Source: Roridomyces roridus (lineage: Eukaryota > Basidiomycota > Agaricomycetes > Agaricales > Mycenaceae). From it: a DNA stretch of 64,000 nucleotides. A program made the position numbers and the translations under genes. The DNA lies in the NCBI GenBank assembly GCA_029378245.1, contig JARKIF010000001.1:1178001-1242000 (forward strand), written 5' to 3'. Positions within the stretch are counted from its first letter, which is position 1. Every line of letters begins with the position of its first letter. A model generated the notes under the pieces. It saw only the letters and a program-made list of their open reading frames with translations, ran no database searches and was not told the DNA's origin. Shown here piece by piece: positions 1-64,000 of this stretch.

Positions 1-984
1 CTGCTAGCACGGGAGGCGCTGGAAACCGAAACCGAGCTGCGAGCACTGCTGGAAGAGTGGGGCACCGAAGTCGACGACGAGGCAGAACTGCTCGAACGCG
101 ATGCCGAGGCAGACGCAGAGCTGCTCGCACGGGAAGCAGATGAAGACGAAGCACGAACACTGCTGGCCGACGCCGAGTGAGAGTTGGAAGCAGAGCTGCT
201 AGCATGGGAGGCGCTAGACGCCGAAACCGAGCTGCGAACACTGCTGGAAGAGTGGGGCAGCCAAGTCGACGACGACGCAGAACTGCTCGAACGCGAAGCG
301 GAGCTGCTCAAATGCGAAGACGAGGACGAGGCACGAACACTACTGGCGGACGACGAACGAGGGACCGATGCAGAGCTGGAGCTTGCATGGGCCGACGCCG
401 AGGACGCGCGTGATGAGGTAGACGATGCAACTGTGGAACACCATGAGCCCCGGGTCGTGGATGAAAAAGGATAGCACTCACTCTGCATGCAGTCTACACC
501 AACCCCAGTACCGGCGGTATTTCCGCAACATTGTGCAAGAGTGCTTCCAGACGAACTAGTAGAGAGAAATCATTAGCGTCGAGAAAAAGGTTGAAAAGAA
601 TGGGACTCGCCATTTTCCATCTGCAGCAGCAACTACACAACCGGTACCGACATACTCGCCACAGGTACTCGAAGGTACACCGAGGCCATTGAGTATATTT
701 TTGCCAGCAGAGCTGCTGGTAGAATCGAAGCCCGAACAGCAGAACGTTTTCTTCGTTCCACAGGTGTAGGGCGTTGAAGAAGGCGTTAAACGCTTGACGG
801 CGCCTAATAAAATTGTCAGTCAACGTCCGAAGATATGAAGAAAGAACTTACCGGGAGTCCGGCGCCGGGGAGGGAGTGGAGGTAGGCCACGAGCCAACCG
901 ACGAGCGTTCGTGTCTTGAGGGAGAGCGTCGACGGCGACGAAGGTTGCGAGAGAGAGTGCAGAGAGTAGGATTGTGGTCTTCAT
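1..984 (-). CDS. Hydrophobin-type multi-module secreted protein, copy A (5' end only)
   Basis: Partial gene read leftwards from an ATG at 984 and running off the window start. Inferred exons are 984-852, 803-611, 555-482 and 430-1; the second intron has a GC donor. Exon 1 encodes a secretion signal (MKTTILLSALSLATFVAVDA) followed by a basic stretch ending in VKR, a possible Kex2 site. Exons 2-3 encode a cysteine module, C-x6-CC ... C ... C ... C-x8-CC-x11-C, which is the class I hydrophobin order plus one extra cysteine. Exon 4 is an open Ser/Ala-rich linker and stays in frame to the window edge. It is closely similar to the complete copy at 24060-30046. Role inferred: secreted, amphipathic surface or wall protein. 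The family assignment rests on cysteine spacing, because hydrophobin sequences are otherwise poorly conserved. Confidence 0.75.
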
Positions 985-1041
985 GATTTTGAGTCGTTAC
1001 AAACGTTGTTCGGTGATGCTGGATAGCAAAAATCTGCCCTG

Positions 1042-1049
1042 CTTTTATA
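1042..1049 (-). promoter_or_regulatory. TATA box of hydrophobin copy A
   Basis: TATAAAAG on the minus strand, about 60 bp upstream of the ATG at 984. The same box at the same distance precedes copy B (30104-30111), so it is conserved in the duplicated promoter. A consensus TATA this close to the start codon suggests a strongly or conditionally expressed gene; that is inference. Confidence 0.6.
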
Positions 1050-1219
1050 GCATCGCTGGAAAAGAGTCTGGACCGTTAAAGGAGAGAATAGGGGGCGGAT
1101 GTAGAGTGAGACATTGCGGAACGAGTTGGTTCCACGGAAGCAAGCGGAAGCAAATTTCCTGCTGCTTTTCGCGCGCATGGTGGACACGGGAATGAAGAGA
1201 AAAATCAGGGCTACCCGTC

Positions 1220-1244
1220 GACCAAAAAACCGTAATTTTTGGTC
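1220..1244. promoter_or_regulatory. Perfect inverted repeat in the duplicated promoter, left copy
   Basis: GACCAAAAA and TTTTTGGTC form a 9-bp inverted repeat around the 7-nt spacer ACCGTAA, about 235-260 bp upstream of the hydrophobin start. The arms and spacer are unchanged in the other promoter copy (30282-30306) although the flanks differ. Could be a dimeric factor site or the scar of a small element. Confidence 0.4.
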
Positions 1245-1526
1245 CAAGGGACGCCGAGATATGGCGAAAATGAGGGTCCAGGGCGGTGCAAGACATAGGA
1301 GAATTTGGTCTCAGCTACGGGCCCAGGCTCTCGGTGAGCTCGGATGGACCGCAGGGAGTCAGACGTGCCCCAATTCTCTTTGGATCTAGGCCTGGGTGAG
1401 GGAATTCGGGGGTGCGAGCGCGTTTGATGTGGTGGTTCGAGTTCAAAGCGGTCACATGGCATCAAGTCGAATACATACACACGAAGTTACAGCAACAAAG
1501 TCTATTTCATTGTCCAAAGCGTTCAC

Positions 1527-3392
1527 CTATCTCCCCACAACGGTAATCCCCACCCTCCCCACATTGAGCTCATCCAACCTCCTCAAATCCTCCGGATGTT
1601 TCGCACCGTCGAGCATAAAGAACGCCAAATTCAACGATCTCCCCGCAAAAGCCTGAGCATCCCCCATAAAAGCATCCCTCGGCTTCCACCTCGACTCGAC
1701 CATATCCGCAACCTTCCCATCCGTCGACGTCTGGCACCCCCAGAACTTGACAAAAGACAACTTGGGGCAAATCTCCTCCGTCCCGCGACCATAAGTCAAC
1801 AGGTCCAGCACCTCGTCATCCACAATCGTATGCTTCATCCTCCGATCATTCGCCAGTACAAGCCTCTCCAACGTCGGCGACGTATACCTCAGACAATCCA
1901 CCATATCCCCGGGAGTGATGTCCATATCCGTCAAGCTAAGCATCTCCAACTCGCATTTGCTTCTTGCAAGCAACGCCATAAACTCGGCGTGTGGCCACAC
2001 CGAGACGTGGTGCGGCACAATGTCGAATCTGCGTATCGAGATCTCTGTGAGGTTGGGCAACTCGAGCTGTGTGAACAGCCGCCCAAAGAGATCAGCCGTG
2101 ATGTCCAAGCTGCGCAGATTGTGGCGGAGGACCAGTATTTCTGGGGTAGCCGTCGACGACACCGGCGGTAAATTGGACGCTGACGACGCCAGGACGAAAA
2201 ACTGGCACGCTTCAAGGTTGACCCCCTCTCTCAATATATGCATGAAATCGTCGGAAATGAGCGGGCGCTCGAGGAAGAGGCGGGAGAGCTGCGGGAATGG
2301 CGCGTGGAATGTCTTGCCCAGATCAGTGTTGCTTATCCACGTGCAATCACGCAGACGGGGCGCGGAAAGCATGAGCGAGAGTTGGTCCCTCTCGTTGGGG
2401 CGCCAAAAGTCCCGCGCTAGATGCAGACTCTCGAGCATCTTGGGGGGCTCCGCGCATGGCAAGCTGGCAAACCCCGTGTCGATCCTCCAATCCATGTACT
2501 CGAGGCGGATGTTTTGCCATTGATTATAATGTGGAGCGTAGAGCTCAAGGACCGACGAGGAAGTGATCATACCGGCCTCATAGTAATCCTTGCGGATGGA
2601 TTCCGCAATCTGGAAGGATAAGAGGCATGAGCCAGAGCGCGCGATCCACTCTTCCACGAGAGGAAGCTGGGGAGTGCATGCCGTCGTCGACAACTTGACC
2701 GCGATGGATGTCCAGAGAGCTGGTGTGGCGAGGGCCACCGACCGCCAGTTGCTGCTGATTTGGGTTAGCAGCAGCGGGAATTGGTCGGCAGCAGGAGTGA
2801 TATAAGTGTCGGATGGGAGGCAATGCATGAATATTTCGCCCAGGACCTCTGGCGGGACGCGACGAATGGGAGAAAGAAGCGCGCGGTGCACCTCAAGGTC
2901 GTCGCGTGTCTCGTCGCGTTCCGTGAGAAGATGTTTGAGCACAGACCGGGCACCCTCGATTTCGGCGTCGAGGTGGTCGAGAAGACCAGTCTCGAGACCA
3001 GAGTCTGCGACGGCTTGGGCTCGATTCTGGATCATGTCGTCGAGGTTTCGTCGTGCCTCTGCGACCTGGTCTTCAATACGGATCATCTCCATTTCTTTGG
3101 TGACAATGACCTGCCGAATTTCACGAACTTCGGTTTCAGAGGGTGCGCTGTTGCTCTCAAGGAGTTTCGCCGCCTCGGAACGTTGGGTTCTCAGTTCCTT
3201 CAAAGCAGCTTGGGCTTTTGCGATTTCAGCGTCGAGACTGGAGACATTTAGCACCACCTCCTCGTCCGAGAGGCATGATTCTTACCTTGCCATTAGGAGC
3301 TGGTTCTGCCTCATCGTCTCTCTTGCTTCGTAGGCATCTTCCGCAGTCACTATAAGATTGACCATAAATCCACCAGGTACGGGGACGTTCAT
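1527..3392 (-). CDS. F-box protein with N-terminal coiled coil
   Basis: Two inferred exons, 3392-3286 and 3237-1527, with a 48-nt intron that has a GTAAGA donor and a GTGCTAAAT branch region; the join gives a 605-residue protein. Residues 35-130 are charged and heptad-like, predicted coiled coil. An F-box follows at about residues 150-175 (core LSPIRRVPPEVLGEIFMHCL), then a C-terminal part with weak leucine-rich character. F-box proteins bind Skp1 and present substrates to SCF ubiquitin ligases; the partner here cannot be told. This architecture is greatly expanded in Agaricomycetes. The gene ends about 540 bp upstream of the hydrophobin start on the same strand, and a truncated relic occupies the same place next to copy B. 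The start is chosen because the second exon has no usable in-frame ATG at its beginning; a GTG-repeat tract (3395-3418) lies just upstream of it. Confidence 0.85.
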
Positions 3393-3568
3393 CGTGTGGT
3401 GGTGGTGGTGGTGGTGGGTTGACTCTTGAGAAGCCCTTCCGAAAAGGGAACATTCCATTTCTCTTTCTCTTTCCTCCCATTCGCTCGATGATGCGGCGCT
3501 ATGCAGTCTATTTACCGAACCTCGTCGCCAGCGGCCTAGACTGATACATAATACAACCTTCTAGCTCA

Positions 3569-4030
3569 ATGTCCCTCTCCTCCCTCAAGGACTGGTCCAT
3601 CGACCACATCCGCGCCGTCTTTGAAGCCCCAACAGACGACCTCTCCCAGCAAGCCGTCGCAGAGACATTCTCTTCCTCACTCACAGGGCATCTGAATGGC
3701 AACGCGTTGGACTACACCACACTCTGCAGCCTTGTCAACACGATGCGTGCTAGTGCACCAAAAGGTCTCCTCGTTGAATGGACACGGGCGGAAGCAACAC
3801 CAGACGATGCGTCGAATCGGGTGGGTGCAATCTTGTGAGCTCCAAGCAGCACTTATCTGCCTCAGAATGGTGCGCTCGTTGGCGAGTATGTGATTAGGGG
3901 TATTTGTAGGGACGGAGTCGAGTTTGAGAGGCACAAGAAGGTCGAAGTGCGGATTACTTCAACTCTGGAGGAGTCGGATAGTAGGAGTATAGTACAGCTC
4001 GATATCGTTGCGTCCGACTTGAGAGTGTGA
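3569..4030 (+). CDS. Small conserved-looking protein, possibly NTF2-like
   Basis: Two exons, 3569-3820 and 3866-4030, separated by a 45-nt GT-AG intron, give 138 residues with no signal peptide or membrane segment. The layout is an N-terminal helical part (KDWSIDHIRAVFEA) followed by alternating strand-like segments with ...VGEYVIRGICRDGVEF and KKVEVRIT, which recalls the cone-shaped NTF2/SnoaL fold. That resemblance is weak and no active-site signature is visible. It diverges from the F-box gene with 176 bp between start codons and is followed 44 bp downstream by VTC1. The protein is cytosolic if no targeting signal was missed. Function not assigned. Confidence 0.65.
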
Positions 4031-4074
4031 AATGCAATTTGATTTTAGCCTGAAAAATTCTTTCGTCTTCCCTC

Positions 4075-4966
4075 ATGGCAACTCCTCGGACTGGAACAAA
4101 CGGCAGCGCCAAACTTCTCGCCACTCCCCGCCCCGACTCGCTCATTCGTCGGTCATGGCACGCAATGACGGACATGTTCTCCCCTTTCTCCTCCTCTGCC
4201 CTTGCCTCGCTACCAAGTGCTCAACGCCCTGCACGCTATACCCGTATCGACAATATCCCTGAAGTGGACGACACAGCTGGCGGTCAAGCCCAGAGTGGCC
4301 CACGGGACTACCTCTCCATCAACTCTGTGCCCTCTCAAGTCCGCATTCCCAAGAAAATCGCCACCCCCGTCCGTGTGGAGGCCAAGGTCTGGTTTGCCAA
4401 CGAACGTAGTGCGTCTCTGCCCTTCTTGCCTCAACTATAAAGTGTAACAAGCCGCAGCCTGGGTCGCCTGGCTTAACAATGCCGTCCTCATTGGCACTCT
4501 GGCGCTCGCGTTATTCAACGCGTCCAAAGACCAAATTGCTCGCAACTTTGCGTATCTGTACGCTCTCATCAGCGTCGGCATCGTCGTGCGTTCCATGCCA
4601 TGCTCTACCACCCCGGTTCTTGACTATGTACAGGTCTACGGCTACGTCCTATACCAACACCGTATCACACGCATACGAAAGCGCGATCCCATGCCTTTCG
4701 GTGCGTAATAGCGTCTTCTCCTTGATACCAGGCTCTAATCCGCGTCCCTCTAGACGTAATTATTGGCCCAATCGTAATAAGCTCCCTCCTCTTCGTCGCC
4801 ATTCTCGCGAATTTCCTCATTCGAGGTGCGTTTGACTTGCACACCATTACTCGTGATTCATGTCTTTTCAGTCCGCGAACTGCGAGAAAAGGAGATTCCA
4901 CTCCCAGAAATTCCAGGCGCGGAGGATCTGTATCGTTACTTGTTCGTCCAGTCGAGGGCGATATGA
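4075..4966 (+). CDS. VTC1: VTC1-like vacuolar transporter chaperone subunit (DUF202)
   Basis: Five exons (4075-4408, 4458-4585, 4634-4700, 4754-4825, 4872-4966) give 231 residues. All four introns use GTGCGT donors. The DUF202 signature is clear after splicing: VEAKVWFANERTWVAWLNNA, then three hydrophobic segments of about 20 residues each. VTC1 is the small membrane subunit of the fungal VTC complex, which makes polyphosphate and passes it into the vacuole. The N-terminal region of about 100 residues is Ser/Pro-rich and longer than in yeast Vtc1, whereas the large catalytic and SPX domains of Vtc2-4 are absent. An alternative is another DUF202 membrane protein; the KVWFANERT motif favours the VTC family. 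Confidence 0.85.
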
Positions 4967-5050
4967 CCTTGTATCTAACGTTGCTCCAATTCATTGATTT
5001 TCAAGTCCGCCTTGAGATGATAGCATAAGTTACAGATAGATACAACGTAT

Positions 5051-6001
5051 TTACACGCTCATTTTCATCGGTATACTCGGATGGCATTCATACCCCTCCA
5101 CGACGAAATCAGTATACTCGAACGCCTCGATATCCTCAATGCCCTCGCGAGCCCACCTGAGTGTCGGGAACGGCTTTGGCACACGCGTAAGCTGCACCTC
5201 GAGCGCGTCGACATGGTCGCGATACACATGCGCGTCACCGAGCTGAATAATGAGCTCGTGAGCCTGGGTTCCAGTGACCTGGGCGATCATATGTGTGAGG
5301 AGCGCGTAGGAGGCGATGTTGAATGGAATGCCGAGTCCTAGGTCTGCTGAACGTTGGTACATCAAGCAGGACAGTTTGGGCGCGTCTGTCGGGGAGGAGG
5401 CGGGAGGGAGGTGGACGTAGAATTGGCAGAGCATGTGGCATGGTGGGAGAGCCATTTGGGGGATGTCTGAGAAGGCGATTATTCGTGGAATTCGATAGAG
5501 GCTCATAAACGCACCGGCAGGATTCCACGCGCTCAAGATGATCCGTCTATCCGTGGGGTCCTCCTTAATCTTGCGGATACACTCACGCAGCTGGTCGACG
5601 CCCTGCCCCGTGTAATCTGCGTCACAATCCGTGTACGGGGCGCCAAAATGACGCCACTGAAAGCCATATACAGGGCCCAGATCACCCTCCCTGCGATGCC
5701 CCAGCCCGCGCTTGGTGAGGAACTCCTTTGAGCCGTTGCCGTCCCAGATCTTGACACCCTTGGCTGAGAGGAGTGCCGAGTCTGTCGCGCCGTGCACGAA
5801 CCAGAGCAATTCCTCGATGATGCCGCGTAGAAAAGTGCGTTTTGTCGTGAGGAGGGGGAGGGTATGGTCTGCGAGGGAGAAGCGAAGCGCTGGGGGAGCG
5901 AAAATGGAGAGTGTGCCTGTGCCAGTGCGGTCAGGGCGTGGTGCACCCGTGTCGAGGACGCGTCGGATGAGGTCCAGGTACTGTTGCTCTTCGTGGGCCA
6001 T
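5051..6001 (-). CDS. Thymidylate synthase
   Basis: Methylates dUMP to dTMP using methylene-tetrahydrofolate, the only de novo dTMP route. Exons 6001-5515 and 5466-5051 give 300 residues, the usual size for the family. The intron 5514-5467 is exactly 48 nt and has no stop, so an unspliced reading inserts 16 residues just before the active site. Splicing restores [20 protein letters not shown] with the nucleophilic Cys in PPCH. Other family motifs are [11 protein letters not shown] near the start, [31 protein letters not shown] and the C-terminal [18 protein letters not shown]. The ATG at 6001 ([12 protein letters not shown]) is preferred because the family begins close to that segment; an upstream in-frame ATG at 6055 would add 18 residues. 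It converges on VTC1 with 84 bp between the stops. Confidence 0.95.
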
Positions 6002-6585
6002 GAAAGTAAGACAGACGCGTTGTTGTCGATTGTTTAGTAGCTCATCATCATCCACCTCTCTCCCACTTTGCCATGAAACAGGGGGGGGGGTTCAATGGGT
6101 AGTTCCGTGTCCACTCGAATTGTCGACTGCCTCTCGAAATTTGCGCGCGTCCTTTCTGAAAAGAAACCGTCGCGAGGTGGTGTTCGGTTCTTTGTGGTCG
6201 GAGTCGTATTTTTGACAGTCCTTTCTTCGCCTGTACTCGATATTATTGCTTTACCATCTATTTGGGCAGCCTGGTCCGAACACTCAGTACTCCTCAACCC
6301 ATCCTCAACCCGACCTTTGTCTGGAATTCTTTACTTATCTCATAGCACCCGGCGCCAGGGTCTGGAAATGTGCCGTAAAAACCTTTGTGGGTCTCAGTGG
6401 TAACCCAGTTCAAATGCCGGCAGTTCTCCAATCCGCCGATTCCCTCCAAGAAGTTTCATCTGATGGGTTCATTTTCTAAAATGCTTCTCGACGAATCAGC
6501 AAGCATGGGTCCAAGGGGGTGGGTGTCCTGGGGGTCTCCATTGAAAACCAACCAGTCAACGTGAGAGTGGCCCATTTTTCTCTCC

Positions 6586-8548
6586 ATGCCCGCTCAAAGA
6601 TCGCGACACCGACAAGTCTCAATTCCCCCGTATTTCTCCATCGCAAGGACAACGGTCCAGGACCTCGGCGACGATTTCAACCAAGAGGTGCGTTTTATTC
6701 TCATTTCAGACCGACACGGACCAATTTTCCAACAGGAAGAGCAAGCACATCAAATCCAGCTGCGATTCACGAGACGAAGCACCAACAAAATGTTCAAGGG
6801 TAGCCAGAAACCAGTCTGGCCTCCTCGCTTGTAGGTTGACTCCATATCCTCGAGTGGCACTTTTCTCATTTTCCCTTCAGAGAAGCCGCCTTTCTACAAG
6901 GCCTGTTCCAGTACGCTAGGATGGAGGCCGAACGGCGCACAGACCTCCATCGCGAAGTCAATCGGAACGCCTTTATTAGCAACCACATCCTCGAAACGAC
7001 CAACGAAATACGAACCGCGAAACAAATCAGCAGCCGCATCCAACAACTCCGGAACAGTTGCGCACGCAACACAAAGGACACACGTCGTATGTTCTTGGTT
7101 TACACCACAATTAATTCTGTAGTTAATCCACTGCTAGTCCTCAATCTCATCGACCACGTTCCCCTTCGTATCCACGAAATCGAATTACTGGCGCTCGGAC
7201 CTCGACCCCTTCTGCGCGAAGGAGTCAAACCCGAGTTGAACATTCACCGTCCCACGCATACGCGCGTCGTCATCAGCGCATACAGCGCACACGCCCCGTC
7301 ACCCATTCCTGAGATTCCACTAGTCGACGCGTCGGAGCAACTCATCAGCCTGTGCACCGTTCCGGAATTTCAACCATACACTCACCTACGGTGTGGGATG
7401 GACCCCATGGTCGTTCTCATCTCGCCCTGGCCTCTAGGCCTGCTATCACGATTCGACATGTTCAGGGACGATAAACCGTACGTCAGCTTTGAAGCAGAGC
7501 TGGTACCGGTTGGGATGCACGACGGAGGACTCTACCGTTATACAACGTCCATTGCGGATGGCCACTGGGGCGTCGTTTCGCTTTATAGCCGGCGTCATAG
7601 CGGTGGTATGTTCAGAGTTCGCGTTCAAGCTTTTGTTGATGCTTTGCAGGCCGCATGGAATGCAAGATCGTGCAGCTCATCTACCATGAACGTCCCGGCT
7701 ACAACCTCGGCTACCCCATTGCAGAAGTCGAATACGTCTTTGAGCACGGATACTTGAACCCCGCCCCGCCAATGAAGAGCGAACCGAGGCCGAGTCGTCC
7801 ATGCAAGAGTCTGGCACCGGTGGTAAGTGATTCAACGAACACATCATGCCTCTTGAGAATTAATGTTATTAGCCCGAGCCTGCTTTGGAGCAATTTCAAT
7901 ACGAACCGTGTCCCCCGCCACCCCCGCCGCGTCCAAAGCCAGCCTCTATCTTGAAGAAATCAGCCTTCTTCCCTGGAACGCCGACGCCAACGCCATCGCC
8001 ACAGTTGGAGCCGGAGCCAGAAATCGTGCCCATCGTGTTCACTTTTATCGAGGTGAGGATCGACGCTCGACAGTAGAGTTGTTGACTGACGAGAGTCGGC
8101 GCAGGAAAAGTTTGATTCGCGTGGCAACAAAGCGAAATCGAACCGGGAGCCCGTTGCAGACAAGTATGAAGAGCAAGAGTCAATTCGGAGCAACACGTTT
8201 TATTCGAAATCCGGTATGGTCAAATCGGTGCGTTTGTTATTCGAGTCAGAATAATTTATTGACTGATTCTTCATAGAGTTTGCTGCCTGCACGATTCTCT
8301 TCTATCCAGGATGAGATGCGCCATATCGTGAGTCAATTCGTCTTGCCGAGTTTGTTGGCGTGTTTATCTTGCGGTGTAGAACGTGTACGACGTGTACGAT
8401 GAACATGGATTTTACAAACTGCAGGTGCGTCACGTTTACCAAGTCGCACAACAACTCACACAATCTTCAGACATACGACCCTTCAGCATACATCTACAAT
8501 TGCTACACTGGTGAAAGCCTCGGCCATTATCCTGCCCCGCACTACTAG
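6586..8548 (+). CDS. TEA/ATTS-domain transcription factor
   Basis: Multi-exon gene. The N-terminal part spans about 6586-6832 and carries a probable 48-nt in-frame intron. Later exons are recoverable through 8548 by canonical splice sites. The TEA DNA-binding domain is assembled across the first splice junctions: KPVWPPRLEAAFLQGLFQYA, then RNAFISNHILETTNEIRTAK and QISSRIQQLRNSCA. These match the three helices of the TEA fold in fungal AbaA/Tec1 and animal TEAD proteins. The C-terminal half has a Pro-rich stretch (EPCPPPPPPRPKPASILKK). TEA factors bind CATTCC/T-type sites; in fungi they control conidiation or filamentation, but the targets here are unknown. The stop overlaps the convergent TAN1 stop. 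The start at 6586 is the first ATG in frame with the domain and is uncertain. Confidence 0.85.
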
Positions 8549-9771
8549 TCCATCCGACTCGGCGTCTCGTCGCTACTGCCCGACTTGTTATGTTTATTCG
8601 CTATTTCCACCGAATTGAATCTTTGCAGCTTGTTGTAATCCTGAACGACGGAAACACCGCAAACGGCCTTCAAAGCATCAACCGACGAGCATCAATGGCG
8701 TACAAGATAAAACGCACCTTGAAGACCTCGACAATGATGACCAGCTCTGGGTCCTTCAAATCCACGCTGTGCCCCGGCGGAATCGTCTGGGCGATCGCCT
8801 CGATGAGCGTCATCCGAGTTATCGTCGTATGATTTCGTATCCGCATCTCGATTTTGTACTATCAAGGCGCCGTCAACACGAGGCAAGCGCAACATTGACA
8901 ACACCGTACCTTGAATTTTTTCTCGGACGATTCGCCGAATATTGGTTCGAACAACTTGCGGCAGACGGCCTGGATTTCGGGGATGTTGGTAACGCAAGAC
9001 GCCGACACGGGGCTGAAGCGGAGGGAATGTCTGCGCCGGATGAGGTTCCAGAACGCACGTACACATAACTGCCGACTCCCTCACCTTGTATGCGTTATCC
9101 CGGTCTCTTGCACGCGACGCAGGTGTGTTGCAACGAGTTGAACGGGGTCGATCGGCGGCTTACACGAGATGAAGACCACTAGATTCCATTGAGCAATATT
9201 CACCTCAAAGAAAAAATGGCGTACGACAAGCCGTATTCGTCTGGCAGTTCGCTGACTCTCGTTTAGCATCGTCAAAGCAAGCATACGGGCAACATGACCT
9301 ACCGAATCGTTGTTCGTGTTTAGGTTTCTTCATCGCGGACAGTTCGCTCGCGATCTGGGCCTCGATGCTCAATTCCTCTTCAGGTTCCGAGTCCGAGTCG
9401 TCCCCCTCCTTGGTCTCTGGCCATAATTCCGAACCCAGCTACGAAATAATCAAGATCCATCGAAGAGCAACCTACCCTCCAGACTTACAGTATTGAATAA
9501 CTCGTACAGCTCCCCGACGGCATGTTTCTCCTTGCCCTTGATACCTGTAAATATATTGAGGATATTGGGGATGCCCGAGACTGTCCGGAAATTCGTACAA
9601 GTCACCCAGATGCCAGGGCCGTCGATGTTTCGTTTGCCATGAATAGCGGTGCCGTCCTAACGGAGGGACTCAGAGACGAGTCGGAAATACACAAAGATGA
9701 CTTGCAGGACGATACTTTTTCTTGCGGCGGTCGGAGCCGCCTTGGGACGTGCTCGGCCGTTTGGACGACAT
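8545..9771 (-). CDS. TAN1: THUMP-domain tRNA acetyltransferase cofactor TAN1
   Basis: TAN1 binds tRNA through its THUMP domain and helps the Kre33/NAT10 acetyltransferase make N4-acetylcytidine at position 12 of Ser and Leu tRNAs. At least eight short exons join into a continuous frame starting MSSKRPSTSQGGSDRRKKKY at 9771. After splicing the following are visible: NIDGPGIWVTCIKGKEKHAV, an acidic segment (EGDDSDSEPEEELSIE), FISCKPPIDPVQLVATHLRR, and the THUMP strand/helix region with KIEMRIRNHTTITRMTLIEA followed by VDLKDPELVIIVEVFKAVCG and VSVVQDYNKLQRFN. The first intron has a GC donor (GCAAGT). The protein is about 290 residues, the family size. The stop codon (complement of 8545-8547) sits inside the CTAG that also ends the TEA-domain gene. 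Confidence 0.9.
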
Positions 9772-12700
9772 CAGAGTAAGATCGGATTGTGTCTTGACAG
9801 CGTCACGGCTGTGACTGATTGCCGAATTTGGTTGTTTCCTTTTTTCAACAACTCTTTTACTTTGGATTCGCCCGCGCCGCGACCCCCGGTATAACGCTTC
9901 GCGGGAGAAGAGAAGACTGGTCTCATGACCGACTATATCCCTGTGGACAGCTCCTGCGATAGGCCGAACCGTGGACAAGTTCACATGGAGCGTCGACGTC
10001 GCAAGTTTCTGTGCTGCCGAGATGAAATCTACTCACAAAGGAGGCAAGAAAGGACCGAAACAAAGCAGCACCCCACACCACAAGAATCCCCGAGTCCCAG
10101 CGTCTCGGCTGACACCTGCTTTTTTGGCGGTCAAGATAAGCAAGCTTTGCTCTCTATTTTCGCCGACCAACAGAAATCGCCCAACCTTTTTCTTTTCAAG
10201 CTTAGGCTAAAAGGGTATACCGATCCTCGCCAAACGATTTGGACATCTTGTATGATCCTTCCGTTCAGGTCAGCTCGGGAATATCGGCGACCGACAGAAA
10301 ATCCAGCGTAGGCCAAACCGGTTCGAGGTGCCGGACTTTCTCGAAGTCCGCCAGAAACCCTTGACCCAGGACTCTCGCATCACTGACTGAAACTGATTCA
10401 ACAGTCGTCAGAGTGGACAAAGAGAGGGGTGGGTACAATTAATTCAAGAACCAAGCACACTCCTCCAACAATCGAACAATCCTTTAACCTATTCCGCAAC
10501 CGCTTATCGAGTCTATCAGCTCTAGAAGACGAGGCAACATAATTAAATCAGAATCCTGGAAGGTTCCTTTTTTCTCCGCTGTACTGGCTTTCAGGGTCGC
10601 CTGTCAAGCCAATTTTTTAGTCGCCACTCCCTGTGAGAGTCTGAATCAGGTGGGAAGGAACAAACGCAGAGTTGAATACACCACTCTAAATCCCACCCGA
10701 CCGCCGCCATCTTCAAGTTTAATCGCCCCAGCACCCATTTTCTTCCACCCGATGCCGACGCCGATGTTGAAGTTTTTTCAAGGTCCTTCGCTTTATCCAC
10801 GCGAGAATTCACCAGTCTTCATCTTGTTTCTCAATACCCCCTGCTGGCGACTCGGCAATTCTCGGTCAGCTGCTAGCGTTACCGGCAGGTGGGCGCAACG
10901 TGCTCGATTCGTTCTTGCCTTTGAGACTGACGTCGAAAAGGGGACGCCGATAGCGATCCCAAGACCTCCCGCATTTCATGTCGGATGTTCGACTCGTTGG
11001 TGGCTGCACACGGTCTCGAACAGCCCGACGCCGATTCCAATGTCGAAGTGTTCACTACGCCTCGGTCCAGCCATCCTTCCTTCCTTTTGATGATCATGAG
11101 CTGGGGACTCTCAAAGCATGGATAAGGCCTTGGTTGGCGCTACTAGTGGGTGGGTTGTGCCCAATCTGTTCTAACTCTCAGTCCTGACGACGTATAACCG
11201 TTAACGGCACGGGAATGGCATTTCGAAGACCTCTCGCATTCTTGTTCGATTCTGCTCAACGGTACGCACCCCACAGTGGAAGCCGAGATCGACCCACTCA
11301 ACCTAAACCTTTCAACGCAGATGTACGATCGAGATAACTGTACCGACCAACGCCTAGCTTTGACAATGACGACGTAGAGTTGCAGCAAACGCATTCTTGT
11401 TCGATTGTCCCACCATCGTACGGAGAGGTCCCAGTTGGTTGCTGGAGGTGGTTCCCAGACGGAGGAATTATCTTCAACTGGTTGAAACGACGAGGTAGTC
11501 CTCCGTAATGTCCTAGGTCTAGTTAATGTACACTGTATTTCCGCGAATAAATCCCATATCGCAGGGCTTGCGAAGACACTTATTGTCCAGACTCCAATTG
11601 ACGGCGGCCAACTTTCTCACGTACCCGTTCGAGCCGAGTGATCGGAGGTTGAAATTCCTGTTCCACTACCTGGCACGACTTTCAAAGATTTGAACAAATT
11701 CAACTCTCTTCAACTTCGTTCTGGGGTTTGTCAGATAAATCAGACTCGGTGAAGACCTAGAAGAAGAAATCCAGTATTTGGTGGTCCTGACGTGCTCTTT
11801 TGATGGCACCTCGACATCTGCCGAAGTTGAACCTGAGGGGAACGGTTCCCAAGGCTTCCGAGTCAACGTTTGGTCTTGAGCAGAAGGGATCTATCGAATA
11901 GACGGGATTAGAAACTGAAGTACTGAAGTGTTGTAATCAAGTAAAATGTTGGCCTTGGAACCCTGCAACGGTCAGCTCCATTTGCGATTCCCCACCTTCG
12001 GGAAAGCTAGCTCGGTAGTATACATACCGTCAACATCCGTGTCGAGGTTCATCCAGAGAGAAAGCAACGAGGTCCGTCGAAACTTGCGGGAATTTCTGGA
12101 CAACGGATGCTGCCGCTTCCCTGGAAACCAACACCAAATCAACCAGAGTAGAAATACTTGCCAGGCGCGTACTAACATTTCGACCTATTAGGCCTGAATT
12201 GAAACCTTCGATAGTCTGATTCGGTGGGTCAGTACGAATCGTACCTCTGGGAGGCAAGCAACATTCGGGAGGCTCGGAGGAGGGGAGAGGAAATTCAAAA
12301 GGCCCAGACAAGTCCACAGGGGGGAGAGTTCAACCCCGTTCTGGATTGTCTGGTGAGCCTACGAGTCAAGTCCGGGCTTTGTGTCGTCAAGGGTCTCCAC
12401 GTGGCTAACTGGATCATCAATCGCGTCCCAATTTGGATTATCTTGCAGACTCGGTCTACGGGACTAGAGATTGTTGCGATACTGCTCAAGACCAGAGGAA
12501 ATTACACCGAAAGACGTGCGGACGGCGTCTTGATTCAGAGAGAGTGACTCTCAGTCGGCGCAAAGATTAGACCGATGTGCAGACATCGTGGGTGGCGTCA
12601 CGCGTACTATAGATCTCCACAGAAAACCACCTATCAACGCGCTAGAATGACTGTTTGCTTGGGAAGTGCGTATTACATTGGTCGCTACATCATGGTACGA

Positions 12701-12855
12701 CTGCAAAAATATTATGAGAATAGGAGCCGAAAGGTCCAGGGTACGGTACAGAATGGATTGTACAACTGACTGATTGTAATGTGCGAGTGAATACAGCGGG
12801 GGGCCGGCCGGCGGAACAGATAGCAAGACAACGATGACGACGAGAGGAGGGAGCG
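9772..12855. other. Gene-free stretch, partly decayed coding-like DNA
   Basis: I see no gene that can be assembled here. Around 10680-11340 there are several short, mutually similar, frame-broken pieces (for example 10960-11050 and 11215-11300, both with the theme 'gacctc.cgcattt..tgttcgac'). They look like remnants of one degraded, internally repetitive gene or element. No intact transposase, reverse transcriptase or terminal repeats were seen. Confidence 0.4.
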
Positions 12856-13915
12856 CTATGGCGAGTCGTCCTCTTCTTCATCCGCGTCTTCGTCCATGTG
12901 ACCCTCGCCTCCCTTCCACTCGCGCTCCCACAGAGGCGCACTGTGCAATGGCGTACGCGCTGGATGGCCGTGTGGTAGGGCGGCACGTGCACGTTCCAGC
13001 CTGCCTCGCAATGATTCTTGGTCTGCAAGCAGCTCGGTCACGTAGTCGATAGCTAGAACGGGTTTAGACACCAAAGAAATAAAATGGAGACGCGTGCTTA
13101 CTCTTGGAAAGCACGACATTCTCGCTGCGAGGCCCCGACCTGCCGTCGACCTTGTCCGAATCATCTCCACGACTCCGTCCCCTGGTGCGTTTGCCTTTGC
13201 TTGGCGGAGCCAAAGCTGCCGTCGCCTCCTCCTCGCGAATAGCCTCACGCAGCGCGGGTACAGATTCACAAAGAGCCTCGTACCCACGCCGTATGTTGGC
13301 GCGACGCTTCTGCTCCGACTGGATGTGATTCGCTTTTTTCTGCGAAGGAGAGAGCAAGGCTGGCTTGTTGCTGGATGGCTGGGACGATGAGCGATTGCGT
13401 TTCGGAGCTGGTACGGCCGTCGGGGGCGCGGGTGCTGTTTCGGAATTACGCTTCGGGGAGGGTGCCCGAGGAGCGGATGACTGGGACAACCCCACGGGGA
13501 ACGTGAAACTCGAAGACGAGGATGAGGCGGTCGTTGGCGTTTGGCTGTACGGCCGCGGTGGTGGTGGAGCGTGTTGGGAGATGCTCAGAGCCGGTCTCTG
13601 CTGGTTTAGAAATGGGAACGAGGGCTGTCGTTGGTAGACGGGACTTGGGAGATAATCCAAGTGAGTGCCGGTCAGAAACATCTGTGGAGGGACGTTCTGG
13701 GCAGAGTTCATGGGATTAGAGGCAGTATATCTCGGGGCGTCGAGGGCCATGAGATCTTTGGTGGCTTGTCGAAGGGCGGTTTTGTCCTGATACGACTCCT
13801 GTTCCGGAAGCTGGGCCGCGTACATGGCCCATTCTTTCGAGACACCGTTAGCGTAGTCCATGGTGTCCAGAAACGCGTGGAGGTTTTGCGATTCGCTTTT
13901 GGTGAGCAGCGACAT
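12856..13915 (-). CDS. bHLH transcription factor
   Basis: Exons 13915-13102 and 13052-12856 give 336 residues. The intron (GTAAGC...TTCTAG) interrupts the bHLH domain. The basic region and helix 1 are HIQSEQKRRANIRRGYEALC with E-x-x-R-R contacts. A long, disordered basic/Ser-rich loop follows, and helix 2 is TIDYVTELLADQESLRGRL, which runs into a short leucine-rich coiled coil. The first 180 residues are low-complexity, rich in Pro, Ser and Gln, and may be activating. bHLH dimers bind E-box DNA. The long loop and C-terminal position recall fungal Ino4/phosphate-type or SREBP-like factors without a transmembrane tail, but no closer assignment is justified. An acidic tail (DEDADEEEDDS) ends the protein. 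Confidence 0.85.
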
Positions 13916-14664
13916 GGCGAGGACCAGGTAGCCTATAAAGAGTGGTTCCTGTCTGTTGTAGCGACGCCATGTGATTCTTCCCGATTTGGCCTTTGCTCAC
14001 AACCTGCACATGGCTTTCTACCTCTGCGTCACTAATCCCCTGGCGCCCCCAGGGTACCCAGTCGAGGGTCTGTAGCTCATTGCAGATCTAATCCTCACGT
14101 ACCGGAATCCAACTTTCAATTTTCTGTTCATTTTTCCGGCCAACGACCTTTTTTTTTCCTCTCTACTACTCACCCCACGGACACAGCCCCGAGAAACCTG
14201 CCCTCGAAACGTTACATCTGCTTCCTCGTGCTGCTCCCGAAATATCCGCAAGATAACGTGTAAGCAGTTTTTTGGCAGGCTTTGACCTTTGGGTGTCCGA
14301 GCCGTTGAAATCCAACTTCAAGCCAAGAAACCCCTGTTCAATTGGGAACGCGCAATTTCCTTCCACTGGTCCTTAACTACGGAAGTCCCCGGTATTCATT
14401 CACCTTTTCACTAGATATCTCTTGTTTGATCCTCGTCGAGTCGCGTGCTTGTGGGCGCCTATGTATGAGCTGAGACGTCGGCCCAGTTGCCCAACTGCAT
14501 GCACTGGACTAAATTCGACCGTGGAAACCCAGAGACCTTCCATCACCGGGCATCTTTTCAGCGGTTCTCCAAGTCTTCCTTCCTTCCATTTACTTCACTT
14601 CAAAAATCCTAGCGTCGTTAACGGCTGCCCCACAAATCCGGTCGCTTGATGAAACAGCCTCGGA

Positions 14665-15199
14665 TTTGAGGGTCCAACGCCTCTTGGATCTGCACGATTC
14701 TCGTGCACCCGCTGGTTACACTCCGTTTCCATTCCGCGATCTGCGTTTGTTTGCTGTGCCGCGCCCGCACATCCATGGTCGAACGAAACTCCATTTTGTT
14801 GTTGCCGTCATCTTTCATGCAATCAACGGTGAGAATTTTTTCTTTCTTTGGAAACGAGGGTAGTTTTCGCTGGAATGTGGTGGTGCATCGGATACAGCAG
14901 TTGGTGGTGCCCGTTCTCGACGACGAAATGCATGGGCTTTAATACCACAAAGAGATTGGCTGAACTCCTGGCTCATAGAGTGGTTTGTTTTTCGAGATAT
15001 CGCGCTAACGAGTCGAATGCACAAGAAACCAATCCGTCTATCCGTTGGAAACACTGGACGATCTCAACTGCACCACATGATGGAATAAGCAAAATTTTCT
15101 TCCGTATCCACGAAGCACGGCTCATTTCAAGAAAGAGGGGTTCCGCTTCACTGACCATCCTGGAGCCTAGAGATTTCGCAGCCGAAACCTCTTGTGAAC
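14665..15199. repeat. Direct repeat, first unit
   Basis: Begins at 'gggtccaacgcctcttggat' and matches the unit starting near 15224 in the same order: the tail theme 'tttcgcagccgaaacctctt' ends both. The units are about 490-535 bp and adjacent, so this is a tandem duplication that has since diverged by small indels. No reading frame is maintained in both copies. Confidence 0.8.
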
Positions 15200-15223
15200 A
15201 CGCAATTGGAGCTTATCGCAGAC

Positions 15224-15715
15224 TTGAGGGTCCAATGCCTCTTGGATCTGCACGGTTCTCGTGCACCCGCTGGTTACACTCCTTTCCGTGATCTGCATTT
15301 GTTTGCTGTGCCCGCACATGGTCGAATCCATTTTGTTGCCGTCATCGGTCAATCAACGTTTGGAAACAAGGGTAGTTCGCTGGAATGTGACCATCGGATA
15401 CAGCAGTTGGTGGTGCATCGAAATGCCCGTTCTCGACGACGAAATGCAAGGAGATTGATTGAACTCCACGCACACTGGCTGATACAGTGGTTTGTTTTTT
15501 GAGATGTCGTGCTAACGAGTCGAATTGCACAAGAAACCAATCCGTCTATTTATCCGTTCGAAAGTCACCACTGGACGATCTCAACTGCACAACATGAATA
15601 GCAAAAATTCTTCCGTATCCACGAAGCGCGGTTCATTTCAAGAAAAGGGGTTTCCGTTTCACTGAGCATCCTGGAGCGTAGAGATTTCGCAGCTGAAACC
15701 TCTTGTGAATACACA
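15224..15715. repeat. Direct repeat, second unit
   Basis: Second, slightly shorter copy of 14665-15199, with the same start theme ('gggtccaatgcctcttggat') and the same end theme ('tttcgcagctgaaacctctt'). It carries several small deletions relative to the first copy. Confidence 0.8.
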
Positions 15716-16095
15716 AACAGCTTTAGAAGGGAGGTACCAGCGTTTAGTGAAGCCGATCCTTTCAATCTAAAGTCTGCCTAGGGTACCGGCAAAGAGAGCG
15801 GAACGAAATGATCATGATTGCATTGATGGCCAAAACATCGTCAAACGCCAGAGAACGCTGACTGGTTTACCAGTCTACCCGCAACCCGTCGGGACTGCCC
15901 GCTACCCCTTGAATGCTCAACAGAAATCCTGTCCTGTCAATACCCGCAGACAACATCGCGATCTTACTGCGGTAGAACTTGCACGTTCTCCTCGACGGAA
16001 AAACCCATGGTCCCATTTCGGTCGCGACTCATCCAGGCTGGTGTCCGGAGGGGCGGGGCGCCACCGTTGGCTTCTATTTCCGACTTCTACAAGAT

Positions 16096-16580
16096 CAGAG
16101 GCACCAACTCCTCGAACAAAGATTGCCTTCCTTCGATCTTTCTTTTCTTATACTTACCGTGGCGACATCACCAACTTTTCTGGCTCAAATCTGTTAATTA
16201 GACAAGGCATTATATCAAAGGCACCAACCTCCCCTCGCTCACGAACAACCATCGACTTCCTTCTGTGTTTTTTCTTGTACCATAAATTAAACAAGGTACC
16301 CCGCGCCATCAGGATCATACACCCGGGACGACGAGTCAAAAACCAATCCTTTACGACGGACTCACCGCTGGCTTCTCTTTCCCAGTAACTTCCGCTGCCA
16401 GATCAAAGGCACCAACTTCCCTTCGAACAAAGATTTCCTTCCTTCGATCTTTCTTTTCTTATACTTGCCGTGGGCCGTGGCGACGTGACCAGGCCTCAAA
16501 TCAAGTTAATTAAACAGGCCCTCCACGCCGTCATGCACCCGGGCGAGTCAAAAAAAACCAATCCCTTACGAGTTACGACG
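16096..16580. repeat. Degenerate short tandem repeats
   Basis: The phrase 'aggcaccaactcctcgaac' recurs as variants near 16098, 16219 and 16406. The block 'ccttcgatctttcttttctt' occurs at about 16132 and 16441, and a 'cacccggg..gagtcaaaaa' block at about 16320 and 16538. They form about three diverged units of unequal length. No protein or known element is evident. Confidence 0.6.
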
Positions 16581-17383
16581 GGCGACCAACAAAATCATGT
16601 CGCATACTGACCGGATATCATGGGTCGTCGTCGAGGCTCTCCCAATTGCAAACATCTCATCTCATCCGTGCCTGTACATTGCAACATCCGTGCTTCTCTG
16701 CGGCGTATCACCTCTCTCTCTCCCTCCGCGCCGCCCTCTCCCGAAGCCAAGTAAAGCCGAGCTGGGAAATTTATCACTAGTACTCACTCCATCTAAAGAG
16801 TACAACGCCGGAACCAAGGTCTTTGTCCGCGTGGCTTAAAATTAATCCGGAGCCAACACCCAAGTCTTGCGTTTCGTTTATTTCGGCGTCTGTCTTCCCA
16901 TGAACTCTAGACCCTTCGCCTTCGCCGCCTCGGTATTCCGGACTTACTTGCCTTGCCCCAAACGCGTGGTTCTTTGTTCCTATTCGCATCTCCGCGCTCG
17001 CTGTATATTACTCATCTCGAGCGCCCATCTCGTTAACACATCTATTCATTTCATTCCTGCACGTTGATTGTTTTATACACGAGGATGATAACATACAACA
17101 AGGGTGAATCTACCAAAGCCGGGCACTAAATAAAAAAGGGACAGACAGACTCGCGTCAAGAGGGAAGAGACTAGGTGGAGATTTACACTTTTTGGCTATG
17201 CTATTTAATCAGTTCGTGCTCGTTCATGATGTTCCTATGCGTTGAAAGTCGGAGGATGGTAGAGACAGGGGCCAAGCAGGTGGAACGGGTAGCTGAGACA
17301 ACAACAGGAAACGATACAGTGCGGGGTTTCGGAGAGCATTACGTCTGAATAATGTAAGGCGCGAGCCGCAAGTCGACGCCGGG

Positions 17384-19393
17384 TCATACAAGCGCGGCCG
17401 ATTGCAGGTACCCGCGGAAGATGGAATCTCGTACTGTGGCGTGATTAGCGTGGCGGAACAATCAACAAGAGACAATTAGTACCATTCCCAATTATGCGCT
17501 GCGTGGCTTTGGTGTCCTTGAATACGAATCAGACACTGCAAGGCCAAAGCAAAGAGAGACGCACCACTACGCTGGTAAAGTGCGTGTACAACACACGGCG
17601 ATTCTCGTTATTCCGGCGATGGACTTGGAGGAAATGGGCTCGGAAGTATTGTACCACCGTTTCGTAATCGTTTGCGCGTTCGCCGAACGACGTGATGCTT
17701 CGTGTCGATGATCAGGATCTTCATCACGGGAAATGGAAGAGCGGAGGCGTACTACTTCTGGACCCTGAGCCCATTGTCAAGCTTGGACTTGAGTAGATCC
17801 GTTTTATCTATCCCAAGTCAGCTGGGAGCGCTGGGCTATAAGCGATGGGAACGCACTGAGGAACAATACGAGATGGACACTCTTCAGCAAGGCATTGGAA
17901 CAGACTTGGGTAAAGAGCTGCAATGAGTCGTCGATCCTGTTCGTTCGGGGGTCTTCTTCGAGATACTGAGAGGAATCATCGACATCAGGGACACTACCAC
18001 CGCGTTATCGGCGCACGACGTACCTGGTCAAAGGCGCTGACAGGAGCAACAAAGATGATGGCGTTCGCTGTGTCAAAGTACGGGATCTGATAGTGACCCG
18101 ATGAGATGCATAGTCGCAGCAAAAAAAGGATAGATACCCAGGAGTGTCTCTGCCCTCGAGCACCGCCCACATCGAACAGATGCCAAGTGACAGACTTGCC
18201 ATGGAGGTCGACATCAAATATATGCTCCGCCACACCCATCGTTTGTATACGAGCGTGGAGGATGTCGTCTGGAAACGAGTGAGTATATGCGCGTTTTTCG
18301 AGAGGAATAGGGCACGCACCGGTCGTGGGCACATACTCGGGTGCAGCGATACGAGAAATATCCTTCAGGAAACTGGGGAACGTGAGACGGGCTCATCGGA
18401 AGTCGTGGAAAAAGACATACAACTCGGACCATTCGTCGAGTTTGAGCTTCCGTTTCATGATCAGGCCCTTGACGGTCGGGTGTGCCCAGAGCTCCCTGAT
18501 GTCGTCCTTGAGGATCGAGAGCATGCGGCCGACTTCGTCGAGCAAAACGTCCTCGGCCGAGGCCATGTAGCCTTCCCGCCCGCGGTGGTAATCGACATCG
18601 CTCTTCTTGTTTTTCCCTAGCTTGTCGACCGTGCGTGCCTGCCAACCGCTGCGCACGAAAACACCGCCTTTGCCAGAGCCGGAAACGGTGATACCTCCGC
18701 TCAGACGGTCTGCGAGAGGTTGGTCCGAGGCGAGCAGGGGGGATAGGCGGTTGCGAAGAGAGACCATGCGATTGGATCGGCCGCTGGCGGGGCTAGACGA
18801 GGCCGAAGCTTTCGACTTTTCGTAGTAGCCGGTCGACTGGGAGTTAGGATCGTCGACGAACGCGTCGTCCCAAGCCTCGAGGGTGGATAGAATGTGCTTT
18901 AAGGAATGGACGACGTTGAAGTAAATGACTGTACGCCAGGAGGAGCGCTCTTGATCGATAGAGTTGGGTTTGTACATGAGCTGGAACTGTTTCTGGAGGG
19001 TGCTCTTCCCGCTCTCGGCTGTAGAGGTGGTGTGAGTAGACTGGAATGCAGAGAGACGCGGTCGTTGACATACCCTGGCCGAGTAGCAATAACTAGAGGC
19101 GGTGAGAAAGGGCGGTAAGGCAGCAAGCCAAGATGAACGGACCTTGACGTCGCCCCGGGAACGTCTCAACCTTTCGCGTTCCTGCCTGAGCTCCTCGTCT
19201 ATCATCTCGGACACTCGTTTGGCCTCTGCCTCTGCCTCGAGACGAGCACGGCGCTCCTCCAGCGTCTCTCCAGCGTGGCCGGCGCGCATGACGGCGGAGA
19301 TGGGGTCTATGAGGGCTGGTTAGGAGCGTCGAGGAGAAGGGAACAGCACTTACCAGCTGCAGAGTCAGTCGAGTAGAGCGAGGGAGTCCTCAT
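17384..19393 (-). CDS. Divergent G-protein alpha subunit
   Basis: Heterotrimeric G-protein alpha subunit for receptor signalling at the plasma membrane. The gene has many short exons from an ATG at 19393 to a stop at 17386-17384. Conserved GTPase motifs appear once introns are removed: P-loop GQAESGKST, switch I HARIQTMGVAEHIF, switch II FDVGGARGQRHSW, NKTDLL, and a TCAT-box equivalent TSVVDTKAT, ending RDSIFRGYLQSAALV. Three features are odd. The catalytic Gln that follows DVGG is Ala. A Ser/Gly-rich insertion of about 85 residues sits in the helical domain. The N-terminus (MRTPSLYSTDSAA) lacks the MGxxxS myristoylation signal and is followed by a charged helix. Such divergent, non-canonical alpha subunits are an Agaricomycete expansion. 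Coupling to GTP hydrolysis and membrane anchoring may both be altered. Confidence 0.9.
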
Positions 19394-19486
19394 CGTGGTT
19401 CCGGTCTAAGATCCCAGAATACGTAAATAACTATTTAGCGGTTTCACCGCTTTCAGGGTTTGTCCTTGATTCCATCTGCGCACCAA

Positions 19487-20231
19487 ATGGTCCCGTCCTC
19501 CTGTTTCACAATCCTCCATAACTCAAAAATGCTTACAGTCTGTTACGCTGCACACCACCCTCGGCGATCTCAAGGTCGTCTGCTGTTCGCTGGTCTTTTC
19601 ATTCGACTCAATCGACTTGTCTTAGCTCGAGATTTTCTGCGAGGCAGTCCCCAAGACAGCTGAAGTCGCTATGTTTCACGCGCAAGAATGGCAACCCGTT
19701 CATTTCCTCGCTAGAACTTTCTCGCCCTCTGTGCCTCCAATTACTATGACGGCTGCATTTTCCATCGGAACATTAAAGGCTTTATGGTGCAGACTGGCGA
19801 TCCGACAGGATCAGGCAAAGGCGGCCAGAGTCTCTGGGGCAAACCATTTCCCGACGAGATCCGCTCTACATTGAAGGTATGTAGAGATAAGAACGCCGAG
19901 GAACCTGTCTCACCAGTCAGTTCAACGCCCGCGGCGTTGTAGCAATGGCCAATGGCGGACCCGACACCAACAAGTCCCAATTCTTCGTCACATATGCGAA
20001 ACAGCCGCATCTAGACGGCAAGTACACCATTTTCGCCAAAGTTATTGACGGTGCAGACTCGACGCTGGATGTCATGGAAAGAGTGCCCGTCAACCCGAAA
20101 AACCGTCCACTCAACGAATTCAAGCTCACACACGTGAGAATTTTGGCTTTTATTTTTTCAAATGCGGCTCACTCCCGCTTTAGATTACGATTCATTCAAA
20201 TCCAATTGCAGACGCGACGCTACCCAGATGA
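19487..20231 (+). CDS. Cyclophilin-type peptidyl-prolyl isomerase (PPIL3-like)
   Basis: Catalyses cis-trans isomerisation of prolyl bonds; the PPIL3/Cyp10 subgroup is associated with the spliceosome. Exons join to about 160 residues with no N-terminal extension, the size of PPIL3. An intron starts directly after the ATG (19487-19489), so the start codon is an exon piece on its own. Visible motifs are SVTLHTTLGDLKVEIFCEAV, FHRNIKGFMVQTGDPTGSGK, GGQSLWGKPFPDEIRSTLKF and NTNKSQFFVTYAKQPHLDGK; the catalytic Arg lies in FHRNIKGF. The position that is Trp in cyclosporin-sensitive cyclophilins reads His in the QPHLDGK segment, so sensitivity would be reduced by family rules. It converges with CAP2, with 83 bp between the stops. 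Confidence 0.9.
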
Positions 20232-20314
20232 CGACGGCGAGTCTTGTGTGTACAGTACAAAAATTTGTATCTTGTCTCCGTTCCACGCAGAATAAAGTAC
20301 AAACCAAGGGCGTC

Positions 20315-21397
20315 TTACCGCTTAATGAATCCGACCAGCTCTTTCTGCAGTTCTCTCTGCCGCCGCGCCTTTTCCAAATCATCCACACTGCGCAAATCGT
20401 ACACGATATCCCGCGTCTTTCCAAAGTAGACCTAGGGTTGTCCTTCAGCATTGACCCATGAGACAACGAAAACCGTACCTCCTGCAGCAAATTCCGCATC
20501 TTAATTTCCATTTCCTCAACCATCCGCCCAGTATTGGTAATGTGAGACGATTGGTCAAGGATGGGCCAATCTTGTTCCGTCTGAATTACACAATGAGACT
20601 GGCGGGAAATGCGGGACCAGAAAAATATACCTGGCGCGTCATGCTCCCGCTCAAGCTGACCTCTCCCTCACCCTTCCATCCCTCGTTCTCCCCGTTTGAG
20701 CCTTTATGCGTCACAAGTTGCAGCATCACCGTCGACGTGAGCTTGTAATGCGCTTGGCGCCCACGCTCGGCGGTCTCAAATACATGGATCGAGTCCCATG
20801 AGCCCGAGGGCTCGTGCGGAGCCGTTGGGGTCATGGCTGAGCACATATGAGCATTAGAACTAGATCGAGAATGGACACGTACTTTTCTTGAGCAGCACGA
20901 CACCCGCGAATCCACCATCGTCAAGGTCCCAGAGATATACCGACGAGGCACCACCCTCAAAGTACCTGATAGTTTCCTCTTCAGTCTGGACGCGCTATGC
21001 CAAGGTCGATACGAGACATACATCTCACGATACGTATCGAACGCCTCGTTTGCAGCGATCTCCAATTTGCGTAGTTTCGCAGTCGGAATCGTCCCGTCTT
21101 CTAGCGGAGGATCATACTCGTTCGACCACGGAGATCTGGTCCAGGAATGAGCTCTCATGATCTCCAAGCACGCAGTCCCACCAACCTATGACTCTCGCCA
21201 TCTCGATTATAGTCGCACGCAAGGTAGTCTTTCCCCGTCGTGCGGTCCGTCTTGAGCTTGAGGGGTTGATCGACACTGCCCAGCAGGTCGTCGGCGTAGT
21301 CTGGACATATCCCGATCAACGCTGTAACGTTCTCCTCCGTTCGTGTAGGAGGCAGGCGCCGCATGAGGTCCAGCATCGAGTCTACGAGGTCGGCCAT
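20315..21397 (-). CDS. CAP2: F-actin capping protein subunit beta
   Basis: Forms the alpha/beta heterodimer that caps actin barbed ends. About six exons; the splice sites are canonical and the frame is continuous from [20 protein letters not shown] at 21397 to the stop at 20317-20315. Family hallmarks are [91 protein letters not shown], a WDSIHVFE strand, [12 protein letters not shown] and a SGSMTRQ loop. The C-terminal actin-binding tentacle is [22 protein letters not shown]. Length and motif order match the family closely. Confidence 0.93.
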
Positions 21398-21508
21398 GGT
21401 TGTTGGATGAGAAGTTCGGTCACGCGGGGATAAACAACGCGTTCCCAGTTGGGCAAAAGTAGTTTTTTGGCTTTAGAGTAGTACAATGTTGTCTTCAAAG
21501 TCCCGAAT

Positions 21509-23289
21509 CTACAAATCTCGCAATATACGTTCCACGACGCGCTCATTAGCTCTCCATGCATCTTCCTTAAACGACCTCGACTCCGCCCCAGACCGCACCC
21601 AGCCTTTCCGCATCATAGCTTGAGCTGCACGGGCCGTCTGCGAGTCGAAAGGCGTTCCAGTTCGGTGGAGAAAGTAGTTGACATCCCCAGTCCGAAGCGC
21701 ACGCAACGCCTCAATCTCGCGCATCGCCGCTGGGCGCGTTACAACAGCCCGATCGTCGTTCACGTACGCGTAGGCCTTCTTTATGCGCTCGGTGACTAGA
21801 ATGGGGACCTATGAAGGTATGAGGATTTTACGAGACGAGAAAGCGTGAATCCTACATCACACTCGACAGCCATGGCGAAGGTAGAGCTCGCCTGGTTATC
21901 GTAGTAGCTGTTGGTAGGGGAAAACGCCGGAATGCAGATATCCATGCTGCCCATTAGCTCGTAGAAATCTAATACATAGGTCAGCCATGCAGTAAATCAC
22001 AAGAATGAAAACCCACCAGAGTAATTCAGCCCGTCTCGGATAAAGACCATATTCTTGAGCTCATGCGGGATTTCCAGATACCCCGAGCCGATCAAGTACA
22101 ATCGAAACTCTGGGTCCGGGAGAGTGGTGTCAACGGTGTACGAAGCGTCCTCCGCCTCCAGCGGAAGATACCCCCAGGCCTTGGGATCACCTACCCCATC
22201 ATAAACAAGCAGGTTTTCCCAGAACAAAGACACATACGAGCAAGAGACTCTTTCAATTCAGAGAACATCTCGACATAGTCCCGTCTAACAGGAATAAGCC
22301 GTAGAACTCGGTAGAACAGGAATCACTGACCGATCCGTGTTAAAACTCCCTTGAATGACAGCGTTTGTGAGGATTCGAGTTGGCCGATCATCCACTGCCA
22401 AGGGAATGTCCAAAATTGGGACGTGGACATCTACGGGGATGTACTCGAGTCCCGCTGAACGAGTTGCGGCGTCCGGACTATCCGCATTGATGAGGAATGA
22501 CCGCTTGAATGTTGCGGCAACGCTGAAACATGTCCGTAAGCCTACTGTGAGGAGCTCAAGAGGCACTTACTGGTCTGAGATGGATAGAATCCGGATCGCA
22601 TTCCTACGGGACCATTCTGGAATCTGACGCTGCCACGAATCGTCCTGATAGCAATGCTCAGTACGATAGAGGAAGAGAAGAACCCGGCTCACATTAACGT
22701 TGTGCACAATACACACCAACGTGAACTTGTGCGCCTCATCTCTGGTGTCCCAGGCAGATAGCAGCGCTTCTATCCAAGGCTCTCCGCGAAGACTGGCCAG
22801 ATTAGTGGGTGTACACAAAAAAGAAAAGACGACGCACTCGACTTCGCAAGTCCCAAGAACAACGAGATCGATTCCCCCGTCACCCATGGTTGCGTTAATG
22901 TCGCCGACGAGGTCATCAGGACTTTTCACCTCGCCACGATACAGCTGTTGCCCATCCACAATGGTCTGGAAGTCGAAGCCAAACGGCTGAGGCGCGTACA
23001 CCTCGACCGTGCCATCTCGATCCATGACTCTCTGCAACGTCCAGACGAGCGCCATGTACACATCAAAGTGGAACCCAAACGTGGAGGCTACAGCAACCCG
23101 ATGCCTCTTCGGAGGACCGAGCTGCACCTGATCTTCCTGGTTGGCCGGTTGGACTGTCGAGCAAACCGTTTCTTTCCACAAAATCAACCCTGGGAGGGAA
23201 TGCTGCTCCGTAAGAGACCAAAACTGCCAGATAAGAAATGGTAGGACTAGAAAGCAGGCAGTCAAGATGATATGGCGACGGGAGAACAT
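21509..23289 (-). CDS. Type II membrane protein, possible glycosyltransferase
   Basis: The ATG at 23289 is followed by a short basic stretch and one hydrophobic anchor (residues about 7-25, IILTACFLVLPFLIWQFW), then a lumenal domain, a type II topology typical of Golgi enzymes. Exons continue to a stop at 21511-21509; the total is roughly 450-500 residues. Readable segments include VASTFGFHFDVYMALVWTLQ, DDLVGDINATMGDGGIDLVV, FTLVCIVHNVNVSRV, and near the end NSYYDNQASSTFAMAVECDV followed by PILVTERIKKAYAYVND. A Rossmann-like start plus a conserved acidic/Ser patch near the C-terminus resembles GT-B glycosyltransferases. No family could be fixed, and donor and acceptor are unknown. A close relative search would decide. 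Confidence 0.65.
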
Positions 23290-24059
23290 GGGAGGTGAGC
23301 AGGAACGAGTGAAAGACCGTGGTAGCGGGCACCGAATAAAGGCACTGCAAGTTTGGGCATTTGGTGAATGGGCGCTTGCCGCGGGAGGAATACGGCAACG
23401 CCAAGGTACGAGAGAATAGACAACCTCGATGGTGGCGGATTACCAACGCCACTTTTTCTGTGCCTGGACATAAACGGAGCGAAATGCGACGATAGTAAGA
23501 CGCGGAGAGTCCGGAAAAGTACATGTTTCCGTAAGAACTTGTTTGAATGTTTCGTGTACGGCGTCCCGGATGAAGTTGGGCCGCAATATATCCTCGAGCG
23601 TATTGGCAAGTCGGGAGTGAATCAACTTCACGCCAGTGTCCACGCTAAAATTGCAATCCGAGTCGGTGGGATGCATACCGCACTTTCGACGTCTTGCGTC
23701 GGGGACAGTCTTTCATGGAGTGGAACGAAGATACGATTGCTCAGAAGATAGAGTACAGGACAGAGTGTTGAAGAGAAAGAAGGCGCGATTGTCTCACGCT
23801 GTCCGGCAGATCTTCTGCTCCCACTGCGCCGACTCCAACCGCTGAACCGAACCAAAGGCCAAGAAGACAAGAATCTCAAAGCAAGGCACGAAGAAAGATT
23901 GAAACAACCCAGAAGACGAAAGAAATCAAAGGCAAGACGCGAAAAGAGGTTGAAAAAGTGGATTGCATAGTCTACAAGATACATGGGGCATAAGGCATAA
24001 TGATACACTGCTGATTGTTTTTAACAGTCCGATTTCACGAAAGCAAGTGGATAGCAAGT
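23290..24059. other. Intergenic region with no supported gene
   Basis: Lies between the start of the membrane protein gene and the stop of the giant hydrophobin-type gene. A short open stretch on the minus strand (23676-23440, 78 codons) has ordinary composition but no recognisable domain and no clear splice partners. I do not call it a gene. Confidence 0.4.
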
Positions 24060-27000
24060 TTAGAGAGTGGTCGGGGAGCAGTTGAGACCGGTGCTGCCCT
24101 TCAACTGCGAGCAAGCGCAGGGAGAAAGGCCGGAGCTGCAGCTCTTGGCTCCATAGATCGACGAGACAGCCTGGCAGGCCTGGGCAATCGCAGAGCCGAC
24201 TTCAGAGCTGGCCTTGTTCAATCCAAGCTGCTGCAAGATGTTCTCGGCGGCAGAGGCCTCTGCTTGGATGATTTTGCTGCAGCAGTAAGTGTCCCGGCCG
24301 CCAATCGAGCCCGAAGAGCTCGTGGTCGTGGCCTGCGCCGTGGAGCTGGTGTGGGTAGTGGCGCCTGCCGTGCTGCTGGTACGGACGGTAGACGAGTAAG
24401 CCGGCACCGTAGAGGAGCGTGCAGCGGACGAAGAGGCGGCCGGAGGAGCAGAGGAGCTCGGGCGAGCGGCCGAAGAAGAGGCAGCTGCGCTGCTGTAACG
24501 AGCGGATGAGGACATCACAGAGCTGCTGGGACGAGCAGCCGAGGAAGAGGCTGCGGCAGAGCTGGAGTGGGCCGAGGAAGAGGCTGCTACACTGCTGTAA
24601 CGAGCGGATGAAGACATCGCAGAACTGCTGGGACGGGCAGCCGAGGAAGATGCTGCAGCAGAGCTGGAGTGGGCCGAGGAGGAGGCTGCCGCGCTGCTGT
24701 AACGCGCAGACGAGGACGGCACGGCAGAGCTGGAGCGAGCGGCGGAGGAAGAAACTGCGGCACTGCTGGAGTGGGCAGATGATGAGGGAACAGCAGAGCT
24801 GTAGCGAGCCGAGGAAGAGGCGCTGCTGGAGCGAGGAGCCGAGGAAGAAGCAGCGGCGCTGCTGGAGTGAACTGATGAAGCAGAGCTGCTACGAGCTGCA
24901 GACGAGGAGGCCGCGCTGCTGTAGCGAGCAGAGGAGGAGACCGCCGCAGAAGAACTGGCGCGGATTGATGAAGCAGAGCTGCTACGAGCGGCTGAGGAAG
25001 AAACGGCAGTGCTGTAGCGAGCGGATGAAGCAGAGTTGCTGGAACGAGCGGCCGACGAGGAGGCAACGCTGCTGGAGTGGGCAACGGATGAAGACGGACG
25101 GGCCGAAGAAGACGGGTGAATGCTCGAAGCACCGGCGCTGGACAGCGAGACTGGAGAAAATATGAGTTTTCCGGTTTTTTGTGAATAAAGAAAGGCATTA
25201 CCGCTCGAACAATCAATGCCAATGGCGTTGAAAAGAGTCTTGCAGCATTGCAGAGGACGCTTGGATCCAGAGCTGGAAAAAGAATTAGAATGAACAATTG
25301 AGAAATCGATCAGATACTCACCAAGACTTGGTTCCGTCAGCAGCAGTGGTGGCAGGGACACACGCCACACCGATGTTTTGCCCAACATTCAAAGAGGACG
25401 AGACACCGGCATCGTTCAGGCAACTGCTGCCGTAGTGGCTAGTGGGAAGCTCGATGCTGTCACAGCAGAAAGTGCTCTGTCCGTTGCACGAAACAGATCC
25501 AGAGGCAGATGGCGAGGCACTGGAAGCCGTACGGGAAGCGGAAGCCGAGCTGGAGAGACGAGATGCCGAAGCTGATGCCGACGAGCGGACGGAAGAAGAG
25601 CTGGAGTGGGCGGCAGAAGAGCTGCTGGGACGAAGCGCTGGAAGCCGAACTGCTACGGACGGAGCTGCTAGCCGAGGAGCTGGCACGGGATGAGGATACA
25701 ACAGCGCTGCTGGAGCGAACCGATGATGCCGAGGCAGAGCTGGAGTGGGCCGCAGAAGAGCTGCTGGGACGAGCGCTGGAAGCCGAGCTGCTGCGAACGG
25801 AACTGCTGGCTGAGGAGCTGGGGTGGGCAGAAGATGCAACCACGCTGCTGGAGCGGGCCGATGATGCCGAGGCAGAGCTGGAGTGGGCCGCAGAAGAGCT
25901 GCTGGGACGAGCGCTGGAAGCCGAGCTGCTGCGAACAGAGCTGCTAGGCGAGGAGCTGGCGCGGGATGAGGATGCAACGGCGCTGCTGGAGCGAGCGATA
26001 GAAGCAGAGCTCGAGTGAGCCGTAGACGAGCTGCTGGGACGAGCGCTGGAGGGCAGAGCTGCTATGAACAGAGCTGCTAGCCAAGGAGCTGGGGTGGGTA
26101 GAAGATGCAACCGCGCTGCTGGAGCGAGCTACAGAAGCAGAACTCGAGTGAGCCGTAGACGAGCTGCTGGGACGAGCGCTGGAGGCAGAGCTGCTACGGA
26201 CAGAGCTGCTGGCCGAGGAGCTAGGATGGGCAGAAGATACAACGGTGCTGCTGGAGCGAACCGATGATGCCGAGGCAGAGCTGGAGTGGGTGGCAGAAGA
26301 GCTGCTGGGACGAGCGCTGGAAGCCGAGCTGCTGCGAACAGAGCTGCTAGGCGAGGAGCTGGCGCGGGATGAGGATGCAACGGCGCTGCTGGAGCGAGCG
26401 ATAGAAGCAGAGCTCGAGTGAGCCGTAGATGAGCTGCTGGGACGAGCGCTGGAGGCAGAGCTGCTACGGACAGAGCTGTTGGCCGAGGAGCTGGCACTGC
26501 TGGAGTGAGCCGATGCCGATGATGCCGAGCTGGAACGAATGACAGATGATGACATCACAGCCGAAGAGCGTGCCGAAGCAGAGCTGCTGGCCCGGATGCT
26601 GGCTGAAGAGCTCTGGCGAATGCTGGAAGAGCTGGCAGAGCTAGAGCGAGCCGATGAAGAAGCAGCTGCATTCGCAAGATGAGCCGTAACGAATCGAAGA
26701 CGACGACGGCACGGCGGAAAAGCGGGCCGAAGAGCTGCTGGAGGCGCTCGGACGGGTTCCAGACGATGAAGCAGAGCTGCTGGCTACGACGCTGGAACGG
26801 GCAGAAGAGACAGCAGAGCTACTGGAACGAGCCGCAGACGATGAAGCGCGAGCAGATGACGAGCTCGAGGCAGCGGCAGATGAGGAACTGCTGCGAATGC
26901 TGCTCGATGCCGGGTGTGATTGGGAAGCAGAACTGCTTGCACGGATGGAAGAGGCCGACGAAGAGGCGCTGCTTGCGCGGGAAACGGAGGCAGATGACGG

Positions 27001-30000
27001 AGCCGAGCTGCTAGGACGCGAGGATGAAGTCGCGCTGCTCGAATGAGCAGAGGAAGATGCAGATGAGCGGGGTACCGAAGAGGAAGCGCGGGAGCTGCTT
27101 GCACTCGCGGAAGAGTAACCGGATGAGTGAGGCACCGAGGCAGAGCTGGCACGGGAGGCCGACGAGGATACAACGGCGCTGCTGGAACGAACTGCAGATG
27201 ACGACGCAGAGTTGCTGGCACGCGAAACAGACGCAGTGCTGCTAACACGCGATGCAGAGGCCGATGCAGAACCACTCGAGCGGGCTGAAGAGGAAGCTAG
27301 AAGAAATTTCGTCAGAATTCAAGTACAAATATGATTTGTATAACTTACCTGCACTGCTCGAGTGAGAGGACGACGAAGGCCGAGCGCTGACGCTGGAAGC
27401 AGAAGATGCCACCGAGCTACGAGCACTGCTTGAAGGCGCCGAGGAAGAATGGGACACCGAAGAAGACGAATAGCCGTGAGGCGCAGATGATGAAGCAGAG
27501 CTGCTGGCGCGGGTGGAAGCCGAAGCAGACGAAACACGGGCGCTGCTCGATGCCGAGGCAGAGCTACTGGCACGGGAGATCGAAGCGGAGGCGCTGGCTG
27601 AACGAGATGCCGACGCAACGGAGCTGCTGGCCTTGGAAGCACTGGACGAGGCGCTTGCAGAACGGGACGCAGAAGCAGAGACTGCGGAGCTGCCAACTCG
27701 GGAGGCACTGGAAGCCGAGGCACTGCCAGAACGAGAAGCAGACGAACTGCTGGCCCGGGAGGCAGAGACGCTAGCAGATGAGGAAGCGTGAGCGCCGCTC
27801 GAAGAGTGTGGCGCTGAAGATGAGGCAGAGCTGCTAGCCCGAATAGATGCCGAAACACTGGCAGAATGAGATGCGGAAGAACTGCTGGCCCGCGATGATG
27901 CCGAAGCACTTGCCGAGTGAGATGCCGAAGCGGACACACTGGAAGCCGCAGACGAAGAGGCACGAGCGCTGCTGGAGGAGCGAGGTGCGGAGGATGAAGC
28001 AGATGCCGAAGCGCTTGCCGAGTGAGATGCCGAAGCGGCAGAGCTGCTAGCACGGGACGCGGACACGCTGGAACCCGAAGCAGATGAAGAAGCACGGGCA
28101 CTGCTGGAGGAGCGGGGAACTGAAGACGAGGCAGAACTGCTCACACGGGAGACAGAAGCCGAAGCACTGGCGGAATGCGATGCCGAGGCAACGGAACTGC
28201 TAACTCGGGAGGCGCTGGAAGCCGAGGCGCTCGAGGAACGAGACGCTGAGGCAGAAACCGCGGAACTGTTGGCGCGGGAAGCAGAGATGCTGGCGCTGGC
28301 GGAACGAGATGACGAAGTTGAAGCAGCAGAGCTGCTGATCCCAGAGGCAGAGCTGCTGGCCTTGGAGGCAGAGACGCTGGAAGCGGATGAAGAGGGACGA
28401 GCACTGTTTGAGGAGCGTGCAACTGAGGAAGACCCAGAACTGCTAGCCCGGGAGGCAGAGCTGCTCGATGCGGGAGCCGATGAGCTGCGAACGCTGCTCG
28501 AAGAACGGGCGACGGAAGCGGACAAGGCCGAGCTGCTGGCACGGGAGGCGCTGCTCGAGGAGTGGACCGCAGAAGAAGAGCCACTGGCAGAGGAATGACC
28601 GTACACCGAGCTGCTCGCACGGGAAGCAGAAGCAGACGCTGAACTGCTAGCCCGGGAAGCACTGCTGGAAGAGCAAGGAATCGAAGCCGACGACGCAGAG
28701 GCGCTCGAACGCGATGCAGAAGCGGACGAGGAACCACTGGGCCGCGAAGACGACGACGAGGCCCGGATGCTGCTAGCTGACGACGAGTGAGAGACAGAGG
28801 CAGAGCTTCCAACAGAGCTGGAGCTTGCACGGATCGACGCCGATGACGAGCTGCGAGCGCTGCTCGAAGAGGTGGCGCTGGCGGAGGAATGACCAACGGA
28901 GGAGCTCGAACTTCCGCTGGAGCTGGCCGAAGAGCGAGACGCCGAAACCGACGACGCAGAAGCGCTCGAACGCGATGCCGAGGCAGATGCGGAGCTGCTC
29001 GCACGGAAGGAAGAAGAAGACGAAGCACGAACACTGCTGGCCGACGCCGAGTGAGAGTTGGAAGCAGAGCTGCTAACACGGGAGGCACTAGACGCCGAAA
29101 CCGAGCTGCGAGCACTGCTGGAAGAGTGGGGAACCGAAGTCGACGACGACGCAGAGCTGCTCGAACGCAATCCCGAGGCAGACACAGAGCTGCTCGCACG
29201 CGAAGCAGATGAAGACGAAGCACGAACACTGCTGGCCGACGCCGAGCGAGAGTTGGAAGTAGAGCTGCTAGCACGGGAGGCACTAGACGCCGAAACCGAG
29301 CTGCGAGCACTGCTGGAAGAGTGGGGCACCGAAGTCGACGACGCAGAACTGCTCGAACGCGAAGCGGAGCTGCTCAAATGTGAAGACGAGGACGAAGCAT
29401 GGACACTACTGGCGGACGACGAACGAGGGACCGATGCAGAGCTGGAGCTAGCATGAGCCGACGTCGAAGACGCGCGTGATGAAGAGGCAGACGATGCAAC
29501 TGTGGAACAACATGAGCCCCGGATCTTGAATGGAAAGGATAACACTCACTCTGCGTGCAGTCTATACCAACTCCAGTACCGGCGGTATTTCCGCAACATT
29601 GTGCAAGAGTGCCTCCAGAGGAACTAGAGAGAGATTAGCGTCGAGAAAAAGGTTGAAAAGAATGGGACTCGCCATTTTCCATCTGCAGCAGCAACTACAC
29701 AACCGGTACCGACATACTCGCCACAGGTACTCGAAGGTACACCGAGGCCATTGAGTATATTTTTGCCAGCAGGGCTGCTGGTAGAATCCAAGCCCGAACA
29801 GCAGAACGTTTTCTTCGTTCCACAGGTATAGGGCGTTGAAGAAGGCGTCAAACGCTTGACGGCGCCTAATAATCTTCTCAGCCAACGACCAGGGATAAGA
29901 AGAAGAGACATACCGGGAGTCCGGCGCCGGGGAGGGAGTGGAGGTAAACCACGAGCCAACCGACGAGCGTTGGTGTCTTGAGGGAGAGCGTCGACGGCGA

Positions 30001-30046
30001 CAAAGGTTGCGAGAGAGAGTGCAGAGAGTAGGATTGTGGTCTTCAT
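24060..30046 (-). CDS. Giant triple-module hydrophobin-like secreted protein, copy B
   Basis: Seven inferred exons: 30046-29914, 29865-29673, 29623-29550, 29499-27349, 27296-25322, 25272-25202, 25150-24060; about 1,895 residues. The order is: signal peptide (about 1-20); a basic pro-region ending VKR; cysteine module 1; a Ser/Ala linker of about 1,300 residues across exons 4-5; module 2 (end of exon 5 and exon 6); a second Ser/Ala linker of about 270 residues; and module 3 at the C-terminus. Modules 1 and 2 share C-x6-CC ... C ... C ... C-x8-CC-x10/11-C with a GIDC end. Module 3 lacks the first Cys and has CAC for the second pair. The order is that of class I hydrophobins plus one Cys. Hydrophobins self-assemble at air-water and wall interfaces; three modules on flexible, probably O-glycosylated linkers would make a multivalent surface protein (inference). 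Intron 2 has a GC donor. Exon 5 needs three single-base corrections to stay open. Confidence 0.75.
25621..26560 (-). repeat. Tandem repeat of about 135 bp within the linker
   Basis: The phrase 'gctgctgggacgagcgctgg' recurs at about 25621, 25760, 25901, 26031, 26164, 26301 and 26434, a spacing of 130-141 bp. On the coding strand each unit gives about 45 residues containing SSASSARPSSS, then HSSSAS and RSSSAV. This is a younger repeat layer inside the older Ser/Ala-rich linker and a likely site of length change. Confidence 0.8.
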
Positions 30047-30103
30047 GATTTTGAGTCGTTACAAGCGTTGTTCGGTGATGCTGGATAGCGAAAATCTGCC
30101 CTG

Positions 30104-30111
30104 CTTTTATA
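30104..30111 (-). promoter_or_regulatory. TATA box of hydrophobin copy B
   Basis: TATAAAAG on the minus strand, about 60 bp upstream of the ATG at 30046, in the same place as in copy A. Confidence 0.6.
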
Positions 30112-30281
30112 GCATTGGTGAACAAGAGTCTGGACCGTTAAAGGAGAAGATAGGGGGCGGATGTAGAGTGAGACATTGCGGAACGAGTTGGTTCCACGGA
30201 AGTAAGCGGAAGCAAATTTGCCGCTGCTTTTCGCGCGCATGGTGTACACAGGGATGAAGAGAAAAATCAGGGTTACCTGTC

Positions 30282-30306
30282 GACCAAAAAACCGTAATTT
30301 TTGGTC
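30282..30306. promoter_or_regulatory. Perfect inverted repeat in the duplicated promoter, right copy
   Basis: Same 9-bp arms and 7-nt spacer as at 1220-1244. Bases just outside the arms differ between the copies while the arms do not. Confidence 0.4.
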
Positions 30307-30581
30307 GAATGGACGGCGAGATATGGCGAAAATGAGTGTCCAGGGCGGTGCAGGACATAGGAGAATTTAGTCTCAGCCATGGGCCCAGGCTCTCGGTGAG
30401 CTCGGATGGACCGCAGGGAGTCAGACGTGCCCCAATTCTCCTTGAATCTAGGCCTGGATGAGGGAATCGAGGGTGCGAGCGCGTTTGATGTGGTGGTGCA
30501 AGTTCAAAGTGATCACATGCCAGAAAGTTCAGCAAGTGCACAGTAACACGGATGTACATTGTCTATTTCATTGACCAATAT

Positions 30582-30900
30582 TCAGCTATCTCCCGACAAC
30601 AGTAATCCCCAGCCTCCCACCATTGAGCTCCTCAAATCCTCCGGATGCTTCGCAGCAAGAACGCCAGATTCAACCAAGTTACGAACTCCCCGCATAAGGA
30701 CCTCCTCGAGTTCCACCCCGACTCGACCATATCCACGACTTTCCCATCCGTCGAGAACTTGACAAACACAACTTCGGGCAAATCTCCTCCGTCCCGTCAA
30801 AAGGTCCAGCGCCTCAGTCGCCACCAGGAATCTTTCCACCGCCGACGGGATATACCTTGGAATTCGAAGCGAGAGCGTCTCCCTTGCGCAATTTTTGTAA
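30582..30900 (-). pseudogene. Truncated F-box gene relic
   Basis: Matches the 3' end of the F-box gene (about 1527-1870): the terminal codons for the VVGR-type end and the 'cctcctcaaatcctccggat' segment are shared. Several small deletions break the frame, and nothing resembling the F-box or coiled coil is found upstream. It sits next to hydrophobin copy B exactly as the intact gene sits next to copy A, so it is the decayed partner of the duplicated block. Confidence 0.8.
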
Positions 30901-32135
30901 TGAGTGGCCGATCTTGACGAACTGAAGTGGCGGAACCCTTCCACATTGATGCTTGACCTCGACGCATCTTTTAAAGAGATTGAGAGCCTGTGTGTGGATG
31001 ACTGCTGCCGTCTTGCTCCACATTTCGCCCCGGTATTCATGAGACCCGTTGTTCGACGAGTCTTTTCGTGTCCATGCTCGTTGGTGTAATAGCCCATTGT
31101 GTTGTCGAGACTGGGGAGAGCATTCCTCCCTAGTTTTCCTGAGAGAACGTGGTGGTGAAATCAAAGTTGATTTGTTGTGGTCAACTTTGGCCCAAGACTG
31201 TTTCCGAGCTCCCCTACGTCACCCCCCTCCCTGACATCCCCAAAAAGGCAAGTCCGATCAATTTCACTCACTCTCGCCGAGTCTCGCGTCCTGCCTTGTT
31301 TCAAAGACTTCTGGGGAGCACATATGCACATTTAAATAGCATAGAGTGATATTTCGGACATTTTTGTAGTCTTTGCTACAGAAAAAGTGAGGAACGATGG
31401 AATCCATCATGATGATGCCGAACTTTGCCGTTCAATGAGCTTTTTTACGGTCGATTGAACTTATTTGGAGGCTGATTTTGCCGCCGTCGCGTTCACAAGC
31501 CAAAAAAAAAGCATTTGAATGTCTTTCTTTGCCCTATCGGGCATCAGGGATGCTTATTGCCAACTAATAAATTCCCTAGGAGAGAAAATCACCATTCAGG
31601 ATGGAACTTAAGCCAAACTACACCATAGGACGCGGGATTCAGAGACTAGAGGCCAAAATAGGAGGCCCCGGCCTGCCACGGCGCCCAAACAAGACAAGAG
31701 TAAAAGAAAACCAGAAAGGAACGGGGGCCAATCGAACCAAGGCATACCAGCTGTACCGATCAATCAGGAGGGAAGATATAACAAGTAGACTAAGGAGCAG
31801 TTCCGTGAGTAGAAGGTTACCCAGCTAGATGGACAGGCCGTGCTCAACACGCGATATTACCGAAAAAGGAAGTGTCAGGGAGGGGGGTGACGTGTGGGAG
31901 CTCTGTTTCCGACTCGGACGTTCAGCACTCAGCCTCCATTGTTTCTTCGTTCGCACGGCTGAAATAGCCACTCCTGTCTAGGCAATACCGCTTGCATGAC
32001 TCCAGTTCTCTGAGCAAAGCCGCCCGAAGAATTTCGCATAACATGGTGCCGCAGGGGACGCGTACTCGCTCGGCATGCCCAGGATGTGAATATTTAAGGG
32101 GCTTCCGATCTTGTGCTTGACCAACAATCCCCCTC
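30901..32135. other. Gene-free spacer
   Basis: Only short open stretches without domains occur, for example 31601-31828 on the plus strand. A run of nine A at about 31501 and several AT-rich segments suggest ordinary intergenic DNA. No RNA gene was recognised. Confidence 0.4.
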
Positions 32136-33734
32136 ATGTCTTCTACTCGCAAAATGGAATACGGTTGGTGCCATTCCATTCGTTCTGGCCGCTCAGTGCA
32201 TGACCTTTTTCAGTCCGTCTCGGCAAGTCGGGTCTCAAAATCTCCAAGGTTATTCTCGGGTGCATGTCCTATGGCCATCCGGAATGGGCAGGCAACTGGG
32301 TCCTGCCGGAAGAGGAGGCTTCGAAGCATATCAAAGCCGCGTGAGCTGCCCTTGCATTCTGCGGAACCATCTCTCAAGTGATAGCAGCTACGATGCCGGA
32401 ATCAATGCCTTCGACACTGCAAACGTGTATTCCAACGGATTGTCGGAGGAGATCCTCGGGCGCGCCATCAAAGAGCACAAATTGCCACGGGACGAAATTG
32501 TGGTCATGACCAAGGTGTTTTTCACCTTGGCGCACGACCCGGCAGTAGCGATGTGGTACAAAAGCCAGGCCGAACTCGAAAAGGAGGGCTATGTTAACCA
32601 GAGTGGATTGAGTCGCAAGGTGTGTGTTGACAGTTCACGTGAACTTTTCAGCTAACGATCTCTCAAGCATATATTCGACTCGGTCAAGCACAGTTTGCGG
32701 CGCTTGCAGCTCGATTACATTGATCTCTTGCAGTGTATGTCCGTACTTTGCCTCACACCACACTTACCTGACAATCTTCCAGGCCACCGTTTTGACCCCG
32801 AGACTCCCATCGAGGAGACCGTGCGTTAATCCATCTTGCCATCGACTTTCGCTTACTCGATTCCAGATGCAAGCCCTCCACGACGTGGTGAAAGCGGGCT
32901 ATGTTCGCTACATTGGTTTTTCGTCCTGCTATGCCTGGCAATTCCATGTGATGCAAAGTACTAGATCCTTCACGATTCTTGGAGAAACTCTAACAGGTCA
33001 CAGACTACGCGATCGCCAACAACTTGACCCCCTTCATCTCCATGCAGAACCACTACAACCTCCTGTACCGTGAAGAGGAGCGGGAGATGTTCCCGACTTT
33101 GAAGGTAGGCGGCTTGCACGACGCCTCGTTCGGTCACTTAACCATTTGCGGTAGCATTTCGGTGTTGGGTCAATCCCGTGGTCCCCTCTTGCCCGTGGAG
33201 CCGTGACTCGTCCTTTGGCGAGGCAGAATACCAAGCCTACCAATCGCGAGGCTTCAGATATGTACGTCACAAATCGCAATCTCACTTCTCGCACTCATTC
33301 AACGGGTATACAGAATGCCTCCTACTGTGTACCTTCAAACCGCTGGCAACCAGACGGTCGTCAACAGGCAGGTCATCCATGGCCAACCGCGCACTTGCCC
33401 ACTGATTATCCCTTCAGAGTCGAGGAGATCGCGAAGAAGTATGGTGTCAGCATGGCCCAAGTATCGGTCGCCTGGATGTTGAGCAAAGAGGGTGGGTACA
33501 GCTCCCTTGATATCTCTTTCGCAACTCACAAAGTCCAAGGCGTCTCCGCCCCGGTCGTCGGTACTACTTCCCTTGCCAACCTCGCGGACACCATCGGTAC
33601 GAATGGCTGGCCTGCTGACGATAATTTCGGACTCTGACCTCGACTTTGCAGCCGGCGTTCACCTCAAGTTGACGGAGGAGGAAATCAAGTACTTGGAGGA
33701 ACCGTACCAGCCTCTTGCCGTCCTCGGTCATTGA
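32136..33734 (+). CDS. Aldo-keto reductase
   Basis: NAD(P)H-dependent reductase of the AKR superfamily with a TIM-barrel fold, probably cytosolic. Multi-exon; the first exon is short (MSSTRKMEYV) and the spliced product is about 340 residues. The catalytic tetrad is readable: Asp in AFDTANVYSNG, Tyr in the same segment, Lys in VVMTKVF and His in LLQCHRFD. Further family markers are LGRSGLKISKVILGCMSYG-like strand 1, GLSEEILGRAI, YIGFSSCYAWQ, QNHYNLLYREEERE and the cofactor-binding segment near SAPVVGTTSLANLAD. It resembles the fungal aryl-alcohol dehydrogenase or versiconal-reductase-type branch. Substrate unknown. No pathway partners lie next to it. Confidence 0.88.
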
Positions 33735-34447
33735 GGACCATGCACCTGTCATTCCCAGTCGGATTAAACGTACTTCGCAACAACACTCGTAGTCCTTTCA
33801 ATTTAGAGCTAAGTGATACCCTTGAGGAACTACTCGTCAATGCGAGAATTAGCCCACACAAACTTCGAGCCTGAGACGGACAATACCTCCGGATCCAGGA
33901 ACAAAGAACATCAAAACCGCAACGAGAATGTACTAGATCACGGTCATGTGACAGACATGTCGCGTCGCGTCGTCGGGATAGCAGTGCTCTCGTCTAGTAT
34001 TGCCACTTCAAACACAAGGAAGGTAACATTGAGAGACAGATAGTTATTCAGGAGAGAATACAGGAAAGTTGGGACAAGACCCCGGGTATATCTACACCAC
34101 CACCGACACCACCACACCCAAAAAGGAACCAAAACCAAATCAAAGGGATCCCGACAACAAAACACCTCCTCGATCGCGATGCGTCCATCCTCGAGGTCCG
34201 TGTTGTAGAGATGTTGTCGGAGGAAGAACGAAAGAGACTCGTAGGAGGCCAGTGTCGAAGTCGGGTCGATGCTGGGGCGCCAAAGTGTCGGGGAGAGGGT
34301 GGGACCTCGGGCAAGAGAAGCAGCTCAAGCCTTCGTCCGGTCTCCGGACCAATGACTAGACATCTTCGCCAACGACAGCCGGGTGCGACGAGTTGGGAAG
34401 AGAAGGGAAGATAGTTGAAGGAGAAGTGGTGGTGGTGGTGATATTCT

Positions 34448-35732
34448 TCAAGCGAGTTTGTTCTTCTTGCGGCGCTTATAGCGCTCCTTCGCTCGACGTG
34501 CACGATATGCTGGGGGCGGGAAGATGATGCGTAGGACAAACCAGACCCCGGGTATCTGTGAGGTGATGAGCGACAGAGGACATCAAGAAAGGAAGAACAT
34601 ACGTAGCGGGCCATCAGATCAACAATCGTCCCGCTAAGGAAGAGACCATAGACGATGTCGACCCAAGGAACGTCAAATGGCAACGCAACAACCTACAGAG
34701 AATGATCAGATGATGAAAGAACATCACAATAGAGGACGCACCGTCGGAAGCGCCAGGAGGAAGGCCTCGACGAACATATTGTACCATGAACGAGTCACTG
34801 CTTGACGAGCTAGTCGTGCCTTGAGGCGTTGCCCCTTGAAGAGTTTCTTTTTGCGAGTGTACTTGGCGGACATAGGAGAAAGTATATTGTGACGCGGTCG
34901 GGGAAGGGTGGAGATGAGGAACGAAGCCAGGGACTTGTCGAGCGCGAGGGCATAGGCTACATCGAGGAGAGATGTATCGAAGAGGGCCAAGAGCTGAAGA
35001 ACTAATTAGATGATGGAACGGCAGTTATGATGTCACATACGATGGGGAGGATGGGACTCTGGAGAAGCAACGATGAACCCAAGAGCAGCCTGCGACGAAT
35101 CTGGCAAAGATGAGAACAAATCCAAAAGCTAAGCAGGGACGTACCATGGCCAGGGGTGCCATTGTTACAAAACCAATACCAGATTGCAGCGTGACGAGGA
35201 GATATTGAGGCTCGCCGAGCAGTATACCGTCGAATGCGAGAAGCCCTGCTACGACCACGAACGATGCCAACAGCTTGGTCCAAACGACGCCCGTCTTGCG
35301 CTTGACGAGCCGCGCGAGTGCCATGGTAGCGGTGAACACGCCTTCGACCTCCTCGAAGCTGGCAAGGTCGAAACCAGCGATGTTGGGACTGGCGAGGTGG
35401 CTACCAGCGAGCTTGAGGCTGGCGGGCGCGGTATGGGCGAGATCTGTACCGGCGAGGTCGAAGCTGATCGCAGGGCGGATTTGGACCTGGGCGAGGACGG
35501 GAAAGGTGTCGAGAGGGCCCTGGGCGAGTACGATGGAGCCATTGAACAGAGCGAACGAGGCGTTGGCGGGGGTGAGTGGCAACACCTCTGGCTCGTACTC
35601 GTCCCACCAGCAGACGGGGTGCCGAGGGTACACAGGCACAACTTCTGCGGGCTGGAGGGTTCTCGGGGTGTGGACGGAGGAGAGGAGGGAGAAGGCGGAG
35701 AAGGCGAGGATGGAGGCTTTGCGGAGGAACAT
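34448..35732 (-). CDS. Multi-pass membrane protein with pentapeptide-like stretch, paralogue 1
   Basis: Several exons from an ATG at 35732 to the stop at 34450-34448. The N-terminus is a signal-like or anchor segment (MFLRKASILAFSAFSLLSSV). A lumenal or outer part follows, including a stretch with A-(D/N/S)-L-x-x periodicity (FDLAGTDLAHTAPASLKLAG, then SHLASPNIAGFDLASFEE). Next come at least four hydrophobic segments (near LLASFVVVAGLLAFDGILLG, a second pair after the next introns, and LMARYIPGVWFVLRIIF), and finally a strongly basic tail (RARRAKERYKRRKKNKLA). A paralogue with the same plan lies at 40835-42154, also minus. I do not recognise the family; the order EGVFTATMALARLVKRK... is shared with the paralogue and looks like a conserved core. 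Confidence 0.7.
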
Positions 35733-35860
35733 GGTTGTTGTGGTTAAGATGAGGAAAACACACTCAAACGAATGGCCTCCATTTTATGCCAAACAGTCGC
35801 GTTCCGTCACAGGCAGCGCGTCTTCAACAAACGCGATCGGGAATGCAGAGTCCGTTGTCG
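35733..35860. repeat. Promoter segment shared by the two membrane-protein paralogues (copy 1)
   Basis: The phrase 'cgcgtcttcaacaaacgcga' and the surrounding run starting at 'cactcaaacgaatggcctcc' recur at about 42182-42262 just upstream of the second paralogue. The duplication therefore covered the 5' flank as well as the coding region. Confidence 0.75.
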
Positions 35861-36242
35861 GAAATTTTCGCGCCTGGACCTTGTCTCCCCGCAACCTCTT
35901 GCATGGATTCCGTGTGCTTTGAGTACACTTTACTGGCACGGGTCCTTCATTCCACACGAAAGAGGGCACCACTGAAAGGAGGCCGAGCCGTTCAAGTTGC
36001 GATGAAAAAAAAAATCGGTCCAAGGGCGATATAAGTTGACCACGTTCATCCAGAGAATAAGAGGTATAAATTGGTGCTTCGAACGCTTAAGCCGTCTGCA
36101 CTGTGGTGAGTCTGGGGTGCATGGAGGATGAAAGCAAGAGTGAGCGTCGACTGATCCGAGCCGAAAGTCCGACTTGCATGTTTTACTTGCTTGGCTCATT
36201 GGCAAGATTCGATTCTCTCCTGCGCCTCAATGAAATTCCACT

Positions 36243-37412
36243 ATGGTCCTAGTAACTTTCTCACCGACCTTCACTGGCCTTGTTTTCACTCTTGCTGTGC
36301 CGATACCGCTCCTTGCTGCGAGTACTCCTGTTTCTCCTTTGGCTCGATCCATGACAACGACTCCTCTGTGCGCTCATCAAGCAATGTCTGACTTGTCTCC
36401 TGACACGCAGTCCACCATGGACCACGCAACCATGTGCCTTCAGCCCACTCGCCTCTTGGGCATTGCTGACGTTCAGCCCAGTGATACCTTTCTGGCTTCC
36501 ATTCGGACTGCGTTGAGTACCGGCTTCGAGGGCGTCGAGCGGGAGCTCTCGTTTTCCCTCCCTCCCACTGTTCCGTTCGACCGAGTCCTCGACAAGCTTG
36601 ACGACGAGAATGCTGAGAAACAGCTGCACACCCTCCGGTCTGTGCTTTACACCTCGTCTCCATTAAACCTGATCCTCTTTTCGAAGTATCACCGTCGAGG
36701 GTCCGCGACTAGGGATACGGCAGTTTATGCCCAACCCAGCTCATGAGGCTGCTGGTAGTTTGCTTGTAGAGCTACGTAGCAGACTGCAGGTGCTCGGTGG
36801 GGATGAGCATCCCGAGCTTATTTTGGTTGGGAGCGCACATATGTTCATTGTCTTTCTTTCTTTCTTTTCAACAGGTTTCTGACATCGATTTCAGGCCACA
36901 ACGATGGCACCAAGGCCAAAGAGGGTGATGGTGCACTTTTCCCCAACTCTCGAGCATCTCTGCCTTCCATCGTCATTGAGGTCGGCGATTCTCAGACTCG
37001 ACCCTCCCTCCATAACGACGTCGATGTCTGGTTTTAGATGAATTCGAATGGACTGGAACTTGTATGTGCCTTATTTCTGCTTCTGATTGTGGGGTCAATG
37101 TCTTTCAAGGTCAAGCTTGTGATAACAGTCAAAATCTTCCGCTCAAGTAACCCCTACATCATTGTCACTTTCTGGAAACGTGCACTACAACACAACTCCG
37201 AAGCTCCCTTTCTGGCCTCGCCATTGCTGGGTCCTTTCACCTGGGACCGCACTGACACCGAGCCGTCCGATATCGCCGGAATACCTTCTATCACTATCCC
37301 CACTCACCTCGTTTATGATGATATTCCCCCCCTCTTGACTTCGCATTCCACGGTTACTCTCACACCCAAAATTGTTCGACTTTGGTTGCAAGATGTATTT
37401 AAATTCCTGTGA
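36243..37412 (+). pseudogene. PD-(D/E)XK endonuclease-fold-like gene with an internal stop
   Basis: Splicing out 36634-36682 (GTCTGT...TCGAAG) and a short later intron gives a continuous frame: RITVEGPRLGIRQFMPNPAH, EAAGSLLVELRSRLQVLG, then GHNDGTKAKEGDGALFPNS and SLPSIVIEVGDSQTRPSLHN with DVDVWF. It then meets TAG at 37035-37037 and resumes in the same frame (MNSNGLEL, intron, VKLVITVKIFRSSNPYIIVT). The D ... (I)EVG pattern followed by a hydrophobic strand is typical of the PD-(D/E)XK-like proteins abundant in Agaricomycetes, whose cellular role is not settled. Either the gene is inactivated by one nonsense change, or an unrecognised intron removes the stop. Start uncertain; 36243 gives a hydrophobic N-terminus, and a later ATG near 36384 (MSDLSPDTQS) is as likely. 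Confidence 0.5.
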
Positions 37413-37982
37413 TATTATTCAGGAGCAGCTGTGGGTGTATCAAGTCGTCCCTTACAATCCTGATCTTTAACTCTGTTGCAGGATGAAAGGATGTTTCTAC
37501 TATGTCAGTTGGATTCAAGGGGTCAGAGTCTGCCCCCTGCGAGGTTTGGTAGGGTGCTTGTGAGCTGAGGCTTGAATGCATAGACATCTGCGTCTTGCAT
37601 TTTTATTGCATACAGGATGTTCACCCGTTTTATGATAAACTGTGCCCGTTGAATGAGCTCTATGTAAATTGAATGGATTGTTTGCTCCTGTTTCCCCTTT
37701 AGCCGTGCTTATTCACAGGCACAGCATTTTTCACTTCTCTTTCCCCCACCACCCCGACGTCGTCGAGTCCGCAGCCATCTCCACGATTTCGTCCCACTCC
37801 CTCACTTATACACACCGCACATCTCTGTCCCGACAGAGATTCATGCTTCGACCTCCCATCATAGCAAAGCACACAAGTTTCTGTATTCATAAAAGTTCCC
37901 TCGTCGGTTTCGTGAGTAGTATCCGTCCAAGCCTTGGCCTTATCTTATGCCCCTCTAGCGGTAAATAACCTTAGTGCCCAGC

Positions 37983-39367
37983 ATGGCTTCTGGATTCGTG
38001 AACATCCGCCGCGATGTGGATGACAAATTCTACCGCTACCGGTACGCCTGCGCCACTTGCCTGCAGCAGCATGTCTCATCCTCCTATAGCATGCCCATAC
38101 TCCTCACAAAAATTGAGGGCAAAGGAAACGGCATCAAGACCGTCCTCCCCAATATGTCTGACGTCGCACGTGCGCTCAGTCGTCCCCCCAGCTACACTAC
38201 CAAATTCTTCGGATGCGAACTCGGTGCCCAAACTTCCGTCGACGAGAAGAACGAACGGTACATTGTCAATGGTGCCCATGACGCCAACCGTCTCCGCGAG
38301 CTCCTCGACGGCTTCATTGACAAGTTTGTCCTGTGCAAGTCTTGCAAGAATCCCGAGACGGAGCTTATCATACTCAAAGTCGGGCGCCAGGAGGATATCA
38401 TTCGGGACTGCAAGGCCTGCGGAGAGAGGACGGGCGTCGATATGCGCCACAAGCTTACGACCTTCATTCTGAAGAACCCGCCGATCAAGGCAAGGAAGGG
38501 TAAAAAGGCTCAGAACGGCGACGCTGCTGCTGGTGTCGGCGGAGGCGGCGGCGGCGGTGACCTCACGCCCGAGAACGGTGCCGAGGACGCCGCGGACGAC
38601 GGCGCTGACAGCGATGATGAGCTGACCAGGAAGATCAAGGCCGAGGCTGCTGAGCTGAACACCGACACCGCTCTAGCCAAGGAGGACTGGTCTGCCGATA
38701 CCTCCCCCGAGGCTGTCAAAGCTCGTATCAAGGCTCTCGAGGGGACCATGGCTGCGACCGTTCTCGGTGGGGACGACGAAGGCAGCGACGACGAGGACAG
38801 CCCGTATGCTCAGTTCGGTAACTGGATCATGGAGGCTCCCGAACCGGACGACCCCAAGGCGCTCAACATCGCCATCTACAAGAAGGCAGAGGAGCTCGGG
38901 ATTGAGAAGAAGCACAAGACAGTGCTCATTCTCGTCACCATCTTCTCTGAAGACGTCCTCGAGGAGATTCCAAACTTTGCGCCGCTTTTTAAAAAGGTAT
39001 GTGCTCCCTTCTATACTGATTCACACATCTAATATTCATCCTAGATGGTGACATCGGAGAAACACCAAAAGGCCCTCCTCGGAGGCATCGAACGCCTCGT
39101 TGGGCTTGCGTACCCAGACCTGCTCCCCCAGATCCCCAAGATTCTGATGGCGCTCTACCAGGACGACATCCTCGACGAGGATGTCGTCAAGCACTGGGCG
39201 ACTCACGTTAGTAAGAAGTATACTGACAAAGATACGAGCAAGAAGGTCCGCAAGGCGAGCGAACCGTTCTTGAAGGTGAGCTTGTGATATTTTGGTTTCT
39301 CACCGGCTGACTAACGCATCTACAGTGGCTGGACGAAGCGGACGATGAGGATTCCGATGAGGACTGA
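37983..39367 (+). CDS. TIF5: Translation initiation factor eIF5
   Basis: GTPase-activating protein for eIF2 during start-codon selection; it also bridges eIF1, eIF3 and eIF2-beta. Exons 37983-38041, 38090-38996, 39045-39275 and 39326-39367 give 412 residues. The first intron is 48 nt with no stop and is in frame, so an unspliced reading would insert 16 residues; removal gives [20 protein letters not shown], the conserved start of the GAP domain, which contains the Arg finger region at [14 protein letters not shown]. The zinc-ribbon cysteines are [12 protein letters not shown] and [11 protein letters not shown]. An Ala/Gly/acidic linker (residues about 165-240) leads to a C-terminal HEAT (W2/eIF5C) domain that ends in acidic residues with aromatic character ([13 protein letters not shown]), the eIF2-beta/eIF3c-binding signature. 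Confidence 0.95.
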
Positions 39368-39542
39368 TTGGTGTCGCTCTGTGTTCTATTATGTTTTATC
39401 TGTTGTCTTGCTATGCGGACCCCCACTCTGAAATACACCACGTCTCATAATCATTTGTCAGAGCTCACTAAGCAGGCCGTGGAAGGCCGCGGACGCCGAT
39501 GAGACTTTGCTTAAATAGCGCCTGGTTTTTACTCGCTGAGCA

Positions 39543-40393
39543 ATGGCTCCCTTCAATCTCACCAATCACGTCGAGGATTCTTCTAAACGCGTTCGCGTCT
39601 TGTTCGGCGGCGCGGTGGTCGTGGATACGACCGAGGCCAAACTCGTGTGGGGCCGATACGGTCCCGCGTATTACTTCCCACAGAGTCAATTGTTGGAAGA
39701 ATACCTCCAAAATGGGGCTGCAAGTAACGACAGCAGTAACAGCGGTGTTGTCTACGACCTCGTTGTCGGTACCAAGAAGGCCGAAGGCGCTGTGACGGTG
39801 TATTCCAACCCCAGTGCAGCCCAGCAACATCTTCAGGGATTGGTCAACATCAAATTTAGTGCAGCGGATGCTTGGTTCGAAGAGGACGACCAACTATTCA
39901 TAGGGCCCAAGAATCCTTACCACGTCCGTTGCCTTTCCTTTCCATGCTTTCTCTCTCTCCGAGTTGTTAAAATCCTTCCAGCGCGTAGACGTCCTCAACT
40001 CCTCCCGCCACATCCGCATCGAAATCGACGGAGTTGAAGTAGCCAACAGCCGCTCACCAAAGTTGCTCTACGAAACTGGCTATCGCGTCCGGACCTACAT
40101 CCCCAAGACGGATTGTAGACTCGATCTACTCGTACCATCCGACCACAAGACGGCTTGCCCGTACAAGGTTAGTTGGAACCTAACCAAACTACAGTTGCCG
40201 TCTCATTGATCGGACTTTTCAGGGAGAAGCGCACTACTATCACGTCCAACTCACTCCAGAGAAGCGGGTGGACAACGTTGTGTGGTGGTACCTCAACCCA
40301 AATCTCGAATGTGCGCAAATCAGCGGTTTGGTAGCGTTTTACGACGAGAAGCTCGATGTTTTCGTCGATGGGGTGAAGCAGAGTCGGAGCTAG
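39543..40393 (+). CDS. DUF427 domain protein
   Basis: Three exons joined at about 39925/39982 and 40167/40222 give about 250 residues. Two DUF427 modules appear in sequence. The first is VRVLFGGAVVVDTTEAKLVW ... GPAYYFPQSQL. The second is IRIEIDGVEVANSRSPKLLY ... GYRVRTYIPKTDCRLDLLVP followed by KTACPYKGEAHYYHVQ. The second carries the typical CPYKG turn. DUF427 folds as a small beta-rich barrel; no enzyme activity is established, and ligand binding is only suspected from the conserved pocket. No signal peptide; probably cytosolic. The spacing of 175 bp from the eIF5 stop and the same strand orientation do not imply a functional link. Confidence 0.85.
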
Positions 40394-40834
40394 GGGGAAA
40401 CGATCACATGATCTAGTCACGTGCTTACGCGTCAAAGAAGGGTAGATTGAAAAAAGGCAATGTACGTGAAAAACATTCGGGGGTATATACGCCCAAAGGC
40501 GGGCCAACTGTCGAACTAGCTAAGATATAAAACACCGACACCACCAAACCGAAAGAAACCAAAGACACCTCCCCGATAGTGGCGCGTCCGCCCTCGAGAT
40601 CCGTGTCGCAATTGTCGATGAAAAAAAAGGCTCGAAAGCAGGCCGCGGCCGATGGGGGGTAGAAGCTGGGGCGCCGATGAATCGGGGAGAGGGGGGGACC
40701 TCGGGCAAGAGAAGCAGCTCAAGCCGTCGTCCTGTCTCCAGACCAAGGACTATACTTCGTCTCCATGGGCGGGTGCATCGAGTGAAGAAAGAAGAGAGGT
40801 GGAAGAAATGGTGGTGGTGGTGTCGGTGCAGACT

Positions 40835-42154
40835 CTAGATCGGCTTCAGACCCTTCCTCCCCCGCTTATAGTGTTTCTTGTCCCGACGTGGACGTCCAGA
40901 CGGTGGTGGGAAGGCGTGGTACAGAAGAACGCGAACGAAGAGGAACTAACGAGGAATGGGCATTGGGAATGTAAGGAAAGAGAAAGAACGCACGTGATGG
41001 GCTAGTAGGTCAACGATGGTGCCATTGAGAAGCAGCCCGTGGCCGATGTCGACGAAAGGGACATCAAAGGGTAGGAGGATGAGCTGCAAACGATAGTCAG
41101 ACAACGAATAACATGAGATCAAGGGACGCACGGTAGGAAGAGAAAGAAGGAAAGATTTGCGAAGCGAAGTGAAAGACCAAAATGGAAGTGGATTATTGGC
41201 CACGGCCAAACGTGCTTTCGCCCGCTGTCTCTTGAACAATTGTTTCTTCTTCTTTCGAACACGTGGGACAGGCGGAGGCCACAGTAGTTCACGGAACGGT
41301 CGAGGAAGAAGCCATGGGAGAAGCGGGGTTGTCTCCAAGGCGAGGGCGTAGACCAAGTCGAGCAGTTGTATGTCGACGCTGCTGAAGAGCTGGAACGAGG
41401 TCAGAGGCGAGAAGGGGACGGCAAAGACAGAGACGCACGATGGGCAAAACGGGACCATGTATGAAACTGAGAACGATAGGTTGGAGTCTGCGGGATCTCT
41501 GCAGAGAAATCAGGACAGGAACAGAGTGTGGAAAGGGGAACGCACCCTTGCGAGCCAGACGGTCGCGGCGAGACAGTGCAAAAAAAGTATGAGGAGCGTC
41601 GGCTCGCCCAGCTGTAATCCATCCCAAACTAGAATGCCACCCAGAATGAGCAGCGAGATCGCGAGCTTGGTCCACGCGAGGTCCGGTCTGCGCTTGACAA
41701 AGCGTGCGACGGCGAAAGCTAAAGTGAACACGCCCTCTGCTCGTTCGATGATGTCCAAGTTGAGACCGGCGACCGTGAAGTTGGCGAGGTCGACGAACGG
41801 CGTGCGAGCGAGAACGATGTTGTTGAGATCGACACGAGCGAGTTTGCGACGGGCGAGATGGGTGGGGCGAGCGGGAACTGCGATGATGGTGCCGTGGCTA
41901 TCAAAGCGACGCTGGGTGAAGGCCAGTCCAGCGAAGACATTGACGACGGGGACGGTGTAATTGGTGTTGAGGCAAACAGCCAACGAATCGGGCACATACG
42001 AGCCCAGAGGGCATGCAGGGAACTGGTGGATGGAGGGACTCGACGTGGTAACAGCGGCGACGGGATGCTGGGCCACCTTGGGCGGCACCACTGAGTACCA
42101 GAGGGCGAGGGCGGAAACGGCGAGGATGGAGATGGGGCGTTTGAAGTGGAACAT
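40835..42154 (-). CDS. Multi-pass membrane protein with pentapeptide-like stretch, paralogue 2
   Basis: Same plan as the gene at 34448-35732: an N-terminal hydrophobic segment (MFHFKRPISILAVSALALWY), then an outer part with a stretch of (A/V)-x-L-x-x repeats (LARRKLARVDLNNIVLARTP, FVDLANFTVAGLNLDIIERA). The shared core EGVFTLAFAVARFVKRRPDL follows, then hydrophobic segments (AISLLILGGILVWDG; DLVYALALETTPLLPWLL) and a basic tail (RRDKKHYKRGRKGLK). The stop is the complement of 40835-40837. Sequence identity between the paralogues is moderate, but exon borders and orientation agree, so they come from a duplication. It lacks the long C-terminal Lys/Arg cluster of the first copy. Function unknown. 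Confidence 0.68.
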
Positions 42155-42871
42155 GGCGGTATTCTGTTAAGATGAGGAAACACACTCAAACGAATCGCCT
42201 CCATTTTGTACCAAACAGCCGCATTCCGTCATAGGCAGCGCGTCTTCAACAAACGCGATCGAGGTAGGCGTGATTCCTCCTATTGCATTGCATCTTCGCG
42301 GTCGTTCTCGTCTACTGGGACGATTTCTTCAGCACAACTTTTTGAACCTCTTCTATCCTCGGCAAGCCGATGTTCATAGTCGTCGGAGTGAGGGATGAGC
42401 GTCATATGAGACCAATCCCTAGATGTCTTCTGTATGCTTCGACGAGTGGCAGAAAAAAAGGACATGGTGGTGGTCGTAGCAGACAAGGTTACGAATCGGA
42501 TCACACACCTGACACGATCACGCGCCACAGTCGCGTCTGCCTCGGCCACTTCTTGTTCCGCGTTTTTTCCTCTTGAAACCTTGACGACGATAATGGCCTT
42601 TCTGCTCCGTTTCCTATGTTCCTCGGGGACCACGTTTTACAAAGCGCCTCGATCAGTGAGGCGCTTTGTCCGAGACACCAAAGAGGCGCCATCAATCGCG
42701 TACTTGCTTTATTAGGCTTTCTACAATCATGTGGGCCATTGTGGGTGCTCTTTGGCTTTGGTATGCTGTGGCTTGGTTCCAAGCGCAGCTTTGGTCGACG
42801 ACAATGGCGCTTGTCCGACCTATGGAACTATATAATCCGCGCAAGAAATTGCGCCTTCTCTACCTCGAAAA
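42155..42871. other. Intergenic region with duplicated 5' flank
   Basis: The first 110 bp repeat the 5' flank of paralogue 1. An open stretch on the minus strand (42633-42280) has no recognisable domain and overlaps probable promoter sequence of the next gene, so it is not called. 'gtgaggcgctttgtc' motifs near 42656 form a short repeat with 42643. Confidence 0.45.
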
Positions 42872-44131
42872 ATGCAGAGCCTCAACCCCCACGATATACC
42901 CGTCGAGTGCTTCTACGGAAACCGCATCAAGAATCCTCTCCCCACCACTTTCGCTGGCGCAATTGGTGGTCCTAGTGCTCCCTCATATACCCCATACCCT
43001 TTTGCCACCGGTTCGTTCGACAAGATATTGATTTTCGCAATGTTCCTTACATGCCACCAGGAGAACAAGCATACTCGCCCTACCAACCGACCCCCCACCG
43101 AGGCCAACACGCTCCCTTCTCTCCCTCCTACTCCCCATCCCAATTCGTGCAGCCCTCTCTCCCTAGTGTATCATATGGGTTCCCCACGGCCCCGCAGTCC
43201 ATGTACACCAACAGCCCGTCACCGCTCGCCCGGCGCAACTCGGCGGTGGACAACCACCACCCGCGAATTTCAGACTACTCTTCCCTCGCTGGCGCGTTAG
43301 ATTCGGCTGGACCGAGTCGCGTTCGTTCCAACGTACGTGTCCTGCACCAACCGCCCCTCATCCAGCTAACTCGCCCCACAGTCAATCCAGAAGCACGGAG
43401 TCGCCTCGCCCTACAAACGCCCGCCTCACAGCGAACCCGAAAGCTCCCGTTCCCGCGGAACCAAAACCCGGCGCGGGTCCAAGCACATCGGACCCACCCT
43501 CCCCGACGGACCCGCAGACCACATCCGGCTCCCACAAGAACCCTACGTCGAGCCCATACCGGAATCAGGCTATCAGAGGATCGACCACCACCGATTGCAG
43601 CCCATCATGTTCAAGAGCAAGCGGTCTGCGATGCCCGGGATACGTCTCAGGGAGGTCGATGGGGAGAGCTGCCCGAGCCTCGAGGGAGCAGATGATCGGG
43701 TGTTTGAGGGGGCTGGGTATCGGGAGATTAAGATTCGGATTTTGGTATGTCCCGTCTTGCTTGACGCGTTCGTTCCAGCCTCATCTTGCTTGCAGTGGCC
43801 TGGCTACATGCCTTTCGAGAAACGTTTCAAGCCAGCGGACAGTCGGCGAAGCATGGTGCTCTTCATGACTGCGTCCATCGTCACTCAATACATGACCGCC
43901 ATCAACAATAAATGTATCGCTGCAAAGCGCGGGTACGAAGAATGGTCTGTTGGGAGACGGCCGAATGGAGCAGAGGGTCTGAGGCCGGAGGATGTTCTCA
44001 TGTAAGCCATCCCGTCGCTCTTCTAGTTTCTGAGATTGACGAAACACAGCACCGGCATCGAACATCGCGGAGGAGCCAATTTCCAGGTCGAAATTTGGAT
44101 TCCGAAGCGGAGAATGGGGATTGCATATTAG
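42872..44131 (+). CDS. Hypothetical Pro/Ser-rich protein
   Basis: Four or more exons join in frame from MQSLNPHDIPVECFYGNRIK to the end TGIEHRGGANFQVEIWIPKR with a stop at 44129-44131; about 370 residues. The first half is disordered and Pro/Ser/Tyr-rich (YMPPGEQAYSPYQPTPH region). A charged stretch with SRSRGTKTRRGSK looks like a nuclear localisation signal. The C-terminal 150 residues are folded-looking (GYREIKIRILWPGYMPFEKR; SRRSMVLFMTASIVTQYMTA) and may form a small alpha/beta domain. I do not recognise a family. It could be a basidiomycete-specific nuclear protein (inference from the basic cluster only). Confidence 0.65.
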
Positions 44132-44240
44132 GTGGTTCAATCTGCATTGATGTAGCAATTAGACAGGTAAATCTCTCGCATGGCAATTTGTACAGTATAC
44201 AACGCACGCACACTTTCCTTTACGATAATGTATCATTCAT

Positions 44241-44923
44241 TCAGTTTTCTGACGGAGGGTCCTCGATGGCCACCTCGGATGCTAGCCGTGATATCTCGGA
44301 AAAGGCTACTCTGAGCAGATCGAGGTCCGCGTCCAGACTCTCTGCCCGCGTTTTCATCTGAACGGCATGAGCTAGAGGTTCAAATGGGCGTTCATGGACA
44401 TACAGCAGCAATGGTATCACTGGCGGCTATGAGCTCGTGGTGGTGGTTATACACCAAAGACTGGCGCTCGCTATCGAGCTCTCGTATTTCAACAAGCAGC
44501 TCGTTTTCTCGCTTCAGCAGTCCGGGGAGCGACGAGGTCGTTATAAGCTGCTCATAATACGTTTTGGCGTCGAACGCGGGGGAGTCTACGCGTCTTGGTG
44601 AGAGGAACCACAGTGTTGGTAGGTCAAGATCGCTGACCTAGGTTCATGGGATCTTGCGTTTTGCCCGGCAAAGGAGGAGGAGGGCCCACACCGAGACCAT
44701 AGTGCTTTCGTAGCAAGTCCCGTGCACGTGTCTTGGATGGAGGAGGCGGCGACGAGGGTGTTCGTCGAGGGGAGACTGGTGTCGGGGTCACGCCAGCGAG
44801 TGGGGAAGACAGCGTAGGAGTAGTAGCGGAAGGCCCTGGAGACGAGGGCCGTCGCGGCGACGGAGGTGGCCGAGGGATAGAAGCCTTGCGCGGCGTCGCT
44901 GGTGGTGAGGATGTGGTCGACAT
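44241..44923 (-). CDS. VPS51: VPS51 homologue (GARP/EARP tethering complex)
   Basis: Three exons (44923-44638, 44585-44404, 44357-44241) give 194 residues. The N-terminal third is Pro/Ser-rich and disordered. The Vps51/Vps67 signature follows: KTYYEQLITTSSLPGLLKRE, NELLVEIRELDSERQSLVYN and a HELIAASDTIAA helix. VPS51 is the small GARP subunit that binds the syntaxin Tlg1 and tethers endosome-derived vesicles to the trans-Golgi. The short length matches yeast Vps51 rather than the animal protein, which is much longer. It is transcribed away from the cytochrome b5 gene, with start codons only 32 bp apart. Confidence 0.85.
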
Positions 44924-44955
44924 CAAAGTTTGTCCAACTCTTGATTCCAACTTTC
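44924..44955. promoter_or_regulatory. Very short divergent interval between VPS51 and the cytochrome b5 gene
   Basis: Thirty-two bases separate the two start codons. If both starts are right, the 5' leaders overlap each other's coding sequence or are nearly absent. The alternative is that one start lies further downstream. A longer VPS51 start at 44950 would leave only five bases. Confidence 0.5.
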
Positions 44956-45703
44956 ATGACCGCCTATCTCAAGAGCTGGCTCAGTGGCGCGCCCCCAGTT
45001 GCAACCCCAGACGACGACGTGCCCACATTCCTCAGAGTATCACCTCCAGCATCCGACGACGGAGAGGAAACGGAGAAGGAGGACGATGACTATGTTCCTG
45101 CGTTCCCTGCTCTGAACAGCGCCCAACGCGCTTCTTCATCCAGGCCGCCACCCAGGATCTTATCCGATTCTGCCCTAATGCCCCCACCGCCCGTCCCATC
45201 TCTCGCATCCCGCACCCCTGGCGTCTCTTCCAAATCCCCGTCTTCACTCCTAGTCCCTACCACAACAACACAGCGGCCACTGAAACCCACCAAGAAACGC
45301 GAAAAGGTGGCTCTAGCTCCGGGACACAGTCCCCTCGATTGGGCAGCCCTCAAGTCCTCCGGTACGGATCTGCGAGTAAGCCAGACCTGACCAGACCTCT
45401 ACCAAAATCGATCTCTGACTCGATTCAATCAAGGGTGTCGACAGCCTAGCGCGCATACCACCGTCCGTGCTGAAACAACATCGTTCTAAAGACGATGCGT
45501 GGTCCGCATTCTACGGCAAGGTGTATAACATCACGCCCTACCTCGCTTTCCATCCAGGCGGAGAGAGAGAGCTTATGCGCGTTGCTGGACGCGATGGGAC
45601 GGAATTATTCGCAAAGACCCACGCATGGGTCAACGCCGACTTTATGCTCGACTCGTGCATGGTCGGATTTTTGATACCAGAGCCTGCACCCGATTCCCCT
45701 TAG
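44956..45703 (+). CDS. Cytochrome b5-like heme protein with long N-terminal tail
   Basis: Exons 44956-45375 and 45434-45703 give 229 residues. The N-terminal 130 residues are Pro/Ser-rich and disordered, with acidic EETEKEDDDYV and basic PTKKREKVAL patches. The C-terminal 90 residues are a cytochrome b5 domain: AWSAFYGKVYNITPYLAFHP followed by GGERELMRVAGRDGTELFAK and THAWVNADFMLDS. The two heme-ligand histidines are in FHPGG and KTHAW. This is the layout of the Irc21/Cyb5R4 N-terminal type, which donates electrons to reductases or desaturases. No transmembrane anchor is present, so it is likely cytosolic. The partner reductase is not in the window. Confidence 0.88.
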
Positions 45704-45835
45704 AACTTGAATAGATGATCAAGATGTGCTACAGATATAATAACAAGATGTTGTAATAGTCTAAACTGTTGTACATGGTGCGGCAGATGAAGATAAGAAT
45801 AATTGGTATTGCTACAAGAAATCTTGAAGAAATCA

Positions 45836-47868
45836 CTATGAAATGGTCACCCTTGCATCAAAGTTGAACTGCATGTCGTCGAAGGAAGAGAAAGGATCTT
45901 CCACAGGTTTTGGCCGCGAAGCATAGAGGATAAAGGTGCGCTGCACCATTCCTGCTAGTTGGATGAATCGAATCACGTTGGGCCCCGGCTGGATATAGTT
46001 GGTCACGTCAATAGGCGAGGTAGGATCCTGGCAGGCATTTCAGAACGGCAGGCGAAAACAAGAATGAAAAGACCAACAATGTCATACGGCAACCACGTCC
46101 TCCCACAGTCCGCCTCATGATTTATATCCACGAAAAGCGTCCCATCTTGCGGCCAGGAAGTCTCGAGCTCAGCAACAGCACTCGCCATATTTTCAGGCGA
46201 CGAGCCAGACCCGCTCAGCTTGGTGTACAACTCATGCAGAGCTTCCGTCGAGAGACACAAAAGGGAAACACAGATCTTGGAATTTGGCAGTGCAGACGGA
46301 GGTCTGAAACCGAATCAGCATAGGGCAGGATAAGAGACACCGAAGGCAAACGCACCGCGGGATGGTGAGATCGTATATAGCCGCAAACCCAGGTTCAATT
46401 ACGAATCTTCCTTCGAGCACTCTTGACGTTTCAGCCCCCACTTTGACAAGCCAAAGCCCAGGAACCTTGTCGCATGGATTGGCGGGGCGGCTCGGTGGAG
46501 GCGCTGGGGATGCATCGGGTGGTACCACACTTGATGTCGATGCTGAACCCCTTCCTGGCCCGCGGGAATCAGTCCAAGTGGGGGGAGAGCGATGTCGTGG
46601 AGGAGGCGGGGGCGGTGGCGAACGGTCTGAAAATTTGCGTTTTCGGGTGGGTGATGGACTACGTTGGCGGTATCGAGAATTGAATACCGGAGAAGGCGAT
46701 CGGCGGTTCCGAGGCGGGTCCCGGTGGCGTGACCGTGAACGGGAGCGCGACCTGTGGGAAGAGCGATAGCTGTTGGAGTGTACAGAGCGAGGAGGAGAGC
46801 GGGATCGATAACTCTCGCGTCGAGGAGGGGTTCGAGAGCGATGACCATTTCTGGAAGGAGAATACCCCGAACCATTCCGTATTCGAGAGCGAGATGTGGA
46901 ACGATATGGAGCATATTCAGCTCTATTGTTCCGCCCCCGCAGCGACGCGGTCGATCGCGCTGGAGAGGGTGTTCGCCGTCGAAGCCGCGGCGACTGGGTA
47001 TAATTTGAGCGTTCATCAGGCTCAGTGGCTTTTTCCTTGCCCTTCCAGCTCATTCTCGGCGTTGGAGGATTACTAGATTGCCCAAGCATTGAGCGAGGGC
47101 CTTTTGGAGGAGGTTTGGATATGTTATCGAGTTCGGAGGGGGGCGGTGTGGGGAGACTGGACGTGGACGCGACGGAGGGTTTGCTATTCTCCCCGATCGA
47201 CACGCGCCTCAACGTTTTTGTTCTCGAAACCATTCAGGATTTGTTCCGTTGCGACACGAGCAGTCGGTGACGGCGCGTCCGCCATCTGCGACCCAATCTC
47301 CTGCAATTTCCTCCCGAAAGATTCGATATTGTCTGGGGTTATCATCGCGTTTATCTTGGCTTCCAGGGACTGTGGATCCACAATGCCATTAGGGTCGCGT
47401 AATTTGCTGTTTTGGAGCACTGCAGAATTGAGTGCTCGGCCTATACGCGCCTTTAAAGGACGCGGGGGACGCTTTTCGCTGGTTTGGTCGGGGCTGGTGG
47501 CAGGGGCAGCGGCAGAAAAGACAGCAGAGTTGCCGAAACCCGACTTTCGAGGTCGATACGCGTCGCCATTCATTGGGGGCGCGCCAACACGGTCTTGTAA
47601 CGACAACTGCGACATTCAGAATGAAGGAAATGCCACCAGCACGGGTTGGACACACCTGGGGCATGACATCGTCGTCGCCGTCCATCGTCACATCTGCTGC
47701 ATCGCCAATCTCCATACGTTCGAGTAAAGAACGCCTCCGAGGTGCTTGCGGGCCTATACGGTCATAAAGGGACGGAGATTCTGCATTCGATGGTAAAGTT
47801 GTGGGCGCCTCTGTGGGACTGTCCCCGTGGAAGCTTTGCCTTTGCTTCCAGACTTTTTTGGGACTCAT
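45836..47868 (-). CDS. Arg/Ser-rich protein with a C-terminal folded domain
   Basis: Multi-exon gene from MSPKKVWKQRQSFHGDSPTE at about 47868 to a stop at 45838-45836. Segments in order: Pro/Ser-rich start, a KINAMITPDNIESFGRKLQE helix, a long RS-type region (SRSRSRHRDPPRNRRSPSP, repeated Arg-Ser pairs), a Pro run, and a C-terminal domain readable as DGTLFVDINHEADCGRTWLP and SPIDVTNYIQPGPNVIRFIQ followed by LAGMVQRTFILYASRPKPV. RS regions occur in splicing factors and chromatin proteins. The C-terminal strand/turn pattern (ID-T-YI--G-N-I-F) is reminiscent of the PINIT fold of SUMO ligases, but no SP-RING follows. One intron in the middle (around 47190) could not be placed with certainty. Nuclear role inferred from composition only. 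Confidence 0.6.
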
Positions 47869-48126
47869 GGAGAGTTGAATAGCAGCGTTTGCGTGTCTGT
47901 CATACGCAAGTGTGGTCCCCACGATGGCCGACGGTGTGAAATGGAAATGGCTGCTTGATGGGCACCAGAAATTCTTCTTCTCTTCTACTCTAAATCCACG
48001 AACGATGAGCGTCCCTCTGGGGTGCTACGGTCAGACTACATCGTCTGAAATTCGGCCGGATCGACATGAGCCGAAGTCCGAGCCTCTATAAGTAGGCGTT
48101 TGGTTCTAGGGCGCTTGTCATCTGCC

Positions 48127-49322
48127 ATGGCCACCCCGGATTATCAGAAACTTGGCTTTACCACTATCAAACCGTATCTTGACGGCCACATTCTTGTCAT
48201 CGTGCAAGACCGCTCGAAACAGTCTGTGGTCTCTCTGTAGCAGGTAATTGCTCCTAACGCTCCCACAGGCGCAACAGCTGGAACGGCGTGGTTCCTCAGG
48301 AACTCATCGTCAGTCATGGTCATGTTACTATTGGCACTGTTACAGACCGCGTTTATAGACCATCTTTGACCTTGCGGACCGTGACGACCGCGTTCGAGTC
48401 GTCATTGTGACCGCCGAGCTAGCTTCGCCAGCCTATTGTGCCGGGGCAGACATCTCCGGTGGGTGGGATATCTTGTGGCGCCCCGAGGAAGAGAAGGAGG
48501 GCGAACACGGTGGGTAGCTCCATCCTTCTCTGCGTTTGCTCACTTTCGTGCAGCCCACAGAGACAGTGGCGGCAAGACCTCTCTGGCCATTTACCGGTGC
48601 CGCAAGATTACGATTGCGGCTGTTAATGGCCATGCAGTACATATGTGTTCCATATCGCGTCCGAACTATGCTTAACAGAATCCTAGGCAGGAGTAGGCAT
48701 GACTGGCATGCAGCTGCCATTCGACTTTCGTTTTGTCTGGGCTGGGGCCAAGCTCACGTTCCCTTTCGTGCGCCGTGGTATTGTCCCTGAAGGCGCGTAT
48801 CTGATCACTATGGGAAACCGAGTACTAATTGACATTTACAGCAACCTCAAGCTACCTGCTCCCACGCCTCATCGGTGTTTCGCGTGCAAACTCCCTTCTT
48901 TTGACGGGCGGCACATTCTCGGCCAGCTCGCCTCTGGTCCGCGAGCTCTACCACGAAATCCTCCCGACGCGCGAGGAAGTCTTCCCCGCCGCCCTGGCCT
49001 TTGCGCGCGAACTCGCTGCCACGACGTCCCAAATCTCCATTGCCGTAGCCAAAGGCCTCATCCAGAATCCTGGTCAGTCGATTGAAGAAAATCACCTCTA
49101 CGACTCGCGCGCGATGCGTGCTATGGGTGGGTCTGCCGATGGAGCTGAGGGTATCTTGTCGTTCAGAGAGAAGCGGGAGCCCAAATTCAGCGGGTCGCTT
49201 TCCAAGGATTTGGGGTCTTGGTTCCCATGGGTGAGTGCTTTCCTCGGGTAGCGGCGCCAATGTACTGACTTTGGCTCTAGTGGCAGGTGGTAAATACGAA
49301 GCATCGCAATGCCAAGTTGTAA
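48127..49322 (+). CDS. Enoyl-CoA hydratase/isomerase family protein
   Basis: Crotonase-fold enzyme, probably mitochondrial or peroxisomal beta-oxidation or a related CoA pathway. Seven or so short exons run from an ATG at 48127 to TAA at 49320-49322. Readable motifs: RVVIVTAELASPAYCAGADI (oxyanion-hole loop), AAVNGHAAGVGMTGMQLPFD (second oxyanion Gly), KLTFPFVRRGIVPEATSSYL (with the general acid/base Glu) and LLPRLIGVSRANSLLLTGG. One intron near 48796-48841 appears to use a GC donor, restoring GIVPEATSSYLLPRLIG. The C-terminus (HRNAKL) resembles a weak peroxisomal signal; a C-terminal SKL-type tripeptide would be A/N-K-L (here AKL, a recognised PTS1 variant), which favours the peroxisome. Confidence 0.88.
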
Positions 49323-49551
49323 TAGTTGAACGAATCTCGTCTGTGATACGTATCTTCTGGCTTCAACGGTCCGGCCTTCCATTTGCAACCAACCGTTCTG
49401 GTCACGGGATGGCGAACAGGTCGCGCCATTCCAGCATCTATTTGCGCATTCATCCACCAATGTGTAAGGTTTCCCGCTGAGCAACGATGGCGCAATGCGC
49501 CGCCGGATGTATAAGGACTCGACATCCCACACTCCCTTCTTTCATTGAACA

Positions 49552-51132
49552 ATGGCCCCCGTCGCGACACACGAAACCTCCAACGCTCCCGAGCAGACTC
49601 GGGCTGTAGCCCTCAAGAAAGAGGAGGCCAAAGTCTTCAACCCCTTCTATTCACCTTCCATTGGGGACGACGGCGACGACACGTACGAATTCGCGCAATA
49701 CAAGGTACTTTCACCGGCAGCCGATTCCTCCTTCCTTCGATGAATTGACTTGCTTTTCAGCCGTGGTTCCCAAAGCTCAACTGGGAGCCTCTCAAGGAGG
49801 TTGCAGTGAGTGACCGTGGGTTGCTCGCCGACCCGGCCAAGAAGAATCTTTTTGGAGCTGCGACAAAGGTCAAGAACCTCACGCCGGCTATTGGGACGGA
49901 GATCTTGGGAGTCGACTTGCGCCAGCTTTCTGGGGCGCAGAAGGATGAGCTGTACGTGTTTTTCTCTCTTCCGTGGTTCCCTTGGAATTGAATCATACTT
50001 TTTAGAGCGCTGCTAGTGGCAGAACGCGGAGTTGTGTGTAAGTGTTTCTATGACGGCATCAATCCTCCCACTGAACGACGATAGTTTTCCGGGAGCAGGA
50101 TATTGATATCCACCAACAACTGGACCTGGCTCGTCACTTTGGCCCGCTGCACAAGCATGCGACTACGCCCATACCACGGAATGGGCTGGAGGAAGTGCAC
50201 ATTGTATACAACGATGCGTCGCGCCGACCTGATCCGTCAACATTCTCCAAGATTGAATTGTGGCACTCTGATGCAAGTGTATTCCTCACCGACTCGAGGG
50301 CTGTATGTAATTGGTCTTTTCAGGTGACCTACGAGATTCAGCCGCCGAGTACGACCTCGCTCAAGGTCATCACAGGTCCCGAATACGGTGGAGACACCCT
50401 CTGGAGCTCTGGGCAAGTCGTCTCTCTCGTAGCTGGCTCTGCGTTGGTCTGACACCGATATCTTTAGATACGCACTCTACTCGTCATTCAGCCCGGGGTT
50501 CCAAAAGTACCTGGAAGGTTTGAGTGCCGTGCACAGCGCTGTTGCGCAGGCCGAAGGTGCGCGCGCTGCGGGGCTTCACGTGCGTCGTGAGCCGATCGAG
50601 ACGATTCATCCTGTGGTGCGAGTACACCCGGCAACCGGCTGGAAATCCATCTACGTCAACCCTGGTACGCAGCTACCTCCTCCACTGGTGGCTACAACAG
50701 TCTAACTTGGACCCTAGGCTTCACCCGGCGCATCGTCGGCTTGCCCAAAGCAGAATCCGATGCCATTCTCTCGTTGCTGTTCCACCAGATCAGCGAGAAC
50801 CCCGACTTCCAAGTCCGTTTCCACTGGGAGAAGGGCTCGATAGCGTTTTGGGATAACCGGGTCCGTGTTGTTTCGTTTCCACACAAGTACTGCCCAACTG
50901 ACCAAGGCCTATGTAGATCGTAACGCACTCGGCCACGTTCGACTTTTGGCCCGCGACGCGCCATGCTTTGCGCGCTACGCCTCACGGCGAAAAACCGCTG
51001 TCGGTTGAGGAGTATGAGAAACAGACGGGCAAGGTTGCCAAGGATCGGCAGCTTGAGATTTGGCGGCAGCAGGGAGTGGACGCGCACAATGCTAATGGGG
51101 GTTTGACCAAGGCTCGAGGTTACAATGATTAG
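49552..51132 (+). CDS. TauD/TfdA-family 2-oxoglutarate dioxygenase
   Basis: Fe(II)/2-oxoglutarate-dependent oxygenase of the sulfonate/alkylsulfatase type, usually cytosolic in fungi. At least seven exons; the joined product is about 390 residues, the family size. Visible: KVKNLTPAIGTEILGVDLRQ, FFREQDIDIHQQLDLARHFG, the facial-triad HxD in KIELWHSDVTYEIQPPSTTS, GGDTLWSSGYALYSSFSPGF, WKSIYVNPGFTRRIVGLPKA, and the distal His and the 2-oxoglutarate Arg in WPATRHALRATPHGEKPLS. The protein could release sulfite from taurine or another alkylsulfonate, or act on an aryloxyalkanoate; the sequence does not separate these. It ends 62 bp before the next gene's 3' end (convergent). Confidence 0.9.
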
Positions 51133-51193
51133 GGGGTGTTAGAAAGTAAATGTACGATAGAGGTATAAAGTGGATGTACAAGAGGATTGAACC

Positions 51194-52558
51194 CTAATGG
51201 GACATTGACATACTATCCCAAGTGTGGATGAGCTGGCTAAACTCGCTCGCAGGCTTCAGAATCTTGAGGAAAAAACTGAGCAAAACAACTCCAGCAAGAA
51301 AGTGAATACTCACTGCAAGGCTTAGAAGTCGGAGAACAATGGCCAGATGATTGGGGCGAAAGATGTGGTAGACCGGTGTTTTACGCGCCATGAAAGGTTT
51401 GTCGTTCTTGTCTGCCCTCTTGCTGATGACGAAAAAGCACCAACAAGTGCCATCCGTGAGGACGGTGATGACTGCCGGTCGTGACCTAGATCAAAAGTAA
51501 ACTTGATGCACTGGACACAAGCTTGAAGTACGAACGATGTCACACAGAGGGTGGCTCCTTTTGCAAGGACTTGGGCCTCCATGTCGTGGGTGCCAAAAGC
51601 GTCAACTTGTTTTGCTTCAACAATGTTCACAGCGCACTTGAGAGCATCTTCCGGGAATTCGAGAAATCCAACTCTTTGATCTGCAGGAAAGTCAATACAG
51701 GCCAGTCATCCATTCAAGGAACTTGCCTGAACCGAGATAGAGTCGAGCTGAAACCATGTATCAGTGGAATGAAACGGAAAAAACAAATTGAACACACCCA
51801 ATTTCCCGGAAACAGGAAGGATGGTGTATTCAAGAATGCCGTGCAGGGATACGTTCGCCACCGGGGTCGATGGTACAATCACGTCTTGGTGTAACAAGAG
51901 CCAACTTTTGGTGCCCGAAGTCTCTCCCAGGTCAACATCAAATCTTGTTGCCAGTTCCTCGTCAAGGGTTTTGTCGGCCGCGAGCATTTCAGTGGCTAGA
52001 TCCAATGCTGCTAGTAAGATGTTGTTGATTGCGGTGGGGCAAGACATTCGATTCTAGAAATCGTATAACCAACCTCGAAACATTGGAAGAATGGAGGAAC
52101 CAACATGCACGAGAACAAAGTTGAGAATGGATTTCCAGGCCTTGCTTTCCCGTAGTTCGTCGGCAGCTTTGTAAAAAATACTTTCAGGCTTCGCCGCGGG
52201 ATCTGGTTCTGGGAAATCCATCTCCTTGGCCGAGTCGACGAAGATCTCCTTGATTAGGGGTTTGACGGCGGTAAAGGCTGTCGATTTCTGCAGGCAGAGA
52301 TTCAGTACAGATGCGAGTGACATCATGCGAGACATGTACCTCCTCGGTGCGCTTCAAGATAGCTTTGACGAGAGCTTCCCATTTGGCATTGTCCAAGTCG
52401 AGTTGTTTGAATGCATCATCGTCCTTGACCCCCTGGATTATAGCCTGCATCTTATGCTTGTCGAGTTTCTCGGATTTTTGCCTCTTTCTATCGATGGGCT
52501 CAGACGCGTGGAGACGCCGCTTCAAACTTGAGTCTGTCGAGTCCGTCGAGTTGGTCAT
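51194..52558 (-). CDS. Hypothetical protein
   Basis: Multi-exon gene read from an ATG at 52558 (MTNSTDSTDSSLKRRLHASE). A lysine-rich nuclear-type stretch (EPIDRKRQKSEKLDKHK) is followed by helical segments (NAKWEALVKAILKRTEEVHV; AVKPLIKEIFVDSAKEMDFP) and a region with NVSLHGILEYTILPVSGKLG. The C-terminal part (LRLLSLAFFLKILKPASEFS) is hydrophobic and may be a buried helix or a membrane segment. No family recognised. It diverges from protoporphyrinogen oxidase with 56 bp between start codons, another compact divergent pair. The last exons are uncertain. Confidence 0.55.
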
Positions 52559-52614
52559 GAGCGTCACGAGAAAGGAGTCGCCTTTGATCAACTTGATCAT
52601 CATTGTTCAGCTTG

Positions 52615-54205
52615 ATGTCGCCCACCCACATCGCCGTCTTGGGTGGCGGCCTGACCGGTCTGTCGTCGGCATTCCATCTCTCCAGACGATTTCCTTTGGC
52701 CAATATCACCCTCATCGACAAGCAGAAGAGTTTGGGCGGATGGGCATCCAAAACCGAGCGCGTCCAGCTTCCTGGTGGACGTGGCTCCGTACTCTTGGAA
52801 GGCGGCCCACGAACTCTCAGACCGAACGCCAAATCTGCATTGGAGCTGGTCAATTTTCCTACTATCCTTTAACCGGTCGCAAACTGAAGGGACTCAGATA
52901 GATACACCTTCTTGGACTCCAAGATTCCGTTCTCACCACGCCGAAATCATCCCCTGCGGCTAAAAAACGGTTCCTGCATGTGCCTGGGACGCCCGGGATA
53001 TACGAGATTCCTGGCCTGCGTCTATCCTACCTGTGGAATGAGCTACGGTTCTTCATTTCCCCTGGAGTTTCTTTCGAGCTCATCCGCGGGTGGAACCGGC
53101 CGAAAGACATCCTAGACGAGAGTTTCGAGAGTTTTTTGACGCGTCGGGGACATCCTGTCACTGCGCGTGTGCTGGGTAGCGCCCTCGTTCATGGGATTTA
53201 CGCCGCAGATGCAAGACTGCTCAGTGTCCGGGCTGCTTTCCCCAAGCTATGGGAGTTGGAAGAGAAGGGGAAGGGGCGGATACTTTGGGGGCTGCTTACG
53301 CGCTCCAAGAAGGATAAGGAGGAGGAGAGGCTACGTGATGAAGAGGACAGCAAGCGGTACGAGTTGGGCGACGTCACAAAGCTCATGGACGGTACTGCCG
53401 TCTATTCCTTCCGGGATGGAATGAGCACGCTCCCCAAGGCGTTGGCAAGAGCTATCGACAAAAACCCCAAGATCCGGGTTCTGTCTGACACGAAGATTAC
53501 ATCTCTACGGTTGGACGAAGAGCAGGCATTCGAGGTAAGCCGTTTCTTGGTTTTTAAGCGCATGAATATGAATTTCTTCTCAGATCACCACCAACAAAAC
53601 CAGTCCCATCCTTCCTTCCCATGTCGTGTCTGCGCTCCCTCTCCCGGTGCTCTACAGATTACTCCCAGAATCCCATTCCCTTCCCTATCTGACGACCAAC
53701 CCTTTCTCATCCGTCACCGCCGTCAACCTCGTCTTCCCCAGTGATAAAATCTACCCACCCGGGTTCGGCTACCTCGTCTGCCGCCCAGAAGACGACTACA
53801 AAGCAGACGACGCTGGTATCCTCGGGGTAACGTTTGACAGTAACGCCCTCCCTGGCCAGGATGACCTCACTCCGGGCACACGCCTCACCAAAGTGACGGT
53901 GATGCTCGGTGGGCCGCATCGGGCGCCAGAGACGGAACTTGCCAGTTGTTCTCGCGCACTTGCAGTACCACCTCAACCGCCGGGCGCCGCTGCCGGAGCC
54001 CTTGGTGGTGAAGAAGTGGGAGCATCGGGCGTGTATACCGACTCCGTTGCCTGGTCATTTGGAGCGTATGAACAAGTTGAGGGAGGCGCTTGTTAGCGAG
54101 GAGGGACCTTGGCGTGGACGGTTGGAGGTCGTTGGTGCGGGAGTCAAGGGTGTTAGTGTCGGCGACTGCCTCGAGAGCGGCAAAACGGTCGGGATGGAGT
54201 GGTAG
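52615..54205 (+). CDS. HEM14: Protoporphyrinogen oxidase (apparent frameshift)
   Basis: FAD enzyme of the inner mitochondrial membrane that oxidises protoporphyrinogen IX, the penultimate heme step. Exons 52615-52848, 52902-53534 and 53584-54205 total one base more than a multiple of three. The dinucleotide-binding motif IAVLGGGLTGLSSAFHLSRR starts the protein, and family segments include SLGGWASKTERVQLPGG, EGGPRTLRPNAKSALEL and HLLGLQDSVLTTPKSSPAAK. The C-terminal part reads AHLQYHLNRRAPLPEPLVVK and HRACIPTPLPGHLERMNKLR. Between PHRAPETEL and PVVLAHLQ (about 53935-53950) the frame changes by one base, with no intron that fits. Either a sequencing/assembly base error in 'ggaacttgcc' or a real inactivating indel. 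As heme synthesis is essential, an error is likelier unless another copy exists. Confidence 0.88.
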
Positions 54206-56362
54206 ACTATTTGCGAAGAAATGACAAAAGCACCTCACTCGAACTGACTTGTGCTGCTCAAGAGTGTGTGAAGAGGATTCCCGATTAGGCAATCCAATAG
54301 AAACGATCTCGTGCTCCGAGTCGGAAGGAAGTGGTTCAACAGAATGCAGAGGTCACAGCGTTGCATGTCAGCCACCCTCATTCTCTCCTTGCCTCCTGCC
54401 ACGACAATCTCCCCGCTGATAAGAACACGTCAACTACCCTGCTCAATTTCCAAGATATCAATCCTCGCAACCTCTTCACCGAGTCTCGATGGACGTTACT
54501 TATTCGATGCCCGCCATGTACAAAATTGCCGCATATCTCGCCTACGACCACATCGCATGCTCCCGCCCATCCTCTCAGCTCACCCATGGCGAGTTTCCCG
54601 AACGTTCGTGAGCGTCACCCACTAAACTCAAGCCGTCGCTCCGCGTCGCCATTCTTGCAGCAAGAGCTTCAAGGCTTTCCAGGACCTCCGGCGTTGGACC
54701 TGGTGCAATATATTCTCTGTTTTTTTTTTGGCAACGGCGAGTTCTCTAAAAGTCTTCCATCGGTACGCTTCCTGCAAGGCAATGATCGCCATCAATCTCG
54801 CCCGTCAATGTCTCCGCAAGTCTCCGTTGAAAACCGGGCCTCCAAGTCAAGCACGCTCAAGACCACTTTGCCACAAAAGACTCTCCGCTTGATACAACAT
54901 ACGCACCGCCAACACTAGCGAAGACACGACTGCAGACGGCTGAAGACGAACCTGGAAGCGTTCTCCAAGACCTGAACCCTGATCATCCACGCTACCGCGC
55001 AAACTCCGTCAACGTCGGGAGACCAAGACATCGTGCAAGACTCGATGTGACACAATGGCAAGCTCCTGGAAAGATTCCATCGTGTGTTCCTAACTAGTGA
55101 GTCTTCGACGCAAGACCTTCCAGACCTCGAAAGCCGCAAACACTGCCGAAGATCCCACAAAAATGAAGACGAACCTACATATCAAGGGCAAGGCTGGGTT
55201 CGTCGAGATTTATCGAACTGAACTGTGGGATATTGTTGGTTCGCACGGTTTCATTTTTTCTTGGGTACCACTTACAAGCCGCCAGGTTTTTAAACGACCT
55301 CCGGGATGGCTGGCGCCCATCTAGGCGGCCAGCGATTCAGAATAATTCATTACCGACGCGCAAAAGGCTGGGACTCACCGAAGATTCAGAGGACCGAGTC
55401 GTAAGCAGTTGTTGCGCTGCGAGTTGGTCCCGCTCCTGGTGACCGTGTACGAGTCATTGGAGCCAGGTTTTGCTGTCGATCGAGGTCGACACGGCGGTAA
55501 AGAACAAAGGCGGCTTCGATCAATTTCCAGACGTGACCGCGACCATTCAGCCTTGCAGCCGGCCGCGAAAAATGAAGCAGGATCCGACGACATCCGTTTC
55601 TTCCGAGTCCCTGGCCGCCGTCTAATTGAAGGACGCTAATACTCGGACCCACTGCAAAATCTGGTTGATGCATTGGCCCTGATATCTACAGCGAAACCTG
55701 GAATTGTTGTGTCACTCTTGTTCAACCGTGACGAATGCATAACATCAACACGAGCAAGAAAACCGACCACAAGAGCCCTACGTTCGCGGACTACGGCGGC
55801 CTGTACCGCGCGGCTCGCTGACAACGTACGGGGACTGGACGGAGTTTTTCCCAGCCAAAGATTGGCATTTTTTGACATTCAATTAGCTTGCAACAAGTTC
55901 AATGCAACAAGTGCCAAGTAAATTGTCGAAGGGTGATGCGGGTTGGATGCGGGAGATGACATTCAAGACAGGCATTATTGAGCCCCTTGTTTGGTTTGGA
56001 CACTTCTGCTTACGCTCTGCCGCACATCTTCAAGCCACCGACTTGCGTATTTGCCGAGCAACTCCCGATGTCCAAATACTTAGGGCGGCCTCTTAGGCTT
56101 CCCCACGATCCCCCAGGGCTCACTCTCATAGATTGCAACAATTTTGAGCAGCATCGAAGGACGTCGGGCTGAAAAAATTGTAGCGGGTAGCTGTGATGGT
56201 TACCCGTACCCGTACACGCAGGGGTAACTGCCAACCCGCGCGGGTATGTACCGCCCGTGCCATTGCCCCTCTCAATCGGGTTAGACAATCACCGCCCTGG
56301 CGTGCACCTCTTTAAAATGAGAATGCTTCAGCTTTGTTCTCCTGCCTCGTCTTCAAGCTGAA
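54206..56362. other. Gene-poor region with relics
   Basis: No intact gene. It holds a decayed copy of the small Ser/Tyr-rich gene (listed separately) and the 'gaactgtgggatattgttgg' element near 55218, which returns near 57480, 59346 and 59838. An open stretch on the plus strand at 54331-54918 has no recognisable domain. Confidence 0.45.
55376..55640 (-). pseudogene. Relic of the small Ser/Tyr/Gly-rich gene (first)
   Basis: On the minus strand the codons for the segment read GSNDSYTVTRSGTNSQRNN, matching SKDSSYTVTSSGTNSQGNN of the intact gene at 60421-60744. The frame then runs into unrelated sequence, and no start codon or second exon is preserved. Opposite orientation to the intact gene. 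Confidence 0.75.
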
Positions 56363-57266
56363 ATGCCTTTCCCGTGGTCGTTGATTGGTATGCTTTCTTT
56401 GCGACTCGGACGATTCAAACACTTATTGCGGCTCATGTAGTAATGCCTCCCGGCGATTTCGACGAACCGCACGAGCGTCAGGCTATGTAAGTACTGCGCC
56501 CCTTCACGTTGGATGCGCAGTCCTAGTCAACTTTGAACCCCAGCGAAATGGCTGCAGTACATAACATGTTCATCCGCGCCCTGAACGCCATCCACGCTCA
56601 AGCAGACACCATCCGCGATGACCAGGCGAAAGATTTCGCCTTTTTCTGTCTTTCTTTCGTGTGTACTTGACTCCCGTTGGCTGCGCCCTCACTTATTTAT
56701 ACCAGTGTGAAATGCTACACCACCACCATGACATCGAAGAGTCCATGGCATTCCCGTTTTTCGAAACGAAACTGGGCGCTGGGGCAATGTCCGACAACGT
56801 CTCCCAGCACCGCGCGTTTGACGCCAGCTTCTCATCCTTCCAATCTTGGTTCCAAGACGTCTACGATGGCAAAGCAACATACTCGGCCTCGGTCGTGCTA
56901 GAAAAGGTGGATGCGCTAGGCGACATTCTCGTCTTACACCTCACGGATTAAATTCCTACCCTCGACGCCAACAAACTGCGTGCGGCAGGGTTCACGGCGG
57001 AGGATTTCAAAGACTTCGAAAAGCGGTGCTTGTCCGCCATCCTCAAGAACGTATCGTTCTCCATCTCTATGCCGATGACCCTTCTCTGCCACGACAAGGA
57101 GTCGTTACCCGTGTTTCCGCCCTTCCCCAAACCGTTGTTGTGGGCGGTGAGGTATGGGTTTTCATGGAAGTTTAGTAAGAGTTGGGAGTTTGCGCCGTGT
57201 GATTGGGACGGGAAGGTGAAGCCTGGGTTGGGGAATGTGCCATTGGGGTCGAGGGTGGCGGCTTAG
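56363..57266 (+). pseudogene. Hemerythrin-domain gene, broken copy
   Basis: Same exon plan as the intact copy (58275-59175): start MPFPWSLIV..., exon 2 with PPGDFDEPHERQA, exon 3 EMAAVHNMFIRALNAIHAQA, then exon 4 CEMLHHHHDIEESMAFPFFE. A stop (TAA, 56949-56951) replaces the codons that read AAE in the other copy, after DALGDILVLHLTD; the frame then continues with IPTLDANKLRAAGFTAEDFK to the normal C-terminus GNVPLGSRVAA. The upstream 300 bp also resemble those of the intact copy. A truncated product lacking the C-terminal helices would be made if expressed. One nonsense change only, so loss is recent. Confidence 0.85.
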
Positions 57267-57529
57267 AAGGTGCTCCATTCTACATCTTGTTCCACGAAAT
57301 TCTATTGCTTCCAACTTAACTTCGCTCCATCCACCCCAAATCAATCTTGATGCAGTGCCAGCGCCCCAGTGTCAATCAAGCCAGCGCCGATGACATTATT
57401 TTCCTTGATTCGGGCACGTCGCGTGAAGAGGAGGCCTCAAACTTGTCTACAGGTCGTTGAGATTTCATGGTACCTTTGATGAACCGTGGGATATTGATGA
57501 TTCGCACGGTTTCATTTTTCTTGAGTAAG

Positions 57530-57700
57530 TTGTTGCCCTGCAAGTTGGTCCTGCTGCTGGTGACCGTGTACGAGTCCTTGGAGCCAGGTGTTGCTGTTGG
57601 TCGACGTCGACATTGTGGTAAAGATTCAGAAGAAGGGCGGCTTCGGTTGGCAGTTATAAATGGGCTGGACCTGGACCGTGACTATGGAAGCAACTGAAAT
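57530..57700 (-). pseudogene. Relic of the small Ser/Tyr/Gly-rich gene (second)
   Basis: Minus-strand codons give GSKDSYTVTSSRTNLQGNN, again matching the gene at 60421-60744, followed by frame loss. It lies upstream of the intact hemerythrin-domain gene exactly as the first relic lies upstream of the broken one, so relic plus hemerythrin gene was duplicated as one unit of about 2 kb. Confidence 0.75.
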
Positions 57701-58274
57701 TCAGCCTGCCGCGAAGAATCAGGCAGGATCCGAGGCAATCCGTCTCTTTCGAGTCCCTGACCGCCGTCTACTTGTAGGACATTCATACTCGAGCCCATTC
57801 CTATGAATCTCGTCGCTTACTACAGCTCATTCTCGCTGGAAGAAAGCCTGGACGCTGGTATTCATGGCTTTGGACGGTGCTTCCTTGAGCGCTGTAAAAA
57901 GTGCCAAGTTTAAATTGTCGAAGGCCAGACTTGGGTCAGACAGAGATGAAGGGTAAAGACAAGCACTTAGCACTGTTGAGCACTGTTGTTGAAGCCTTTG
58001 TTTGGACAGTCCGACACGAATCTGCTTGCGCTCTGCCACACACATCTTCAAGCCACCGACTTGCGTATTCGACGAGAAGCTTCCATGTATACCCAACTCT
58101 TAGGCCACGCACGGGTGCCACGGCTACATGGTCATTAAGCGCGGGCGGTGATGGGTAATCGGTTTCGAAAATCACAGCCACACCGCCCTAGCGCGCGCCT
58201 CTTTAAATTTGCAATGAGGATGCCTCACCTTTGTTCTCCTCCCCCGTCCACCTCCCCTTCCACTGCCAGCTGAA

Positions 58275-59175
58275 ATGCCGTTCCCATGGCCGTTGATTGG
58301 TGCGCCCTTTGCGCCGTTGACTCGGACGATTCAAACGCTTATCGCGACTCGTAGCAATCCCTGCCGGCGATTGGGACGACTCGCTTGAACGTCAGGCCAT
58401 GTAAGCGCTGCGCTCCCGCCCTCTGGATGCGTAGCCAACCTTCAACCCATAGAGAAATGGCTGCAGCGCATAATGCGTTCATTCGCTCTCTGAACGCCAT
58501 CCATGCTCAGGCAGACACCATCCGCGATGACCAGGCGAAAGATTTCGCCTTTTTCTGTGTTTCCTTCGTGTGTGCTCCGCTCCCTCAGCTGCGCGTTTGC
58601 TTATTTCATACCAGTGTGAAATGCTGCACCACCACCACGACATCGAAGAGTCTATGGTATTCCCGTTTTTCGAAACAAAACTGGGCGCAGGGGCAATGTC
58701 GGACAACGTCTCCCAGCACCGCGCGTTTGACGCCAGCTTCTCGTCCTTCCAGTCCTGGTTCCAAGAGGTCTACGATGGCAAAGCAACATACTCGGCCCCC
58801 GTCGCGCTAGAAAAGGTCGATGCATTGGGCGACGTCCTCGTCTCGCACCTCGCGGCCGAAATCCCCACTATCCACGCCGACAAACTGCGTGCGGCAGGGT
58901 TCAAGGCGCAGGATTTCAAAGACCTGGAAAAGCGGATGATGTCCGTCATCCTCAAGGACATATCGTTCTTCACCTCTATGCCGATGGGCATCCTCTCTCA
59001 CGACAGGGAGTCGTTACCCGAGTTTCCGCCCTTGCCGAAACCGTTGCTGTGGGCGGTTAGGTATGGGTTTTCGTGGAAGTTTGCTAAGAGTTGGGAGTTT
59101 GCGCCGTGTGATTGGGAGGGGAAGGTTAAGGCTGGGTTGGGGAATGTGCCATTGGGGTCGAGGGTGGCGGCTTAG
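58275..59175 (+). CDS. Hemerythrin HHE-domain protein
   Basis: Four or five exons with canonical introns give about 235 residues: MPFPWPLIAIPAGDWDDSLE, RQAIEMAAAHNAFIRSLNAI, HAQADTIRDDQAKDFAFFC, then CEMLHHHHDIEESMVFPFFE, and the rest of the four-helix bundle (QHRAFDASFSSFQSWFQEVY; LGDVLVSHLAAEIPTIHADK). Metal ligands are seen in HNAF, HHHHDIEE, QHRAF and SHLAAE, the H-HxxxE-H-HxxxD/E pattern of HHE proteins, which bind a di-iron centre and oxygen. Fungal members are small, cytosolic and probably iron or oxygen responsive. Close to the broken copy at 56363-57266, with changes scattered along the length. Confidence 0.88.
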
Positions 59176-59339
59176 AGGGTGTCTTCAAGTTCTACATTTA
59201 TTCCACGAAACTATCTTGACAATCAATTATTTCTTAATCTTTCCGCAAGAGTAGCGCCCTAATGATGCTTTTCTCTGGCACGCCGCGTGAAGGATGAGGA
59301 CTTCTCTACGCATGTCCCGCCCTTACCAGCCTATTCATC

Positions 59340-60150
59340 CAACTGAACCGTGAGACATTGTTGGTTCGCACGGTTCCTTTTTTCTTGCTTTTCACGAGTA
59401 TTACTGGAGTGGTGGCCGCCATAAAAACTGCCCAGACAGTGTCGCCTGGGTGGGTGGTGCCCGTCGTTCTACTCGCCGTCGAGATTGTAATTGGTGAGTA
59501 TCGGTGCGGCTGATTCCAAGGTGGTATGTAAGTGATGTTTACAGTTTGAACATTGAACGTTGAACTCCGAGTCGGTTTCTTCTAAGTTTGGCAGGAGCTT
59601 GAGTGTGCCAGAACGCGGGCAGGATATTAGAAGGATCTTGCTGTCGGGATTCGAGTTGGTCGGTCCAGTAGGAGACTTTAAAAGGCCGCGCTGTCTCTGA
59701 AGCGAAGGTCTTGTGGAGTACTCAATAGCGCGACAATGGCGTTTTTTCTGGCCCGTCGCGTGAAGGACAAGGCATTCTCTACGCATGTCCTTCAGAGTTT
59801 AACGTCGAGATTCATCGAACTGGTTCAGATTCCAGAACCGTGGGATATTGTTAGTTGAAGTTCGCACGGTTTCGTTTTTTGTGGGGTAGTAGTAAGCATA
59901 AAGTAGTCGCCTGCCAGTGGGTGGTGCCTGTCGTCTCACTCGCTGTCGAGATTGCAAGTAATTCATATCGCTGCGGCCGATTCCAAGGTGGTAAGTGATG
60001 TTTGAGCGGTATAATAAACTCCGAGTGGGTCTGCTATCAAGTATGCCAGAGCGCGGCCAGATTCCAGAACTGCAGACAGATGAGTAGGAATTGATCATAT
60101 ATTTCTGTCGGGAGTCGACCCGTTGGTCCAGAAGAGACAGAGCACCTTTA
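59340..60150. repeat. Direct repeats downstream of the hemerythrin gene
   Basis: The phrase 'gaaccgtg' with 'ttcgcacggtt' occurs at about 59346 and 59838. The block 'gtcgagattg' with 'gattccaaggtggta' occurs at about 59480-59527 and 59949-59995, and a 'ggtccag' block at about 59660 and 60125. These make two units of about 490 and 310 bp in the same orientation. The second is shortened. Confidence 0.7.
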
Positions 60151-60420
60151 GAAAAGGCCGGACGGTCCAGCCTGTTGTAGTCCGCGAACTGTGGTCGATT
60201 TTCTTGCTCCCGTTACAGTGGTAATATTATGCGCTCGTCGAACAAGGCTGCAACAAGATTCCAGGTTTTGCTGTGGATAGCATCGACCAGATTTTATAGT
60301 GCCCAGGGTTGGAAGAGACGGGTGCCGTCGGACCGTCACGGCCGGCAATTCCCAATTTCAGTTGCCTCGAGCCCATTTGCAATTGATCGAAGCCTTGGTT
60401 CTTTGTCTCTTACCAACACC

Positions 60421-60744
60421 ATGTCCTCGACCAACAACAACAACGCGAACGCGACCTCTGGTTCCAAGGACTCTTCGTACACGGTCACCAGCAGCGGGAC
60501 CAACTCGCAGGGAAACAACTACGACCACCGCGAGTACTCTTCGGGCGGCTCTGGTTACCATTATTCCAACAGGTTGGTTGTGACTTTTTTCTTTGGCCAG
60601 CTAGGGTTGCATGGATTCACTTTAAATTCGGTCCACAGTGATGGAAGTTATTATTATTCGAACCAGAATGGGTCTACGTACTACAACGATGGGAAGGGGT
60701 CGTCGACGTATACGACCTCCTCGGGTCATCAGGTGAAGAAGTAA
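60421..60744 (+). CDS. Small Ser/Asn/Tyr/Gly-rich conserved fungal protein
   Basis: Exons 60421-60572 and 60639-60744 give 85 residues: MSSTNNNNANATSGSKDSSY, TVTSSGTNSQGNNYDHREYS, SGGSGYHYSNSDGSYYYSNQ, NGSTYYNDGKGSSTYTTSSG and the end HQVKK. Low-complexity, with an SxxS/YYxS periodicity; no signal peptide, Cys or membrane segment. Small proteins with the SYTVTSSGTNSQG and SDGSYYYSN blocks are found in many fungi; their role is unknown as far as I know. Two relics in this window (near 55376-55640 and 57530-57700) share the first block. An in-frame ATG further upstream (60229) would add residues with different composition and is not preferred. Confidence 0.75.
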   Translation: MSSTNNNNANATSGSKDSSYTVTSSGTNSQGNNYDHREYSSGGSGYHYSNRLVVTFFFGQLGLHGFTLNSVHSDGSYYYSNQNGSTYYNDGKGSSTYTTSSGHQVKK

Positions 60745-60809
60745 GTGAGATAATAGCGAACGAGCAGGTGAGTTGTCGATGAGGTACTTATCGGAGGGAG
60801 GTGAGACTA

Positions 60810-61160
60810 GTACTGACGCTGAGGCAGTTCCCATGTTTCTTGTACGGTTGTTGAATGCATCCCCTCTCTGTCTGACACGATAAGGTCTTCGATATTGTCG
60901 TCGTTCCGCGACGCCGATGAGGTATCGGACGGCGGCAAGACCAACGGCTGTTGCAGTTCCCAGTGTCTCTTTGCATCCCCTCTCTGTCTGACACGATAAG
61001 GCTTCGATATTGTCTTCGCTACGCGACGCCTTCGGCGAGTTGCCGATGAGGAATCGGATGGCGGCCAGACCGACGGCTTCCCAGTATTTCTTTTACAATT
61101 GCCCCTCTCTCGACACAATAAGGCTTCGATATTGTCCTCGTTCCTTGCGGCTGATAGCGG
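60810..61160. repeat. Three tandem repeats of about 130 bp
   Basis: Units share 'cagttcccagt', 'cccctctctgtctgacacga', 'taaggcttcgatattgtc' and 'gaggaatcggatggcgg' in order, starting at about 60825, 60952 and 61075. The third unit is shortened. Divergence is low between the first two. They lie between the small gene and the GATA factor. No open frame spans them. Confidence 0.75.
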
Positions 61161-61369
61161 CAAACTTGACACTCGCCGACGGAAACACATCTGACCGCTC
61201 GACCTTCCTTCCGGTGTTTGAAAGGCGCGGATGGATCTCAGTGGTACTTTGCGTAGAGTAGACAGGAAGAAAGAGAGAGCATGTGTGTGTGTCGCGAAAA
61301 AACGTAAAGTTACGGTAAAGATGCAAAAGCGATTGATGAATAGATTTTGAGCTGCTGGTCCGTCCTTTC

Positions 61370-64000
61370 ATGGCCAGCTCTTCGCGGTACCTCCCTCCGC
61401 CACCGCAAGAGTCCTTCCGCCTCCCGAGCCTCAAGGACCTCAACTTCCAGTATCGTTCTGCGCGGCCTCCATCCGATGACCCGCAGGACGTGCCCCCTAC
61501 TCGCCATGTCCATCAATGGGCACGAAACTCGCCGGTCCAGCAGCAACATCCTCACCAACAGCAGCAGCAACAGCAGCAGCCGTCCCCGCCATTGTCTGCC
61601 AACGAGCAGTATGCCTCCAAGCATGACCCGGGCGGGTACTTGACGCCGGGTGTCCCCATGTCGCTGCAGCAGGCTCAGCAGCAACAACAACACCACCAGC
61701 AACAACAACAACAGCGGACGGAAGTCAAGCGTGCTAGATCCTCATCGCGGCAGTCCCAGGCGAGTTTTTTCAGTCGTTACATTCCTGTTCCTCCGTGCAA
61801 CGTTTTTCAGACGCCGTACAACGCACCAGCACCTCCACCGTACACCCCGACAGCTTACTCGCAGCCCCAACCCACGCCGTATCAGTACAGTGCGACGACG
61901 CCGACCTATCCCGAGTATCAGCAGAACCCGTATCCGTCGCCGGGGCCACAAGAGGCTTGGGATCGGCAGCAGCAGCAGCAGTTTCAATTGCAGCAACAGC
62001 AGCAACAACAACAGCAGCAGCAGCAAAGATATACTGTCCAGCCGTCCCAGACGCAGTATACTCCCCAGCCTCCTCAGCCACAACCCCAACCGGCGGCGCC
62101 TCAGCAGCAGCAGGCGCAACAACAACAATATGCGCCCCCGCCTCCAATGCATATGTTGCCGCCCCAACAGCAGCAAATTGCTTCTCCACAAGAGCAGCAA
62201 CAGCAGCAGCATCTTGCACGGCAGCATTCGCGCTCGCAGTCACAGCAGTCGACGCATCAGCCGACTCATGGTCACGCATCGCAGCAGTCGGCAGCGCATG
62301 GACACGGACATGGTCATTCTCAGATGCAGCAGCAGCAGTCTTCGCATCTGTCACCTCAGGCTTCGCATTCTCAACAGTCGGCCCATTCTCAACAGTCGAC
62401 CCATTTGCAACAACCGACGCCGCATTCTCAGCCAACCCACCATGCTCCTCCTCCTCAGTCCATCGCTCAGCACCATCCACACCCACATTCACTCGCGCCT
62501 CAGCTACATGCCCAGCCCGCTGCCGTCACGCCCTCGCAACTGCAGCATCCACCACCGCCGCAACACCACCAACACCACCAACACCACCCTTCGCAGCTTC
62601 AACAGCCTGCTCCTGCCCATGCACAATCGCAGCCTCCGCCCTCGCACCAGCATCATCAGCCGCCAGCACCGTTGTTTAATCCGCGGGCCGTTTCCGTGCC
62701 CAGTTCGCTTGATCGTAGCGGGCATTCGCAGCACCACCCAACACCGCAGCACCATTCACCCGCTGCACACCAGCATCACTTGCCCGCTGCACACCAGCAG
62801 CAGCCACCACCCCATCCCCATTCTCAAGACGATCGACGCGAGTTGTATGTCAATGTGAATGTTAGCGTTGGGGAGGGCGGAGCAAAGGACTTGCGGCATC
62901 CCCATCAACCACATCAGCCGCAAGGCCAGCCTCAGGTCATTCCTGCTCCGCACTCTTCGCATCCCCCGCCGATTCATGCACATCCGCATCAATCGGCGCA
63001 TCAACCGCCGCATCAACAGCCACCGCAGCCTGCTATCACGCACCCGCATTCTCATTCACCGGCGATCACGCACCCGCCGCACCCGCATTCTCATCCGCAC
63101 TCTCATTCGCAGCCGCAGCCGCCACCACAACATCAGCTGCATCATCAGCACCATCAGCAGCAGCAGATTACCCACCATCCCCAACAGACGCACCCGCAAC
63201 AAGTGCCGACCCCACAGGAGGATCCGCCGGACTTTGGTCCCCGAACAACCGCGATGACCGGGGTATGCTGTGGACTATTGATGGATATACATTTGATACT
63301 GATAGTTTCCACAGATTCTCGAGCATTGTACAGTGTTGTATTCATTTGCAACGCGGTATGCGCAACTACAGGTATCGTTGCCGCACGTGCAGCCTGGGCC
63401 GGAAGAAGTTGCGGAGATGGCGAGGAGGGCGAATGAAGTTGTGAGGTTGTTGGAGGAGCTGAGGAGGATGAACAGTTTCCCGGCTCCGGTGGAGGTGGTG
63501 GAGAGTGTGGCTGCTGCTCCGTCGATGGAGATGGATGTGGATGTTGTGAGGGAGCAGGAGCAGGAGCATGATGCTGCGAGGCCGCCCAAGAGGCCTTGGG
63601 AGGATATGGATGGCGGGGAGGAGATTGATGAGCTTGAGGAGGGCGATGGGGAACCTGCGGCTGCGCCGTATCCGACGCCGACCGAGACCAAGGGGTCGTC
63701 GCCGGCGAGGACCACGGCGGAGGCGGATATGGAGCTTATACGGACGAAGCGGGCTGCGACGGCTGTTAATGCCGGAGCAGGTGGGCCGCCCAAGAGCAAG
63801 TATCGGAAGCGGAGTGTGAGTGTTTTTTCATTCGTTTTATGCCTTTCTGACGTTGGTTCGCGGGATTGGTCTGGCCAGCGGGCGACACCTCCAGGCAAGT
63901 GTCACTCGTGTAATATCAGGGAGACGCCGGAATGGAGGCGCGGACCTGACGGGGCGAGGACTTTGTGCAATGCGTGTGGGCTGCGTGAGTGCTTTTTTTT
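61370..64000 (+). CDS. GATA-type zinc-finger transcription factor (3' end cut by the window)
   Basis: The ATG at 61370 starts a long Gln/His/Pro-rich N-terminal region (QQQQ runs at about 61560-61720, 61970-62030 and 62100-62210; His/Pro-rich to about 63200). After a gene-wide series of introns (one with a GC donor at 61759), a helical segment [20 protein letters not shown] and an acidic [20 protein letters not shown] region follow. A single zinc finger completes the visible part: [20 protein letters not shown] then [12 protein letters not shown], the C-x2-C-x18-C-x2-C GATA pattern. GATA factors bind (A/T)GATA(A/G) DNA and control nitrogen use, iron uptake or light responses in fungi. The finger lies near the visible end; the basic tail that follows it in the family is beyond the window. 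Confidence 0.9.

Follow-up and report, generated by a model that had tools for sequence, protein, structure and literature searches.

Copy B and its relatives in the genome

The window, by which we mean the whole 64,000-nucleotide stretch of DNA that was analysed, comes from the genome of Roridomyces roridus, a member of the Mycenaceae and the type of Roridomyces (PMC12780892). On its minus strand it carries a giant gene, here called copy B, and the beginning of a direct duplicate, copy A; the segment that matches between the two takes in the gene plus about 0.6 kb before it and 0.1 kb after it. The features are as follows.

24060..30046, minus strand: copy B, a giant three-module hydrophobin-like gene (ATG at 30046, stop at 24062-24060, seven exons)
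30046-29914, 29865-29673, 29623-29550, 29499-27349, 27296-25322, 25272-25202 and 25150-24060, minus strand: exons of copy B
29984..30046, minus strand: likely signal peptide MKTTILLSALSLATFVAVDAL, a hydrophobic N-terminus judged by eye
29837..29983, minus strand: short N-terminal stretch with the intron 29913-29866 and the dibasic sites RR, RRR and KR
29557..29836, minus strand: module 1, N-terminal type, intron 29672-29624 splitting the C5 codon
25489..29556, minus strand: linker 1, Ser/Ala-rich, introns 29549-29500 and 27348-27297, roughly 1,300 codons
25592..26495, minus strand: tandem repeat array in exon 5, 138-base unit, 6.7 copies
25209..25488, minus strand: module 2, C-terminal type, intact in copy B, intron 25321-25273 splitting the C5 codon
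24294..25208, minus strand: linker 2, Ser/Ala-rich, intron 25201-25151, about 288 codons
24063..24293, minus strand: module 3, C1 absent, CAC for CC, intronless
1..984, minus strand: 5' part of paralogue A (exons 1-3 and the start of exon 4), module 1 at about 774-489

An earlier, sequence-only reading of this locus had described a signal peptide, two modules with the same cysteine order (C-x6-CC...C...C...C-x8-CC-x10/11-C), a third, altered module and Ser/Ala linkers of about 1,300 and 270 residues. These features were found again: the N-terminus after ATG 30046 is hydrophobic by eye, the two modules have this order with an ending that we read as G[IV]DC, the third is without C1 and has CAC in place of CC, and the linkers have roughly 1,300 and 290 codons. 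The introns of copy B are 48-52 bases long, and its seven-exon structure recurs, open throughout, in copy A, in a copy C and in a copy on contig C312. In modules 1 and 2 the cysteine before the x8 interval is made only by splicing, its codon being divided by a 49-base intron into TG and T or into TG and C. The intron of module 1 has GC-AG ends in copies A, B and C and GT-AG ends in C312, and because C312 has the usual GT where the others have GC, the splice call for this intron is supported. The KR of the N-terminal stretch lies five residues upstream of module 1 in copy B, and the RR and KR of this stretch are also present in the model of a larger gene on contig C168. An automatic gene finder closed the frame of copy B by invented introns that cut into module 2, and this model was rejected. 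In A, C and C312 the program likewise put exon ends in the wrong place, and the final models of these three have hand-set splice sites.

In exon 5 of copy B (27296-25322) the frame shifts near 26690, 26050 and 25620 and the first frame meets stops, the Ser/Ala-rich reading being kept only via three frame changes. Compared with intact A or C, exon 5 has three indels whose length is not divisible by three; such indels are absent from the other six exons. The sequence-only reading had overlooked the breaks in the frame of this copy. It is quite possible, though less likely than not, that copy B is a family member decaying into a pseudogene, its layout being inherited and not in use. The three frame changes and the stops in exon 5 point in this direction, but the other six exons are intact, their indels relative to A and C being all multiples of three, and two of the three breaks fall within the 138-base array (25592-26495), where assemblies may err, the third lying near 26690. 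Because two of the breaks sit in the tandem array, they could stem from the assembly as well as from genuine decay, and copy B itself may be non-functional.

That a single giant protein is encoded, as had been proposed, held for the layout, which runs in one open frame through A, C and C312, but not for copy B as assembled, which is frame-broken in exon 5. Copy A (C1:1178984-1173206) starts at window position 984 and leaves the window, and its seven open exons encode 1,823 aa; copy C (C1:1124901-1131400), on the opposite strand, and C312 also have seven open exons and encode 1,926 aa and 1,903 aa, respectively. If polyhydrophobins are taken as proteins with three or more domains in one frame behind one signal peptide (by eye), A, C and C312 are polyhydrophobins and copy B, as assembled, is not, for want of the one frame. 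In these genomic models the frame runs through all of A, C and C312, and a division of the modules among separate genes is not supported. Modules 1, 2 and 3 were also matched in C246, C248 and C458. Because the compared stretches are 98.7-100% identical within each pair, C246/C248 and C312/C458 look like duplicate or allelic contigs, and once the pairs are collapsed there are five three-module loci, namely A, B, C, C246 (read in parts only) and C312; C325 holds the end of one copy only, 99.1% identical to B. All of this evidence comes from one genome. When residues 1-133 of copy A were used to search 2,695 candidate proteins for relatives of 1,003-3,190 aa, none was found at E<=0.01. Because R. 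roridus proteins are in the searched database and yet none matched, the deposited annotation of R. roridus probably lacks this gene at 1,003-3,190 aa with this start, a statement that covers that length and start and leaves room for relatives annotated as shorter, longer or split.

The family is wider than these loci. In C168:381001-395500 a related N-terminus that shares DTNARRLARGLPPLPP is followed by six modules and a seventh that is degenerate, and the automatic model of this gene has 30 exons and 3,610 aa, a tentative length with a few doubtful stretches; the same six-module series is found in C346. C79 has two genes, each of which reads, by eye and not fully spliced, as a signal-like N-terminus, a module, a linker and a module, and in C68/C449 about 3 kb separate two pieces of modules. 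The valences seen in the family are two, three, and six to seven modules, the last being tentative. A tree was made of 14 modules, four of which, those of C79, were included only up to C5. It placed module 2 in one group with C168 module 4 and the second module of each C79 gene, the first modules and C168 modules 1, 2, 3, 5 and 6 lying outside this group, with a support of 91/100 at a fork that is drawn open and unstarred, its bootstrap not being settled, and with module 3 on a very long branch. The pairwise scores agree, with 100.7 bits between module 2 and C168 module 4 and 57.8 bits between the second modules of the two C79 genes (C79b against C79a); C79a module 2 is less clear against the rest, with about 30 bits to both types. 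In the family the N-terminal type leads, a second type stands at the end or close to it, and a divergent third module closes the chain. Because the modules tend to sort by position in the tree and, less clearly for C79a module 2, in the pairwise scores, the two module types, N-terminal and C-terminal, may predate the divergence of these genes, the linkers having been replaced since.

Kinship of the modules with hydrophobins

Nine spliced modules were aligned (modules 1 and 2 of copy A, module 1 of C312 and six of C168), and the order C-CC-C-C-CC-C, starting with C-x6-CC, is invariant in all nine; module 3 departs from this eight-cysteine order in that C1 is missing and CAC stands for CC. All nine matched PF01185 at E<=1, and two further families each matched one of the nine, more weakly than PF01185. 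Of the single modules, module 3 of copy A passes the Pfam cut-off of 23 bits with 24.0 bits, and modules 1 and 2 of copy A stay under it with 13.9 and 16.2 bits, respectively, the match of module 2 being full length. Module 1 of copy B likewise gave 13.7 bits over its full length, under the cut-off, the exon 5 part of module 2 is identical in A and B, and module 3 of B differs from that of A at one residue of 84 (99%). In C168, modules 1, 5 and 6 are above the cut-off, with scores of 30.1, 24.8 and 27.5 bits, and modules 2, 3 and 4 are below it. The nine-module profile matched 5w0y, 6e98, 7s7s/7s86 and 2nbh in the PDB over nearly the whole profile with E from 6.4e-5 to 5e-4. These four distinct hydrophobin sequences were the only matches at E<1, and the remaining two rows, of which one is a hydrophobin, had E above 1. 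We take 2nbh, 5w0y, 6e98 and 7s7s to be basidiomycete class I hydrophobins. The profile was needed, as module 2 alone found nothing in the PDB, and in a protein search with module 2 alone there was no candidate with three words in common. When the profile was aligned by hhalign with six ordinary hydrophobins of the same genome, the probability was 89.8 and E was 1.8e-6.

The position of the introns points the same way. An intron lies inside the C5 codon, after TG and 44 residues from the start of CC, in seven of eight ordinary hydrophobin loci of this genome, a count in which one locus (L003) was not parsed, two (L007 and L008) encode one protein, and the phase was built in by a script that required the donor after TG, although the frame still had to lead on into the C-terminal cysteines. 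Of the 120 proteins listed among 642 database matches, six are from R. roridus, and five of these agree exactly with six of the eight loci on both exon pieces that were compared, as none of the other 114 listed proteins does. In modules 1 and 2 the intron lies in the same C5 codon as in these ordinary hydrophobins. Module 3 has none; set against the single-module Mycenaceae type, it lines up at each of the six cysteines.

The published spacing of basidiomycete class I hydrophobins is 6 / 26-33 / 12-13 / 6 / 13 (PMC3879219 Table 1), and the spacings found here are 6/32/8/8/11 in module 1, 6/33/12/8/10 in module 2 and -/34/11/6/10 in module 3. Thus, modules 1 and 2 agree with the published range in the first two intervals, C4-C5 fits in module 2 only, C5-C6 in module 3 only, and C7-C8 in none. 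There is a ninth cysteine in modules 1 and 2 whose place varies, and module 1 of C312 lacks it. The hydrophobin fold is a four-stranded barrel with four disulfides; two AlphaFold runs, both on module 3, did not yield a model that could be used, mostly helix being drawn both for module 3 alone (mean pLDDT 59.7) and for module 3 with 37 relatives that were hand-picked for spread among 120 listed Mycenaceae hydrophobins (mean pLDDT 45.0). Because the spacing is partly outside the published range, the ninth cysteine varies and there is no usable AlphaFold model, we file the modules as class I-like rather than class I. The varying ninth cysteine and the unusable AlphaFold models, together with the scores of modules 1 and 2 under the Pfam cut-off and the failure of module 2 alone to match in the PDB, are what could be said for the modules being an unrelated cysteine-rich secreted fold with a similar cysteine order. 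This is very improbable in view of the full-length profile matches to solved hydrophobins, the sister modules that are above the PF01185 cut-off and the intron in the C5 codon. On these sequence comparisons the modules are hydrophobin-related and class I-like, and the proposal of a multi-module class I-like hydrophobin is supported by the profile searches, the cysteine order and the shared intron position.

Composition of the linkers and selection

In A, C and C312 the modules, when bounded by motif, have 77 residues each and the linkers range from 255 to 1,386 residues. Linker 1 has 1,183-1,386 aa with 55% Ser, 21% Ala, 90-105 K/R and 0-1 D/E, linker 2 has 255-435 aa, and all the linkers of these three copies have 45-55% Ser and 21-26% Ala. 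At 0.36 nm per residue the contour length of a linker would be up to about half a micrometre for 1,386 residues. In C79, the linker with the repeat SAPVSSIRPSS has 432 aa and is Ser-rich and basic with no acidic residues, and the other, with the repeat SSAKPASSVAASAPVSSVVA, is read over a 1,211-residue stretch that is also Ser-rich and basic, with two acidic residues. The linkers therefore differ in sequence, but all those that were read are Ser-rich, basic and nearly without acidic residues.

All 90 linker indels among A, C and C312 (20, 33 and 37 per pair, in three linker exons) are multiples of three, these 90 coming from nine exon comparisons of three copies and not being independent. Indels of this kind can also come from slippage in codon-periodic repeats, and part of the 90 perhaps did. 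The dN/dS was 0.10-0.15 for the three modules taken together, single modules being uneven with values from 0 to 0.43 (the latter for module 1, A against C), and it was 0.19-0.30 for the linkers. As judged from these ratios, both modules and linkers are under purifying selection.

Possible roles and comparison with known systems

The most likely explanation, and one that we hold to be reasonably probable, is that copy B's family consists of giant, probably secreted polyhydrophobins that serve as a multivalent surface coat. The protein would be secreted, a pro-piece would be trimmed at the KR before module 1, and the linkers would be O-glycosylated, extended and hydrated; that they span the wall, as the sequence-only reading proposed, may also be so. 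The modules would then insert into hydrophobic-hydrophilic interfaces, or associate mutually and with films of ordinary hydrophobins. One chain would tie two or three interface anchors via a long cationic spacer, and with the anchors tied in this way a thick, covalently linked coat would be formed, which could also bind anionic wall polymers.

The stipe of R. roridus is sheathed in slime, and mushroom slime is usually regarded as polysaccharide. The latter tells against a doubtful, though possible, alternative in which the family would be telechelic slime proteins, the modules being associating hydrophobic stickers and the cationic glycosylated linkers the hydrated mesh of the stipe's slime sheath. 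In keeping with it, the layout is that of a sticker, a long hydrophilic chain and a sticker, with three unlike linkers, the modules tend to sort by position, and the genome is that of R. roridus, whose congener R. pruinosoviscidus has a viscid to glutinous stipe (PMC12780892); a literature search on slime in Roridomyces gave nothing beyond this description. It is conceivable, if rather unlikely, that a protein gel would arise from such telechelic hydrophobins, the surface-active modules at both chain ends cross-linking into the slime sheath, chain length and valence being tuned by gene duplication and repeat slippage, and the older pair of N-terminal and C-terminal modules being kept.

The secreted chain could also be a polyprotein precursor that is cut into single hydrophobins. 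Rep1 of Ustilago maydis is cut at Kex2 sites and Hum3 is thought to be, fungal repeat-rich secreted proteins with Kex2 sites are known (PMC4617103), the cleavage of polyhydrophobins has been posed as a question (PMC12375992), and in the family described here KR lies ahead of module 1. However, KR, RR, KK and RK were sought in the linkers of A, C and C312 and none was found, so that dibasic sites between units, as in Rep1 and Hum3, are absent there; in these copies dibasic sites beyond the N-terminal stretch are confined to modules 1 and 2. In the tentative C168 model, if the N-terminus and module 1 are set aside, a single dibasic site is left, close to the degenerate last module. Because dibasic sites are missing from the linkers, we consider a Kex2 precursor quite unlikely, although other proteases might act. 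The multivalent coat is the reading that we prefer.

Hydrophobins are generally regarded as small coat proteins, and the layout found here is clearly unlike that of the small ones on fungal surfaces. With giant forms that have several anchors in a basidiomycete, surface proteins would gain a polymer-like class, and there would be a natural model for designing tethered films or gels; if these forms could be linked with the slime sheath, it would become possible to test whether mushroom slime has a protein basis. The module types seem to have been kept by position and the linkers swapped for unlike repeats of the same chemistry, which would make this family a good case for selection on disordered linkers.

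What seems new is the finding of giant class I-like multi-hydrophobins in a basidiomycete, as the multi-hydrophobins in the literature consulted are mainly ascomycete and have at most 1,187 aa in the one survey that gives sizes. In that survey, class II multi-domain proteins with 2-7 domains and 264-1,187 aa are confined to Cordycipitaceae and Clavicipitaceae (PMC7827705). Elsewhere, 12 class I multidomain hydrophobins (11 tri- and one penta-), biased to Fusarium, and 126 of class II are reported (PMC12375992), and polyhydrophobins can exceed 400 residues (PMC10820438). In the main texts of the open literature that was searched, no giant multi-module hydrophobin was found, nor any multi-module one from a basidiomycete. 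The sequence-only reading had known of no class I-like protein of this size, and this fits the literature, for example the 12 class I proteins of PMC12375992, whose sizes are not given in the part of that paper available to us.

The trihydrophobin CFTH1 of Claviceps fusiformis and the pentahydrophobin CPPH1 of C. purpurea likewise have several modules per chain joined by low-complexity hydrophilic linkers, but they are class II and ascomycete with linkers described as Gly/Asn-rich (PMC7827705) or Gly/Asp-rich (PMC12375992). The R. roridus family is class I-like and basidiomycete with unlike module types; its Ser/Ala/Arg linkers reach 1,386 aa, and those of A, C and C312 are of neither Claviceps kind. 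The CmQHYD-type class II proteins of Cordycipitaceae and Clavicipitaceae (PMC7827705) also have hydrophilic spacers and 2-7 modules, but they have 264-1,187 aa and belong to PF06766, whereas the R. roridus proteins match PF01185 and have 1,823-1,926 aa with three modules and, tentatively, about 3,600 aa when the modules number six to seven. The class I tri- and pentahydrophobins of PMC12375992 are alike in having multiple class I modules but are biased to an ascomycete genus, their sizes and linkers not being given in the accessible part of that source. Among basidiomycetes, Hum3 of Ustilago maydis (828 aa) is likewise secreted and combines a hydrophobin domain with a long repeat region, but there is one such domain, the repeats are amphipathic and 14 of the 17 have putative Kex2 sites between them, whereas the R. 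roridus proteins have several domains and, in A, C and C312, no dibasic sites in the linkers. Protein 884303 of Rigidoporus microporus (PMC11446221) is also a basidiomycete protein with PF01185 and a repeat region, but it has one hydrophobin domain with a PF01391 collagen triple-helix repeat, and several modules are not reported in the portion of that paper available. Finally, the solved hydrophobins 2nbh, 5w0y, 6e98 and 7s7s have the same cysteine order and are relatives at the level of the module, but each is a single module with no giant linker.

Neighbouring features in the window

Three ordinary neighbours lie in the window:
5057-6091, thymidylate synthase
18399-19319, G-alpha piece
20592-21185, F-actin capping protein beta
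The window also holds a direct duplicate (56356-57299 and 58268-59210, 85% identity), and the second unit, at 58268-59210, overlaps an ORF with a hemerythrin domain.

Multi-module genes and their copies

The N-terminal stretch ARRLARGLPPLPP is common to the three-module genes and the gene on contig C168; it was not seen in the N-termini of the two two-module genes on contig C79. When the C246 and C248 copies (L015 and L016) were compared, there was 1 mismatch in 3,252 bases, and the stop-to-stop frame around module 3 was 432 codons in the former and 552 codons in the latter, the early frame end in the C246 copy being the effect of a single substitution.

Cysteine pattern of single-module hydrophobins

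The 562-kb contig C279 carries a dense PF01185 cluster, with 14 of the 21 genome matches listed. In all six aligned R. roridus single-module hydrophobins (alignment A3; loci L001, L002 and L004-L008, of which L007 and L008 encode the same protein) there were six cysteines from CC onward as against eight, and the same was found in 36 of the 37 Mycenaceae hydrophobin proteins aligned (A5). In these six-cysteine proteins of R. roridus and the Mycenaceae, C1 and one cysteine of the C6-C7 pair are absent, which would fit a joint loss of the C1-C6 disulfide.
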